This document shows, piece by piece, positions 1-64,000 of a DNA stretch of 64,000 bases. Each line of letters starts with the position of its first letter. The stretch's first letter is position 1. A program made the position numbers and the translations under genes. The DNA is from Tritrichomonas foetus (lineage: Eukaryota > Parabasalia > Tritrichomonadida > Tritrichomonadidae). A model generated the notes under the pieces. The model ran no database searches and had not been told where the DNA came from. It saw only the letters and a program-made list of their open reading frames with translations. The stretch is from the NCBI GenBank assembly GCA_001839685.1, contig MLAK01000606.1:28610-92609 (forward strand), in the 5' to 3' direction.

Positions 1-87
1 GAAGAAGAAGAAGAAGAAGAAGAAGAAGATGAAGATGAAGAAGAAGATGATGATGATGATAAAGAATATGAAGAAAATGAATATTAA
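1..87 (+). CDS. 3' end of a gene with an acidic C-terminal tail (partial)
   Basis: Frame 1 is open from the window edge to a TAA at 85-87. It reads nine Glu codons, then mixed Glu/Asp, and ends D-K-E-Y-E-E-N-E-Y. Acidic tails of this kind are common on chaperones, HMG-like and other nuclear proteins, but nothing here identifies the family. The (GAA)n tract could also be a non-coding microsatellite. Most of the gene, if real, lies outside the window. Confidence 0.4.
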   Translation, partial: EEEEEEEEEDEDEEEDDDDDKEYEENEY

Positions 88-1278
88 GATGAAGAATATG
101 ATGAATTTTAATCAAACTTCGATTAGTCAACTGGTCATATTTGATAATAATAATCACATTTGTTGTATCTATCACATGCATGATTGTGATATCTATTGAT
201 GTAAGAATCTAATCTTGCAAGTGATTGTTTATTATTCAATACGAGAATAATATGCATCAGAGCTGTTGTGTAAATTATGTAAATATGTCAAGGAGTTTTT
301 TAAGTATTATTTTGGTATTCCCTTTTGTCTTTTAATAATACTGCATTATTTTGAAAGTGCAAGATACAGCAAAAATAGTTTATACAAGATTTTATGTTCA
401 CATAAATTTATTGATAGAATAAATGAATTTATTTCAAAAATCAACTCTCAATTTATGATCATGATATGATGTTATTCAAACTAATTCAGAATTGAGAAGA
501 ATTTTATCCCAAAATAACAATGAAATAAATTTTTGGAATTGTAAAGCTAATTACAGTAACATTAACGATTTAACAAGTGTAAAATAATTCATCTCATATT
601 AATAAGAGATTAAATATATAAAAATAATATTTAGAAATCAATTCGTTACTTAGTTATATTTATTGATAAATGAATTTATTTGTGAGGTTTCATATTGAAT
701 CATTTGATTTGAGAGGAAACACCTTATTTTGTTTTCGATATTTCGGATTAGTTTTTCTTCCAGAAAAAAGAAAATATTATCAATAGAATGATAATAAAAG
801 CGGATATACTAAAATTTAACCAGAATAATGAATCGTAAATTTTTTAATTAATATGATGAAATGGTATATAAAGAATGATTACATAATTTTAAGAATAGCT
901 TTCATTACTTATACTAATAACTGAATAGTAATTCACAAATGCTATTGATGTTCAGATATCACTATATGAATTTTCAAAAAAAGCCAGAAAAAGTATGTTT
1001 CAGTATTATCCTACCAGAATAGATCATGAAAAATACTGAATTGATTTGGTCATAGATCAGAAATTCGGTATTTTTGGTCAGAGAAAAAAATTTATTCATA
1101 ACAAACATCAAATGGTATTGAAAATATTCGGAAATTGAGTGTGAAGAATAAAATTCTGGAAAGATTTCTGAACAATATTTTTGAAAAAAAATAAAAAATA
1201 AATTAGATCTCAATTGATTAGAATTTGAAAGGTAAATGAGCATGATGTGAAAGGAATTGAAATATTTAACAAAATCGC
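88..1278. other. Intergenic, no gene seen
   Basis: AT-rich, with stops in all frames. The only open stretches are a 67-codon frame that starts at TTG and a reverse frame antisense to the start of the cyclase. I see no RNA gene and no clear initiator motif directly before the cyclase ATG. Confidence 0.6.
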
Positions 1279-4200
1279 ATGACATCAACATCATCCTCAC
1301 CAGAAGGATTTTCCGGGAAATCCTTCCGATCTTCATCAGCTTCAGTAAGATATAATGGAATGATCAATGAATCATTCTACAAAAAATTTCGAAATAATCT
1401 TTTTCATTTATTCGATTATATTTCTACTGAAGCATCACCAATGATATATCTTCAAAACATTATGTCAATTTTACGTGTGTATCAGCTAATAATTCCTTCA
1501 TTATGTATTGGATACAGCAAAATATATATTGAAGGAACTGTACTCTACAAAACCATGAGTATTATAAGTGTTCCTGCTCATATAATCCCTGTGCATGTTA
1601 GAGATCAATACAGTATCTATTTTTTGTATGGATATTTTGTTTTCTTTATAATCTTTTATTTATTTTTAGCAATTACAGCAATATATTTTAAAAAGAACGC
1701 TAGATTACCAAAAATAATCCCAAATATTCTCTATGCTATTATTTGTTCGTTGGGGTATTATTTGCATCCAATTGCTGCACAGTTCACAGGAGAAATTATC
1801 GGTCAAATGATATCACAAACAAATGACAGAATAAATGAATTTAACATTGCGGCGGTAGTGTTAACAATTATGGTTATTGTGAGCTACATGTACATTTTTT
1901 CTCAAATATATTCCTTATCAATAACTTTTCGTCATGATTCATTAACAACTATTGTTCCAGAAATACAAAGCAGTTTATGTTTCATAATTTTATTATTAAC
2001 ATTTGTTTCAGCACTTGCATCCAAAATTTCTTATATACCAAGAATTCTTTTGACTTTCCTAGTTTCATTGGGTTATTTATCATCTCCCATAATATATTTA
2101 AGTAAAGGCGGTTTTGTCTCAGTCTTTCATCTGAAAGCAATTTCTGCTACAACATTAACTGGTGGTGTGTCAATGTCAATTGTAGGAATCATTGATATTT
2201 TAAATCAAGAGTCATCCGATGTATTAGTTGGAATATATGTTGGTGGATGGATTGTGGCTTATATCTTGGTCAGTTTTATCATTAAATGTAGGGCTAAAAA
2301 AGCACTATCAGTCTTGGATTTATATCAAGATGATCCATACAGTATTGAAAGTATTAAAACTGCAAGTGTTTTTTGTGATACTATTATCACTGGATTTCGA
2401 TCTGCTCATCCTGCATGTTTGAGTTTTCGTCCTTTTAAATGTGCAATAGACAAGTGGCCTAAAGCTTTTGATATATGGTTGATATTCGCCAAGTTTACAG
2501 CTATATATCCTGAAGAAACTCAACAATTGGAATATATAATTGTTGGGATGCAACAAAATAAGGTTCATGGTAGTCTTGCTAAACATACGATAAGGCAAAT
2601 AGAATCCATCATTATGCAACGTGAACAAAATTTAATTCCAGAACTCAAAAATAAAATCGATTTGATTAGTAAACATGTTCTTCAAATTAAAGCAAAATTG
2701 AGATATATCTGGGATTTGGCACTTCAAGGCAATACTAATGAATTAGAATCAATAATTGGACGAGCATATGACTCTGTTCAAAAAACTAACACAGAATATA
2801 TTCATTTGTTAAGTCGGTTTCCAAATAATAGATTTGTAGTTCGATCATATGCTCGCTATGTTAAAGAAGTAATATGTGATAGCAATAAATCAGCAGAATG
2901 GGGATCTAAAGTCTTAGCACTCCAGCGTGGGCAAAGAATAGCTGATGATCATGCACAAACACTTGGCTTGAGAGCTTTTCCTAACCTCCCTGAAAATCTC
3001 AGAAATCAAAAACCTATTCAAACCATAAATATGCCAAGTGATGAAATGTCTCTGTTTGATTTGGAAGATGAAGAACGCACATCTGTTCCAGAAATCGAGA
3101 CAAAACAATCTATTAAAACACTAATAGATGATTTAGTGATACCAACATATAAATATGCTCGAATAATACACATAATACTGCTAATAATTCTATTTATTAT
3201 ACCTGCAATTGGAATTTTTATTGGATTACCTTTATATATTAATGATATATCAAGTTCAATATCACAGTTATTTTCATTAACAAAATGTAAAACTCTGCTT
3301 TTTATGAGCATGTCTTTTATGAGCCATTATATTGGAGAAAATATCAATTATAATTATTCGGATCTAGATCCTAATTTTCCTGGTCAAGTAGTTTTCCCAT
3401 TTTTAAAAAGTGGAGATCTCCCAAGAATGAAAAATATTGATCCCCCTGAATCCCTTAATGGAATGTATGAGACGATTGATTGGCTATTGTTTCAACTCAA
3501 ATCTTTATCAGCAACTGTTACTGAACTTTCTCATTTCAAAACTTTTAAAGTTCATGACAAGGAGATGGAAAATGTTCGTGTTCATTTATTTGATCCATCC
3601 AATGAATTTAAGCACATTTCCAACCCAATCTACCAAGATTGCTGGACATACGATTCTCAGAATGAAAGCTGTATAGAATATACTGTTGTTCCAGAAAAAT
3701 TGTCAGTTTTTAATATGGTGTCACAATATATTGTATTAATGAGTGAGATTGTGAACACTGATATCGATATATCTGGATTTTCGTTAAGACCGGTATCAAC
3801 TTCAATGTTGAATATCAGAACAATATCGAATGAACTCACTTACACAGCTGCCAAAATGCTTGATTATATTGATTCAATTGATAAAAAAGGAAAACTTATT
3901 TTCACAATTGTTATGGTCTTAGTGGTTTGTCTTGTCACATTCTTGTATTCTATCATTCTCTTTATGGTTTTAAAAAAACTTCAGAGAGACAAAACATTAA
4001 TTTATAAATGCTTAACATCACTACCAAAAAATGTTGTTTCACATGTTGCAGAACAATTTCGAATATTGAGAAAAGAAGAAGCTGATTCGACCAAATCAAC
4101 TAAGGGAAGAGATGAAGAAGTTTCCAAACAAGAGGAAAATCTATTGAAACTATTCTCATCAACCACAGATGTTTCAGAAGTTGGAGGATCAGATACTATC

Positions 4201-6075
4201 CATAGTTTTGTAAGTACTATATTGCTCATCGCTTTGCATATAGCATTAACAATCGTTGTATGTATAAACTTCCAACAAGCATCAAATCAATTAAATGAAA
4301 GCGCTCCTCATATTGATCACCTCATGTCAGCATTTTCGTATGATATATGCGCCATATTTTGCTTGCACCTTTTACCCGGGTCTGTTCATCCAAATATTAA
4401 TTTTAATATTTATGGCTATACTAAAGAACGAATCGCCGAAATAGTAACAGAATGGCAGGTAAAAAGTTTAACAGAATATACTTATGTTAGATATGGTGAT
4501 TATGAAAACGGAAAAAAGAGTTTTGAAGCATTAGGTATCAATATTAATAGTGATGATGGTGATGATGATGATCATAATGAGTGTGAAATTACAGATAAAA
4601 TAGAATCTTTTCATGATGTTTACAAATGTCTCAAAGGAGATACACTTTTATCTTATTCTCAAATGATCGTTCAAAACTTATTAAATTTATATTTACACAC
4701 AGATAACCATCAAATTTTTTCAGGGCAAGACGAATATTTAAATAATCTATGGTACATATACATTTATCTGATATATGATGGATATTATTACCAAATGTTT
4801 ACAAAGATACAACCAATGCTTGAGCAATCAATGTCTAACAGAATTCCGAAAGTAGATTTATTAGTTTTTGTATTTGCTTTTCTCGGAATCATTACAGTAA
4901 TTTATTATTTAATCATTTTGTCTTTGTCTGAAAAGAAGACTAAATTTGCTTTATCATTATTATTACAATGCAAAGGAAAACATATAACAGAAAATAATTA
5001 TATTACATCAATCTTATCAGGAAATTTCCAAATGAAAATTGTTGATATGACATCAAGAGATTGTGATTTTTATGATTGCCTCGTTGATAATATGCCCGAT
5101 TCTATTATGATATTAAATAACCATGGTGATATAGTCAGTGCTAATATATCAACATCACGGGTTTATGATATTCCAAATGACCAATTAGTTGGGCATTCAA
5201 TTAATACAATTGGAGGATTATTTAAAGATGAAAATCCATTTTCAAATTACTTTGATCCAAATGTAATTACTACAAAAAAGAATTTCACTAAAAATACTTA
5301 TTTTATTAAGACAAGTACAAATGAAGAAGTTCATTTAGAATTACATTTCTGCTGGCTTCAAGAAGAAGGATTTCTTGTTTCTATAAACATTACTCAGACA
5401 GTAATGTATAATAAATTAATTACCGAAGAAAAATATAAGAGTGATCAGCTTCTTGGATCTATTTTACCATCAAAATTAGTTTCTAGAGTTCAAAGTGGAG
5501 AGAAAAATATTTCTTTTGCTGTACAATCTGCAACAATCGTATTTATGGACATTGTTAGTTTTACCCCCTGGTGTGGGTCCCTTCCTGCAGCGACAGTTAT
5601 GAAAACATTAAATATATTATTTAAGGAGTTCGATTCATTAGCACAAATTCATTCAACAATGACAAAAATTAAGTGTATTGGTGATTGTTATATGGCCGCA
5701 GGTGGAATTTTTATGGTGGTCAATCAGCCCAATGTTCATGCTAAAGATGTTGTTGATTTTGGTCTTGATGCAATTGAATCATTACAAAGTATTAATGAAA
5801 AAATCCAGCAAGATTTAAAGATTCGTGTTGGAATTAATTCTGGTGGACCAATAGTTGCAGGTGTTTTGGGAACAGAAAAACCTACTTTTGAAATTCTTGG
5901 ACCAACAATTAATATGGCACAGCAAATGGAACACCATGGAGTCCCAATGAAGGTTCATGCATCAAGGAGTGTTTATGAGCTAATTTATGGTGGCCATTAT
6001 GATGTTCATGAACGTGGAGAAATCAATTTAAAAAATGAAAAAGCAGTAACCTATATCGTAGAAAAGAAGTTATAA
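1279..6075 (+). CDS. Multi-pass membrane PAS/class III nucleotidyl cyclase
   Basis: A 1598-residue membrane protein predicted to make cAMP (or cGMP). Hydrophobic segments fill roughly the first 340 residues. Further single helices lie near residues 625, 880, 980 and 1200. A PAS-like domain follows at about 1265-1380 (MPDSIMILNNHGDIVSAN), then a C-terminal class III cyclase domain at about 1415-1598. The two metal-binding Asp are visible: D1424 in FMDIVSF and D1469 in KCIGDCYMAAGG. K1465 sits at the base-selecting position and favours adenine. N1545 of the transition-state pair is present in GPTINMAQQME, but the usual Arg four residues later is Gln (Q1549). ATG at 1279 is the first in frame. 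A corrupted paralogue of nearly the same length lies at 56026-60825. Trichomonads have large families of such cyclases. The exact nucleotide specificity is not certain. Confidence 0.9.
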   Translation: MTSTSSSPEGFSGKSFRSSSASVRYNGMINESFYKKFRNNLFHLFDYISTEASPMIYLQNIMSILRVYQLIIPSLCIGYSKIYIEGTVLYKTMSIISVPAHIIPVHVRDQYSIYFLYGYFVFFIIFYLFLAITAIYFKKNARLPKIIPNILYAIICSLGYYLHPIAAQFTGEIIGQMISQTNDRINEFNIAAVVLTIMVIVSYMYIFSQIYSLSITFRHDSLTTIVPEIQSSLCFIILLLTFVSALASKISYIPRILLTFLVSLGYLSSPIIYLSKGGFVSVFHLKAISATTLTGGVSMSIVGIIDILNQESSDVLVGIYVGGWIVAYILVSFIIKCRAKKALSVLDLYQDDPYSIESIKTASVFCDTIITGFRSAHPACLSFRPFKCAIDKWPKAFDIWLIFAKFTAIYPEETQQLEYIIVGMQQNKVHGSLAKHTIRQIESIIMQREQNLIPELKNKIDLISKHVLQIKAKLRYIWDLALQGNTNELESIIGRAYDSVQKTNTEYIHLLSRFPNNRFVVRSYARYVKEVICDSNKSAEWGSKVLALQRGQRIADDHAQTLGLRAFPNLPENLRNQKPIQTINMPSDEMSLFDLEDEERTSVPEIETKQSIKTLIDDLVIPTYKYARIIHIILLIILFIIPAIGIFIGLPLYINDISSSISQLFSLTKCKTLLFMSMSFMSHYIGENINYNYSDLDPNFPGQVVFPFLKSGDLPRMKNIDPPESLNGMYETIDWLLFQLKSLSATVTELSHFKTFKVHDKEMENVRVHLFDPSNEFKHISNPIYQDCWTYDSQNESCIEYTVVPEKLSVFNMVSQYIVLMSEIVNTDIDISGFSLRPVSTSMLNIRTISNELTYTAAKMLDYIDSIDKKGKLIFTIVMVLVVCLVTFLYSIILFMVLKKLQRDKTLIYKCLTSLPKNVVSHVAEQFRILRKEEADSTKSTKGRDEEVSKQEENLLKLFSSTTDVSEVGGSDTIHSFVSTILLIALHIALTIVVCINFQQASNQLNESAPHIDHLMSAFSYDICAIFCLHLLPGSVHPNINFNIYGYTKERIAEIVTEWQVKSLTEYTYVRYGDYENGKKSFEALGININSDDGDDDDHNECEITDKIESFHDVYKCLKGDTLLSYSQMIVQNLLNLYLHTDNHQIFSGQDEYLNNLWYIYIYLIYDGYYYQMFTKIQPMLEQSMSNRIPKVDLLVFVFAFLGIITVIYYLIILSLSEKKTKFALSLLLQCKGKHITENNYITSILSGNFQMKIVDMTSRDCDFYDCLVDNMPDSIMILNNHGDIVSANISTSRVYDIPNDQLVGHSINTIGGLFKDENPFSNYFDPNVITTKKNFTKNTYFIKTSTNEEVHLELHFCWLQEEGFLVSINITQTVMYNKLITEEKYKSDQLLGSILPSKLVSRVQSGEKNISFAVQSATIVFMDIVSFTPWCGSLPAATVMKTLNILFKEFDSLAQIHSTMTKIKCIGDCYMAAGGIFMVVNQPNVHAKDVVDFGLDAIESLQSINEKIQQDLKIRVGINSGGPIVAGVLGTEKPTFEILGPTINMAQQMEHHGVPMKVHASRSVYELIYGGHYDVHERGEINLKNEKAVTYIVEKKL

Positions 6076-6265
6076 TAAATATCATGAAATAACCAAAATT
6101 ATATATTTGTTCACTTATTTTTATCGAAAACTTTTATTATTAGATGTATAATTCCTCTTTATATAAATGGGATAAAATCACATGGCCTTAACCACTATAG
6201 AGACTCTGCAATAACTATTCTAGATCTATAGTTTTTACATGGCGAAATCATATTATACCTAAATT

Positions 6266-6490
6266 TCAGTCTCTAAAATTACAGGTGATCACGTAATTTC
6301 CACCAAAAAAGGCTGTAGGCTTACTTTTTTCAACATAAAAGTCAGGCTTGTGATTTACAACTTCTTCAGAAAGAAGGGAAACATTAACCATAGCAATTCC
6401 CATGTCTATTCTCGTAAACATTTTCATGACATCTACAAAAAAGTGCATCTTCTTACCATCGACGCAGAACCTCCATGGTTGCTTATTCAT
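6266..6490 (-). CDS. Hypothetical small protein (74 aa), uncertain
   Basis: An ATG-to-stop frame of 74 codons with mixed composition (MNKQPWRFCVDGKKMHFFVD...). It is less AT-biased than the flanking DNA, which is why I keep it. It has no signal peptide, membrane helix or motif I recognise. It could equally be a decayed gene fragment or a chance frame 190 bp downstream of the cyclase. Confidence 0.3.
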   Translation of the reverse strand: MNKQPWRFCVDGKKMHFFVDVMKMFTRIDMGIAMVNVSLLSEEVVNHKPDFYVEKSKPTAFFGGNYVITCNFRD

Positions 6491-6781
6491 TGCAGATGGT
6501 CCCTAATTCTTTCAAGAATGATTGAAGATTTGAAATATATTGATATGATATAAAATATTAATTCCTTTTTGATGAATTCTAAACACTTTTTAAGAGTATA
6601 TATATTTTAGGTTCGGTACATTTTTCTGGAAACGCAGTGAAGTCAGAAATGGCGTTTTTGATGAAAATAAAAATGCATGCATCTTTAGAAGTGGAAAACA
6701 ACCAGGCATAAATGAATAAAAAGAAGCATATTGATTTGTGAAGTTTTTTATATTCAAAAATATATATTCAAACTATTATTT

Positions 6782-8041
6782 TCATCCGAATGAAACAAAC
6801 GAACCAACAGTAGGCACATCATTTCCTCTGTTCTTACATAAAATGAAGAGAACGACAATGAGGACGACTGCTTGGAGGGCGGCAATGGCAATTACAACAA
6901 TGAAGATGCCTAGTCCACCAATTTCCACCTTTTCTTCAGTCAATTCAATAAATTGAATGATTCTCTCAATCACGTCTTTTTCGTGAACGATGGATTTGTG
7001 CGTGAATGCATTCTCTTTATGGAAGTCTACACACGTTGTGAAGTTGATCCAGTTTCTGCAAAGGTACTGGGCACCATCTGCTGTAACTTCGCCATCTCCT
7101 GGACGATTTATTGGAATCATGTCATCGATTGTATTATTCCAACGATACGCACCAATTGTTGGGAAACCACTATTGTATAGAACGAGTGTTCTAACACCGA
7201 GTTCTTCAAGGTAGTCGTTTTGTAAATGATCTTTTTCAGTCAATTTAAAAATCTCATATGCATCATTATCGAGACGATCATTTTCTCTCAAAAACTGGTA
7301 AATTTGTGAAGCCTTAACGGTCGTCCCATTGGTATAGTTTTCGATTAAAGCTGTATCATTGTATACGTGGTAGTTTGGAAGAAGGTTATGGAGGCCAGGC
7401 ATCCTTTGGATAGCCACCTTCATTTGATCGTTACTGATAAATGGATCCATTGTCTGATCGATCTGTCTTTGTAAATTCAGGAAACCGCCAACAGCAGGAG
7501 CCAACAAGACAACACCGTCGATGTGTTCTTGCGTCCAATTTGCATCGTTTACGAATCGCTGTAAGAAATCGATGAGGAAATGAGTTCCTTGTGAATAGCC
7601 GATAAGGACAACTTTTTCTGTTTGATTGTCAATATTGGCCTTTAACTGCTCGTAAATTGGCTCACTTGTCAAAAAGTGATTCATGAAATTGAATGAAACA
7701 CCTGTGAATTTGTGATCGTCGTTCAGTGAAAATTCCCATCCAAAATTCCATTCACCAAAAGGCAGAGTCTCAACTTCGATTCCAGGTAATGTCTTAACTT
7801 TTCCATTCTCGAGACGGACTGTCATGAAAAGACTCTGGCATTCGCTCTGATTGACGTAGAATTCTTCATCGACTGCTGGAAAATATTGCTGATGTGTGAT
7901 ATTCGCGCATTGTGGATAAAGTTTGTCATAGAGAACGGTACCGAAAAGTGGTGAGCCACCGAAGCCACTGACGAAATATATTGGGTGCTCTCCAACCGAA
8001 AGAGCAAGAGAGAGAAACTCGCACAGTAATAAAAGATTCAT
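6782..8041 (-). CDS. LCAT/PDAT-like lipid acyltransferase, membrane-anchored
   Basis: A 419-residue alpha/beta hydrolase of the lecithin:cholesterol acyltransferase type. It is expected to move acyl chains between phospholipids and sterols or other acceptors, or to act as a phospholipase. A signal peptide covers residues 1-15 (MNLLLLCEFLSLALS). It is followed by the family's early strand and oxyanion-type loop (HPIYFVSGFGGS). The nucleophile elbow GYSQG places Ser at 150. The Asp lies in RPGDGEVTADG and the His in FTHKSIVHEKD near the end, so the S-D-H triad is complete. Several N-x-S/T sites fit a lumenal or extracellular domain. A C-terminal helix (GIFIVVIAIAALQAVVLIVV) and a short basic tail suggest a type I anchor. 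I chose the ATG at 8041 because upstream in-frame codons have no ATG and this Met begins the signal peptide. Confidence 0.85.
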   Translation of the reverse strand: MNLLLLCEFLSLALSVGEHPIYFVSGFGGSPLFGTVLYDKLYPQCANITHQQYFPAVDEEFYVNQSECQSLFMTVRLENGKVKTLPGIEVETLPFGEWNFGWEFSLNDDHKFTGVSFNFMNHFLTSEPIYEQLKANIDNQTEKVVLIGYSQGTHFLIDFLQRFVNDANWTQEHIDGVVLLAPAVGGFLNLQRQIDQTMDPFISNDQMKVAIQRMPGLHNLLPNYHVYNDTALIENYTNGTTVKASQIYQFLRENDRLDNDAYEIFKLTEKDHLQNDYLEELGVRTLVLYNSGFPTIGAYRWNNTIDDMIPINRPGDGEVTADGAQYLCRNWINFTTCVDFHKENAFTHKSIVHEKDVIERIIQFIELTEEKVEIGGLGIFIVVIAIAALQAVVLIVVLFILCKNRGNDVPTVGSFVSFG

Positions 8042-8751
8042 TTTATTTTTCTTTCTGGTTTTCAATGGTTTATATACCTTTTCTGAATATTGTTCAATTG
8101 AATTTATTCTGAAATTTCAATGTATCATTGAATAATAACATTCAAAAGTCAATTGATTTTAAGAAATTGTTATACTTTTCTTCACAATTGTTTCAATGCA
8201 ATCAGAATTTTCAATACTCTTACAATACTAAATTGTATTAAACCCGACCTAACTTGAGCATTTTTACATAAAGAATGGCGGTCAACCCCTTTTTGAAGGC
8301 AAAAGAAAAAATATCATAATAGATCGTGAATATTGTCATTATGAAAATCGAAATCATATCTTTGACTAAATCTTTCCAGAATAATTTTGCATAAGTTTAA
8401 CAAATGTGAAAACAAAGTATCCATTTTGACAAAATTTCTAATCATCTATATTCTTCATATTCAAATTTTTTGATGTGTCGATTTTCACAAATTGATCAAA
8501 AAATATTCTTGAACGATCCTCAAACATATACATATTCGAAAAAATTACTTCATTCTAGAGTATGATATTAAAAATATAAATATAAGAAATAAATTATAAT
8601 TTTCAATTTTACTCGCAAAAAAACAAAAAAAAAAAAAATATCCGATAAGAAAATACAAACACAAAAAATACATCAATATATAAAATCTCCATTCATCATC
8701 AACATTCAATTGAAAGTTGTAATTCATCATATGCCATGTTCATACAAAAGT
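8042..8751. other. Intergenic between two convergently named minus-strand genes
   Basis: AT-rich spacer holding the promoter of the acyltransferase and the 3' flank of the kinase. It has an A-rich stretch near 8618-8640. I see no gene or RNA. Confidence 0.6.
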
Positions 8752-10425
8752 TTATGCGAATGTTTTTGGTAAAATAGAAGCTCGATATTTCAGCTTTGGA
8801 TTATTTCTATAATCGTATGAATGACTTGGCAAGACAGGCTCTTTTAAAATAAGGTTAGTTCCCATACTTCTTTGGCCGTCAATTTTTTTTGGTGGGCTTA
8901 CGTTTTTGTTTAATGACAAATTTATGGTTTGAGCAGTTAAACTTTTGTCAACCAAATTTTCTCTCAAAAGTTTTGGTTTCATGCCTGCTTTATCATTACT
9001 TCTGTGATTATCAGGTCTTGGTTTTATGTAATTCAACAATTTATTCGTGGAATGGATGGTGATCACTTCATCTAAAAATGGATTGGCCATCGTGCTTGTG
9101 TTTTCGGCAATCCATCTATGTTGAAGAATTTGATCGATGTTTAATCGTTGGTGCGGTTTTTTCTTTAACATTCCGATGATAAGATTTTGAAGTTCATTTG
9201 AAACATGTTTTGGGAAAACTGGCTGAGAAGTAAGAATTTCATTCATAAGGACTTCACCTGCACCTTGAAAAGGAAAAGTTCCAAAAATCATTCCAAAAAG
9301 TACCACACCAAGTGACCAAATATCAATGGAATCTGTATAAGCAGTATTAGTAATGATTTCTGGTGCTGAGTATGACAATGAACCACAAAATGTATTTTTT
9401 AAAGGGTTACTTGGATTATCTGAATTTTCAGACTTGATAGAAAATCCAAAATCAATCAGCTTTATTAAAATATCATCTTCACTTTCATCTAATTGATTTT
9501 GGTTTTCATCAGTGTTAATTTCTCCACGAGAAGAAAGTGACGTATGATCACTACTCATACAATGATTAATGTTTCCTGAAGATGATGTGATATTTTCATC
9601 GTTATTCAAATTCACGCCAACATTGTTGCTGCTTGAAATGAGTCTTTTTGACTTTCTCTCCATTTTTTTAAAATTATAATTACTATCATCATCTTTATTA
9701 TTATTACTATTACTATTATTTACACTTTTATTAAAAAATGGATTATTATAATAATGGTGTTGATTGTTTTGATCTTCTTGGTGATTTGAATTATTATTTG
9801 TCATATTATTCACATTGTTGTTTTGTGTCTGGCAAAAAGGATTTGTGTATATATTGTTATGATGTGATTTATCATTTTGATTATTCAAATCTCTTTTGAT
9901 GCGACCATTTAAGCCTTGAAAATCAGATCCAGTTTTATTGTTTCGTTTGTTCAAATTTGGACCGCCTGCGCTTTTTGAAGAGCTATTTTTCTTGTTCACA
10001 ACGACGAAATTTTCGAATTTGATGTCTCGATGAATAATATTTTTCGAATGAAGATATCCGACAGCTTCAGCCATTTGCTTAAAAAAGAAGCATGCTTTCC
10101 TCTCGTCGAGGCCATGCCCGAGCTTTTTGAGATAGTCTAAAAAAGTTCCGTCTTGAAAAAATTCCATCACGAAATAAACGTAATTTTCATCGTCGATGAC
10201 CTCAAAAAAGTTAGCGATATTTGGATGCTGCAGTTGGAGTGAAATTGTCGCCTCTCTTTTTTGCTTTTCTTGATCGATTTGTGATTTTTCGATGGCTTTG
10301 ATTGCAACGATGTGGTTTTTTTGGTTTGGCGATTTGTTCATGTCGATGGCTTTGTAAACAACAGAAAAAGTCCCCTTGCCGATTATATCAACAAGCTTGT
10401 AATGGGAGATGACTTGCCCCTTCAT
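8752..10425 (-). CDS. CAMK-like Ser/Thr protein kinase with a ~170-aa insert before DFG
   Basis: A 557-residue kinase. Its P-loop is GKGTFSVVYKA (about 16-26). The ATP-binding Lys is K43 in VAIK and a helix-C Glu lies near E58. The catalytic loop is HRDIKFENF (132-140), the DFG is at 325-327 (LIDFGFS), and SYSAPE and DIWSLGVVLFG follow. The activation and C-lobe sequence is CAMK/Snf1-like. The oddity is about 190 residues between HRD and DFG, where roughly 20 are normal. The extra part is rich in Asn, Ser, His and Asp and low in complexity. The C-terminal ~110 residues are basic and have no known domain. All catalytic residues are present, so activity is expected. The ATG at 10425 is the first in frame, and a TTTCAATCC initiator-like motif lies upstream. 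Confidence 0.88.
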   Translation of the reverse strand: MKGQVISHYKLVDIIGKGTFSVVYKAIDMNKSPNQKNHIVAIKAIEKSQIDQEKQKREATISLQLQHPNIANFFEVIDDENYVYFVMEFFQDGTFLDYLKKLGHGLDERKACFFFKQMAEAVGYLHSKNIIHRDIKFENFVVVNKKNSSSKSAGGPNLNKRNNKTGSDFQGLNGRIKRDLNNQNDKSHHNNIYTNPFCQTQNNNVNNMTNNNSNHQEDQNNQHHYYNNPFFNKSVNNSNSNNNKDDDSNYNFKKMERKSKRLISSSNNVGVNLNNDENITSSSGNINHCMSSDHTSLSSRGEINTDENQNQLDESEDDILIKLIDFGFSIKSENSDNPSNPLKNTFCGSLSYSAPEIITNTAYTDSIDIWSLGVVLFGMIFGTFPFQGAGEVLMNEILTSQPVFPKHVSNELQNLIIGMLKKKPHQRLNIDQILQHRWIAENTSTMANPFLDEVITIHSTNKLLNYIKPRPDNHRSNDKAGMKPKLLRENLVDKSLTAQTINLSLNKNVSPPKKIDGQRSMGTNLILKEPVLPSHSYDYRNNPKLKYRASILPKTFA

Positions 10426-11216
10426 CAATCCCAAGATATTTGGATTGAAACAATTTTTAGAAAATTACACAAAAACTTGATATACCATATATTTCTATTC
10501 AATTTATTAAGTATAACATAATGAAAAACATCTATCTTTTGTTTTTGAATTGCTCTTAAAAAATTGAGAAAATAAAAATATATTCTTCACTTTTTCTGAA
10601 ATCTTATTATTCTGATATTTTTTTAATATCTTTTGAATATCTTGTAATCAAATATGTAAATTAGTTTTTTAATCACTTTTACATATTATAGAGCTTTTAA
10701 AGAATATAATATCCTTTTTTTTACTAATTGTAATATATTTTTTAGATTCGAATCAAGTGATTTGTGAAGTAATTCAAGAGTTAAAACAAAATTTAGCTAT
10801 TTTATAATCAAGATTATATAGTATAAAAGTCAATCATACGAACAACTTTCCACACAAATTTTCTCAATCATATTTTTGTTCCGATCGAATTCAAATTGAC
10901 ATAAAATAGTGCACCTATAATTATAATAGATTTTATTATATAATTTAGTAAATACATTTATCTAAAAGATAAATCAAACCTTCCGTATTCAAAATAGTGA
11001 TTTTACAGTCATTGAATAAAAAAATTGTGTTCTCACAAATATCAACATTATTTGACTCAATTACTGGGATAAAAACACCGATAAGTTCAAGATGCCTGAC
11101 AGCACTCAATTACAGTATTTCTATTGAATAAATCAATTACTGGCAAGTTTTTCTATTGTGTTCTTAAAGAAAGATGAAATTAGTAAATGTATAGAATCTC
11201 ACTTCATTTAAAAAGA
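10426..11216. other. Intergenic, divergent promoter region
   Basis: AT-rich spacer between the kinase (-) and the small repeat protein (+). The last 20 bases contain the initiator-like motif listed separately. Nothing else is recognisable. Confidence 0.6.
11199..11204 (+). promoter_or_regulatory. Initiator-like motif (TCACTT) of the small Pro-rich gene
   Basis: TCACTT matches the trichomonad initiator pattern TCA(Y)(W), with A at 11201 as the likely transcription start, 16 nt before the ATG at 11217. It supports starting the protein at 11217 rather than at the ATG at 11187, which would lie upstream of the transcript. Confidence 0.5.
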
Positions 11217-11369
11217 ATGTCAGGTCGTCACGGTCCACCACCACCAAAGGGTCATCCACCACCAAAAGGTCATCCACCAGGTCCTCCTCATGGTCATCCA
11301 CCAGGCCCACCACACGGTCATCCACCAGGTCCACCACATGGACACCCCCCAGGTCCCCAGCGTCGTTAA
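11217..11369 (+). CDS. Small Gly-His-Pro repeat protein (50 aa)
   Basis: Starts MSGRHGPPPP. Two GHPPPK-like units follow, then three perfect GHPPGPPH repeats (24-nt units at 11268-11291, 11292-11315 and 11316-11339) and a final GHPPGPQRR. Third-codon differences between units (cct/cca/ccc, cat/cac) show the repeat is constrained as protein, not only as DNA. The stretch is strikingly GC-rich against its surroundings. There is no signal peptide or membrane helix. Regularly spaced His might bind metal, and Pro-rich tracts can bind SH3/WW/profilin-type partners; both are guesses. The function is unknown. Confidence 0.6.
   Translation: MSGRHGPPPPKGHPPPKGHPPGPPHGHPPGPPHGHPPGPPHGHPPGPQRR
11268..11363 (+). 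repeat. Four 24-nt coding tandem repeats (GHPPGPPH)
   Basis: Three full 24-nt units and a fourth partial unit encode the octapeptide GHPPGPPH. The units differ mainly at synonymous positions. Confidence 0.85.
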
Positions 11370-11495
11370 ACCTTATGACTAATCATTTTCATAATTAAAT
11401 ATGATTGTTAAATCTCTTTTTTATATTATACAATTTATATATATATATATCGTTATTAACCATACATTAATCAATAGAGTTGTTTCTATTAAAGC

Positions 11496-13220
11496 TTAAA
11501 AGAATGGTTTTGAACGAATAGGAAGTTTCGGTATTCCACTCCTTTGTGATCTTGATCTTATTAATGCTGATCCTTCAAATGCAGGACTTTCACTTGAAAG
11601 CATTTCTCCTATTGTATCACCCATTAATTCCCTAAATTCTGCAAATTTGTTGCCACTTTTCTTCAATGAATCACTTGCTTGTGACATATTATCACTTGAT
11701 TGACTCAATGCTTTTCTTCTAACTCTTCTATTCACTCTTTTTTGAAATCTTCGTTTCCATAATTCAAAGAATTTCATCATTAAAAAGGCACTTGGTGTTG
11801 TTGCAATTTTAGCCATGATATTAGAACGGTTCTTTAATCGAAATTCTTCCACAGACATTCTTCTTGCTCTATTATGTGAAGACTGAACTGGATTTTCTAA
11901 AAATTTTGGTGAATATGAAATAAGATCACTTCCAGATACATCGGAAATTGGAATTGTTGTTGTAATTGGGTTAACATTCAGTATTAATTGTTGCTGTTTG
12001 AAGGAATCAGATGAACTTGTATCATTTCCATTTTCATTTTCATTATGTGATAATAAAGCTTCACTTTCCATGATCTCCCTTTTCATTTGATGATCAAAAG
12101 TTAATCCTTTTTCTGAATATTTTTGTTCGGTTGAACTTGATGAAGAAGAATCATCTGACATTTCAAATTTCTTGAGAAGTTCTTCTTCATCTTCATCTTC
12201 ATTTTCTTGAGTTTCTGGAATTTCAAAATGCGAATCTTCAACAGTAAACAAAGTTGGGCAATAATTATTGGAATGTATTTCTTTTGACTTGCTTTGTATC
12301 GATAAAGTTGGATGATAATCACTTATCCTTTGAGACATATTCGAATCCTCTTCATTGAGCTGAGCAAGGCTTAAAGATTCTTTAATAATTTTATTATTAT
12401 CATATGAGAGAATATCTGTCACTTCTTCATCAGATTGAAGTCCAATTGATTGTAAAGATAATCCAGTTAATAAGGAGAGGGTTTTACGGAAATTAATATT
12501 ATTGCTATAAGTATTTGGATGTTCTGCAAGACTTGTCAACTTTGGAAGATTATTTTGGAAAGTTAGATTAATTTGCTGAGGACATTTTGGAAATATACGA
12601 TTGAATGAATGAAGTTTTTTGCTTGCTTCTTTTTTCAGAAAAGTAAAATACTGATCCATTTCTTTGGATGGAGAACTTAGTCTCATTTTATTGATATAAT
12701 CTTTTTTCTTGATTGACTTCATGCATTCTTGAATAACATCAGCTATTTGTGCTTTATCTTTCTTAGTATTATTTCTTTTTGCTATATTGATTGCAATATC
12801 AATGAAAAACATGTTATTTAATAAAGATTTTTCCATTTGAATGATATTGGTTTTATCCAAGCGTCTGACTTCTTTACCATTTAAGAGTTGAAGTTTCTTG
12901 CATATATCTATCACATAAATGTCCCAAAGTGGCAATCTGCAAACTGGGTTTCCTTCTAATCTTAATTCAATCAAATTTGGTAAATTTTTTAAATAAATAA
13001 GATCTTCAATATAGCATATATTGTTATATTCCATCATTAATCTTGACAGAAAACGAAACTGTTCAATGTTTCTTAAGGATTTGATAGAATTATGTGATAA
13101 AAAAAGTTGAGAACATGATAAAAATCTTAGTGGCAGATGATCAATTTCAGTAATACCTTTCGCTGTTGCTCTTATGCAGAAAGTTTGTTGGCTGCTTGAC
13201 AACTTGGAGCTCAGCTTCAT
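11496..13220 (-). CDS. Leucine-rich-repeat protein (SDS22/LRRC-like N-terminus)
   Basis: A 574-residue protein. Residues ~20-125 hold about four LRRs of the SDS22 type (LFLSHNSIKSLRNIEQF, LMMEYNNICYIEDLIYLKNL, LIELRLEGNPVCRLPLWDIYV) and close with an LRRcap-like stretch (LQLLNGKEVRRLD). The rest is low-complexity: acidic/serine patches near 340-400 (EDEDEEELL, SSSSS) and a basic region near 480-520 (WKRRFQKRVNRRVRRK). Proteins built this way are often axonemal, centrosomal or PP1-binding, but the sequence does not say which. A TCACAA motif lies just upstream of the ATG. Confidence 0.75.
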   Translation of the reverse strand: MKLSSKLSSSQQTFCIRATAKGITEIDHLPLRFLSCSQLFLSHNSIKSLRNIEQFRFLSRLMMEYNNICYIEDLIYLKNLPNLIELRLEGNPVCRLPLWDIYVIDICKKLQLLNGKEVRRLDKTNIIQMEKSLLNNMFFIDIAINIAKRNNTKKDKAQIADVIQECMKSIKKKDYINKMRLSSPSKEMDQYFTFLKKEASKKLHSFNRIFPKCPQQINLTFQNNLPKLTSLAEHPNTYSNNINFRKTLSLLTGLSLQSIGLQSDEEVTDILSYDNNKIIKESLSLAQLNEEDSNMSQRISDYHPTLSIQSKSKEIHSNNYCPTLFTVEDSHFEIPETQENEDEDEEELLKKFEMSDDSSSSSSTEQKYSEKGLTFDHQMKREIMESEALLSHNENENGNDTSSSDSFKQQQLILNVNPITTTIPISDVSGSDLISYSPKFLENPVQSSHNRARRMSVEEFRLKNRSNIMAKIATTPSAFLMMKFFELWKRRFQKRVNRRVRRKALSQSSDNMSQASDSLKKSGNKFAEFRELMGDTIGEMLSSESPAFEGSALIRSRSQRSGIPKLPIRSKPFF

Positions 13221-13585
13221 TTTTTAACGTACGAAATTTGTGAAAAAGTGGAAAATTTGCAGATTTTCCAAAAACGATATGAGTTTTTGAGAAGAGACTG
13301 TTCGTATTTTATTTTATAATTTTCTCAATATCCGCATCGATTAAGAAGTAAAGACTAAAAAGAATATATTATTGATTTAATTTGAAGCATAATTTCAAAA
13401 TTGGAATTTCAATTGAACCAACAATGATGCAACAAAATCTTAATAAAATAAAAATTTTCGTACTATTCATGGCTTATTTTACAACATTTCCAAACATATG
13501 AATAATTTTAAAACAATATTCTAAAGAAAATATGAAATGATATTTTAGTTCAATGGTTAAATTTAAAGATAGTAACAATAAGAAA
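13221..13585. other. Intergenic, nothing further seen
   Basis: AT-rich spacer between two minus-strand genes. Apart from the initiator-like motif there is no recognisable feature. Confidence 0.6.
13238..13243 (-). promoter_or_regulatory. Initiator-like motif (TCACAA) of the LRR gene
   Basis: TCACAAATTT on the minus strand, about 20 nt before the ATG at 13220. It matches the trichomonad initiator core TCAYW. Confidence 0.4.
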
Positions 13586-14755
13586 TCAAATAATAGTTAG
13601 TTTGCTATGATTTCTAAGCATTGGCAAAGGTTGGCTAATTGGCTGGTTCTTTCCATTACCTGTATAAAAATGTGAAGCAATTTTCAACATTTTGTTTCGA
13701 TCACTACTCTTGCTGTAACTACCAATTAGTAATGATTTTTGACTTGCCATTGAAAGAAGAAATGCTTGACTTGCACTTCTTTCAGTTCTGAAAGCAACTT
13801 GACGATACTGTGCTTCTTCTTTTGGCATGCGATGAAGTGGCTCAAAAACAATTTCTTTCACGTTATTTGTTTCTTCTGTGATGTTTAGAAGACCACTTGA
13901 GTTTCCCATGTCATAATTATAAGATGAAGCAGAAAATACAGTTATAACTTTACTTCCAAAAAGAAATTGAGCTCCATTTTGAACACATTCATGAGCACGA
14001 ATTAATCTTGATAGTTTGTTATTTTTCAAAAACTTAACAACTTCAACACCGCCAAATAAAGTTCCTCTTCCTCTTGGATTTTCTGCAAAATTTTGATTAT
14101 TATTTGTGTTTGGATCAGCCCACATAATATCACTTAATAGTTTGCAGTCATCAAAATTATTGACTGGTCGTGAAATTCTTTTGATATCTGAGATTTTCTT
14201 TAACTCTGGACTCAATCCACCATGGATACAAAAACTACTTTTGTTCACAATAGCAGCAACTGGTAGATATGAAAACACATGTAAAAATTCGTCATATAAT
14301 GAATCGGAATATTCATTTGTTTTGATAACTTCATCTTTAAATCCATAATTACTACACATAGCATCAAATTCATGATTACCCCTGAGTAGGAAAAAAGTAT
14401 CTGGATAAAGAATTTTTAAAGCTAATAACAATGCTATAACTTCAACAGAGTATGATCCTCTGTCAACATAATCACCTAAAAATAGTACTTTTGTTCTTTG
14501 ACCACAAAAATTAATGATTCGTAAAAGATCATGTAAACTACCATGAATATCGCCCACAACGATTACATCCCCATCTATTTCACTTACTATTTCTTCTTTT
14601 TCAAATAATTTTAATGCCTGTTGGCATAAACGACTTAAAACATCTTCATCAAATGATGGAATAGCAATTGATTCACCAACACTAGTAATAAGATCTTCTG
14701 GTAAAGTGTATACAAATGAATAGGCGGAAAAAACTTGAAAAGCTGGACTAGCCAT
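13586..14755 (-). CDS. PP1-like Ser/Thr protein phosphatase (PPP family)
   Basis: A 389-residue metallophosphatase that should remove phosphate from Ser/Thr. The PPP signature is complete: GDIHG at 68-72, GDYVDRG at 94-100, RGNHE at 125-129, HGGLSP, and the later RAHE. The metal ligands and the general-acid His are therefore all present. The family's ~300-residue core is followed by a ~60-residue tail rich in Ser/Lys with no known domain. The start is the ATG at 14755: the open frame extends 14 codons further but contains no earlier ATG. A TCATTCTT initiator motif lies just upstream of this ATG, which would leave those codons untranscribed. A distant relative with broken active-site motifs lies at 51385-52431. 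Confidence 0.9.
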   Translation of the reverse strand: MASPAFQVFSAYSFVYTLPEDLITSVGESIAIPSFDEDVLSRLCQQALKLFEKEEIVSEIDGDVIVVGDIHGSLHDLLRIINFCGQRTKVLFLGDYVDRGSYSVEVIALLLALKILYPDTFFLLRGNHEFDAMCSNYGFKDEVIKTNEYSDSLYDEFLHVFSYLPVAAIVNKSSFCIHGGLSPELKKISDIKRISRPVNNFDDCKLLSDIMWADPNTNNNQNFAENPRGRGTLFGGVEVVKFLKNNKLSRLIRAHECVQNGAQFLFGSKVITVFSASSYNYDMGNSSGLLNITEETNNVKEIVFEPLHRMPKEEAQYRQVAFRTERSASQAFLLSMASQKSLLIGSYSKSSDRNKMLKIASHFYTGNGKNQPISQPLPMLRNHSKLTII

Positions 14756-16338
14756 TTTATAAGAATGATGATTGGATTTCTTTATGAATTCAATCAACGA
14801 ATAATTTTGAATAGATGAATCTATTATTTGTTTATTTATTGAGATAGATCATTTTGAATATTGAATAATTTCTTCATAATATTCATAATTTTTCAATCAA
14901 TTAACACCATTGATTTCTTTTTTGCAATTTATCTTTCTTTGAAAGAATCAATTTCATGCACATGTTAATGAATATAAATAAGCTAATTGGGATTCAAACA
15001 AGTATTAGTTTACATTCTTTTTGTATTGGTAATTTAGAAAGATTTTCAGGATTATTCTAATTTATATTTTTCAATTAATTTCCTTCACCATTAGCGAAAT
15101 ATTTCCAATTTGAAAAACAAAATATTTCGGGTTGGAAAAGCCTTTTTGAGCAGGATAAATCAAGAAAAATCGGATAGGACAATGTTTTTTACATTTTATA
15201 TATATTTGTATACTTCCATAGAATGAACAATCATCCACAATCTGGTTTGTGATTTGTGAATAATGCGAAAAAAATATCACCTGAATCAAATCAGCTTATT
15301 GAAATCCCATCTCAATTTTTTTCAAAGAACGAATGCATCGAAATCAATTCTATGAGAAACCCATTCATTTCGACGCAGTTGTCTTATTTTGCTCATAAAT
15401 TCACATGAATACTATCAAAGTTGAATTCCTTAATTCAATAAAGCATTTAATACAAAAATCGTCACATCTAAACTAAGATGTTGTCGAATATTGACGAGTT
15501 TAGCTAATAATTATAAGTAATCTCGTATGAAAGAGTGATATAATGATATATTACAATAAGATATTGATATTTTCAAAAAATGTGATTGATGCATAATAAT
15601 AAATGTCATGGATGTAAAATTTTTAACTCACATTTCTTTTGTGTAAATTAAATGTATTTAAGCTATTTGTAATTATTAACAGACAAAAATGGAAAGATCA
15701 TCTGATGGAATTGCATATAGCAATTTGGAAAAAAAGAGCTAAGGAAGTTGTATAGGATTCATTTAATGAGAGAATAAAGTCCTATATGCTAACCCAAAGA
15801 AAATAGTAATGCATCACATGTTCAGTTTTTCCAGACCAAAAAACACATCCAATATTCATTTTTTAAGAAAATTGAATGATCATTCAATTTTCTATACATC
15901 GTGAAATGAAAATCTCATCGTTTTGGAAACATATTAATCTTTATCGTATACATAATAACTTTTTGAAAAGTTAAACGTAAAATTGATAGAAATATTTCCA
16001 GAATCACAGTGGAATTCGATATATTTGGCCTTCTTTTTCTATCATGATATCTTCATTCAATATCAATAAAAATCTTCTAAATGAACAAAAAACAATTTTA
16101 TGAAAATAAAATTAGTCTGAATTCTATTTGACATGCAGTCATCAAGAAAATTCTATGGATATGAATATTTTTTCGAGTGACCTTTTTTTGTGGGAAAGAT
16201 TTTTGCCATTCAATAATGAATAAAAATAACTTTCAATTAATTCTAATACATTATTCAATTATTTGATGACTCTTTCGGTCTATCTAATTCAAAAGTAATT
16301 TACAGAATTCAAATTGAGTTTGTATTATTTCAAAAATT
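14756..16338. other. Long intergenic region, no gene seen
   Basis: About 1.6 kb of AT-rich DNA between divergent genes. The only long open frame (15071-15289, minus) lacks an ATG start and has no coding character. No RNA gene is recognisable. Confidence 0.6.
14761..14768 (-). promoter_or_regulatory. Initiator-like motif (TCATTCTT) of the phosphatase gene
   Basis: It ends 6 bp upstream of the ATG at 14755 and fits TCAYW. It decides between the ATG at 14755 and the longer open frame. Confidence 0.45.
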
Positions 16339-19300
16339 ATGTGTGATTTCCCTGTCAATGAATTCGACAAAATAGCTAGAGTTATGCTCACCCAACCAAA
16401 CACAGACGATTTCTATATGGCACACAATCAATTACAAGAGTTATCAAAAAGAAATGATATATGGAAATTGGTTATTCCAATTTTTGCTCAATCGTCATTT
16501 TCATACTCGAAATATTTAATTTGTTGCTTTTTTAAAGACTTTATTTCTCACAAATGGTGCCTCATTCCAGTTCATCACAGAGAAAATTTGAAAATGTTTT
16601 TCTTTTCTTTAATTCTGGATTTGGAAATGAATTTCAATATTGGTAGCAATAATTATTCTAATGAAAATGGAAGCGACATCACTTTAATGATTGCTATTGA
16701 TTCAACATTTTTAGAAATCATTAAAATTGAATGGCCAGATAATTGGTCAAATCTAATTTATGAACTAATATCACAATCTAAAGTTTTAGTATCTTCAAAT
16801 CCACAAAGATATTTAAGAACCTCATGTTTTAATGTACTATCTTTATTTGAGCTTTTGTCAAATGAAATTCATCGATCTACTTATCATAGAATTTTTACTA
16901 GTGATAGGTTAAAAGAACTTGAAGATCAATTAGATAATGATAGTACAATAATTCTTTCTTTCATTGCAGATATTTTATCAAGTGATTATAATGAGGAATT
17001 TTCTTTTCTGAAAATTCAAGCATTAAAAACAGTAGCATCATTTTTAATTTGGATTGATCCAATAAAAATTGGAACTATTTTCATACCTCCCATAATTAGT
17101 AGTTTGTTTGGATTTCATATATTCAGACCTCATATTTTGAATTGTTTTTCGGCGATTTCATCTTCTTCGAAGTTGACAGACAATTCCTTGAATTTAGGAA
17201 AATTTATCGAAGGAACTTTTCTTCTATTAATAGGACAAATAAATGCCTGGTTAAAATCAGAAACTTCACAAGCTACAGACAACTCATTTAATCTTAATCT
17301 AGCTAATTTAAGTGAAGAAGAAACCCATGCCTTATCAGTTACTATATCAAACTTTTTAATGTTTCAAGATTTTCGATTGATTGCTCTTTTTACGTTAACA
17401 ATGTCTCATCAGTCACCTGTGATGTTTGCTTTAAATTTGATGTTAAATTTGACAGAAATTACAAATGATTCTTCATTTGAAATTTGTCTTGAGTTTTGGG
17501 AAAATTTGTCAGTAAAAGCACTAACATCTCAACCAACAATTAGGATGCCAGAAGAACTTACAGGTAATTTGCAAATAATTTTATCTAAAAGAATATCTCC
17601 AGAATATAAAAATCAAATAACATCAATTTTACAGAATACAAGCAAGTTCTATCGTGGTATGCTGATCAATTGGATTTTAGAGAAAATTACTACTATCCCT
17701 CCTAATGATGAAAGACTTCTTTTAATCTCTCTATCTGCTTCAGCTTTAATTGGTTCTATTGAAAATCATGAAGAAGAAAATCAGTTTGTAACCTTGTTGT
17801 TTAATACTTTTTTACCAAACTTTGATTCAAGTGATGTTGTGAAAATATCAGTCATGAATATTTTAGTTGCAACAAATCGATTTTTCTTTTTAAACCCACA
17901 ATTATTTTTTCATGTTATTACTAAGATATTTGAGACTACAATTCATCCAAATAGTAATATTCAAGAAGTATCTGTTAATACTTTTGAAACACTTTGTCAA
18001 AGGTTTCATATATTATTTGAAAACCAAGCTGATTTTGTTTCCAATTTAATGAACAATTTTAATAATGGAATTGTTCATAATATTCCAGACACTTTTCTTT
18101 CAGTTTTATACAAGTCTCTTTCACTTGGAATAAAATCAATTAATCCTCAAAATGGATCGATGTCAGGAAATAAATCCATTTTTAATAAATCCAATTTCAT
18201 ATCTTTATTATTACAAGAACCACTTTCAAAATGGCAAACTTGCATTTTAGAAATGCATTCAGGAGAGTCATTCAACATAATTCAATTTCTTTCTTTGATA
18301 AAGATATTTAGTGGAATTATAAATGAGAACGATCAAGAAATAAATGTCATGCTTGGAGATATAATAAAGTCATCAATATTAGTTTTCTTAAATATATCTA
18401 TTAGATTAGCAGGATATAGCGATCAAAATGAAAATACTGAAGAGAAAAATATTTTAAAAGTACTCAAAGATTCAATTTATGATTTATTCAAAATAGTAAT
18501 TACTGTAGACTCGTTTGAATTCATAACATTTGAAATACTTCATGTAATAATTGAAGACTATGCAAAATCAGATCCATCAATCCGCTTTATTAATGTATTC
18601 GATTGCATTATTGCTTTTTTAGTTAACTTTGATAAGAACAAAACAGACATTGAAATCATTTCAAATTTAATTCCATGTGTAATAGAAAATATAATTATTC
18701 CAACAGGTGAATTTTTAATTAGTTCGAATTATTGTGATTTTTTTGAGCTTGACGAAAAATTGTTTTTATTAATTCAAACATTAATTAAAACATCACTTAA
18801 AAACTTTTTAGTAGTTGATGAGCACTTTTTAGTAGTTGCATTTCGACTTGTTGAATGGGGAATTAAAAGAAGTAATCCAGAAATTGTATCAATGGTAATA
18901 AGCTGTGTGATTCAAATTATTTCTGAACCATCAGAACAATTTTCACATTTGTTTGTTGAGTTGTTTTATGTTCCACTAATGACATCATTAATTGAATCAA
19001 TAATATTTCAATCAGATGAACATCTTTTTGAGAATTTTTGTCAAGTATTGAATCTCATGTTTAAATTTGCACCAAAAGCATCTGACTCACCAGAAACATT
19101 GGCATCATATATATGCAATCGAATCTATGGAATAATAAATCAATTGGACAAATCAAGAGTATTTGAATATACAATTTGCTTAATTTTTGAATGTCCGAAC
19201 TATCAGAAATTTAGGACGATCCTTCACGATTTTTTGGTTGAATTAGATCATGGGTCATTAATTACAGAAGAACTCGAAGAAAATGAGGATGGATCTATTG

Positions 19301-19374
19301 AAGAATCTTCTAATACACAAATCATAAGTAGTCACTATTTTCACATCCCACAAAATACAATGATTAACTGCTAG
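16339..19374 (+). CDS. Exportin-1 (CRM1)-like karyopherin
   Basis: A 1011-residue all-helical protein resembling the exportin-1/importin-beta group, which carries cargo with leucine-rich export signals through nuclear pores with RanGTP. The N-terminal ~70 residues fit an importin-beta N-terminal domain. Around residues 120-145 (LEIIKIEWPDNWSNLIYEL) it follows the characteristic CRM1 'QEWPxxW' segment. It continues with an Xpo1-type helical block (LFELLSNEIH, and WIDPIKIGTIFIPPIISSLFG near 235-255). HEAT-like hydrophobic helix pairs then run to the end, and the tail is acidic (ITEELEENEDGS). The length matches the family (about 1000-1100). I could not verify the NES-binding groove cysteine, so another exportin is possible. 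Confidence 0.75.
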   Translation: MCDFPVNEFDKIARVMLTQPNTDDFYMAHNQLQELSKRNDIWKLVIPIFAQSSFSYSKYLICCFFKDFISHKWCLIPVHHRENLKMFFFSLILDLEMNFNIGSNNYSNENGSDITLMIAIDSTFLEIIKIEWPDNWSNLIYELISQSKVLVSSNPQRYLRTSCFNVLSLFELLSNEIHRSTYHRIFTSDRLKELEDQLDNDSTIILSFIADILSSDYNEEFSFLKIQALKTVASFLIWIDPIKIGTIFIPPIISSLFGFHIFRPHILNCFSAISSSSKLTDNSLNLGKFIEGTFLLLIGQINAWLKSETSQATDNSFNLNLANLSEEETHALSVTISNFLMFQDFRLIALFTLTMSHQSPVMFALNLMLNLTEITNDSSFEICLEFWENLSVKALTSQPTIRMPEELTGNLQIILSKRISPEYKNQITSILQNTSKFYRGMLINWILEKITTIPPNDERLLLISLSASALIGSIENHEEENQFVTLLFNTFLPNFDSSDVVKISVMNILVATNRFFFLNPQLFFHVITKIFETTIHPNSNIQEVSVNTFETLCQRFHILFENQADFVSNLMNNFNNGIVHNIPDTFLSVLYKSLSLGIKSINPQNGSMSGNKSIFNKSNFISLLLQEPLSKWQTCILEMHSGESFNIIQFLSLIKIFSGIINENDQEINVMLGDIIKSSILVFLNISIRLAGYSDQNENTEEKNILKVLKDSIYDLFKIVITVDSFEFITFEILHVIIEDYAKSDPSIRFINVFDCIIAFLVNFDKNKTDIEIISNLIPCVIENIIIPTGEFLISSNYCDFFELDEKLFLLIQTLIKTSLKNFLVVDEHFLVVAFRLVEWGIKRSNPEIVSMVISCVIQIISEPSEQFSHLFVELFYVPLMTSLIESIIFQSDEHLFENFCQVLNLMFKFAPKASDSPETLASYICNRIYGIINQLDKSRVFEYTICLIFECPNYQKFRTILHDFLVELDHGSLITEELEENEDGSIEESSNTQIISSHYFHIPQNTMINC

Positions 19375-19955
19375 CTATAATATTAGTTAAACTTCCTGTA
19401 TCAAAATGTACAATTTGAACCAATTGTTCTTTTCACAATACCTAATTTGTTTTCATTGCCAAGTGGTATACGAAAATTATTGTTAGTAAAAAGTGTCTTG
19501 TAATATCCTTTTCCTATTGGAGTGTCAAATTTTTTGAAAATAGTTATTGTTGAAGAAATATAAATTTAATGATGAATTAAATGATTTTATATTGTCATTA
19601 GAAGATTTTATATAAAAAATCAACTTTCAAAAGGTCTCAGATGAATCTCTGGGAAAAGCTTACTACAAAATTTCAAACTTCTAAAACGCTTTTTAATTTC
19701 ATTTTAGATAAAAAACATTATGCTGTACTAATTTGATTCGTTATTGATTGTCATTTTGACTGAATGGAATATGATAATGATGTATAGAATTAGCACTAGG
19801 CCTATTAAATCAGTTATGTATTACTGTACTCAATAATCTTTGCATGCCATTACTGAGACATCGTTCATAGTATAAAATAATAATAATAAAAAAGAGATCA
19901 ATAAAAAATATTATTTTTAAACAAAAATAATAATCGCAAAACCTCCGGGAAAGTG
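19375..19955. other. Intergenic, convergent gene ends
   Basis: AT-rich spacer between the 3' ends of the exportin (+) and a minus-strand gene. Nothing recognisable. Confidence 0.6.
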
Positions 19956-20534
19956 CTATATCCATTCGCACTCTTCCTCAGAAGGGAACACGGAATAATC
20001 CATGCTGCTTTGCTGAAAGAAATTATTTGTCGGTGTAACATTCAGATTGACGCCAATTTGATATTTACATAAATCAATATCATCTTTTGACGCATTATCA
20101 TGATTTTCACTTAAATTATAAATATGCTGATCAATTATAAACGTATTTTGGATTTCATCAAAATTCTGATTCAAATACACACCAGTGACATTTTGATTGA
20201 AGGAACTAGCATTTAATGAAAATTGTGGCTGATTTTGTTGTTGCTGAAAATTTGGCGGGATTGTGTGAGAAGGCATTTCACGATTTTGTGTCTGGTTAAA
20301 ACTATCAATTGAGTTGTTTGAATATGCGGAGATTGGCGGAGATGGAATTTGTCCCTCATTTTGGCTGATTTCAGGCTTTGGAGCTTTGCTTCTTCGAACG
20401 CGAACAATCCTGCGGGCCCTCTTCATGCCCTCGACGAGCTTTCCTTTTTCGTCCAGCTTGTGGCATTCCCAAGAGCCATCTGAATTAATAAAATATATAT
20501 TTTTTAGTCTAAGCGATCTGCGTGTGTATGTCAT
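19956..20534 (-). CDS. Hypothetical protein, basic N-terminus and Q/N-rich tail
   Basis: A 192-residue protein that I cannot assign. The first ~55 residues are compact and basic (TRRSLRLKN, KRARRIVRVRRSKAPK), with GC-richer codons than the rest. This part could bind nucleic acid or act as a nuclear localisation signal. From about residue 60 the sequence is rich in Gln, Asn and Ser, as in activation or prion-like domains, and it ends acidic (PSEEECEWI). A small nuclear regulator is possible but unproven. A TTCAGAC motif lies 16 nt before the ATG. Confidence 0.65.
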   Translation of the reverse strand: MTYTRRSLRLKNIYFINSDGSWECHKLDEKGKLVEGMKRARRIVRVRRSKAPKPEISQNEGQIPSPPISAYSNNSIDSFNQTQNREMPSHTIPPNFQQQQNQPQFSLNASSFNQNVTGVYLNQNFDEIQNTFIIDQHIYNLSENHDNASKDDIDLCKYQIGVNLNVTPTNNFFQQSSMDYSVFPSEEECEWI

Positions 20535-21390
20535 TTTGTTTGTCTGAAGATTGTATAACCGTGTGGCTGTTTTTTCTAGTAGATGGAGACTTCGACGAAT
20601 AGAAGAATGAAGTGCAAAATTAGTGTTTGAATACTATTCAATTGTAATTTTTTCGAAATTTAGGATCAAAATAAACTATTCAATGATATAACTTTTGATT
20701 GGAAAATTATGGAAAATTATCCAAAATTTTAATTGAAATTAATAATTAATCAAATAGAAACTGAAATTCTGATGAATGATCTTATCTGTTTTTTCTGTGG
20801 TTATTTGGTTAGATTGAATGACTAAATATCCTATGAAAGCTTGTAAAAGTTTGACAAACCAATTTATACGAAATTTTCGCGAAAAAGTAATATATGGTGA
20901 ATTCTGCGGTTTTAAATCAGTAAAATTGTTGAAATATCCAAGAACAATGCATATTTGTAAATACTTTATAAATAGACCTCTGATTTAAGACCAAAGCGCT
21001 GGATCAACCATCATCCGGAAAAATATGAATCTTCAGAATAAGGAACAGAAATCAACAGAAAAAGTTCATGATATTTTTCAAAGTAATTAGCCACAGAATT
21101 GTATCAAAAAGTTGTGCCCTTTCTTAAAGACACATCAAAACAATTGAAAAAGTTTGCTCTTTTTTCAATAACTGAAAAAAAACTTGAGATTTCTGAAATG
21201 ATCGGCTAACAAGTCTAATAAAATCATTTATCATGCTCTGAATTCGAAACAAATGAATTCCTACGATTATAATTGGCAAGATAAAGAAAAGAAACCTAAT
21301 TGAATTGAATTGACAAACAGCAAAACATGATGAAAGCTTTTGTAAACTTGGTTATTGTTCAAATGTATAATTTATATATAATAGAAATTT
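20535..21390. other. Intergenic, no gene seen
   Basis: AT-rich, with no open frame of note on either strand and no recognisable RNA or repeat. Confidence 0.6.
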
Positions 21391-22155
21391 TTATTCAAAA
21401 AGGCTATTAATATTGTCGAAAATAAATTCATCATTAAATATGTCAATAAAATCAGCTGAATTTGGAAAAGTTCTCTTTTCCACAACTGTTTCATTAGATA
21501 TATCATGATTTATTTCAATTTCGCTATTCTTTTTAACATTATTAAAATTGTTAGAATAATTATCTGACAAATTCCATCTTTGAAATGAGTCTTTGCTTTT
21601 TTGAACTAGACATTCATGATTCTGTGTTTTGATATTATCATAATCATGCATTAAACTATCAAGAATTGGCGTATTTATAATTTTGTTTGATAAATACCTA
21701 CAAGAAGGTCTGAAACAATCAATTGCCTGTGATATGAAATATCTGACAGACCACATTTTGACCATTTCTGGGGAGTTTTTTAAGAAAGGTAACGCATCAT
21801 TTAGTATTGACCGCATTTTCGTACGATCATTGATTGCAACTAAGGAGCATCTTTGAAAAGATCCATTAATTGATGATTTGCACTTTTCAAGTAATTTCGA
21901 AAGCTGTCTAATGTTTACACATAAGTAAGAATTGTACCATAAAGCCCCACACATTAATGCTCGCTTCCATATATCTTCATTATTTCTTTTTACAAAATTG
22001 TTGATTGCAAAAAGCATCTCATTGAATGATTCTATTCTTCTATTTCGACAATTTCTGCAAATATGTGATGATAATGTGGATTTTAATAGAAGAAAATGTT
22101 CATAATCATCAGCTGATAAAATTCCTTGTGAAATAGTGTCTAGTTCTTGTTGCAT
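21391..22155 (-). CDS. IBP39-like initiator-binding protein
   Basis: A 254-residue protein whose first ~140 residues match the initiator-binding domain (IBD) of the trichomonad 39-kDa initiator-binding protein. That domain is a winged-helix fold which recognises the core-promoter initiator. The diagnostic run is DIWKRALMCGALWYNSY (61-77), then NIRQLSKLLEKCKSSINGSF (81-100) and ALPFLKNSPEMVKMWSVRYF (121-140). In IBP39 the helix in the KCKSSINGS region contacts DNA. The remaining ~110 residues are acidic, Asn-rich and shorter than the IBP39 C-domain, which binds the RNA polymerase II CTD. This may therefore be a divergent paralogue rather than the general factor. TCA-type initiator motifs occur before many genes in this window, including this one (TCACAT). 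Confidence 0.8.
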   Translation of the reverse strand: MQQELDTISQGILSADDYEHFLLLKSTLSSHICRNCRNRRIESFNEMLFAINNFVKRNNEDIWKRALMCGALWYNSYLCVNIRQLSKLLEKCKSSINGSFQRCSLVAINDRTKMRSILNDALPFLKNSPEMVKMWSVRYFISQAIDCFRPSCRYLSNKIINTPILDSLMHDYDNIKTQNHECLVQKSKDSFQRWNLSDNYSNNFNNVKKNSEIEINHDISNETVVEKRTFPNSADFIDIFNDEFIFDNINSLFE

Positions 22156-22162
22156 CTATCAA

Positions 22163-22168
22163 ATGTGA
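22163..22168 (-). promoter_or_regulatory. Initiator-like motif (TCACAT) of the IBP39-like gene
   Basis: TCACATTTGATAG runs into the ATG at 22155, with about 10 nt between A+1 and the start. It fits TCAYW. Confidence 0.45.
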
Positions 22169-23853
22169 AATGAAATAATTAAAATTATCAAATAATTCAA
22201 ATGCATGAAAGTCATATCATTATGTTTTATTATTTTAAAAGTTTTTCACAATTATTCAAATAAGCAGAATAATTTCTAATAACTAACAATAATTTCTCTC
22301 AATTTTATTTTTCTGGATTAAATTTATTTGTTAAATGTTAATTACTTATTAAAATATCTCAGAATTTTTCTAATAATAATTAATCGATTATCACTTTTTG
22401 ATGTCATAACGAAAATACCTCGATCATATCTAATCTACTGATTATCAATAGTTAGTTCTAATTGAAGACTGATATGACAGAGAAAAATGTTTTCTCCGAA
22501 ATATCTTCGATTAATTCATCAAAAAAAGCCTATCAAAACTATGGAGTTTTCAACAAATAGAAAATGAATGGCAAAATCCAATGAATTATTTTCTGGATAA
22601 AACAATTTGCGTTAACTAAGCTTTTCTAAGAATTTCTTTTAATAAATAAAGATAAATGAACAATGAATTGATTCATTGAATGGCGTTATTCTCAGAACTT
22701 GTGATAGAATATCTCAAAAAAACATTGTTTGAATTTTACAAAGAAATATTCGATTTGTGTATTGGGGTTACCTTCTGACCAAATTTCTAATAATCATTTT
22801 AGCTTTGTTTGTATTCATAATGACATCATAAAGAATTAGATTTTCATGTTTTCACATAAGAAAGGTAAAAAACCGAAAAAAGAAAATTAAAACTGAATTA
22901 AAGGAGAACAAAATATTTAAGTAGACATGTAGACTAGTATTCAATATTGTATTCATACTGAAATGAATAAGTGACATCTTTCAGATGAATTTACGTCACT
23001 CATCAATCTCTGGAATAAGAAATCATACTTTTTTCCAAAAAGAGTATGAATAAAAAATTATATAAGAGGTTTAATTGGTGCCATAGAACGAAATTTCACA
23101 ATGAATAAACTTCATTTGATTTGACGATTTTCAACATTTTTTGGCATTGTTCAAAAATATTTTGTAGACTAAAATATGCATACTAGTTGATATTAAGAAT
23201 AACTGTGATACAAATAAGTACAATTATTCTCTTACAAATTGTCAAATCAAAAAATAAACTATGAATGTAATATTTCTAATATTTCCTTTTTATTATCTTT
23301 TATAAAAATAAATGGTATTTATGCTCAATTTTTGCCAATTTTCATTGAAGTCAAAATATGAAGAAAAAAGACTCGAAACTCACATATTCAATATTTATAT
23401 TCGAACCATATGTTATATAATTGCCATATAATTGTAATAAATCATAAAATATTATTAATAATTTTTATTTACATGGAATATCTTGGGATACCAGGTTTCG
23501 ACATATTTTTTATTAATATTTATTTCCTCAAAATCAAGCGTAATGTAAAATATCTAGATAATATAGCCATTTGTCATGTTTAATCATTAAACTTTAATGA
23601 TAACAAAGTCATTCCATAGGATAATTTGTTCATTTTTAGATACTTATTTTCAATTGTATCTTTTTGAATAGTTGCGATAGCAAAGCAATTTATTTTCTTT
23701 TCAAAATTTTCTGATATTTTGCAATTCAGCCACTAATCAGATAATCGTACAGTGTAGCTTGTCAAGAGTTAATTTACCATTCGTGAATAAAATTTTGGAA
23801 TCTTGGTGATTGTCAGGTTTCAATTGAAAAAGTGAAAAATACCTGATACAATA

Positions 23854-23919
23854 ATCGGTAAAATTTTTGAATATTATTGTATCAATATAAAATTACAAAT
23901 ATTCAAAAATTTTACCGAT
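23854..23919. repeat. Perfect 22-bp inverted repeat with 22-nt spacer
   Basis: The left arm at 23854-23875 begins atcggtaaaatttttg. Its exact reverse complement is at 23898-23919. A second perfect 12-bp inverted repeat (23844-23855 with 23873-23884) overlaps the left arm and the loop, so the two hairpins exclude each other. Confidence 0.85.
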
Positions 23920-24004
23920 ATCAAAATTGAAACAAACAACTACTCAAATATTTTCTATGAAACCCAATTTTATGCCATCAAAATCACTTCATTTTAGTTT
24001 TACA

Positions 24005-24010
24005 TCACAT
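24005..24010 (+). promoter_or_regulatory. Initiator-like motif (TCACAT) of the copine gene
   Basis: TCACATCC 16 nt before the ATG at 24026. A second candidate, TCACTTC, lies at 23984. Confidence 0.4.
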
Positions 24011-24025
24011 CCTAATTAGCAAAAT

Positions 24026-25705
24026 ATGTCATATAATTATTTATTAACACGTGATTTCTTACAAGAAACATCACTTGAAGAAATTAATGCACATGTCAAC
24101 GGTTATCGATACGGTCCAATGACGAATGATCGTAAAGTGATCAACATCACAGTTCGTGCAAAAAGCTTACAAACCAATTCATTTTTCTTTGAAAAGATTG
24201 ATCCAATCTGTGTGTTGAATTTAGAGGGACCGAAAGGAACAAGAGAATACGCGAGAACAGAAGTTTGCTGGAATTCAATGAAGCCATTTTGGATTAAGCC
24301 ATTCACACTTGATGTCTACCCAGATACAGAAGAACGTTTATCCTTTGAAATCTATGATATTGTTTGTCCAATAAGATTATTAGATAAACAAAAGTTGATT
24401 GGTGTTGCAACAGTCGAACTAGCAACACTTTTAAAGACAAACTATCTTGAATTGGATCTTTATAGCGTTAGCCAAAGTGGAAAAGATGGAAACTTATGTG
24501 TAGGTAAACTTGAAGTTCAATATTATGAAATCCAGTCTGATGTTTGTGGATCAAATATTTTCAAAATCAACATTGAACAAATTCATTCTCCAAGAAGAAC
24601 TTTTAAAGCAGCAAGTCCATTTTTCGTCATTCAAAGAATGAATGAAAAAACAACTAAATTCATGAATGTTTACAAATCAAGTGTAAAAGAGCATACAAAT
24701 AATTCAGAATGGCCATTTGTTGAACTAAATCTTCAAGCTATCTGTGGTGGTGATTTAGATTTACCATTAAAATTCATTCTTTATGATAATCTCTTGAAAA
24801 GAGGACAAAATAAAATAGGATTCTTAGTAACAACAATGCGAACAATGATCCAACAAAGGAACTTTCTTTTAGTTTCAAAGGACCATGGAAGTCATGTTGC
24901 TAAATTCACAGTTGATCTTGTGAAAAGTATAGATTCAATGAGATTCTTTGATTACACAGTGAAAGGCATCAAAATTCAACCAATTTTGGCAATTGATTTT
25001 TCATCAACGAAAATTGATAATGTTTACACAAATAAACTTCAACATATTGATGATGGTCAGTTTTCTTATTATGGTGCCATTTCGGAAGTATATGATTCTA
25101 TATATTCTATTACACAAGCGCAATCATTCATTGAGTATGGCTTTGGCGAGAATTTAAACAGAGTTCATGATAAAGTCATCACTTTGAATAAAGCGAATAT
25201 CGATAATGTTTCGATTGAGTCTGTTCTAAATGCATACAAATCAGCTAGAACTAAAGTTATGTATCCAAAGAATGCTTTACTTGATCCTGTGATTGAAAAA
25301 GCCGTAAATGAAGCAAAAGAACAATGGAACAAAGATAAAACAATTTCTCTATTGATTATTTTAACAAACGGTAAATTCATTGATCTTCAAAATGCTGTAG
25401 ACAGACTTGTTAAAGAAGAAAATGCACCATTAATGACATTATTTGTCTTAATGGATGGAATGAGAAACGACTTGAATCATTACTTTAACACTCGAAATGG
25501 TTTTTTGGTTGATTCTTATGGAAATAAGGCATCAAGGAAGCAAACGCACATTGCTATCTTCCATGATGAAAAAGTCTATCCAGATCATAAACTTGCATTG
25601 AGGATAATTCCATACATTGAACAAATGGCAGTTAGCATTCTCAAAAATACAGAATTGAATGAACCACCAGAAAATAACGATACTTATTTCACTTTTCATT
25701 TGTAA
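24026..25705 (+). CDS. Copine-family protein (two C2 domains + VWA)
   Basis: A 559-residue copine-like protein. Copines bind phospholipid membranes through tandem C2 domains in response to calcium and recruit partners with a C-terminal von Willebrand A (copine) domain. C2A spans about residues 40-165 (IDPICVLNLEGP, LSFEIYDIVCP). C2B spans about 180-300. The VWA begins near 325 (ILAIDFSSTKIDN) and includes the copine landmark FIEYGFGENL and ILTNGKF. Several metal positions look weakened: the C2A second loop lacks the usual D-x-D, and the MIDAS reads DFSST instead of DxTGS. Calcium or metal dependence may therefore be reduced. Compare the second copine at 40025, whose motifs are intact. Confidence 0.85.
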   Translation: MSYNYLLTRDFLQETSLEEINAHVNGYRYGPMTNDRKVINITVRAKSLQTNSFFFEKIDPICVLNLEGPKGTREYARTEVCWNSMKPFWIKPFTLDVYPDTEERLSFEIYDIVCPIRLLDKQKLIGVATVELATLLKTNYLELDLYSVSQSGKDGNLCVGKLEVQYYEIQSDVCGSNIFKINIEQIHSPRRTFKAASPFFVIQRMNEKTTKFMNVYKSSVKEHTNNSEWPFVELNLQAICGGDLDLPLKFILYDNLLKRGQNKIGFLVTTMRTMIQQRNFLLVSKDHGSHVAKFTVDLVKSIDSMRFFDYTVKGIKIQPILAIDFSSTKIDNVYTNKLQHIDDGQFSYYGAISEVYDSIYSITQAQSFIEYGFGENLNRVHDKVITLNKANIDNVSIESVLNAYKSARTKVMYPKNALLDPVIEKAVNEAKEQWNKDKTISLLIILTNGKFIDLQNAVDRLVKEENAPLMTLFVLMDGMRNDLNHYFNTRNGFLVDSYGNKASRKQTHIAIFHDEKVYPDHKLALRIIPYIEQMAVSILKNTELNEPPENNDTYFTFHL

Positions 25706-26009
25706 AAATATTTGTTTTTCGATCAATTTTACCATTTTCATTTTGATTTTTTACAATTTCATTTTGATTTTTTACATTTGTATTTTTTTCGCAATTGACA
25801 TGAATCTGTGAAAACAAACATCATCATCAATAAAAATGATATTGTATTTGGTTCCTTGAAACTTGCATATAGATTCATCAAACTTTTTGTGTATATATTT
25901 GGCTATCCAGCTTGATGTCATTGTTTATTTTTGTCAACATGAATTTCTATTAAAAAAAATTATTGCCACGTGTATTTTCTTTCATTTATTTCTAAGGAAT
26001 TTTTCATTA
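25706..26009. other. Short intergenic with a direct repeat
   Basis: T-rich 3' flank. It contains two adjacent copies of a ~20-nt unit (tttcattttgattttttaca) near 25736-25778. No gene. Confidence 0.6.
26004..26009 (+). promoter_or_regulatory. Initiator-like motif (TCATTA) abutting the start codon
   Basis: TCATTA lies directly before the ATG at 26010 and would give a leader of only about four bases. It argues against the 49 extra in-frame codons upstream, which contain no ATG. Confidence 0.35.
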
Positions 26010-27359
26010 ATGCTTCTTTTCTTGGCGGCATCTCTTTTCATTCGATTATGCAGAGGAGAAACCGAAGACCCTGATATTAAAAATGAACTTTTTAAGGAAC
26101 AGCAAATTTTCCTGAAAGCCAGCATTGACAAAATTTTTATCCAAAGTTGTTTGTTTCAAAACTGTATCTCAACAAGCGAACAGCCTAGCGGTGGTGCAAT
26201 TTATTCAGACATTTCATCTGTTAAAATCATCGAAACAACTTTTGATTGCTGCAAAACTAATTATGGGAAAGGTGGTGCACTTTTTCTCACAAATCAATAC
26301 AATTATTTGAATAAAAACAACATCAAATTGCAAAGTGTCAAAAACAATTTCAATGAAGAAGAAAATTCATTGAAAAACTGGAATCCAAATTACATTTCTG
26401 AGAATGAAAATATTCATGATGTAGAAATCATTCTTTCTTATATTTGTGGAAAGTCATGCTTATCAAAATCTTCTGGTTCACTTTTTGAAATATTTTCTAA
26501 CAATCAAAACACATCAATTTCATTAAATCAAACATCAGCTGTAAAGTGTAGTACATCAGCAATGACAATTAGTATAGAAGCACCTGGATCTATTGTAGGG
26601 ATAAATGACATAAATATGTCTGATAATGATGCTTCAAAACATGGAAGTTGTTTTGGCGTTATTTCTTCTCTCACAAATCTCATTCGACACGGAAACTTTT
26701 TGAGAAATTATGGAACAAACATATTTGGATTTTCTGGACGATCATTATCAACACAAAAAGTTCAAGGCTATCAAGGAATGGATTTATGCAATATTATGAA
26801 TAATACTTTAAAGCAAACTAGTGTTGAAATAGGTGGATTATACTTCATTGAAAAAGAATTAGAAACCGTAATTTCCAACACAATCTTCATCGGTAATAAA
26901 TATGATGATTTCCTTGAAAGTAAATTTAAGATTAGTTTAGTCAATTGTTTTAGTGACATTTCTATTAAAAGTAGTTCCCTAATAGAAATTTCGAATTTAA
27001 CTGTAGGTATAGTTCCAACTTATGAACTTCCTCATTTTAATACTTTACTCTGTCCAGCACCACAAACAATCACACTAACAAGTACACCTAAACCACCATC
27101 GCCATCTGAAATAATTACTGAGCTGGAGTCTGACAGTTTCATAACAAGTGATGACACTTCGTTAACTAGCAGTGACGATTCTGGAGAAGATGATGAAAAT
27201 GCAAAAAAGAGAGAAAAAATAGTTTACATTTTAGCTGCTGTTATTGTTATTTTAACAATCATTATTGTGATTGTTGTTATTGTAGTTCATATTTATAAGA
27301 AAAAGAGAGAAGAATCAAGTTCAACAATTTTTCACCAGCTGAGTAGTTCGCTTCAATAA
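26010..27359 (+). CDS. Beta-helix (Pmp-like) type I surface protein
   Basis: A 449-residue membrane protein. The signal peptide is MLLFLAASLFIRLCRG. The ectodomain (~20-340) has the GG-A-I/L pattern of right-handed beta-helix proteins (SGGAIYSDISSVKIIETTF, GKGGALFL), as in trichomonad Pmp-like families. A Pro/Ser/Thr-rich and then acidic stalk follows (STPKPPSPSE, SGEDDENAKK). One strong helix (IVYILAAVIVILTIIIVIVV) and a short basic cytoplasmic tail complete it. Such proteins are thought to act in surface contact or adhesion; no enzyme motif is visible. The ATG at 26010 is chosen because it begins the signal peptide. The open frame before it starts at a TTG. Confidence 0.8.
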   Translation: MLLFLAASLFIRLCRGETEDPDIKNELFKEQQIFLKASIDKIFIQSCLFQNCISTSEQPSGGAIYSDISSVKIIETTFDCCKTNYGKGGALFLTNQYNYLNKNNIKLQSVKNNFNEEENSLKNWNPNYISENENIHDVEIILSYICGKSCLSKSSGSLFEIFSNNQNTSISLNQTSAVKCSTSAMTISIEAPGSIVGINDINMSDNDASKHGSCFGVISSLTNLIRHGNFLRNYGTNIFGFSGRSLSTQKVQGYQGMDLCNIMNNTLKQTSVEIGGLYFIEKELETVISNTIFIGNKYDDFLESKFKISLVNCFSDISIKSSSLIEISNLTVGIVPTYELPHFNTLLCPAPQTITLTSTPKPPSPSEIITELESDSFITSDDTSLTSSDDSGEDDENAKKREKIVYILAAVIVILTIIIVIVVIVVHIYKKKREESSSTIFHQLSSSLQ

Positions 27360-27886
27360 ATTACAGCAAAAAAGTAACTCAATTAGTGGTACTTGAAATG
27401 TTTCCCCTTTCATTATTATAATGTTAACTAGCGAAATTATAATGGCACATGAAATACATTATGAATCATGATTCACATTATTCAAACAAAGTTGATATAT
27501 ATATATTCCTATGGAATTCTTTTAATATTTATATTAATTAAATAGCAGTTAATCGCATTACGCGAATCTTTCTTGTTTGCGAAATAAAAACCTTTATCAA
27601 TTGATAATTAAGCCGATAACATTTTAAGAACTCTATAATCGTTTTTCGATGAAGCTGTCGAAATTATGACAGATCGCACATTTTTATAAACTTTTTCCAA
27701 AGATGGTATTCAAATGTAAAGACGTTAGAATATGATCTACCAACTTTTTCCATATGACCAACGAAACATTTTATGATGAACTTTTTCTTAACCAAAATTC
27801 GGCAATAATTCAATAGAAAATGAATCAAATTTATGTACTTCAGTTCACTTTAAAACGCTTCACAATTATTATTTGCTTACATTAAA
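27360..27886. other. Intergenic, no gene seen
   Basis: AT-rich spacer between two plus-strand genes. Nothing recognisable beyond a weak TCACAATT before the next ATG. Confidence 0.6.
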
Positions 27887-30800
27887 ATGGATCAAATATT
27901 AGACAATTTACGATGTCCAATTACATACGATATCATCGAAGACCCAGTTCAAGTGCCTTGTTGTGGAAAGTCAGTTTCTAGAAATGGATTAAAACAAGCA
28001 CTCAACTTCAGACGAGAATGTCCATTATGTAGACATGACTTATCAGATTTTGATGTTGACAATGCACCTACAAATCGAGATTTAGCTTCTGTTATTGAAT
28101 CACTAAACCAAAATCAAAATAACAATAATAACTCTAATACCGACCAAAATGTTGTTTTACATGAACATCAATGGTCAAGTGATATTGAGTGGATTGATAA
28201 TAAAAATCCAACAATAGGAAGACTTTCAGTCAATATTAAAAGATCTCATTTCAAAACAAAAAGAACTCTTTTTGTCGCTATTGTTGATAATAGTTATTCT
28301 ATGAATGGGCTACCATGGAATCAAGTTAAAACAGCACTTGTTCATATCCTTGGATTATCTGCAAATAAATTCCAATCTGTTGAAACAAGAATTATAGTTT
28401 ACAATTCAACTGCTTCACTTTTATCAGAAATGAAAGATCCATCACAATTGAATACAGCAATCAATAGTGTTAAAAGAATTAATGCTGATGGTGGAACAAA
28501 CTTTTTATCAGCCTATCAAGAATTATCAAATTTATTGAATAACATCAAAAACAATAGATTAGAAGAATTTTCAACTGTATCTGTTGCATTTTTGACAGAT
28601 GGGCAAGATAATTATGATAAAGGAACATTAACTGAAGCATTAAAGCATATTTTTGTTCCATTTCAAGATTGTTTCAAAATTATTGTTCACTCAATTGGAT
28701 TTAGTAATGACTGTGATAAAGATTTATTAGAGAAAATGAGAACAGCAGGAACAGATGAGGGTACATTTCGTTATGCTGAACCAACTGACGATTCAGATGC
28801 TTTATGTGGAAAATTGACTGATCTTTTCACATTATCTGAAAAAGCCGCAACTGCACCAATTAAAATAACTTTACCTGATGGATTCGAATTCGTGGATTCT
28901 AAAGGCGATAATAAAAAAGAAAAAGATTGTTTCATTCATGTTGAACCTTTTTCAAGATCTGGTACGCTTTTGGAATGGATTAAAGCCACAAATGATGCTC
29001 CACCAGCAAGAATATCTTTACATGTTAATTCATCAGAAGATAATGATATTGAATTTTCTTCGTTAGTTAAAGTGATTAATGGCAGAAGTGAAGAAAAAGA
29101 TCCAATTTTGCAAGCATGGCTCAGAAAAGTATTGGATGGAATGGCAGCAGAATTATTAGAAATGAATCAAAATAGAAATAAAATGGCTCCTGAGATCATG
29201 AGACTTCAAATAGCTTTATATTTATCAAGATTAAATTCAATTGGAACTCGTATTGATGATCCAAGAATTCCAGGCCTCAAATCACAAATCAAATTAATTC
29301 AAAAAGGTGGAGCCATTAATGAAGGAAAACTTAATGATATGAAATTTTCAAGTATGTTTTCACCTGAAAAAAGAGCAAATATTCCACATTATCAAAATAA
29401 TCATTATACTTCCCCTCATGAAAGAAACCTTCCAAAAGCAATTATATATTCTGAATTACCTGTTAGATATAGTCATAATAATTCCAATAAAGATAGAAAC
29501 TCACTTCAAGAAACAATTATCAATGAATATCCAAAAAGATGTTCAACCGTCCTTTTCAACAAAATTGATACTGCTTCAATTGAAGATCTTGAATCGATAG
29601 ATGCTGATGGAAATAATGCTCTTCATCTTGCTGCATATTGTGGATCTGATAAAGCCATTGAAAGAATTCTTCAAAAATATTCGGAAATTACATCTAATAA
29701 TCATTATATGTTGAGTAAATATGTTAATCTAACAAATAAAGAGAAAGAAACAGCAGTAACATTGGCTATTAAAAGAAAAGGATACCATAATTCTGTTCAA
29801 GTACTTATGTTATATGGTGCCTGTATTGATGAAACCAGAATTGAGCCACTTAAAAGATTTTGTATTCATCGTGGGCTTTTTCGCACGGCAGAATTATTAA
29901 GCAGGGTAAATGATACAGGTGAAATTGAAATTGATACTTCAATGACAGCTGGTGTTATCAAATTCCTATGGGATTCTGCTACCAAACTAGGCAAGCCTAA
30001 ATATGCCGCACAATGGTTGGAGCCGGCACTTTCAAAATGCTTAATAGACTTCATAAAAGAATTATTGAGCTCTGAAGAATCAATGAACGATTTTCAAATC
30101 CCATGGAAATGGTTCATAAATTATTGTTTACCACCAAAACCTGATCATCCAGAAGTTGAAAAATATTTAACAATGTGCAAAATGATTCTTGACTATCAGC
30201 CATCATTGTTACATGAAAAAGATCCAGAAACAGGAGATACTACTTTAATTAGCTCAGTCAATAGTGGAAATTTACCTATTGTTCAACTCTTTTTAGATCT
30301 TGGTTGTTCCATTGATGAAACAAATGAACTTGGAAATACTGCATTATGGATAGCCTGCGCCAAAAGATATCCTTGTATCGTTACAGAATTGATTTCAAGA
30401 GGTGCAGATGTGAATCATGTCAATAAAAAAGGAAATAGACCACTTTGTGCAGTTTGCCAAATGGGCCCAGCAAAAATTGGACAAACTTTAATTGCAGCTG
30501 GAGCTGATATTGAATTCCACAATTCTAATGGAGACACACCATTATTGTTGGCTTGCAGAAATGGACAAACTGATGTTGCTAGTTTTCTTTTGAATTATAT
30601 TGATTTAGATTTTGTCTTATTTAGAGCGAAAATTGATGGATTTGATGCTTTATTTGCTTCAGTTGAAGCCGATAGACCAGATTGTGTTCGAGTTATTGCC
30701 GAGTTTGGTGTTGATATTGAAGAAAAAACTGATAAAGAGAATGAAATTGTAAGTGAGGCAACACCACTACATTTGGCAGCATACTATGGAAGAACAGCAA

Positions 30801-32284
30801 GCGCATCAGTTTTGCTTGAGTTAGGTGCGAATCCAAATTCAAAAGACGCTAATGGAATGACACCACTTCACACCGCTGTTTTAAGAAAACAAATGCAAAT
30901 GATTGAACTTCTTATTTCAAAAAATGCTAATCCTTATTCTACAGATAATTTCGGCAATACTCCTGCTGCTTTTTCAAGAGATCCACATGTTTTAAATTTA
31001 TTAGTTAATCCAATCACTGAACCTCTCCATCAAATTTGCTCAAATAAGATTACTTCTAAAACAGGTTATACACTACAAGATGTTGATGATGTGTTAACCA
31101 ATAAATCCTATATTCCTGGAATTTCTACACCACATGAAACTCTTAGTGTTGCTTTAAATCAACGTGGAATGGATGCTTTAATGACGTCTGTGATTTATTC
31201 TAATATTGATATTGTTTCGATCTTAGTAAAGATTGGATTTGATCCTAACAGAACTGATAATCGTGGATTATCTTCTCATTTCTGGGCGCAATGGATTAAA
31301 AATCCACGTTTAATGAAAGCTGTGGGAACTGTTCAAGAAGATAGAGTAGAAATTCAGAGACTTAGAAAAGCTTTACAGTTTTCACCAGAATCAATGAATC
31401 TTTTATTATTAAGTGAGCCTTTTCCAATTGTAGAAAGAAAATCATCTCTTTTTTCAAGACTTGAATTAATTTCTTTAATGAAAACTGATAACAATGAAGA
31501 AAAAGTTAATTCATTGAAACAATTGGTTTATGAAAATAAAACAAATGATTTAACAGTATTATATGAGCAAAATAATAAAAAGTCATCAAATAAAAATCAA
31601 AATCAAAATGACACTAACCAAGAAAACATCGAATTACAAAATAAAATACACAGTCTAACGAAAGAATCACTTTGGCAAGCCAAAATAGAAGCTGTTTCAG
31701 AAATTGCTTCTGGCTGTAACCAAGACCTAACACCATCTCAATTGATTTCTATCTATTTATATACATTTGATCCAAATGTGTTTGAAATATTCACTTATTT
31801 CCTCACTGGGAAAGTTGTTGATCCAAAAATACAATCGATAATTTCCCCATTTGCCAAAAATTTTTGGACTGCAATTGATTCACTTCCACCATTTAATGCT
31901 GAAGTTTATTCATGTTCAATGAACATAAATAGAAGACTCTTTGCTGTTGGAAATGTTGTTTCATCGCCAACGTTTATTTCAGCAACTTCTCTTTGGCCAA
32001 TGGCTATAGAATCAATAAACTTTGAAAAAGGAGGAACAGTTTTCATCATTAAATCAGAAAAGAAAGGAAAATTGATTTCTATTCATTCAAGCTTTTCTTT
32101 CGAAAGTGAAGTTTTATTCACACCAAATACAAAATTTGTTGTAGCCAAATGGTATAGAGGAGACGTGATCGCTCTTGGACAACCGAATATTCGTGATCAT
32201 ACATTTGGATTAACTGATGATCAAAGAGTAGTTATATCAAACAATTGCAAACCTCTTATTATCGAACTTCATGAAGTTGATTAA
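27887..32284 (+). CDS. U-box/RING-like + VWA + ankyrin-repeat protein
   Basis: A 1465-residue multidomain protein, probably a ubiquitin ligase with a protein-binding scaffold. Residues 8-52 form a U-box-like ring (CPITYDIIEDPVQVPCCGKS, ECPLCRH) that keeps several cysteines. A VWA domain runs from about 125 to 310. Its MIDAS is complete: DNSYS (134-138), GGTNF, and LTDGQDN. Ankyrin repeats cover about 570-620 and 770-1070, with textbook units such as GNTALWIACAKR, ATPLHLAAYYGR and MTPLHTAVLRKQ. The C-terminal ~250 residues have no family I know. U-box-plus-VWA proteins exist in several eukaryotes, and the long ankyrin tail is the unusual part. There is no membrane segment, so it is likely cytosolic. 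Confidence 0.88.
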   Translation: MDQILDNLRCPITYDIIEDPVQVPCCGKSVSRNGLKQALNFRRECPLCRHDLSDFDVDNAPTNRDLASVIESLNQNQNNNNNSNTDQNVVLHEHQWSSDIEWIDNKNPTIGRLSVNIKRSHFKTKRTLFVAIVDNSYSMNGLPWNQVKTALVHILGLSANKFQSVETRIIVYNSTASLLSEMKDPSQLNTAINSVKRINADGGTNFLSAYQELSNLLNNIKNNRLEEFSTVSVAFLTDGQDNYDKGTLTEALKHIFVPFQDCFKIIVHSIGFSNDCDKDLLEKMRTAGTDEGTFRYAEPTDDSDALCGKLTDLFTLSEKAATAPIKITLPDGFEFVDSKGDNKKEKDCFIHVEPFSRSGTLLEWIKATNDAPPARISLHVNSSEDNDIEFSSLVKVINGRSEEKDPILQAWLRKVLDGMAAELLEMNQNRNKMAPEIMRLQIALYLSRLNSIGTRIDDPRIPGLKSQIKLIQKGGAINEGKLNDMKFSSMFSPEKRANIPHYQNNHYTSPHERNLPKAIIYSELPVRYSHNNSNKDRNSLQETIINEYPKRCSTVLFNKIDTASIEDLESIDADGNNALHLAAYCGSDKAIERILQKYSEITSNNHYMLSKYVNLTNKEKETAVTLAIKRKGYHNSVQVLMLYGACIDETRIEPLKRFCIHRGLFRTAELLSRVNDTGEIEIDTSMTAGVIKFLWDSATKLGKPKYAAQWLEPALSKCLIDFIKELLSSEESMNDFQIPWKWFINYCLPPKPDHPEVEKYLTMCKMILDYQPSLLHEKDPETGDTTLISSVNSGNLPIVQLFLDLGCSIDETNELGNTALWIACAKRYPCIVTELISRGADVNHVNKKGNRPLCAVCQMGPAKIGQTLIAAGADIEFHNSNGDTPLLLACRNGQTDVASFLLNYIDLDFVLFRAKIDGFDALFASVEADRPDCVRVIAEFGVDIEEKTDKENEIVSEATPLHLAAYYGRTASASVLLELGANPNSKDANGMTPLHTAVLRKQMQMIELLISKNANPYSTDNFGNTPAAFSRDPHVLNLLVNPITEPLHQICSNKITSKTGYTLQDVDDVLTNKSYIPGISTPHETLSVALNQRGMDALMTSVIYSNIDIVSILVKIGFDPNRTDNRGLSSHFWAQWIKNPRLMKAVGTVQEDRVEIQRLRKALQFSPESMNLLLLSEPFPIVERKSSLFSRLELISLMKTDNNEEKVNSLKQLVYENKTNDLTVLYEQNNKKSSNKNQNQNDTNQENIELQNKIHSLTKESLWQAKIEAVSEIASGCNQDLTPSQLISIYLYTFDPNVFEIFTYFLTGKVVDPKIQSIISPFAKNFWTAIDSLPPFNAEVYSCSMNINRRLFAVGNVVSSPTFISATSLWPMAIESINFEKGGTVFIIKSEKKGKLISIHSSFSFESEVLFTPNTKFVVAKWYRGDVIALGQPNIRDHTFGLTDDQRVVISNNCKPLIIELHEVD

Positions 32285-32951
32285 TATACTAAATAACATA
32301 ACTTTTTTTAATTATAATTTCTATAATTTTATTTTTTATGAAGTGGGAACTATAAATCTTTGAGCCAGACGACTTTTTAGCGGTCAAGAGATTCACGAAT
32401 GATCTAGAGAAATTTTAGATTATTGGGGAAATATAATGTAAATAATTACGTTTAAGTGATTATGAATCTATTGACTTCTTCTTAAAGAGGAGTATTTCAT
32501 TTTTGTTCTTAAATATTTATTAATTCTATTTTATCTTGATCAAAAGTTTGTATACTGATGTTTAGAAGTAAAATAATATCATAATAATCATTATAATATT
32601 CAAAAAATTATTTGAAATAATGATTATATATTAAAGATCAAGATACTGACACAAAGATGATTTGAATATATGACGTCAATTGGCGAATTTAGTTTCTATT
32701 CACAATTTTCTGATAAAATTCTCTGACGATACAAAAATATTTCTTTATTCAAATCCTCAAACAACAATTCAAATGTATTCAAAACTTAACTCCCTTAGCT
32801 CACTTTTTATTGTTATATTTGGTCTTTTATTCAATGATACAGAACACTTATCTCCATAAAATCCAAATCTGCTTTTCAAATAAAATTTGTAGCTCATAAA
32901 ATCATTCAATTAAATTGAAATGATTATTTGTAAACTTCTTCTCAAAAATAA
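32285..32951. other. Intergenic, no gene seen
   Basis: AT-rich. A short imperfect inverted repeat (aataatcattat / ataatgattat) lies near 32575-32630. TCTCAAAAATAA directly precedes the next ATG. Confidence 0.55.
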
Positions 32952-33878
32952 ATGAGCAATCTCGTGCCTCGCTTTGCATCTTTGAGTGGATTTATTGATT
33001 ACTCGTTTTGCTTTCCAGAAACATCTGTTTTGTGGACAGCTCTCGGTGCTTTTATTGCCATTGGTTCCTGTATTAGTTTAATTCCACAAATTGTGAACAT
33101 CAACAAACGAAATTCCAGCTTTGGTTTGAATCCAATCTCAATATTTGTTACGAGTTTCTCACAATTTATTCTTCTAACAAATGTTCTTTGTATGCATGTA
33201 TTTGATTTTGTTGGAGTTTTTCAATTTCCGATTATTCAATCGATTCCAAGATATTTAACTTTTGCTGTCACCTTTGTTTTATGGTTTTTCTATCTGCCCA
33301 TTCCTTTTTTGAATGTAATTTTTTTTGATTTGAATTTTCGAGTGAAACGCCAAGACGATAAAATAAAAAGAGAAAAACTATTTGGTGAATTCATTATCGT
33401 CTTCTTACCAATATCAGCTTTTGTTTTCCTCCTCATTTTTCTCGTTGGTGGCCTCTTGCATGGTTTTAATTCAAAATTTATCGTTGTCTATGGCGGAACA
33501 TGCGGCACCGTTTCAACTGTAATTGGATTTGCGCAATATCTTCCTCAAATGATAACAACAATAAGATTACAGGATCCAGGCTCTCTTTCTTTAATGCTTC
33601 TGTTGATGCAGGCACCAGGCGGACTTGCAAATGCGCTTTTCCTGTGGTTTGGACAAGGTGATCACTGGTCGACTTGGATTTCGATTTTATCGGCTGCAAT
33701 TCAACAATTCATTCTCATTGCAATTATTTTGTATTTCAAATTCAAAAAGTGGAGAATAAGGAAGATGTTTGGTGAGTATCAGTCGTTTGAAGATAATTCT
33801 GTTAATTCAGTCAATACTGCAAATTCTTTTCATGTTAAAAATGAATTCATTCAAAAACCAACCATTATTTTCACATGA
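32952..33878 (+). CDS. PQ-loop repeat membrane protein
   Basis: A 308-residue protein with about seven hydrophobic helices and two PQ-loop motifs. The first is SLIPQIVNINKRNSSFGLNP (P45-Q46). The second is in the second half (GFAQYLPQMITTIRLQDPGS). This is the architecture of the cystinosin/SWEET/KDELR-related transporter group, whose members export amino acids or sugars from lysosomes or sort cargo. The extended loop between helices (DDKIKREK) and the soluble Asn-rich C-terminus (~35 residues) are ordinary. The substrate cannot be read from sequence. A lysosomal or vesicle membrane transporter is most likely. Confidence 0.85.
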   Translation: MSNLVPRFASLSGFIDYSFCFPETSVLWTALGAFIAIGSCISLIPQIVNINKRNSSFGLNPISIFVTSFSQFILLTNVLCMHVFDFVGVFQFPIIQSIPRYLTFAVTFVLWFFYLPIPFLNVIFFDLNFRVKRQDDKIKREKLFGEFIIVFLPISAFVFLLIFLVGGLLHGFNSKFIVVYGGTCGTVSTVIGFAQYLPQMITTIRLQDPGSLSLMLLLMQAPGGLANALFLWFGQGDHWSTWISILSAAIQQFILIAIILYFKFKKWRIRKMFGEYQSFEDNSVNSVNTANSFHVKNEFIQKPTIIFT

Positions 33879-34174
33879 ATTAGAAATTCCAAAAATTTTC
33901 ATTATAGTCTTTGCTTATGGATTGTTTTTTTGTTATAAATAAACTTGTTTTCGAAAAACTCTTTGTAATTTTTTGACTTTATTTTATTCTTAATTATTTT
34001 TCGATAATTATGTCTAATGCTTAATATCAATTGATCATGTTTTGAAAGTTATTTAAATGAAGATATCATAGTGAAAAGAAAAAACATATTCAAGAATCAT
34101 AAGAAAAAAAAACTCGTTGAAAGAAATAAAAGTCTAAAAAGAAAATAAATTTATATTTTATTAATGAAAAATAA

Positions 34175-36148
34175 TTAAGTAGAATGATCTGGATACTTAG
34201 AATATAATTCAATTAATTTTGCTTCATATTTTGTTCTCATGGCGCTCAATTTCGGTTTCTGTGATGGAGTTAACAACCCATTTTCAACTGTAAATTCAGT
34301 ATCATCCAAAATAATATGTTCAATTTTTTCAAAACCACGAAGTTTCTCTCTTTCTGCAGCTACACCCATATTCTTTACAATTTCATTTTCACAAACTGAA
34401 CTTCCAACAAATTGTTCAATCCCTCTCTTCTTCCATTCATCAATCATATTCTTCGCTGGAATAACCACAGCTACTGGCTTGTTGTGTGTTGAATCTGCAT
34501 ATACATAAATATGTTCTACACCTTCAGCTTTATTATACACATCAGTAACATGTGTTAATGAAAGGTATTCACCTTGTGAAAGTTTCACAAGTTGTTTGAC
34601 TCTATCAATGATTTGGACTGTTCCATCTGGAAGTAAAACACCAACGTCACCTGTTGCAAACCAACCGTCAATAATAGCTTCTTTTGTTAATTCTGGCTCT
34701 TTATAATATTCAGAAAACATTCCTGGTCCTCTTAACATAATTTCACCACTTGGTGGATTTCCTTGTGGTTCATATTGCATTCCAGGAACTCTTCTAAACT
34801 TCAAATCAGCTGTAATTGAAACAGGACCAACAACCATCGAATTCTTTGTAGCATTTCTTTGTTGAATACATGCTCCGGCACAAAGTTCAGTTAAACCGTA
34901 TCCTTGAATGATGTTTGGTGTAACTGCGCTTCGAATTAATTCATAAACATCAGGTAAAATTGGAGCACCACCTGAAACAATCAAACGGCATCTTCCACCA
35001 AGTGCTTCTCTAAATTTACTGAGTAAAAGCGCATCAAGAATCAAAGATTGTGGTTTGTCATTCAATAAAGCTTCTTTTTTTAATCTGAGGGCAGTTTTTA
35101 CCAGCATTTTGCTGATTTTTGGTAAAGCTTCAATCTTCTTACTCATTGCATCAGCCATTCGGTTCCAAACTCTTGGCACTCCACAAATGATTGTTGGTTT
35201 TAATGCTTGAATATCCACCATTAAGTTTCGAATGTCACCTGTGTAGAATCCAATTGAAACACCTTGGCATAATAGGCAAACCTGTGAAGCTAATTCGTAA
35301 ATGTGTGCAAGGGGAAGATAACTAAAGAAAACGTCAGTTTTAGTAACTGATGTTCCATTTCCACCTAGCCCTGTTGCACCTGCAATTATGCTTTTATGTG
35401 TGAGAACGCAACCTTTTGGATTTCCAGTAGAACCACTTGTATACATAATCATAGCCATGTCTTTTCCAACAAGTGGGTATTGTTTGAATGTTTTGTTTAA
35501 AACTTCCGGCTTTCCTAATTCTAAAACCGATTCACAAGTTTTAATTCTTTCATCATCTTTCACTGAATCTAAGTCTTCTGGTGTCATCAACAAAACATAC
35601 TCGACTTTTGTGTCATTCAAAAATTCGAGCGTTTTTTTGACATTCATTTTGTGAGAAACGATGGCGCGACACTCAGCATGTTGAACAATATACTGGGCAG
35701 CCCCAGGGCCAAGCGAATCATACACTGGAACAGGTACAGCACCAATGTAATGACATCCATATTGGGCAATTTGCCACCAGAGGCAATTAATTGAATAAAT
35801 TCCAACTCGGTCACCTTTTTGAATACCGAGTTTTGATAGGCCGTTTCCAAACGAGCGAGCAATTTCTTGGAATTTGACATATGAGGTCCACTGATATTCA
35901 CCAAACGAACCATCTGGATTGACCTTGCGTTCGCCGAAACAATCTTTATCGCCATAAACAACAGCTGATGAATCAAAAAGCTCTGATATTGTTTCTATTT
36001 TTGGACATCTGGAAAAATGTGATAAATATCTTCCGCCGTTTTCTCGAATCCTTGTTGTATTGATATATATTGGAGATTCGTCTTCATTTGCTGCTGGTTC
36101 CCATAATTCACACTTGGCTGGTGTTGGTTCTGATGGTTCTGCACCCAT
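34175..36148 (-). CDS. Long-chain acyl-CoA synthetase (AMP-forming)
   Basis: A 657-residue ANL-superfamily enzyme that activates long-chain fatty acids to acyl-CoA via acyl-AMP. The AMP-binding P-loop is MYTSGSTGNPKG (236-247). Later motifs are SYLPLAHIYE, QGYGLTE, GWFATGDVG (Asp binding ribose) and DRVKQLVKLSQGEYLSL, which carries the linker and C-terminal domain start. The length and motif spacing match eukaryotic ACSL proteins (about 650-720). It lacks an N-terminal membrane helix, so it may be peripheral or cytosolic. The ATG at 36148 is preceded by TCACTTCACC, which fits the trichomonad initiator. Confidence 0.93.
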   Translation of the reverse strand: MGAEPSEPTPAKCELWEPAANEDESPIYINTTRIRENGGRYLSHFSRCPKIETISELFDSSAVVYGDKDCFGERKVNPDGSFGEYQWTSYVKFQEIARSFGNGLSKLGIQKGDRVGIYSINCLWWQIAQYGCHYIGAVPVPVYDSLGPGAAQYIVQHAECRAIVSHKMNVKKTLEFLNDTKVEYVLLMTPEDLDSVKDDERIKTCESVLELGKPEVLNKTFKQYPLVGKDMAMIMYTSGSTGNPKGCVLTHKSIIAGATGLGGNGTSVTKTDVFFSYLPLAHIYELASQVCLLCQGVSIGFYTGDIRNLMVDIQALKPTIICGVPRVWNRMADAMSKKIEALPKISKMLVKTALRLKKEALLNDKPQSLILDALLLSKFREALGGRCRLIVSGGAPILPDVYELIRSAVTPNIIQGYGLTELCAGACIQQRNATKNSMVVGPVSITADLKFRRVPGMQYEPQGNPPSGEIMLRGPGMFSEYYKEPELTKEAIIDGWFATGDVGVLLPDGTVQIIDRVKQLVKLSQGEYLSLTHVTDVYNKAEGVEHIYVYADSTHNKPVAVVIPAKNMIDEWKKRGIEQFVGSSVCENEIVKNMGVAAEREKLRGFEKIEHIILDDTEFTVENGLLTPSQKPKLSAMRTKYEAKLIELYSKYPDHST

Positions 36149-36171
36149 TTATTAATAATGATTGTTCGGTG

Positions 36172-36177
36172 AAGTGA
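36172..36177 (-). promoter_or_regulatory. Initiator-like motif (TCACTT) of the acyl-CoA synthetase gene
   Basis: TCACTTCACC, about 24 nt before the ATG at 36148. It fits TCAYW. Confidence 0.45.
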
Positions 36178-36512
36178 AATGATGTTCTGAAAAATGATGG
36201 TAAAAAACATCATATGAAGAAAATGATCATTTCACTTTTTGCATCAGACAAGAATGAATGGTTTCTTATAAGGAGCATGATGAAATGGGAAATTCGATTG
36301 CTTGATCATGAGAATGAATTTTTGAGGTGAAAGAAAGTTGATTTGTATTCGACTTTTTGAATACAGTGATAAATATCGGTTATCTGAAATTACAATATGT
36401 ATTCAAATATTCAATATGGAATGATAATAACTATGAATTGAGAAAAATAACACATTCAATATTTCTGTGCTTTTGAAAATTCAAAATAGAAAATTCCTAT
36501 CTTCACCGAATG

Positions 36513-36594
36513 ATAAATTGATAATATCATGTATCAAGGTTCAGTAGTTTTTTTGATTTTACTTTTTCCAAATTAAATGATATTATCAATTTAT
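36513..36594. repeat. Perfect 18-bp inverted repeat with 46-nt spacer
   Basis: The left arm at 36513-36530 (ataaattgataatatcat) is matched exactly in reverse complement at 36577-36594. It lies about 370 bp upstream of the acyl-CoA synthetase start. Confidence 0.8.
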
Positions 36595-38248
36595 TACGGC
36601 TAAAATGAATTTCCGGTTACACAAATTTTGAGAATATGTTCAAAATTGAATCTTTTCATTGAAATGGTTTGACGATAAATACAAAATTTTACTATCAATA
36701 AAACAATGATGTTCAAGATGTGATCGTAGGTTTCGTTTCTCTCCCCGAAAAAAATAGCACTACATGATAGGCATTATGTCACAAATCATGTTAACACAAT
36801 TGAAACCATCACAAGAAGAAATTTACACAAATGTTAATCAATTTCGTTGAATTGTTTTCAAAAATGTCATGATAAAACCCCCAAGTCAATCTCAATGATT
36901 TAATCAATGAATTTTCAATTTTGAAGACATTTAAATGAAAGATTTCAAAAATTTCAACATTTTCTGCTTTTTCACAAATAAAATAGGATATATGTCAAAT
37001 CAACCAGATAAACAATTGAATATAGAAAATGTTGAGGTAAACAAAGCGGTCGAAATACAAATCTAATAAAAATATCATCAAAAATCAAAAATGAAACGTA
37101 ATAACTGGTTAATTATCTATAATAAATCATAACAAAAATATATTCACGAATGAAAGTGAACTTTGAAAATATGAATATTATTATTGTTGTTGATTTGAAA
37201 TATAAGGGTTATAATTGAATTTCTGTCGTTTATTTTGGTTCTTAAACTTTGTTCCGAAGCAATTTTTTCCTATTGGTTTGGATTGCATATGTTGTCTCCA
37301 TCTAATCTCAAATTTTCGTTCTAAATGTCGATTAATAAGAAGAACAATAAATTAAAATATTTAAAGAACCGAGTTTTTGACCCTTTAACCAACGTATTGC
37401 ATTAACCAGATTATTTTTATTTTTTTTATTTCTCACTCCAAACACTTGATTTAATATTTTGAGATATTCTCAATGAGAATTACTTTTGACCATAATCTAA
37501 ATCACAATCTTCGAACGAATTTGTTGGGGATTTTGAGAAACTATCGTTTCTGTCAAAATTTTGTTCATTGAAATTTGAAAATGGATAATCTTCACAATCC
37601 GCTCAAATCCTCTCTTTTTGATAACCCTACGTTATTCAAATTCGTGAAAAAATAAATTTATCCAGCTCAATTAGGAAATAAGATGATACTTCTCTCATAG
37701 GACATTGGTGAGTTATTGAAACAAAAAATAATTTTGAATGTAAAATATTTTGTTTCAAAATCCCAAATTGAGAAGATTTCAAATAATTTAAAATGTCTTT
37801 AATGTCAATCAATTTTTGTGTGTCAATATTTATTGAAAAAGTCTCGAAGATCGATTTACGTTGATATTGTAAATAATAATGATTCAAACTTTGAGTTTGT
37901 ATAATTATTAGAGAATTCTTTCTAATAATGCCTACAATAACCTGCATAACCCTTTACAATCCAGAGAATTTGTAGAATACTCTCAAAAAATAATTTGATT
38001 ATAAACTGTATTGTTATCAATTTTTTACATTTCGACGAATATCGAATCATATTCATAGTTAAATAAATTAATAGGTTTTTCAACACTTAGAATAATATGG
38101 GCTATGGGGAAAATATCAAATAGTTTTCAATTCCCTCAGAATCCTAATTGAATATTACCAATGAGTTTTCATAGAATTTTTTGGAATTTGGGTGAATTCA
38201 CAACAAATGTATTCAATTTAAATTTTATCCATTTCGAGGAGTTTGTTC

Positions 38249-39760
38249 ATGTTACACGCCCGTTCAACAGAAGAGAAATTTAACATTTTCGGTGAAATTC
38301 TCCTTGATCACGACTATATAATTCAAGAGCAGATTGGCTTCGGGGGCTACTCAACGTGCTACATATGTGGATCTACACGATTTGCCAACACGCAATTTGT
38401 TGCTAAAGTCATCGAATTGGAAAGCGATGTAAGCAGTAGTTCAAGCGACAATAAAGAAGACGAAAATCCAACCAGCAATTTTCATATATCTGCAAATCAT
38501 GATTCTTTTTCCAAAGCGAACCAAATTCTTAACATAAATCGTAAACAAAACCAAACGCATCGTAACCAAATTCATTCTCACAGTCCGATGAATCAAAATC
38601 ACAATCACGATAACGAAAAATTTGAAGACCAAAATAAAAATGCTAATGTTCCGGGTTTAAGCAATAGAAAAGCGATCGATCGATACAGTGAATCATTTAA
38701 CTCAGAATTAAATGCGCTCATAAAAATCATTCATCCAAATATCATTTCGGTGTTCGATCATTTTGTTGATGAAAAAAATAGATGCCTCTTTCTAATTCTC
38801 GAATATTGCAGTAATGGAACTATTGAAGACATGCTCAAAAAGTCGGGAGTAATTCGTCCACCATATTTATATAGCTTATGCTATCAAATTGTGAATGCAT
38901 TGAAGTTTTGTGAAGATTTAGGGTTGGCACACCGAGACATTAAGCCGTCCAATGTTTTCATCGATAAGTACGGACGCGTGAAGCTCGCCGACTTTGGCTT
39001 ATCTTTTCAAATGAAAAGTGACGATCAAAAAGGCGACAATGCAATTTGTAACCGTTTCACTGGTTCTTTGCCTTATATGCCTCCTGAGATATTGAATCTT
39101 CAGCCATTTGATCCATTCAAAGCTGACATTTGGTCCCTTGGTGTAACTTTTTATTACATGGCGATAGGAAACATTCCGTTCTTGGGGAAAAATATTCTTC
39201 AGTTGAAAGAACTTGTCCAATCTGCTGATTTTTCATTACAACAAGATTGTCATGCAATTAACAGTTTTAACATCATGAATAAAAATGAAGAAGATATAGA
39301 ATTTATCAAAATGATTAAAAACATGTTAAGAGTGAATCCCAAAGAAAGAATGAGCCTCGATGATATATTGAACACTTCTGTAATACAGAATGCATGCAAC
39401 AGTCTCCGGAATGTGTCAAGGAGAAGAAGCGTGTCTAAAAATTGTTACCATCGGGGAATCAGGCCAAATCTGTCTGGAACTTATATCATTGGAAACAATC
39501 ATGAAGGGAATGGACTTGTTTTATTCACACAGAATGCCATACGTCCTAGTGGAAGTTCTGGCGGTTTGGTACAACTCAGTAAGAGTTTACGTAAAGACAA
39601 TAAGCTTTATGGTCAAGATGAAAAAATAGATGGAAGCAAAATAGTACCAGATGGACATTCCCCAATTCTCGCAATGAAATTCCCATCAGGAAGGCCAAAA
39701 AGAAAATCCAATCCTTCGGTTGAACATCGCAGAATTAGTTGTCTGCAGACATTCATGTAA
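38249..39760 (+). CDS. Ser/Thr protein kinase with an insert between beta3 and helix C
   Basis: A 503-residue kinase. The P-loop is GFGGYSTCY (30-38) and the ATP Lys is K53 in VAKV. The catalytic loop is HRDIKPSNV (228-236), the DFG is at 248-250, and SLPYMPPEIL and DIWSLGVTFYY follow. About 85 low-complexity residues rich in Asn, His, Ser and Gln (roughly 60-145) separate the Lys strand from helix C, whose Glu is likely E149 or E153. All catalytic residues are present. The ~110-residue tail is basic and has no known domain. I start at the ATG at 38249; an open frame two codons longer begins at TTG. The leader, if any, is very short because TTC directly precedes the ATG. Confidence 0.87.
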   Translation: MLHARSTEEKFNIFGEILLDHDYIIQEQIGFGGYSTCYICGSTRFANTQFVAKVIELESDVSSSSSDNKEDENPTSNFHISANHDSFSKANQILNINRKQNQTHRNQIHSHSPMNQNHNHDNEKFEDQNKNANVPGLSNRKAIDRYSESFNSELNALIKIIHPNIISVFDHFVDEKNRCLFLILEYCSNGTIEDMLKKSGVIRPPYLYSLCYQIVNALKFCEDLGLAHRDIKPSNVFIDKYGRVKLADFGLSFQMKSDDQKGDNAICNRFTGSLPYMPPEILNLQPFDPFKADIWSLGVTFYYMAIGNIPFLGKNILQLKELVQSADFSLQQDCHAINSFNIMNKNEEDIEFIKMIKNMLRVNPKERMSLDDILNTSVIQNACNSLRNVSRRRSVSKNCYHRGIRPNLSGTYIIGNNHEGNGLVLFTQNAIRPSGSSGGLVQLSKSLRKDNKLYGQDEKIDGSKIVPDGHSPILAMKFPSGRPKRKSNPSVEHRRISCLQTFM

Positions 39761-39868
39761 AACAAGATATTTTGAATTCATAATATTATGATGAATACAT
39801 TATATAATTAAATTGTTTTAGTTTTTCCATTGTTTATACTCTTTCTTTATTCTGATATTAATATCTTT

Positions 39869-39890
39869 TTTTTTTTTTTTTTTTTTTTTC
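39869..39890. repeat. Poly-T tract
   Basis: An uninterrupted run of about 22 T in the spacer between the kinase (+) and the copine (-), whose 3' ends converge here. Confidence 0.8.
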
Positions 39891-40024
39891 TTCCAAATAA
39901 TTATGATTATTAAATAGTAAGAAGAAGAACAAGCAAAATGAAGAACAGACACCATGAAAAAAACAGATGAATCTATCTAAAATTATTTTGGTTTGGTTTT
40001 AAATTTTAATTAATAGTTTTCATG

Positions 40025-41623
40025 TTATGCGTTATTTAAATAAGTATCTGGTGTAATTCCATTCAGTTCAGCCCAGCAAGAAATCTGAAATGGAATCTCT
40101 TTAAGAACTTCTTTTTCAAGAGTTGTGTTTGGCTTAGCTAGTATTTCATTAAATGGAACGAATTGAACTAAATCTCGACATTGACATTTTCCATTCACAA
40201 CCAATGGTTCATCGTCGGCATCCAGTTCTTCCATTGCATCAAAGTTAGCATTTCCAATACCAACAATAATGATTGAAATAGGTAGTTTCGAGCATTCAAT
40301 AATTTTCTTCGATGTTTTATACATATCTGTAATGATTCCATCAGTCATGATCAACAAAACTGTATAAGATTTATTCTTTTTATAGTTATCCGAACAAAAA
40401 CTCATGGCAGTTTTCAATACTGGTGCAAAGTTGGTTGGACCTGAGAAATACACTTGTCTCACAACATTAGCATAAGTATCCATTAAGCCAGAAAGGCCAT
40501 TAACATAAATTTGATCACTTTCTAAAGATAATGGGAAAATTGACTTGTAACTACACTTATAATCAAAACCAAAACCATAAGCTGCATATTTGGATTCTGT
40601 ACAATATTGTGACACAATTTCACCTACACTAAGCATTGAAGTTTGGTATTGGTTATGCTTTTCGGATATATAATGCAATGAAGTTGAGCTTGATGGTGAT
40701 CCATTTGAACCTGTAAAATCGATAGCAACCATCAAATTTAATCTTAAACCTGATTCTAAGAAATGTAAAAATGGAACAAGATCAACTTTTCTAAAACCAT
40801 CAACTCTGAACTTTCCTGTCACTTCACCTTTGCTATTTTTTATTTCATATTTCTGCCCGTTTGAATTGGCCATTGTTTGAAAATTCGTCTCAAGAAATCC
40901 AATTGTGGAAGGAGCCTTAAAATCATTTGAATCAAAGAACTCAATTCTGAATGGTGTATTTGGATCAAGTGATGATGATGTTAATTGCTCATAACGAAGC
41001 TGGAAAGGATAGAAATCAAGTTTTCTTTTTTTAATTGGCGATTTGTAAATTGGTATATAACGAGTGCTACCTTCAATTGGTCTCGATATCACAAAGAAAA
41101 CTCTATTTCTACGATACCAATGTTGTCTATCAAAATCGGTACCTGTGATTTGACAATAAACTACAGATTGTGCTGCAGCGGAGTTTTCTGACTCTTCATG
41201 GTCAATTCGAAAAGTACCACGTCCTGCTTGGCCATCCTTCTTCAATTCGATGCGAAATGTTTCTGGTCGTAAAACAATTTCACTCAAATCAACATCACAT
41301 GTTCCAATCAATTTCCTATCGTTTAAGACTACATCGCCATCAACGTCGTAGACAGAAAACCTGAGCTGCTGCCTGACCTCAAACTCGTAGTTGACTTTGA
41401 ATTCCCGAACCCATTGTGGGTTTAATGTATTATCTATTGTTTCTGTTCGCCCATGCTCCTTCCAATTCCCTGATTGATCTTTTACATGCATGATGCAGAC
41501 TGGATCACTTTGAGTGAGTTTGTCCATTTTCTTAATGTTGTCTGCAGAAACATGGAGAATTATTTCTTGTGCGGGAACTATTTCAGGCACGCATATCTGT
41601 GATAGAGAAGGAAGGTTTCTCAT
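40025..41623 (-). CDS. Copine-family protein (two C2 domains + VWA)
   Basis: A 532-residue copine. C2A (~20-150) keeps calcium-loop acidic residues (D40 in SDPVCIM and the YDVDGD loop near 92-97). C2B spans about 165-290. The VWA/copine domain starts near 320 with an intact MIDAS (AIDFTGSNG) and has the family landmarks YAAYGFGFDYK and LLIMTDGIITD. It should bind membranes in response to calcium. Compared with the copine at 24026 its metal motifs are canonical, suggesting the pair has diverged in calcium response. The start is the ATG at 41623. The frame is open for 22 more codons but without ATG, and a TCACAA initiator motif sits just upstream of 41623. Confidence 0.9.
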   Translation of the reverse strand: MRNLPSLSQICVPEIVPAQEIILHVSADNIKKMDKLTQSDPVCIMHVKDQSGNWKEHGRTETIDNTLNPQWVREFKVNYEFEVRQQLRFSVYDVDGDVVLNDRKLIGTCDVDLSEIVLRPETFRIELKKDGQAGRGTFRIDHEESENSAAAQSVVYCQITGTDFDRQHWYRRNRVFFVISRPIEGSTRYIPIYKSPIKKRKLDFYPFQLRYEQLTSSSLDPNTPFRIEFFDSNDFKAPSTIGFLETNFQTMANSNGQKYEIKNSKGEVTGKFRVDGFRKVDLVPFLHFLESGLRLNLMVAIDFTGSNGSPSSSTSLHYISEKHNQYQTSMLSVGEIVSQYCTESKYAAYGFGFDYKCSYKSIFPLSLESDQIYVNGLSGLMDTYANVVRQVYFSGPTNFAPVLKTAMSFCSDNYKKNKSYTVLLIMTDGIITDMYKTSKKIIECSKLPISIIIVGIGNANFDAMEELDADDEPLVVNGKCQCRDLVQFVPFNEILAKPNTTLEKEVLKEIPFQISCWAELNGITPDTYLNNA

Positions 41624-42481
41624 CAAATGTTTTGTGAGATGAAAAATATATTGTTGTGTATGATTTGAGAAAGCATACAAAAAGTACACAATATTGACAA
41701 AATATATATTTAATTCTTGAAGAATTAACCGTCAGTTCAGAAGTTTTCTGAAATTAAATGGTGGAATTTTTCAATGTTGGAAATCGGTTTTCCTTCGAAC
41801 ATAAGAGATGTCTAATGAAATTAAATGAATTATTTTATTTATATATTTTTTATAAAAATATATCAACCAATTAATATTTTTTTTCGATTATTTTGATGGA
41901 GATAAGTAAAAATATAATATTTCACATACTCTTTCAATTATCTACTTTATTTGTATTCAATTGGTTATGTGTTTTCCATGAAAAGGTTTGGTTTTTTGCC
42001 AAAAATTGTGAATATAAAAGAATTTTTTTGATAAGACATTTAAAATTGAAATAAGATGTGAAAAAACTTGAAAGTTCTTAGATTCATTTGGTTGAAGTAT
42101 TCCTATTAGCTGTATCTCCATCTAAAAATAATAAAATGGTATAATGTCACATTTTTTTAGTCAACATTTGGAAAATGAAAGATGAAATATCGATATCACG
42201 TCAAAACTCCCAAGAGATTTCAATCTATAACTTTATAGGCATTTTCAGTATAAAACCGTTAAAATGATGTAAAATTAATATTCCTTTGACTAATTCCATA
42301 TTTATTATCGATCCATCTTTACATTTTATCTACTGGAAATGACTAGTATTAATCTATGAATGATTTTGAACAAAAATATCTTTCATCAAATCAATATTTA
42401 TCAAATAAATACTCTTGGAGAAAGAAAATTTCATGATTCGCATTTTCTTTTGTTTTATGTTTTATCCGTCCATCAAAAAAA
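41624..42481. other. Intergenic, nothing further seen
   Basis: About 0.85 kb of AT-rich spacer between two minus-strand genes. Apart from the initiator-like motif I see no feature. Confidence 0.6.
41632..41637 (-). promoter_or_regulatory. Initiator-like motif (TCACAA) of the second copine gene
   Basis: TCACAAAACATTTG directly before the ATG at 41623. It fits TCAYW and supports that start. Confidence 0.5.
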
Positions 42482-45400
42482 TTAAGGAATGATATGGTTG
42501 TTTTGATATAAAATAATTTTGCGCCTCAGTTTGAGAATTGAAAAACATCCAAAGAATACAATTACAAATAATAGTCCGCAAGAACTAAGGAAAACAACAA
42601 GGTGATTTGAATTTGTCGAATTATTGGTTAATTCAATTGAACTAGTGATTTTATATAAAATTGTTCCTTTATCAATCCAAAGATTTACTCGGTTAGGGGT
42701 ATCTTGAGGATAATAATAGACTTGCTGTAATCCCTTTTGCGTTAAATTTATTGTTATATTTTCATTTCCAGAACCATCATCTAAAAGCATGTAATTATCA
42801 TTCCAAGATTCATCAAACTTAATCGCTATGGATCTTTTGTCAATATATCCAGCTTTTTGATCAGTAAAAAGTAATCTAAAATTATACTCTTTAATTTTTG
42901 GAGTTTCTTGAAAAGAATACACAATTGTTGTTGTTTTATTAAATATGAGTTCATATACAATATTAAGAGCATTTATTCCCTCTATATTAACATGAATCAA
43001 ATCAACAAGAAGTCCATCTTTGGTAAAGCATATATTCATTGTTTCATTTGCAAAAGGATTAGAGTAGTTTAATGTTAATGATTTCACATTGCCTTTGATA
43101 TTTTCAATATCATCTATGCATGCTTTAAGAGTGTTTGAATCTATGTTTGCGTCTAATTTTCCATTATTTAAATCAATGGATTCAATTTTAATCAAACTTC
43201 TTCCTAGAGACACATTTGAATTAAAAATTTGAAGGCGTTGTATCCTATTAGCTTCATTCTCCATGTTTAGATCAATATTTAAAGAGTTATTTTCAATTTG
43301 ATTTCCAGATATATATAATTCTTTTGGATTTAGTAGTAAGTTTTGCAAATCGATATTGAAGTAACTTATTTGATCTATATAAATAAACATGCTGTTAAGC
43401 ATCATAAAATCAGTATTTTTTAGGATATTGGAAATTTCATTTTCGTCTCTTATTAATTTAACAAAAGATAATCCAATTGTTTTTGATACATTATAGCAAT
43501 AATCATTCATTTGATGATAATTTGAACAGCAAAAAGAAATTTCATTATTTAAATATGTTGGAAATTGATAAATTATATTATCTTTCTGATCAACATACTC
43601 AATTTGTATGTTTTTTTGCATTCCTTGAATATCAATTAATTTAGAATCATTAACAATTATTTTATATTTTGGTGAATTAGTATTTGAATCCCATCCATCT
43701 GAAAAATTTAATAACAAAAAAGAACGAATTGAAGTAAAGTCAAAGATAATATTAGGTGGAGATGAATTTGGAAGTGAATAAAAAGAAAGCAATAAAAGAT
43801 CATCATAATATTGATTTTGCGAGAACTTTAAAGTCACTTTCCCATTTTGAGGGATATTTGAAGTACCAGCCAATCCAATACTCAAATACTGCCCACCAAT
43901 ATTAATGTCTAAAGGATAATTATATAATGCAATATTTATCAGTATTTCATTACAATTAATGCTATTTAAACAATAAATATTGATTGAATCAATTTCTAAA
44001 TATCCAGCTGAGATTGTATTTGCAGAATTTAAAACTCCATTATTTATTAATCTTAAAATTGGTATATGCCAGATAGCACTGATTGATAATCGAGCATTAT
44101 TAATTGTCAAGCTCTTTGCGTTGAATTGCTTAATTGAATTAATAACAATAGAAGGAAACATCATAATATTGTCTCCCTTAAAAATCAAATTATTGTAAAA
44201 CAAATCCAAATTTAAAGTATCAAAAATATCGAAGCTTATTGGTTGAATATAATAAAGAGTTGAGTATACAATTAATAAATTTTCAAATGTCTGAGAATTT
44301 CTTGAATTGTCTAATCTATTTTTTATTTCTTTCATCTCAAAATCACCTTTAAAATAATCTTGAAAATAAAATAAATAATCTACTGTGGAATACTCATTAC
44401 AGATGGTTCCAGGATAGCATATTGAAAATGTTGATACATTTATTGGACTCATATCATATAGAATATTCTCATTTGATAAATCAATAGCTTTTATAATTAC
44501 ATTTTTAGGTACTTCTCCTATTCGTAAATTTCCAGATAGAATGTATAATGTTTGAAATGTGACCTCAAATGGTCTGTTTAACTCTTTTTCAAATGAACTC
44601 AATACAAAATTAATTTTATATTGCATATAAGAATTGAGTGGAGTAATAAAAACTGGAGGAATGTTTGTGGCGGTTGAATCTAGTTTAATATTTATTGAGT
44701 TACCATAAAAATTTCCTAAATCAAATGTTAAATGCAATGTTTTAGCTTTTATAGGATTATTTTTACCAAACTTCACTTCTACACCATAAGCAATAACTTT
44801 GTCATCATAAAAAACAAATTCTATAGCTGTTGTTAATGGGTAAAATATTTGTGCAACTTCACAATCAATGTCAATGCATGAAGAAAGATCATCATAATTA
44901 CAAAATATTTCTACAATATGAAGAACCTCTGGATTCAATATTTGTGCATTTGCTAAGTAAGGAATATTAGGAATTTCGATTGTTTTGATAGGAAATATGA
45001 TTGAGCAATCGAATAAAAGCCAATCTGTATTGCTTTCTTGACAATCTGTCACATTAATTATTGATTTATTTATATCTGTACCAGTTATTTGAAACGTGTA
45101 GTAACCATTTATTGTTAAAGCAGATAGATTAATTTGAAGATAACTTGAAAAAATTATCGATAGTGCGTTAACATATCTGTATTGTAAAAATATATTATCC
45201 ATATTGGCATCTATATTCTCATTAACATGGAAACAAACTAAGATTCCATCATAACATAAACTATCAAATGGAATATTATCAAAAAATAAGTACATTTGTA
45301 ATACAATCGGATAATTATAGATGATTATTCCAGAATAATCATAGAAGGCGATTGAAAAAGTTTGAGTTTGAATGTTTGTATTCAGGTGAATAAATGGAAA

Positions 45401-46276
45401 CATTTCTTTGAAATAGAAAATTGGTATGAATCCAAAAGACTTATCAACCCAATCCTGTTCTGTAACAATATCAATATTTACTTCAGATTCACTCCCAATA
45501 CCATCTACAGTAGAAAAGAATTGAAATTTATATGAAGATAATGCTGAAACTTGAACATTTTCAACATATCCAAGTATAAATTTTATTGATTTTGATTGCT
45601 TTGAGAGGAAGAAATTAAAAATTAAGTTATTATCTAAGTATGCAAAATCTGAATATTCAACTACTTTGTCAGCTAACAAAATTTTATTTTGGTCTAATTT
45701 AAAGACTATTTCAATAAATTCATTTTCTAATGAATCATAATTAATCATCAAGTTGAAATTCGATGTTGTGTAAAAATTCAATTTTTTCGTTTTATTAAAA
45801 TCAACATATGGAATCATTCGATCTAAACAATAAATGGAAATCAAATGTGGATTTATTATGCTTCCATTATCAAAATAATATACCATGGAATTATAAGCCA
45901 TATAAAGTTCGGAAAGTATATTTAATGTTAGTTTGGTGACATTTAATGTATTAAATGAGCACATACTTGAAAAAGAAAAATTAATCATAATATCATCATT
46001 TTCAGTCATAAAATGTAACTCCTTCAGGGATACTGTCATTATCATTGACATATCAATGATGAAGTCTGCATTCTCACTAAATATAGCATATGCAGCAGTT
46101 TCCTCTAAACATTGTGTAAGTAAGGCAATTGATAGAGAATGTTTAATGAATGGATAAAAAATTGTTTTCTTTGGTAAATTTGGAAATTCGTCCCTGGTGC
46201 AAATTACACCTTTGTCAAAACATACTGCTATATTTCTGATAGATATAATAAAGTCAAAAAATAGAAAGAGCATCAT
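42482..46276 (-). CDS. Large type I surface protein of unknown family
   Basis: A 1264-residue protein with a hydrophobic N-terminal signal (MMLFLFFDFIISIRN). Its very long ectodomain is rich in Asn, Ile, Leu and Ser. One C-terminal helix (LVVFLSSCGLLFVIVFFGCF) precedes a short basic tail (KLRRKIILYQNNHIIP). The ectodomain has recurring beta-strand-like segments with regularly spaced Leu/Ile (LKLDSTATN, LTINNARLSISAIW, LYISGNQIENNSLNIDL) that suggest a solenoid, but I cannot assign LRR or beta-helix with confidence. Cysteines are scattered in pairs. A surface adhesin or receptor is the natural inference for a trichomonad. Two adjacent ATG codons exist (46276 and 46273); the first is used. Confidence 0.75.
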   Translation of the reverse strand: MMLFLFFDFIISIRNIAVCFDKGVICTRDEFPNLPKKTIFYPFIKHSLSIALLTQCLEETAAYAIFSENADFIIDMSMIMTVSLKELHFMTENDDIMINFSFSSMCSFNTLNVTKLTLNILSELYMAYNSMVYYFDNGSIINPHLISIYCLDRMIPYVDFNKTKKLNFYTTSNFNLMINYDSLENEFIEIVFKLDQNKILLADKVVEYSDFAYLDNNLIFNFFLSKQSKSIKFILGYVENVQVSALSSYKFQFFSTVDGIGSESEVNIDIVTEQDWVDKSFGFIPIFYFKEMFPFIHLNTNIQTQTFSIAFYDYSGIIIYNYPIVLQMYLFFDNIPFDSLCYDGILVCFHVNENIDANMDNIFLQYRYVNALSIIFSSYLQINLSALTINGYYTFQITGTDINKSIINVTDCQESNTDWLLFDCSIIFPIKTIEIPNIPYLANAQILNPEVLHIVEIFCNYDDLSSCIDIDCEVAQIFYPLTTAIEFVFYDDKVIAYGVEVKFGKNNPIKAKTLHLTFDLGNFYGNSINIKLDSTATNIPPVFITPLNSYMQYKINFVLSSFEKELNRPFEVTFQTLYILSGNLRIGEVPKNVIIKAIDLSNENILYDMSPINVSTFSICYPGTICNEYSTVDYLFYFQDYFKGDFEMKEIKNRLDNSRNSQTFENLLIVYSTLYYIQPISFDIFDTLNLDLFYNNLIFKGDNIMMFPSIVINSIKQFNAKSLTINNARLSISAIWHIPILRLINNGVLNSANTISAGYLEIDSINIYCLNSINCNEILINIALYNYPLDINIGGQYLSIGLAGTSNIPQNGKVTLKFSQNQYYDDLLLLSFYSLPNSSPPNIIFDFTSIRSFLLLNFSDGWDSNTNSPKYKIIVNDSKLIDIQGMQKNIQIEYVDQKDNIIYQFPTYLNNEISFCCSNYHQMNDYCYNVSKTIGLSFVKLIRDENEISNILKNTDFMMLNSMFIYIDQISYFNIDLQNLLLNPKELYISGNQIENNSLNIDLNMENEANRIQRLQIFNSNVSLGRSLIKIESIDLNNGKLDANIDSNTLKACIDDIENIKGNVKSLTLNYSNPFANETMNICFTKDGLLVDLIHVNIEGINALNIVYELIFNKTTTIVYSFQETPKIKEYNFRLLFTDQKAGYIDKRSIAIKFDESWNDNYMLLDDGSGNENITINLTQKGLQQVYYYPQDTPNRVNLWIDKGTILYKITSSIELTNNSTNSNHLVVFLSSCGLLFVIVFFGCFSILKLRRKIILYQNNHIIP

Positions 46277-46851
46277 TCATCAATCAATCTTCTGTTTTCA
46301 TTGAAAAAGTTCCAAAGAATATATTCATGACGAAATATATTTCGGATTTCATGACATTAAAAACATGAATTGAATTGAACTTTGAATGATACATGGAAAT
46401 TAACATTATGAAATAAGATAAAGCCACCATGACTAAATTATGAAAGAACATTTCAGAAGTGTCCAGAAACAGATTAAAAAATATTGTGATAATGGCATAT
46501 GAACTTTTCCGAATTTGAACAAAATATTTAATCATCTTTACATAAGGGAATAGTAAATTACTCTATAATGTGATGAATTCCAATATCTCGCTTTATCTAA
46601 ATAAAAAGAAACTTTATATGAATGTTACAATATTCATTTAGTGGTTTAAATTCGGAAAGATGTTGATATAATAATAAGCTTTAGAATTGAAATTGGTATA
46701 TTCTTATTCTTTGTTTTATAAAATAAGTTTCAGATGGAGATGAAACTTTTTAAAACTCTTTATTAATACAATCAACAGTTTTTAAAACATATTATTTATA
46801 CATTTTATGATGTAATAATCCTATGTTACTTCAGAGCCCGTGATAAATAAC
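46277..46851. other. Intergenic, no gene seen
   Basis: An 83-codon ATG frame at 46284-46535 (minus) is AT-driven and hydrophobic and I do not trust it. The segment ends at the 6-bp target duplication of the element that follows. Confidence 0.55.
46846..46851 (+). repeat. Left target-site duplication AATAAC
   Basis: Abuts the left TIR. The identical hexamer abuts the right TIR at 47599-47604. Confidence 0.6.
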
Positions 46852-46936
46852 AGTCAGTAATGTAAAAGTGGTTGTTTTACTAGACCTCCCTGCGGTCGAT
46901 CTAGTAAAACTCCCACTTTTACGGGAGTGATTTTTT
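46852..46936 (+). repeat. Left terminal inverted repeat, internally palindromic
   Basis: It contains a near-palindrome from 46862 to 46922: GTAAAAGTGG...TTTTACTAGACC, a short GC-rich loop tccctgc, then GGTCGATCTAGTAAAAC...CCCACTTTTAC. It can fold into a long hairpin. Confidence 0.75.
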
Positions 46937-47009
46937 AATATTAGTTAACATGAATAAGTTATCCAAAGTGAGTTAACATGTGATATAATAAAAATGAAGT
47001 AACAAAATC

Positions 47010-47441
47010 TCAATCTTCATCAATTTTTATTAAATCCTTGAGTTTTGATGGTTTGTCAGTTTCCATATGTTTTGGAACAGAAAAAATAACGTAGAAATAA
47101 TAAATCATAAACGTATAAAATGGGACGACAAGTAATGCAATGAGAGTGAAAACGATGATCAAATAATTGTAAAGCTTACTTTCATGTTGGATCCGATAAA
47201 TTGTCATTGGGGTTGGGGTTGGTTTTGGTGTCGGAGTTGGTGGTGCTTGATCATAACATTCATCCATATTAAAATAATAATAACCATATTCATCCTTGGA
47301 TCCTGTAACATAACCGTTTTTGTTGTCATATTTTGTACACTTCCAACGATAGAGTAAGAGTAAGAAGAACAACATAAAAAAAAGTGAAATGATAATTTCC
47401 AAAATGCCATCTCTGACCAAATAAGAGAAGAAAATCGCCAT
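47010..47441 (-). CDS. Small two-helix membrane protein inside the mobile element
   Basis: A 143-residue protein with two hydrophobic segments: residues ~12-30 (ILEIIISLFFMLFFLLLLY) and ~92-118 (YLIIVFTLIALLVVPFYTFM). Between them is a ~55-residue loop containing two Cys, a Tyr-rich patch (DEYGYYYFNMDECYDQ) and a Thr-Pro repeat (PTPTPKPTPTP). The C-terminus is charged (KLKDLIKIDED). I do not recognise the family. It is the only long frame in the element and lies entirely between the two TIRs, so it may travel with it. It is not a transposase. It may also be a host gene captured or simply bracketed by the repeats. Confidence 0.6.
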   Translation of the reverse strand: MAIFFSYLVRDGILEIIISLFFMLFFLLLLYRWKCTKYDNKNGYVTGSKDEYGYYYFNMDECYDQAPPTPTPKPTPTPMTIYRIQHESKLYNYLIIVFTLIALLVVPFYTFMIYYFYVIFSVPKHMETDKPSKLKDLIKIDED

Positions 47442-47513
47442 TAAGTAAATGGTTAACCAATTTTATTTTATTATCTTATTTTTTTCATATTACATTTCAT
47501 GACATATTACGTG

Positions 47514-47598
47514 AAAAAAGTACTCTCGTAAAAATGGGAGTTTTACTAGATCGACCGCAGGGAGGTCTAGTAAATCAACCACTTTTACATTACTGACT
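47514..47598 (-). repeat. Right terminal inverted repeat, internally palindromic
   Basis: Reverse complement of the left repeat with about five mismatches and no gaps; it has the same internal hairpin. Confidence 0.75.
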
Positions 47599-47604
47599 AA
47601 TAAC
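47599..47604 (+). repeat. Right target-site duplication AATAAC
   Basis: Identical to 46846-46851, directly outside the right TIR. Confidence 0.6.
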
Positions 47605-47881
47605 CCAATTTTTTGGGAAACATTCATTAAAGTGGGTGTAATATTATAAGTTGCGTAAAAATATGGAAATGCTATTGCACAGTTTTTCCATTGAAAGGTA
47701 ATTTGACTGTGAATCGAAATCGATCTTGCTATATGCTTTACAATTGAACAACATGATAGGCTAAATTTTTTATTAGAAAAGTAAATAACAATAATAAAGC
47801 TCTATAAAATTTTCAATAATATTATTTTATTTCAACCTTCTCGCATAAGAAACCAATTTTGAAGCGGCTTCTTTTTTTGCA

Positions 47882-48937
47882 TTAGATAACAGGATAGTAA
47901 ACTTCATCAGCAATACCACACAAATTAACATTACGAAGCATCCTGATGTATCCAGCTTCACCCCAAGATAATCCCCAAGAATTCCGAACAATAAAGTATT
48001 GTTCCCCATTATCTTCTTCGCCATATCCTACGACTGCTACTGCATGATTTGCATCACCTTGGACGCAAGTATCATCATAGTAGATACCACTATCATAGAG
48101 TCTAAATTTCGCTCCATCTGCATCAATTGCGACAGTTAAGGGACCAATTTCTTCTAATGTCTGACACATTAAATCCTCATCACTTATTTCGCTCAGTGAA
48201 AAAACGCGAACATACTGTGAAACATGTCCATAAGCCATAGACGATTTGTATCGGCAGACGCCCTGTGTCCCGGTGTATGGGTAGTCCTCGTGCAGGCAGA
48301 CCTTTCCGTCGTTTTCATGAATCGCCCAATTGTATGCCGCATCAGCGCTTCCCCCATAGCAGCCAAAGCAATACTTGCAGCAATCGACAAACAGCTGCTC
48401 GCTGATTTTCACCAATTTTCCTGAGCTTGCAAACCAAGCTCCTTCGAAAGCGGCGCACGCTGCAAACGACCAGCATGATCCGCACGACTTCTGGTCTTGG
48501 ATTGGATTGACTCCCCCCTTTTCTCTCCAATCAACAGATTTCGAAAATTTTGCATATTTATGATATTTGCTGTTATTCAATAAATTCCGTTGATTGATTT
48601 TATCTACAGTTAAATGATTTGTATTATATTTGATGTTATGTAAATCGACCTTACTACGTTCAAATTTCGATGATTTCGAATGTCCCAAAATTGCCCGATA
48701 TTCGGCGTGGGTCCAGCATGCCAAATGGTTCAGTGACAAGCGGAAGCTGTTTTTGGTATTACGATTGAATTCTGTGACAAAGCGACTATTTGATAAGAAA
48801 ACGCCAAGACGGAAATGATATTCGGAGCCCGTGAAAAATTCGCCATTTTCACGCATCCATGAAAGGAAGTTCCTTTCGTCGGTTGAGGAGAGAAAAACTT
48901 TGGAAGACGTTAAAGCAATAAGGATGAAAGAAATCAT
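47882..48937 (-). CDS. Papain-family (cathepsin L-like) cysteine protease
   Basis: A 351-residue pre-pro-protease. The signal peptide is at residues 1-12 or so (MISFILIALTSS). A prodomain of the I29 type runs to about 133, and the mature enzyme starts near SVDWREKGGV (134). The active site is complete: oxyanion Gln Q149 and catalytic Cys C155 in DQKSCGSCWSF, His H298 in DANHAVAVVGYG, and Asn N319 in VRNSWG. Six or more Cys fit the family's disulphides. Secreted and lysosomal papain-like proteases are major trichomonad virulence-associated and digestive enzymes. The stretch coding residues ~130-235 is much richer in GC than the flanks. TCAAAAAACC lies before the ATG. Confidence 0.93.
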   Translation of the reverse strand: MISFILIALTSSKVFLSSTDERNFLSWMRENGEFFTGSEYHFRLGVFLSNSRFVTEFNRNTKNSFRLSLNHLACWTHAEYRAILGHSKSSKFERSKVDLHNIKYNTNHLTVDKINQRNLLNNSKYHKYAKFSKSVDWREKGGVNPIQDQKSCGSCWSFAACAAFEGAWFASSGKLVKISEQLFVDCCKYCFGCYGGSADAAYNWAIHENDGKVCLHEDYPYTGTQGVCRYKSSMAYGHVSQYVRVFSLSEISDEDLMCQTLEEIGPLTVAIDADGAKFRLYDSGIYYDDTCVQGDANHAVAVVGYGEEDNGEQYFIVRNSWGLSWGEAGYIRMLRNVNLCGIADEVYYPVI

Positions 48938-51384
48938 TTTGGTTTTTTGAATTATTTTTTTGAATGAGGCTTGATAAATTGAAAAGTTTTAAGAATTCTA
49001 TAAAAATTGAAACAACTATATTGAATGATGTAATCATTTACGCAATTCGAATATGTATTGAATATTTTTGTATGAAAATAATGTTAAAAATTAATCATAT
49101 CAATTCGCTTATTCAATAATATTTTGAGAAGTTTTCAGATGGTATAGAAATAATTAATAGAAATTTTCTATATTTTGAGATGATCAAAAAAATCATATTT
49201 CCACAGAAATTTTCAAGAGAGAATTGAAAAAAATTTAATAAAATCTGCGGTTGTGTTTTCGTTTATTAAGGACTTATGTTTTTTGCTTCTCCAAATCAAT
49301 GGATTGTCGAACAAGCCAACTGGAATTTATTATAGATCATCCTCCATCAGCGAACATAAGTCAACTTTTTCAGAGTTGTTTTGGCATTTGTGATAATTCT
49401 ATAGAATAAATTCAAATATATTCAAGTTTTCACAAACAGTCACTTTTTGAATGATAAACGCATTCAATATATCTAATTTTTATTTCAAAATATCTTGATA
49501 GTTTCTTGAATAAGGTTTATTATTGTTATTGTACTCTAATTTAATACATTTATTTAATCCAATATTAAAATATGAGTTTCATTCATTTTTGGACAATCTT
49601 CCCAATAATGTATAATTTACATTTTCATAGACACAAGAATCTCGAATATATCTTGTTTTTACTCTGCTATATGAAGTGCAAAGGAACTTTTTCTAGTTTT
49701 TCATCAGTGGCTTTAGAAATATTCACGATTCAAGGAGAAGTAATATTTTGTTTATTCTTCAAATGTAATGCCGTTTTGGAATAGTATTTAAATATATTTT
49801 TATCAAAGCAACATCACAATAGATTGATAAATTTTTCAAATCGATATAATTTCACTTGACAAACTTGATCATTCTTCATCATTGTTTAATTTCAATTAAA
49901 ACAACACTCTATCTTAGAAAAATTAGTTTCTTTTGAAACCGTCTATTTCCCAGAAAGAGATTTTGGTCTCATTTCATTTCATTTTTCTTCTTGATTAAGT
50001 CACAAGTTTTTTTGAATATTATGATTGTATTTGCTTATATTTTTAGCTTGATCAATTAATCACACGACTTCAAATATCTGATATTCTTTCAGTTCATAAG
50101 CATGTAAAACCAATGAATGTTTTTGTAAGTTGGAACTTTTTTGTATCATTTCGGATTCGTCACCATGGCTCTTATACGTGCAATCTCCTATTTTAGAGAT
50201 ATTCTAATCACATCATGTAAAGGCCAGAAGTTAATCCTTTCAATAAATGATTGTTTTAAGTTATTATTACGTTTACCTTCTCAGATTCGATCAATCATTC
50301 ATTCAATCATTCCATATTATGAATATGGAATCTATTTAAAAGATAAACTGCATCAATTTAGAAGATGTCAGCTAAGAGAGAAATTAATTTTCCTAAAACT
50401 GAAACTTCATTTTTTCAACATATTCTATGACGTTATAGAATTGACTATTGTTTTTCAATTGAGCTTAATTATTTTTTTTTTATTTCGGATTATGGTTGAC
50501 TGAAACGTTTGAATGTATCTCTGAAAATTCTTGACAATTGGTTATTATTCATGAGCGTTACCAACTGATTCTTCTAGAATAATATCATTAACATGAATTA
50601 GTATCGTTATTGGAGAGAAAATAAGCTTTTTTATGAGTTTAATAGTTGGTTATATTTTTGTGAAGAAAATACTTTTTCTTCCTTTTGTCACGAATATGCT
50701 CTGCATTCATGAATCAATATGATTGTTATTTTTGTTAAATTATCTCTTATTTCTATGCAACACATTGTATTTCGGATTGAATTAATTTTTATGATGTCCA
50801 ATACCCATGATAGGCTCATTGATTTAGTCATTCGAAGATAATAGTGGCTGATTATTCGTCACCTTTTTCAAATGTTGCGTCTTTTCAATATTCAATAAAC
50901 AATCAAAACCTATTGATAAAATATAAGAAAACTAAAGAATTAATTCTTTTTATTTTCTTGCAATGTTTTTGATAAGATAAAAAAATATCAAATTGAGAGA
51001 CAAAAAAAAAAAGTGAAAAAGATCATTTCGCGTAAATTACTCAAGAAATCATTCGAATACTTGATCTATCATTAGATCATTGAAAATCCTTCCACCAAAA
51101 ATACTATCAAATGAAAATAAACTCATTCAAATCCATCTAATCTATAATTTTGTAATTATCTTAATTAGTATAAAAAGTTCCAGTATATGGTTAATCTATA
51201 TTTCATAATCAATATTTATAAATCTAAATAAACAATATTAACAATATTTATTAATTATATTTTCAGATAAAGCATAGATATTATTTTCAAGATTTTATTT
51301 CAAATTATTTGGTTCAATTTCTAATAATTCATCAGAATTATCAGAATTACCAGAACTGATACAAACACATCTCAAATTGGGGGC
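48938..51384. other. Long intergenic region, no convincing gene
   Basis: About 2.4 kb between divergent genes. An ATG-started frame at 50165-50503 (+, 112 codons) is the best open frame but has no recognisable domain and AT-driven composition. No RNA gene seen. Confidence 0.55.
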
Positions 51385-52431
51385 ATGATTGTTGCACAAC
51401 GCATAGTATCAATATATTCCGATGTTATTGACAACTTAAGAGGAAATGCAAGTCATCTAGGGAAAGCAGTAGCAATTCCTTCATTTTCGGAGCAAAACAT
51501 TGATCAATTATGTAATTTTTCAATTTCCCAACTAAAAGTCGTTCCTTCATTATTGTTAATTAACAATGATATTGTTGTAGTTGGTGATATCCATGGAAAT
51601 CTACATAACTTGGTTTCAATATTTATCAAACATGGTTTCCCGCCCACGCAAAGATATTTGTTTATTGGAAATTATGTTGACTATGGAATGTTTTCACTTG
51701 AAACATCAACATTATTACTTGCATTAGCATCAACATACCCAGATCATGTCTTTTTACTGAAAGGAGAAACAGAATCCTATGCTTTACAAGTTTTTCAAGG
51801 TTTCTATGAAGAAGTTGTTACTATGTATCATAGTTGCTCAATTTGGAACTATTTTATGAAAGTATTTGAATATTTGCCCGTTGCTGCTTACATTAATAGA
51901 TCAATTCTTTGTGCTCATCTTGGTGTTTTAAATCAATATGAATCACTTGATCATATTTCTTTACAAATGCGCCCAATTCGAATTCCTCAGTTCGCTGATG
52001 CATTTAAAGAAGTGAGCAAAACGCAAGATAGTGATAATGATCGTATCTATCAAGGGATTGCAGATAAATATAAAGTATCGTTCATTGTTTCTGGTGGATG
52101 TCAAATTGGTGATTCCTTAAATTCCTATGCAGGAGGAAGAATATATACAATATCTGCATGTGAACAAGATTTAGACATTACAGTTTTGCCGATATTTATT
52201 GGGAAATCTAACGAATTTGATACATCAGAGTCAACTGACTGTTTAAAACGTGATGAGTGTAAATTCCAAATTATTACTTTACAACCCATTAGTAAGAAAT
52301 TTTTATCAATACCCATTACAATTCCCAAAACTATTTCGCATACACTACTTGATAAAAAGATATCACCAACAGTTCGAAGGAAAGTATTTGAAAATAAGTC
52401 TATACTTGGTATTTTTATTGATCAAACGTAG
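51385..52431 (+). CDS. PP1-like pseudophosphatase
   Basis: A 348-residue protein with the PPP fold sequence but a broken active site. GDIHG (67-71) is intact. GDYVDRG has become GNYVDYG (95-101), losing a bridging metal Asp and the phosphate-binding Arg. RGNHE has become KGETE (126-130), losing the metal Asn and the catalytic His. HGGL is altered to HLGVL. The late R-x-H motif is missing (FIVSGGCQIG). It most likely lacks phosphatase activity and may act as a scaffold or decoy for PP1 partners. The open frame is clean and full-length, so this is not a decayed pseudogene. The N-terminal ~60 residues resemble those of the active phosphatase at 13586-14755 (AIPSF motif in both), pointing to a shared trichomonad subfamily. 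Confidence 0.85.
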   Translation: MIVAQRIVSIYSDVIDNLRGNASHLGKAVAIPSFSEQNIDQLCNFSISQLKVVPSLLLINNDIVVVGDIHGNLHNLVSIFIKHGFPPTQRYLFIGNYVDYGMFSLETSTLLLALASTYPDHVFLLKGETESYALQVFQGFYEEVVTMYHSCSIWNYFMKVFEYLPVAAYINRSILCAHLGVLNQYESLDHISLQMRPIRIPQFADAFKEVSKTQDSDNDRIYQGIADKYKVSFIVSGGCQIGDSLNSYAGGRIYTISACEQDLDITVLPIFIGKSNEFDTSESTDCLKRDECKFQIITLQPISKKFLSIPITIPKTISHTLLDKKISPTVRRKVFENKSILGIFIDQT

Positions 52432-52570
52432 CTTTGTCTTTTTGAGATAGGTGTTTATTATTTTAGTAAATTATAGAAAACTTCCAATTTGTTTATTCTT
52501 TTCATATTAAATTCCTTGAATTTATAAATTTACATGATAAACTAAACGTTTATCATTTTTCAGATAAAGC

Positions 52571-52652
52571 AAACATCATTGAATGTAAGAATCAATGAAA
52601 GTAAACATCAATGAAAACAAACATCAATGAAAGCAAACATCAATGAAAGTAA
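52571..52652 (+). repeat. 16-bp tandem repeat running into the assembly gap
   Basis: Five units of 16 bp (consensus aaacatcaatgaaart, units at 52571, 52587, 52603, 52619 and 52635) reach the first N. The far side of the gap begins catcaatga, matching the unit. The gap therefore probably sits in a longer array. Confidence 0.85.
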
Positions 52653-53099
52653 NNNNNNNNNNNNNNNNNNNNNNNNNNNNNNNNNNNNNNNNNNNNNNNN
52701 NNNNNNNNNNNNNNNNNNNNNNNNNNNNNNNNNNNNNNNNNNNNNNNNNNNNNNNNNNNNNNNNNNNNNNNNNNNNNNNNNNNNNNNNNNNNNNNNNNNN
52801 NNNNNNNNNNNNNNNNNNNNNNNNNNNNNNNNNNNNNNNNNNNNNNNNNNNNNNNNNNNNNNNNNNNNNNNNNNNNNNNNNNNNNNNNNNNNNNNNNNNN
52901 NNNNNNNNNNNNNNNNNNNNNNNNNNNNNNNNNNNNNNNNNNNNNNNNNNNNNNNNNNNNNNNNNNNNNNNNNNNNNNNNNNNNNNNNNNNNNNNNNNNN
53001 NNNNNNNNNNNNNNNNNNNNNNNNNNNNNNNNNNNNNNNNNNNNNNNNNNNNNNNNNNNNNNNNNNNNNNNNNNNNNNNNNNNNNNNNNNNNNNNNNNN
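52653..53099. other. Assembly gap (447 N)
   Basis: Unknown bases. It is flanked on both sides by the 16-bp repeat motif, so the gap is likely repeat-caused. Confidence 0.99.
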
Positions 53100-53298
53100 C
53101 ATCAATGAGATATCTTTCTCGTGTTCCACTTCTTGAAGCAAAAAAAAAATTAACACATAATTAAATAGATAGAACGCTAACCTTTCATAGATAAAACAAA
53201 CCTCTCTTGAGCAATATTATCCTAAAAAAAAAACATATCTCAAATCTGCATATATGGTTTTTAATAAAAAAAAAAAAAAAAAGAAATAAAAAAAATTT

Positions 53299-53553
53299 TT
53301 ATTGTTGAAAAAAAAAATTCGTTACATGGAAAACAGAAAGAATGTTGTTTAAAAAAAAAATAATAACATCGTTTTCATCATCATCTCCATCAAAAAAAAA
53401 AGTACTCGAAATATCATAAAGCTTTTCATTTATCAAAAAAAAACTGAAGTGATGTAAGCATATGTCAGTTGGAGTAAAAAAAAAAAAGATTCCACGAGCC
53501 CGTAACTTGCCACGAATCAAAAAAAAAACTGTTTGATTTAAATATCTTTCCAT
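53299..53553 (-). CDS. LSm/Sm-like RNA-binding protein (sequence damaged by A-overwrite)
   Basis: 84 codons from ATG (53553) to TAA. Between the overwritten codons the text reads MERYLNQTV, IRGKLRARGI, TPTDICLHHFS, INEKLYDISST, DGDDDENDVII and NNILSVFHVTN. The order fits an LSm fold: N-terminal helix/strand 1, an Sm1-like 'G.L.a.G' and '.D..L' stretch, a variable acidic loop, then Sm2. Sm2 normally reads (I/V)-RG-N-N-I; here the three codons before NNI are overwritten, exactly where 'RG' should be. The length suits an LSm subunit of an RNA decay or U6 snRNP ring. The runs of Phe/Leu are artefacts. Which LSm it is cannot be told. Confidence 0.5.
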   Translation of the reverse strand: MERYLNQTVFFLIRGKLRARGIFFFFTPTDICLHHFSFFLINEKLYDISSTFFFDGDDDENDVIIFFLNNILSVFHVTNFFFQQ

Positions 53554-54042
53554 GAGATTCAAAAAAAAATACTTAAACTTTTTAAATAATTATATGGCCG
53601 TAAAAAAAAAATCTCATATGACCAAATTATTTAAGAAAAATCAAAAAAAAAAATGTGAACACTTTTCGTTAATTTGACTAATCATTAAAAAAAAACTGTT
53701 CTCAAAGCACTTTCCAGAGTTGGGATTTAAAAAAAAATAAAATTAAGATTATTAACCAAAAAAAAATTTTAAAAAAAAATGCAGCCTTCAATTGAAAGTG
53801 AAGACAAATTACAAAAAAAAAGACAGTTTAGAGGGCAACTTCATGATCAAATTGAAAAAAAAAACTTTATTTGCATATAACCTAATTGGATACGATAAAA
53901 AAAAACGTGAAATGAAAGGTCAAATAAAGGTCAAAAGTAAAAAAAAAATTATCATTTAAAAAGCTTTTCAAACAAAAGTAAAAAAAAAATTTGGCAATGA
54001 ACTTCAATCGGCCAAATTATAAAAAAAAAAATCATTTCCAAA
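53554..54042. other. Intergenic between divergent genes (overwritten)
   Basis: Contains about 11 overwritten windows. Unmasked stops occur in all three plus frames here (for example the TGA at 53998 and TAA at 54020), so the next gene cannot start earlier in its frame than about 54001. Confidence 0.5.
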
Positions 54043-55602
54043 ATGTTCTTTATTCCCATTTTCTAAAAAAAAATCACCGGTATTTTCACCGTAGGTGGAT
54101 TCACATAAAAAAAAACAAGTTTTTCTACTGTTAAACTAAAATACGCCTAAAAAAAAAATACATCCAATGATTTAATAATTCCAGAGAAAGAAAAAAAAAA
54201 TACTGTTACATTTACAGTAACATCTATCGGTTAAAAAAAAATCAAAAATTTACCCCTGTATCGAGGAAAATTGAAAAAAAAAAATACGATTAAAAGGATT
54301 GAATCGGAAGCTTTTTAAAAAAAAACAGGTTTCACAGAATCTCTCATTTTGCCTAATTAAAAAAAAACAATAGGTGAATATGCATTTTATGGATGTTCGG
54401 AAAAAAAAACAATTTTGAAACTTCCAGAAAATCTCCAAAATGAAAAAAAAAATTCTTTTTATAATTGTTTTCGGTTGTCTGGCCAAAAAAAAATTCCCCA
54501 ATCCATTGCTTCAATTGGTGCCTATGAAAAAAAAAACTGTTCTTCATTTTCAGGTGAACTCCTGCTTCAAAAAAAAATGAAAACAATCAACGAATCTGCC
54601 TTTGAAAAATAAAAAAAAATAGGCGGACATCTTCATTTACCAAATTCACTATAAAAAAAAAGGAAAGGAGCCTTTTCTAACTGCTTGAATTTCAAAAAAA
54701 AAATTGTGATTCCAAACAGTGTTAAGAAAATCAACGAAAAAAAAATCAGTAATTGTCCAAATTTCAATGGAAACATTAAAAAAAAAACTAATGTTGTGAA
54801 AATTGTGGGAACACCGTTTCAAAAAAAAATTCGAATCAAGGAGGTTCACTTTTATGGCAACAAAAAAAAAACAATTGCATTGTACGATTATAGCACCGGA
54901 TGGAAAAAAAAAAACAATCAATATTATGGTACCGAAAAAAAGGGATAAAAAAAAAATGATGATGAAGAGAAAAAAGATTATGATTATCAAAAAAAAAGGG
55001 GTGAAAAAGGCCAGCCTTTTAAAGGAATGTAAAAAAAAATTGTTCACGTACTTCCAAGTTATAAGTCTAGCAAAAAAAAAAGTTTTAATGTAGTAAAGAC
55101 CCTCACATTGACACAAAAAAAAAACCGAACCCCTGTTCCAACTTATGAATCTTTAAAAAAAAAAACAACGTCACAATCATTAACTTCATCTTCAGAAGAA
55201 AAAAAAACTCTAGTGATTAGCGTTTCTGAACAGCCTCAAAAAAAAAAAAATAATGCTGGAAATGAAGCAGACCGCATTAATCAAAAAAAAAAGATAGATA
55301 AAACCACCAAAACATTTTTGTTGGAAAAAAAAAATGGATGCTTGACAATAATTTCGGTTGTCTTGAAAAAAAAAATGTTGTACGTGTTTGTATTGGCTGA
55401 AAATAAATAAAAAAAAAAAAATTTGATTGATGATACCCAACAATATCTCAAAAAAAAAAGTGATGATATTTCGATTCCTCCAATTACTGTGAAAAAAAAA
55501 ATTTGGAAATTTATTGTATATTTTTCGATTGGTAAAAAAAAAATATCTATAATGATCCGAAGGTTTTCTTTCATGTAAAAAAAAACAAATGCACTGCATT
55601 AA
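54043..55602 (+). CDS. BspA-like LRR surface protein (broken only by artificial stops)
   Basis: The frame starting with ATG 54043 runs 519 codons to a genuine TAA at 55600-55602. Its only interruptions are TAA codons where a real T is followed by two overwritten A (54064, 54106, 54148, 54232, 54316, 54358, 54610, 54652, 54946, 55030, 55408, 55576). Visible repeats are classic trichomonad TpLRR/BspA: IGEYAFYGCS, IPQSIASIGAY, NCSSFSGELLL, MKTINESAFE, VIPNSVKKIN and ISNCPNFNGNI. The N-terminus (MFFIPIF...ITGIF) could be a signal peptide. A Thr/Pro/Ser stalk (NRTPVPTYES) precedes a likely membrane helix (GCLTIISVVL...MLYVFVL) and a cytoplasmic tail. BspA-like proteins are the largest surface family of trichomonads and are implicated in adhesion. 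The 'KKK' runs are artefacts. The true start could differ because possible upstream ATGs may be overwritten. Confidence 0.75.
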
Positions 55603-56025
55603 TTCAATCATTACGGATAAAAAAAAAATTTAGGACAATATTCGACCAGATTTTGAAGTTAAAAAAAAATCTTTTATTTCTTTTCCATCAAGGGATCTTC
55701 CTAAAAAAAAAAGCACTTTTGTGGCTATTGATTATCTGTGACCTAAAAAAAAAAATGACAATAAATGATTCATATATTCACTAATTAAAAAAAAAAGAAA
55801 AATAAATGGATGAGAAATAAATCTAGAAAAAAAAAAAATATTTATTTTTAGTCAAAAATTGTATAAATAAAAAAAAAAAAATTGGGGTGAGTTATATATC
55901 TCTATTTGAAAAAAAAAAAAATTCATTCACAATCATTTCCTCCCCATTACAGTTAAAAAAAAAGTTTATTTTGTTAAAGCAAGAAAAATGAATAATAAAA
56001 AAAAAAATCATTCTCAAAAAGTAGA
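55603..56025. other. Intergenic, convergent gene ends (overwritten)
   Basis: AT-rich spacer between the BspA-like gene (+) and the second cyclase (-). Ten overwritten windows; nothing recognisable. Confidence 0.6.
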
Positions 56026-59000
56026 TTAAGCAGTTTCTAAAAAAAAAAATGATCCATTTCTATTGACTGGTTGTCTAACAAAAAAAAAAATTCTTTTACC
56101 TTTTCCTTTAAGTTCAATTTCAAAAAAAAAATCAATATTGAAGTTCATATCAGCAATCAATTCGAAAAAAAAATTTGAGATCTGCACTGTTGATGGAATA
56201 CAAGTTAAAAAAAAACGTGCAGAAACATTAATTGGATCACCAATAATGAAAAAAAAAGGCTTATCTGTACCAAGAATACCTGCAATGAGTAAAAAAAAAG
56301 TATTTACACCAACTCTTGCTTGCAAGTTAGATAAAAAAAAAGAGTTTGCATCTTCAAGCATTACGAGAGAATCAAAAAAAAAAGAAACAACTTGGCTTGC
56401 ATGATTTTGTGGTGGTAAAAAAAAAGTGAAGAGTCCTGCTGCAGCCATGAAAACATCTAAAAAAAAATTAATTTTGGTGATGAGTGGGTATTTAGAGAGT
56501 AAAAAAAAAAATTTAGAGAAAATGATGGTTAAGTTTGCCATAAAAAAAAAAGGTGACAATGTTGCTGAATAATCAGACCACCTAAAAAAAAAAATGAAGA
56601 TGATCGAAGCGGAAGGAACAGAGAAAAAAAAAAAAGTTTCGCCTTTATTTAAGCGAACAACAATATCTAAAAAAAAAATTTGATAAAGAAGACGTTCACT
56701 TTTATCTTTAAAAAAAAAAGCTTCTTCTTTATGCTTTTGCAACAAAGTTTGAAAAAAAAAAACAACAGCAAATGACTTAGCAGCACCATTTTCTAAAAAA
56801 AAAAGAACTGTGGCATGAACTGGAATAGATGTATCAAAAAAAAAATTTGCAACTACATCAGTTTCATATATCATTGAGAAAAAAAAATTTTTCATCAGGT
56901 GCATTTGTTGGTAAACTGCTAAAAAAAAATCTTCTGGAAGAATACAACTAATGCTTTGACCAAAAAAAAAATCTGGAGTGTAGCCGAATAAATCAGTAAC
57001 TGCCAAAAAAAAAACTTCAATTGATTCATTCTTGTTTAAACAGAAAAAAAAAAAATTGGACATATGAATCATTGATTTAGCAGCTGTCAAAAAAAAATCA
57101 TTCTTTGTTTCTTTCTTATGAAGTAAAAAGAAAAAAAAATTTTTATTAGATGAAAACGCAATCGGCGGAATAAAAAAAAAAAGTTGGATTCCACCCTGAT
57201 AAGCTTTATCAAGTAAAAAAAAATTGAAGAAAATAACTGGAATCGATAAACATGAAAAAAAAAAACCAATAATTAATAAAATTAACAGAATTTGTCTGAA
57301 AAAAAAAATTGATTTTTCAGCATTGTTGTTCAGAAGTTCAAAAAAAAAAAACATCAAATCAACCAAGTGTACATTAGCGCTAAAAAAAAAATTATAGTAT
57401 GAACCATTTACAGAAAGTGAGAAAAAAAAAAAATGTCGTAAGATTTCTGTCACAAGTGATATGAAAAAAAAAAAAAGGTTTTCTAAGCTTCCACAACGAT
57501 ATGTATCAAAAAAAAAACCATCCGGATCACCATCACATGTTTCGGAAAAGAAAAAAAAATCAACTCTTGTGTCGAGACCAACACAAGGTGGAAAAAAAAA
57601 AGAACCTTTCAATAAGTTACCATTTGCACGCTTTAAAAAAAAAATTGAATTCCATCCTTTTCTTTGTGCTTCAGTAAAAAAAAAAAAATCGTTCTTAAAT
57701 TTCGGCTTTTGAATAACAAAAAAAAAAGTTGCATAAATAACAGCTTCGAAGACATGGTAAAAAAAAAAAATACTCTGGAATAGCCATTCATTCAAATACA
57801 AGAAAAAAAAATTTTCATTTCCTGCACAAAGGATCACAGCAAGCAAAAAAAAAATTGCTATCACCAAATATGTCATTATATAAACAAAAAAAAAATGAAT
57901 ATTAATCTTTTTATCATTAAGTGAATCAAAAAAAAAATCTTCGATGCAATCAGTATCATATTTGAATGGCAAAAAAAAATGGTCTTGAATCTGTGGATCT
58001 AAACCAGTCATTAAAAAAAAAAATTGTCGTAATTCTTGGTAATACTTATACATGAAAAAAAAAAATGTAGGGATGGTAATGACACTATATCCAATGAAAA
58101 AAAAAAATCCAATTATTTTATTCTCTACCGAAATCATTAAAAAAAAATCTCTAATTTGAGTCCGAATGTTACTAACCATAAAAAAAAAAGATGTTGCAAT
58201 TGGTTCCAAATTACTAAAGAGGAAAAAAAAATTATCATCTAATCTCCATTTTGTTGGATCAGGTAAAAAAAAATTAGTAACAGTTGAAACTTCACGGAAT
58301 TTCATTAAAAAAAAATACAAACCAACTTTTAAGGTTTGATTAGTGGGTAAAAAAAAATGTCTACCAGAAGAACAAAATGTAATGGGAGTTAAAAAAAAAG
58401 TAAGTTGATACATGAAACTACGAGCATCAACAAAAAAAAAAGCTAAATCTAGAGCGCTTGCTAAAAAGCTTTCTAAAAAAAAATAACTAAAATCTTGCCA
58501 TCGAACAACTTCTTGAAAAAAAAAATTGGCGAAATTCAAATTATACTTATTTGATATTAAAAAAAAATTCTTCATATCAACAAGGAGATCTTCCGAATAT
58601 AAAAAAAAACCTTCAATCCATGTGAAACAAATTGTTGTAATTAAAAAAAAAATTCCATAACGAACAAGACTCCATAAGTAAAGGAAAAAAAAAGAAGATT
58701 GCATGATATCGAAGCGATTGTAATAGAAAAAAAAAAAGAATAGAAGAATACCCAACAAAATAATTGCAAAAAAAAAAGTAAAACTCTTTAAAATTGAAGA
58801 ATAAGGACTTAAAAAAAAATCAAAGGCACGTTGAAAAGCAAGCCTAAGTCTAAAAAAAAAAAACATTTGTTTGGCAAGTGTTTCTTCAACTTCTAAAAAA
58901 AAATCACCATCAATTGTACCTGAAGAAACAGTAGATAAAAAAAAACTTGAGGTTTGCGTGCCATTATTGCCTTTCTTTAAAAAAAAAGAATAACCGCGGA

Positions 59001-60825
59001 TATCAAAGAGATTTTGCTTTAAAAAAAAAGGAGCAATATGAATTAATGATCTGAATGAATAAAAAAAAAAAAAATTCTTACCTTGTTCGATTAAATTGAT
59101 TCTAAAAAAAAAATTAACACCATTTTCAAAATCTGTTCCAATTTCAAAAAAAAAATTCAAATATTCTTCAACAAGACGGACATTATTCAAAAAAAAAGAC
59201 ATTGCTTCATTCAATTCAGCTTCACCTATTAAAAAAAAAGTTCGAAGTTGATATAAAAAGTCAGGGGAGTTGAAAAAAAAATTCCAAAAGTTGTGGCTAC
59301 CTGTAATTCCCTTAAAAAAAAAATGTCTCACATTAATTAAATATTCTCTAATTTCAAAAAAAAAACTGGATTGTCTTAAACTCATGATTTGGTTCACTAA
59401 AAAAAAAAAGAATCGTTGTGCATAGGTATGACCGAATTTTAAAAAAAAATTTGCGAAGAAGAGTTTCAAAAGTCGAATTTCAAAAAAAAAAAGTGCCAAC
59501 ACTTGAATCAAAAAGCAAACCGTCAAAAAAAAAGACTGATAGACATCAAAGCAGTATTTCAAGAGAAAAAAAAAAACAATGAAGTCAGAACATGTCATTA
59601 AACCGATAAAAAAAAAAAAATTACAATAAATTGAATATTTATCTACTTTCAAAAAAAAAAACCATTGATGTTTCATTTCATCAGTGATTATTAAAAAAAA
59701 ATCTTCTTCAGCAGCCATCATGGTTTTGAACATGAAAAAAAAAGAAGTTCGTTTGAAAACAGTATTCATGATTGGAAAAAAAAAAGCACAGCCGCCGATG
59801 AAAGTACACACAGAAATAAAAAAAAAAGACAAGAAATTATCATCAAGTTCAACAATCGCAAAAAAAAAACCAAATGATGTAAAAATACCGCTAGTCAAAA
59901 CAAAAAAAAAAATTCCATTGGCAGAAGGCTGCATATATGGCATAGTAAACATAAAGACCATAAGGCAAATACAGTACACAATGAAAAAAAAAAAAAATAA
60001 GAGATGCATCCATTTTGCATAATTCATCAAAAAAAAAGAAACGAATGTAAATAAAGAATAAACGCCAACTAAAAAAAAATGAATAGAACTGTGAAATGTT
60101 GCCATTGTATTGAAAAAAAAAAATGGACTATTTGTTGATAATCGTTCAACGAAAAAAAAAAAAATCAAAATAACAAAGTAAAAAATAATTGTGAAAAAAA
60201 AAAAAATTATTTCTGTTGTTTGCGGTTGATAAATTATTAAAAAAAAAAAATTGCCGGCAAGTGATGCAAGTGGAATAACAAAAAAAAAAGGTATGAGTTG
60301 TAAAATAATTCTTGATGCAATGAAAAAAAAATTGATCGATTTTTTGGTTTTGAAATAATAACTGATTGAAATACACAAAAATAAAGCAGATAGGAATATC
60401 AAGACTAAAAAAAAAATAAAAGTAATCATCTGGTCACCAATTGCCAGAAAAAAAAAAGCAATATTGGATGAAGAGCTGTTGGTCAAATTTAAAAAAAAAA
60501 TGGTTGAATTAACCGCAGAACTGGCGGTTGAAAAAAAAAAAAATGCTACGCGAAAAATATAATTGAGATTTGGAAAAAAAAAATGGATGTCATAAAGATA
60601 AGTAAAGCCTGGCCATAAAAAAAAAACCATCATTTGGTAGATTTGATAAGCGGTGAGGAAAAAAAAAAGGCCATCTGGTAAAGATGTAGTTTTTAATACT
60701 AAAAAAAAAAATGGAAAAACGCGATCGAAGAAGCTACGAGGTAAAAAAAAACTATCGATGTGCATCTTTTCGAGGGATGTCGTCAAAAAAAAAATTACAG
60801 ATGAAGGGGCGATGCTTGCCTGCAT
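56026..60825 (-). CDS. Second multi-pass PAS/nucleotidyl cyclase (sequence damaged by A-overwrite)
   Basis: 1599 codons from ATG 60825 to an unaffected TAA at 56026-56028, one residue longer than the cyclase at 1279-6075. Every 14 residues three codons are overwritten and read FF(F/L); the preceding codon's third base is also changed. Between them the family is clear. There are many membrane helices, a PAS-like part (LNKNESIEV, AVTDLFGYTPD, GQSISCILPED), and a cyclase domain at the C-terminus (WSDYSATLSP, DVFMAAAGLF, RVGVN, AGILGTDKP, GDPINVSAR). The first metal Asp and the 'IG' before the second are overwritten, and a Lys-to-Asn change at the base-selecting site (TKIN) is best explained by the third base becoming T. 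The catalytic Arg of NVSAR is present, unlike in the first cyclase. An alternative upstream start is possible, because 60827-60835 is overwritten. Confidence 0.85.
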   Translation of the reverse strand: MQASIAPSSVIFFLTTSLEKMHIDSFFLPRSFFDRVFPFFFLVLKTTSLPDGLFFFLTAYQIYQMMVFFLWPGFTYLYDIHFFFPNLNYIFRVAFFFFSTASSAVNSTIFFLNLTNSSSSNIAFFFLAIGDQMITFIFFLVLIFLSALFLCISISYYFKTKKSINFFFIASRIILQLIPFFFVIPLASLAGNFFFLIIYQPQTTEIIFFFFTIIFYFVILIFFFFVERLSTNSPFFFFNTMATFHSSIHFFLVGVYSLFTFVSFFLMNYAKWMHLLFFFFFIVYCICLMVFMFTMPYMQPSANGIFFFVLTSGIFTSFGFFFAIVELDDNFLSFFFISVCTFIGGCAFFFPIMNTVFKRTSFFFMFKTMMAAEEDFFLIITDEMKHQWFFFLKVDKYSIYCNFFFFIGLMTCSDFIVFFFLLKYCFDVYQSFFLTVCFLIQVLALFFFEIRLLKLFFANFFLKFGHTYAQRFFFFLVNQIMSLRQSSFFFEIREYLINVRHFFFKGITGSHNFWNFFFNSPDFLYQLRTFFLIGEAELNEAMSFFLNNVRLVEEYLNFFFEIGTDFENGVNFFFRINLIEQGKNFFFFYSFRSLIHIAPFFLKQNLFDIRGYSFFLKKGNNGTQTSSFFLSTVSSGTIDGDFFLEVEETLAKQMFFFFRLRLAFQRAFDFFLSPYSSILKSFTFFFAIILLGILLFFFFFYYNRFDIMQSSFFFLYLWSLVRYGIFFLITTICFTWIEGFFLYSEDLLVDMKNFFLISNKYNLNFANFFFQEVVRWQDFSYFFLESFLASALDLAFFFVDARSFMYQLTFFLTPITFCSSGRHFFLPTNQTLKVGLYFFLMKFREVSTVTNFFLPDPTKWRLDDNFFFLFSNLEPIATSFFFMVSNIRTQIRDFFLMISVENKIIGFFFFIGYSVITIPTFFFFMYKYYQELRQFFFLMTGLDPQIQDHFFLPFKYDTDCIEDFFFDSLNDKKINIHFFFVYIMTYLVIAIFFLLAVILCAGNENFFFLYLNEWLFQSIFFFYHVFEAVIYATFFFVIQKPKFKNDFFFFTEAQRKGWNSIFFLKRANGNLLKGSFFFPPCVGLDTRVDFFFFSETCDGDPDGFFFDTYRCGSLENLFFFFISLVTEILRHFFFFSLSVNGSYYNFFFSANVHLVDLMFFFFELLNNNAEKSIFFFRQILLILLIIGFFFSCLSIPVIFFNFFLLDKAYQGGIQLFFFIPPIAFSSNKNFFFFLLHKKETKNDFFLTAAKSMIHMSNFFFFCLNKNESIEVFFLAVTDLFGYTPDFFFGQSISCILPEDFFLAVYQQMHLMKNFFFSMIYETDVVANFFFDTSIPVHATVLFFLENGAAKSFAVVFFFQTLLQKHKEEAFFFKDKSERLLYQIFFLDIVVRLNKGETFFFFSVPSASIIFIFFFRWSDYSATLSPFFFMANLTIIFSKFFFLLSKYPLITKINFFLDVFMAAAGLFTFFLPPQNHASQVVSFFFDSLVMLEDANSFFLSNLQARVGVNTFFLLIAGILGTDKPFFFIIGDPINVSARFFLTCIPSTVQISNFFFELIADMNFNIDFFFEIELKGKGKRIFFFVRQPVNRNGSFFFLETA

Positions 60826-62547
60826 TAAAAAAAAACTATCTTTTTTCTGTTTCAAATTGATAAACCTCAAAAAAAAATATAGTTACACATTTATTTGAAG
60901 CATTTTTAGAAAAAAAAAATAGTTGATTTAATTTATTGAATATTTAGAAATTAAAAAAAAAATCATTGACATGCATTCTTTTTGTGAATATTTAAAAAAA
61001 AAACAAATAAATTATGAGAAAAATGAAAATGATGATAAAAAAAAAACTAAAATGATATAACGGATGAACTACTCAAAAAAAAAAAAAAAAGTCTAATGAT
61101 ATTATTTATTCAATGTGTGGAAAAAAAAATTCTATGAATTCAATAATGAATATATTATAGAAAAAAAAAAATGTTTTGAATGAATATTATTAGGGAATAT
61201 TAATAAAAAAAAAATTTTTGAATATTTTATGATTCATCTCTATGAAAAAAAAAAACTTTGAAAACAAATTGTGGAAAATATGGTAAAAAAAAAAAAATTT
61301 TAAAAAAGGTAAACCCTTTTACATGATGTAAAAAAAAAATGATATATTCTATGATAAAATGTTCATAAAATAAAAAAAAAACTATAGATATATAAATGAT
61401 CATAAATAAATAATAAAAAAAAATATAATCTCAATTGATTTCTAGATATAGATCATAAAAAAAAATATTCGTTTTGATATTTCAAGTATTTAAAATTTAA
61501 AAAAAAATCAACCATTTCATTTTCATTCGCCTTTGTCTTTAAAAAAAAACGATTTTTAATTTAGATATCGTGGATATTCCCAAAAAAAAAATATTTCGAG
61601 TGAATTGAATGAATAATTGAAATCAAAAAAAAAAAATTGAATTAACTTACATCACAACTTATTTTAAAAAAAAAATACCAATTTCGCAATGAATAAAGAA
61701 ATATGCCAAAAAAAAAAAGATGATTCTATTTGCTCTACATTTTCAAGATAAAAAAAAAAAAAATAAAACGGTATTTCAGGTTAAGTTATTCAAAAAAAAA
61801 ATAATTAATTCAATATGTTTCTCAACAAATTGTGAAAAAAAAATGAAAATCTTTTATTTCTTTAGAAAATTGATTTAAAAAAAAATATAAAATTCGTTCA
61901 ATTTTCTTCAAAGACTTGAAAAAAAAACAATATTTTGGTTCGCAAAATGAATATCAAATAAAAAAAAAATCATGTTCTATTACCTAAAAGATATCCTTGA
62001 GAAAAAAAAAAAAACTTTGATGAACACTTTTTCCTCACAAACAAAAAAAAAAAAAAAATGTTCACTGTCAAAATTTAAATTGAATAAAAAAAAAATCCAA
62101 TGGTTGGCGAATTCTCCTGCCGAAAAGCAAAAAAAAACGTGAATTTCTTGAGAAATCATGCCATTTCTTTAAAAAAAAAGAGCTATTGTTTATTGTCAAA
62201 TATGTCGCATCAAAAAAAAAACATCAAGTAAAATTATAGATAAATTAGTTTTCTAAAAAAAAATAAATTTTTCTTAAGAAATATTTCTATGTTTGGAAAA
62301 AAAAACTAATCAATTTTCAAAGATGTCTCAATTCATCCAAAAAAAAACGGAAATTCTGATTCCCCACTTTTTCAATGAATAAAAAAAAATAAACAAATTC
62401 CAAAAAATGGAAAGTACGATAAAAAAAAAAAGTTATCATATCAATCCAATACAACTTTCCATTTAAAAAAAAAAATTTAGAAACGCAAAAACAGTAGATT
62501 TAATTTAAAAAAAAATATAGAATTTTATTGACCCGAAATGAAAACAC

Positions 62548-62582
<35 letters not shown>
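60826..62582. other. Intergenic, contig end (overwritten)
   Basis: About 1.75 kb of AT-rich DNA with overwritten windows up to 62557, then a run of about 30 A (62549-62578) and TTTT before the N. No gene seen on either strand. Confidence 0.6.
62397..62506 (+). repeat. 110-bp duplicate, overwritten copy
   Basis: Identical to 62584-62693 at every position (offset 187) except inside the two overwritten windows 62423-62431 and 62465-62473. It is probably an unmerged contig overlap rather than a genomic repeat. Confidence 0.9.
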
Positions 62583-62583
62583 N
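62583..62583. other. Single N at a contig junction
   Basis: One ambiguous base separates the overwritten contig from the normal one. The 110-bp duplicate starts immediately after it. Confidence 0.95.
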
Positions 62584-62693
62584 ATTCCAAAAAATGGAAA
62601 GTACGATAAACACAAAAAGTTATCATATCAATCCAATACAACTTTCCATTTTCTTGAACCAATTTAGAAACGCAAAAACAGTAGATTTAATTT
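62584..62693 (+). repeat. 110-bp duplicate, intact copy
   Basis: Shows the native bases hidden in the overwritten copy: ACACAAAAA at 62610-62618 and TCTTGAACC at 62652-62660. Confidence 0.9.
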
Positions 62694-62733
62694 AATGAAA
62701 AAGAAAGAAATGAAAAAGAAAGAAATGAAAAAG

Positions 62734-62766
<33 letters not shown>
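62694..62766 (+). repeat. GAAAAAGAAAGAAAT repeat and poly-A tract
   Basis: About two and a half copies of a 15-bp purine repeat (gaaaaagaaagaaat), followed by a run of A to 62766. This is likely the low-complexity sequence that ended the contig overlap. Confidence 0.8.
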
Positions 62767-62769
<3 letters not shown>

Positions 62770-63941
62770 TGCATCAATCAAATCAACAATTTAAAAGGAG
62801 AGACTAACTTTAAATTTATATTATGTTAAAGTTAAACTGAAATAATTGAGAAAATAAGCAATTTTACGTGGTGAATCAGTTATTCATTCATCAATTAAGT
62901 CATTTCCATTTGAAACTTGATTCTTCTCCTTTAAATTATTCTCAAAACAGTTTTAATAAAATGATGAATATTTATTTTGTTTCAGTTTTCAACCCAATCA
63001 TATTGATATTTTTAGTGAAATTCAAAATAAGACTATTTTGTTTCCAAAGATGTTCTATTTTATATAGTTCCTATTAGTATATCGTTTGACGAATATTTTA
63101 TTCTATTGTCATCTCTATTTTCATCAAAAAATAGCCACACATTTATTCTTGTTTATTTTTTGACCTCATAAATGAAGTGACGAGTGATGTGATATGCGAA
63201 GTGACCACACAGAACTATTTCGATATGTCATACATAGTATCTAAAATATCAAAAAAGTACTTGTCTCAAACAAGCTGTTAGTTGATAAAAGAAGGTTAAC
63301 AATAAGAAATTTTTTTGGTCTGAGAAAATTTTTCAATTTCATTTTGACGAAATAACAATCATTGAAATTTTTGATGCTAAATTAATCTGATAGTATTCAA
63401 AAAAAGATATGTTTATGATTCGCTGTTTCTCTCTTCGAGAACTTTAAAGATAGAACATGTCCATACCAAAAATCTTTCTTACAAAATAATCGTAACGCTA
63501 AAGCAGTTGCCCTGAAAAAAGAAAAATGTTAAATGACCTGTAAACTTTGAAAAAGTATCAATGCAATATTTCCGACTGATGCAAATGAAACCCAATGTTT
63601 GTTTTATTCTAAGAAATAGTTGTTATTGTTGAGAGATTTTCGAAAAGTAAAAAAACTTCCATCCACTAAGAGACTCACAAAGAAAACTTTGGATATCACT
63701 TTCATCAATAATTGTATTCTCGAAGAAATTGAATGACAAATCTTGTGCTAAACATCTCAAATAGACATTTTTTATCGGCTTTAAAAATTGAAAAAAAAGT
63801 ATTGAATATAATGTTGTGAAATTAGAAGAAGTAATTGAAAAAAAAAAGAATATAATCGAGATAGGAGAAGTTATTGAATTTCCCATTGAAAATAGCTGGT
63901 CTCATCATCTCATTTCTAATCACATCACTTTAATTCTTATA
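62767..63941. other. Intergenic, no convincing gene
   Basis: About 1.2 kb of AT-rich DNA. An 87-codon frame at 63623-63886 (minus) starts at ATG and a 69-codon frame at 62868 does not; neither has a recognisable domain. Confidence 0.55.
63920..63930 (+). promoter_or_regulatory. Initiator-like motif (TCACATCACTT) of the last gene
   Basis: Two overlapping TCAYW matches, 11-20 nt before the ATG at 63942. Confidence 0.45.
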
Positions 63942-64000
63942 ATGTCTGCTCCACATACAAATAACAAGAAACTTCTCGCTTTCGTCGAACAATATGTTCA
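63942..64000 (+). CDS. 5' end of a gene (partial); possibly PEP carboxykinase
   Basis: ATG at 63942 opens a frame with no stop to the window end: MSAPHTNNKKLLAFVEQYV. Codon choice is noticeably GC-richer (cttctcgctttcgtcgaa), as in highly expressed metabolic genes. The start resembles the N-terminus of GTP-dependent phosphoenolpyruvate carboxykinases (N-x-K-L-L-x-F/W-V-E). Nineteen residues are too few to be sure, so treat the name as a hint. Confidence 0.5.
   Translation, partial: MSAPHTNNKKLLAFVEQYV

What the first reader, a model, noticed from the sequence alone, without database searches (positions are those of the whole stretch)
53225..62557. Nine A in every 42 bases, 223 times without drift: a contig-wide overwrite
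Seen directly: exact 42-base phase from 53225 to 62549, crossing genes on both strands and intergenic DNA, with windows exactly 9 long wherever flanking bases are not A. Because 42 is a multiple of 3, long frames survive with a fake FFF/KKK every 14 residues. The pattern lies only in the contig between the 447-N gap and the N at 62583. I infer corruption of a consensus or file, not biology. About one base in five of this contig (9/42) is unreliable, and tools will report false low-complexity proteins, false stops and false homopolymers. Databases may carry these as real proteins.
Basis: partly seen in the sequence, partly recalled or inferred. Interest (0 to 1): 0.9.

Follow-up and report, generated by a model that had tools for sequence, protein, structure and literature searches.

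The report
Contig overwritten with periodic A's
One 9.5-kb piece of a draft parasite genome has had nine bases in nearly every 42 replaced by A, most likely by a computer error, so the odd pattern is a data fault and not biology.

Summary
In the contig 53100-62582 (9,483 bases) nine-A windows begin at contig positions 42, 84, 126 and so on; 222 of 225 are all A, three are spared. Shuffled contigs reach at most 4 windows in one phase, clean stretches of equal length at most 1. The A's replaced other bases. (1) Across the single N at 62583 the contig end repeats: 92 of 92 retained bases agree, 11 of 27 overwritten ones differ, spacing unchanged. (2) Ten copies of a dispersed repeat match at 86% of retained and 43% of overwritten positions. 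(3) Four adenylate-cyclase homologues match at 50-59% of retained and 8-9% of overwritten residues. (4) In one forward frame with BspA-type LRR matches, all ten stops lie in overwritten codons. The software cause and the reason for the spared windows are unknown. Two searches did not find the corrupted cyclase in a protein collection. Not a biological feature.

The parts
53100..62582 (.). corrupted contig of 9,483 bases: nine A's from every contig position that is a multiple of 42; 222 of 225 windows
53183..53191 (.). spared window k=2
59945..59953 (.). spared window k=163, inside the cyclase frame
60365..60373 (.). spared window k=173, inside the cyclase frame
62397..62515 (+). corrupted copy of the contig-end overlap (92 retained positions, 27 overwritten)
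62584..62702 (+). clean copy of the same 119 bases, across the single N
62583..62583 (.). single N that ends the corrupted contig
52653..53099 (.). 447-N gap; the 42-base phase is in register with its end
56026..60825 (-). adenylate cyclase frame (1,599 codons, open), with Phe runs every 14 residues from the overwrite
54001..55205 (+). stretch of a forward frame with BspA-type LRR (LRR_5) matches at 54361-54609 and, just under Pfam's cut-off, 54655-54948; all 10 stops in its 401 codons are in overwritten codons
62224..62339 (.). copy of a dispersed genomic repeat, used as internal control
53903..53946 (.). copy of a 44-base dispersed repeat; weak control, because its copies are A-rich at the overwritten places

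Best explanation
The pattern is an in-silico overwrite of one assembly contig. Shown: in register with the contig's first base, nine bases from nearly every 42nd position (222 of 225) are A in place of other bases, without change of length where this could be checked, across genes on both strands; the retained bases tested are authentic. Inferred (about 0.6): it arose in the depositors' assembly, scaffolding or gap-closing files while this contig was a separate record, because the damage runs from contig end to contig end and stops at a single N. Inferred (about 0.3): A is the zero or default code of a 2-bit base encoding, so the blocks are missing or zeroed data printed as A. Which program did it, and why three windows escaped, is not known. 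The confidence below is for the overwrite itself, whatever its stage.
For: Phase exact over 225 windows and in register with the contig's first base. Overlap with the clean neighbour: retained 92 of 92 identical, overwritten 11 of 27 different, same spacing. Ten copies of a dispersed repeat: identity 888 of 1,035 at retained and 112 of 262 at overwritten positions, while the copies agree among themselves (share of the majority base) at 0.915 and 0.868. Cyclase against four homologues: fully overwritten columns 17-19 of 215-219 identical (8-9%), partly overwritten 23-29%, retained 50-59%; four homologue pairs agree at 60-80% in the fully overwritten columns. Of 94 fully overwritten columns invariant in the four homologues 11 are kept, and those 11 are the ones whose residue is F anyway; of 419 retained ones 363 are kept. 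In one LRR-bearing forward frame 10 of 10 stops in 401 codons lie in overwritten codons. The clean part of the window and 40 other loci lack the phase.
Against: Three windows are spared without a visible reason. The last 67 bases of the contig (62516-62582) do not match the clean neighbour, at retained positions too, so the overlap test covers only 119 bases. Ten other single N's examined show no shared flank of 15 bases or more, so the overlap at 62583 is not the rule for single N's here. The 44-base repeat test is weak: identity 118 of 142 at overwritten, 386 of 424 at retained positions. The two spared windows in the cyclase frame match each homologue at only 2-3 of 8 residues, too few to say much. 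No reads or independent assembly of this locus were seen, so the stage of the error is inference. The register with the contig start rests on one contig; by chance it would have odds of about 1 in 42.
Confidence: 0.95

Rival explanations
This shares the artefact reading and differs only in the stage.
For: Exact arithmetic with about 1% of windows skipped would also suit a deliberate script.
Against: An intact deposit would be expected to give an intact cyclase of about 1,590 residues in the protein collection, as for its T. foetus homologues and for the exportin of the same contig. No row is on a contig of 92,609 bases. A missing gene call would explain that too. Withheld stretches are said to read N, not A. 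The phase is in register with an assembly contig.
Confidence: 0.3
2. Real DNA: a phased A-tract array (42 bases is four helical turns of 10.5, recalled) that bends the DNA.
For: The spacing is an integer number of helical turns.
Against: No drift over 225 positions; it crosses coding sequence on both strands and removes conserved residues; a clean copy next door and genomic repeat copies have other bases there; it ends at assembly breaks.
Confidence: 0.003
3. Insertion of nine A's after every 33 bases, instead of replacement.
For: Nine is a multiple of 3, so frames would survive insertion too.
Against: Clean and corrupted overlap copies have equal spacing. The cyclase aligns to homologues of 1,562-1,596 residues with gaps at only 5-9 of 224 fully overwritten columns.
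Confidence: 0.002

Closest known systems
Consensus or file corruption in draft assemblies; missing bases printed as A (recalled as a habit of 2-bit encoders)
   Same: A default letter stands in place of real sequence
   Different: A strict 9-in-42 phase in register with the first base of one contig. I recall no program fault with this signature; the listings of four literature searches (two of them capped lists) showed none
Phased A-tracts (curved DNA), recalled
   Same: Regular A runs at a multiple of the helical repeat
   Different: Here the runs replace coding and repeat sequence and stop at assembly breaks

Membership tests
Sequence-data corruption (overwrite artefact) | A clean copy of the same stretch has other bases at equal length | tested here: met
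   92 of 92 retained identical, 11 of 27 overwritten different; 119 bases only
Sequence-data corruption (overwrite artefact) | Affected positions ignore genes, strand and conservation | tested here: met
Sequence-data corruption (overwrite artefact) | Bounded by assembly breaks | tested here: met
Sequence-data corruption (overwrite artefact) | Absent from raw reads or another assembly of the species | not testable with these tools
   no tool here holds reads; other T. foetus assemblies are named in PMC11415386 (passages) but I found no way to read them here
Phased A-tract DNA | A runs present in related copies of the same sequence | tested here: not met
   in the 62224-62339 repeat the majority of copies is not A at 16 of 27 overwritten positions; in the A-rich 44-base repeat at 2 of 12

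The most novel reading that the evidence does not exclude
An undescribed fault of a genome-assembly or gap-closing program that zero-fills part of each 42-base block of a contig, leaves a detectable phase, and affects further contigs and other deposited genomes made with the same program.
Probability: 0.2. Interest if true: 0.35.

Novelty: not a real feature. Interest (0 to 1): 0.12.

Why it matters
It is a data-quality warning. In this contig 21% of positions (1,998 of 9,483) cannot be trusted. A forward frame with LRR matches looks broken by TAA codons that the overwrite makes, and an adenylate cyclase gains Phe runs and loses conserved residues. Users of this assembly should leave out or replace this contig. 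The phase is easy to scan for in other assemblies.

Tried and rejected
Placing P0001 in the genome by protein search did not complete. Insertion instead of replacement: rejected by equal spacing in the overlap. Real phased A-tracts: rejected. Reason for the three spared windows: I looked at their letters and flanks and found none. Fitting 42 and 9 to word sizes or k-mer lengths was only thought about; nothing fitted. The 44-base repeat as a control is weak. Flank overlap at other single N's: ten examined (L010, L026, L028, L030, L032), none shares 15 bases or more; two N's in L040, fetched later, were not examined.

Full report
What was checked. The contig between the 447-N gap (52653-53099) and the single N at 62583 is 53100-62582, 9,483 bases. 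Nine columns of the 42-base frame are 99-100% A and the other 33 are 23-43% A. In contig coordinates the windows begin at 42k for k=1 to 225, and 222 of 225 are all A; the next would lie beyond the contig end. The exceptions are k=2, 163 and 173. The last window lies inside a longer A run. The best phase holds 222 windows, against at most 4 in 200 mononucleotide shuffles and at most 1 in 44 overlapping clean stretches of the same length. The retained bases (A 0.347, T 0.337, G and C 0.158 each) are close in composition to the clean upstream 52,652 bases (A 0.351, T 0.353, C 0.149, G 0.147).

Replacement, not insertion. The contig's end and the next contig's start share a stretch. 62397-62515 and 62584-62702 align without gaps: 92 retained positions have no mismatch, and 27 overwritten positions have 11. 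Against this test: the last 67 bases of the corrupted contig do not match the neighbour, at retained positions too, and ten other single N's examined show no such overlap. Part of the shared stretch is a dispersed repeat: the clean copy (137 bases) has 42 matches in the genome, a lower bound. The corrupted copy matches 1-126 of it, while the 40 matches elsewhere end at base 100 or before, so I read the two as one locus represented twice.

Repeat copies as a control. 62224-62339 is a copy of a repeat: one search gave 42 matches to its query, of which one is the window itself and one lies elsewhere in the query, leaving 40. I fetched the first 10 of these 40. The window agrees with them at 888 of 1,035 retained positions (86%) and 112 of 262 overwritten ones (43%). 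The copies agree among themselves (mean share of the majority base) at 0.915 of retained and 0.868 of overwritten positions, and at 16 of 27 overwritten positions the majority is not A. A second repeat, 53903-53946, had 41 other copies; 11 were used (10 and the one in L025). It is a weak control: 386 of 424 retained (91%) and 118 of 142 overwritten (83%), with a non-A majority at 2 of 12 overwritten positions, because the copies are A-rich there.

Genes. 56026-60825 on the minus strand is an open frame of 1,599 codons with a Guanylate_cyc domain (PF00211, E 1.9e-13). Ten database proteins match; the best is a T. foetus cyclase at 46% identity. Against P0001-P0004 (4 of those 10) retained residues are 59, 51, 50 and 50% identical, partly overwritten ones 29, 23, 26 and 23%, and fully overwritten ones 8.8, 8.7, 7.8 and 8.4%; four homologue pairs agree at 60-80% in the fully overwritten columns. 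Of 94 fully overwritten columns invariant in the four homologues 11 are kept (those already F); of 419 retained ones 363 are kept. In the catalytic domain a Phe run stands where the four homologues have DIV; that this Asp binds metal in class III cyclases is recalled. The two spared windows in this frame match each homologue at 2-3 of 8 residues, and homologue pairs match at 1-4 of 8, so they say little. Why this frame stays open: by its register the minus-strand T block gives codons xxT, TTT, TTT and TTx, none a stop (reasoning from coordinates). On the plus strand the same blocks make TAA where a T precedes them in the right frame. In one forward frame of 54001-55205 (401 codons) there are 10 stops, all in overwritten codons. 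Two pieces of that frame match the BspA-type LRR family LRR_5 (E 6.4e-12; and 6.5e-6 at 26.5 bits, below the cut-off of 27.7).

Which genome. The window is the last 64,000 bases of a 92,609-base contig in an assembly of 63,729,861 bases in 1,064 contigs. The exportin of the clean part is in the protein collection on a contig of 92,609 bases. Two proteins named Tritrichomonas foetus, P0001 and P0007, lie on contigs of 50,669 and 122,308 bases, and contigs of exactly those lengths are in this assembly (C500; C128). I infer the T. foetus strain K draft. [quoted passage not shown] the smaller size here would need scaffolds to be left out, which I did not check. The later chromosome-level paper (PMC11415386; listing and passages only) names the strain K and Belfast assemblies; the passages do not mention this fault.

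Extent. No phase of 42 with more than 2 A9 or T9 windows was seen in L003-L042 (40 loci, 234,419 non-N bases), nor more than 2 A9 windows in the clean 52,652 bases of the window. Together that is under 0.5% of the genome and not a random sample: 18 of the 40 loci were brought in by a repeat and 3 are from the same scaffold. L043-L062 (about 300 bases each) were not scanned. L001 and L002 overlap the corrupted contig and show it.

Databases. Two protein searches, with the whole cyclase frame and with its last 599 residues, returned 10 and 14 proteins. No row is on a contig of 92,609 bases, and the highest identities are 46 and 43%, so neither the corrupted protein nor an intact version of it was found. 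Limits: only proteins of 0.55 to 1.75 times the query length are candidates, and one search scored the 8,000 candidates sharing most words. The LRR pieces were not tested. The lack of an intact entry slightly favours corruption already in the deposit, but a missing gene call would give the same result.

Mechanism. Shown: A in place of other bases at fixed contig positions. Inferred: it happened while the contig was a separate record, because the phase is in register with its first base and the damage ends at a single N. A may be the zero code of a 2-bit encoding (recalled, untested). The cause of the 42-base block and of the three spared windows is unknown. Literature listings showed no description of such a fault: 4 of 4 papers listed; 15 of 74; 10 of 733; 7 of 7; listings only, so this is weak evidence of absence.

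Noticed in passing
L028:3500-3529: An exact 30-base match to the Nextera mate-pair junction adapter (sequence recalled, searched after part of it was seen), just after a single N; 1 of 62 loci has it, and a 21-base part with up to 2 mismatches has no match in the window. Probable adapter remnant in the assembly.
   Followed up: partly
L026:116, L028:105 and 108, L030:107: Single N's at about 105-116 bases from the scaffold start in 3 of 15 scaffold starts held, two of which begin with long N runs.
   Followed up: no
window:62224-62339 and window:62584-62667: Two dispersed repeats of about 85-115 bases, each with about 40 scored matches elsewhere in the genome, a lower bound.
   Followed up: partly
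window:53903-53946: A 44-base dispersed repeat; on C215 two copies face each other within about 270 bases (161073-161116 + and 161301-161344 -), as in a small inverted-repeat element.
   Followed up: no
window:1279-6075: A second adenylate cyclase frame of 1,598 codons, on the plus strand in the clean part of the window.
   Followed up: no
   Followed up: no
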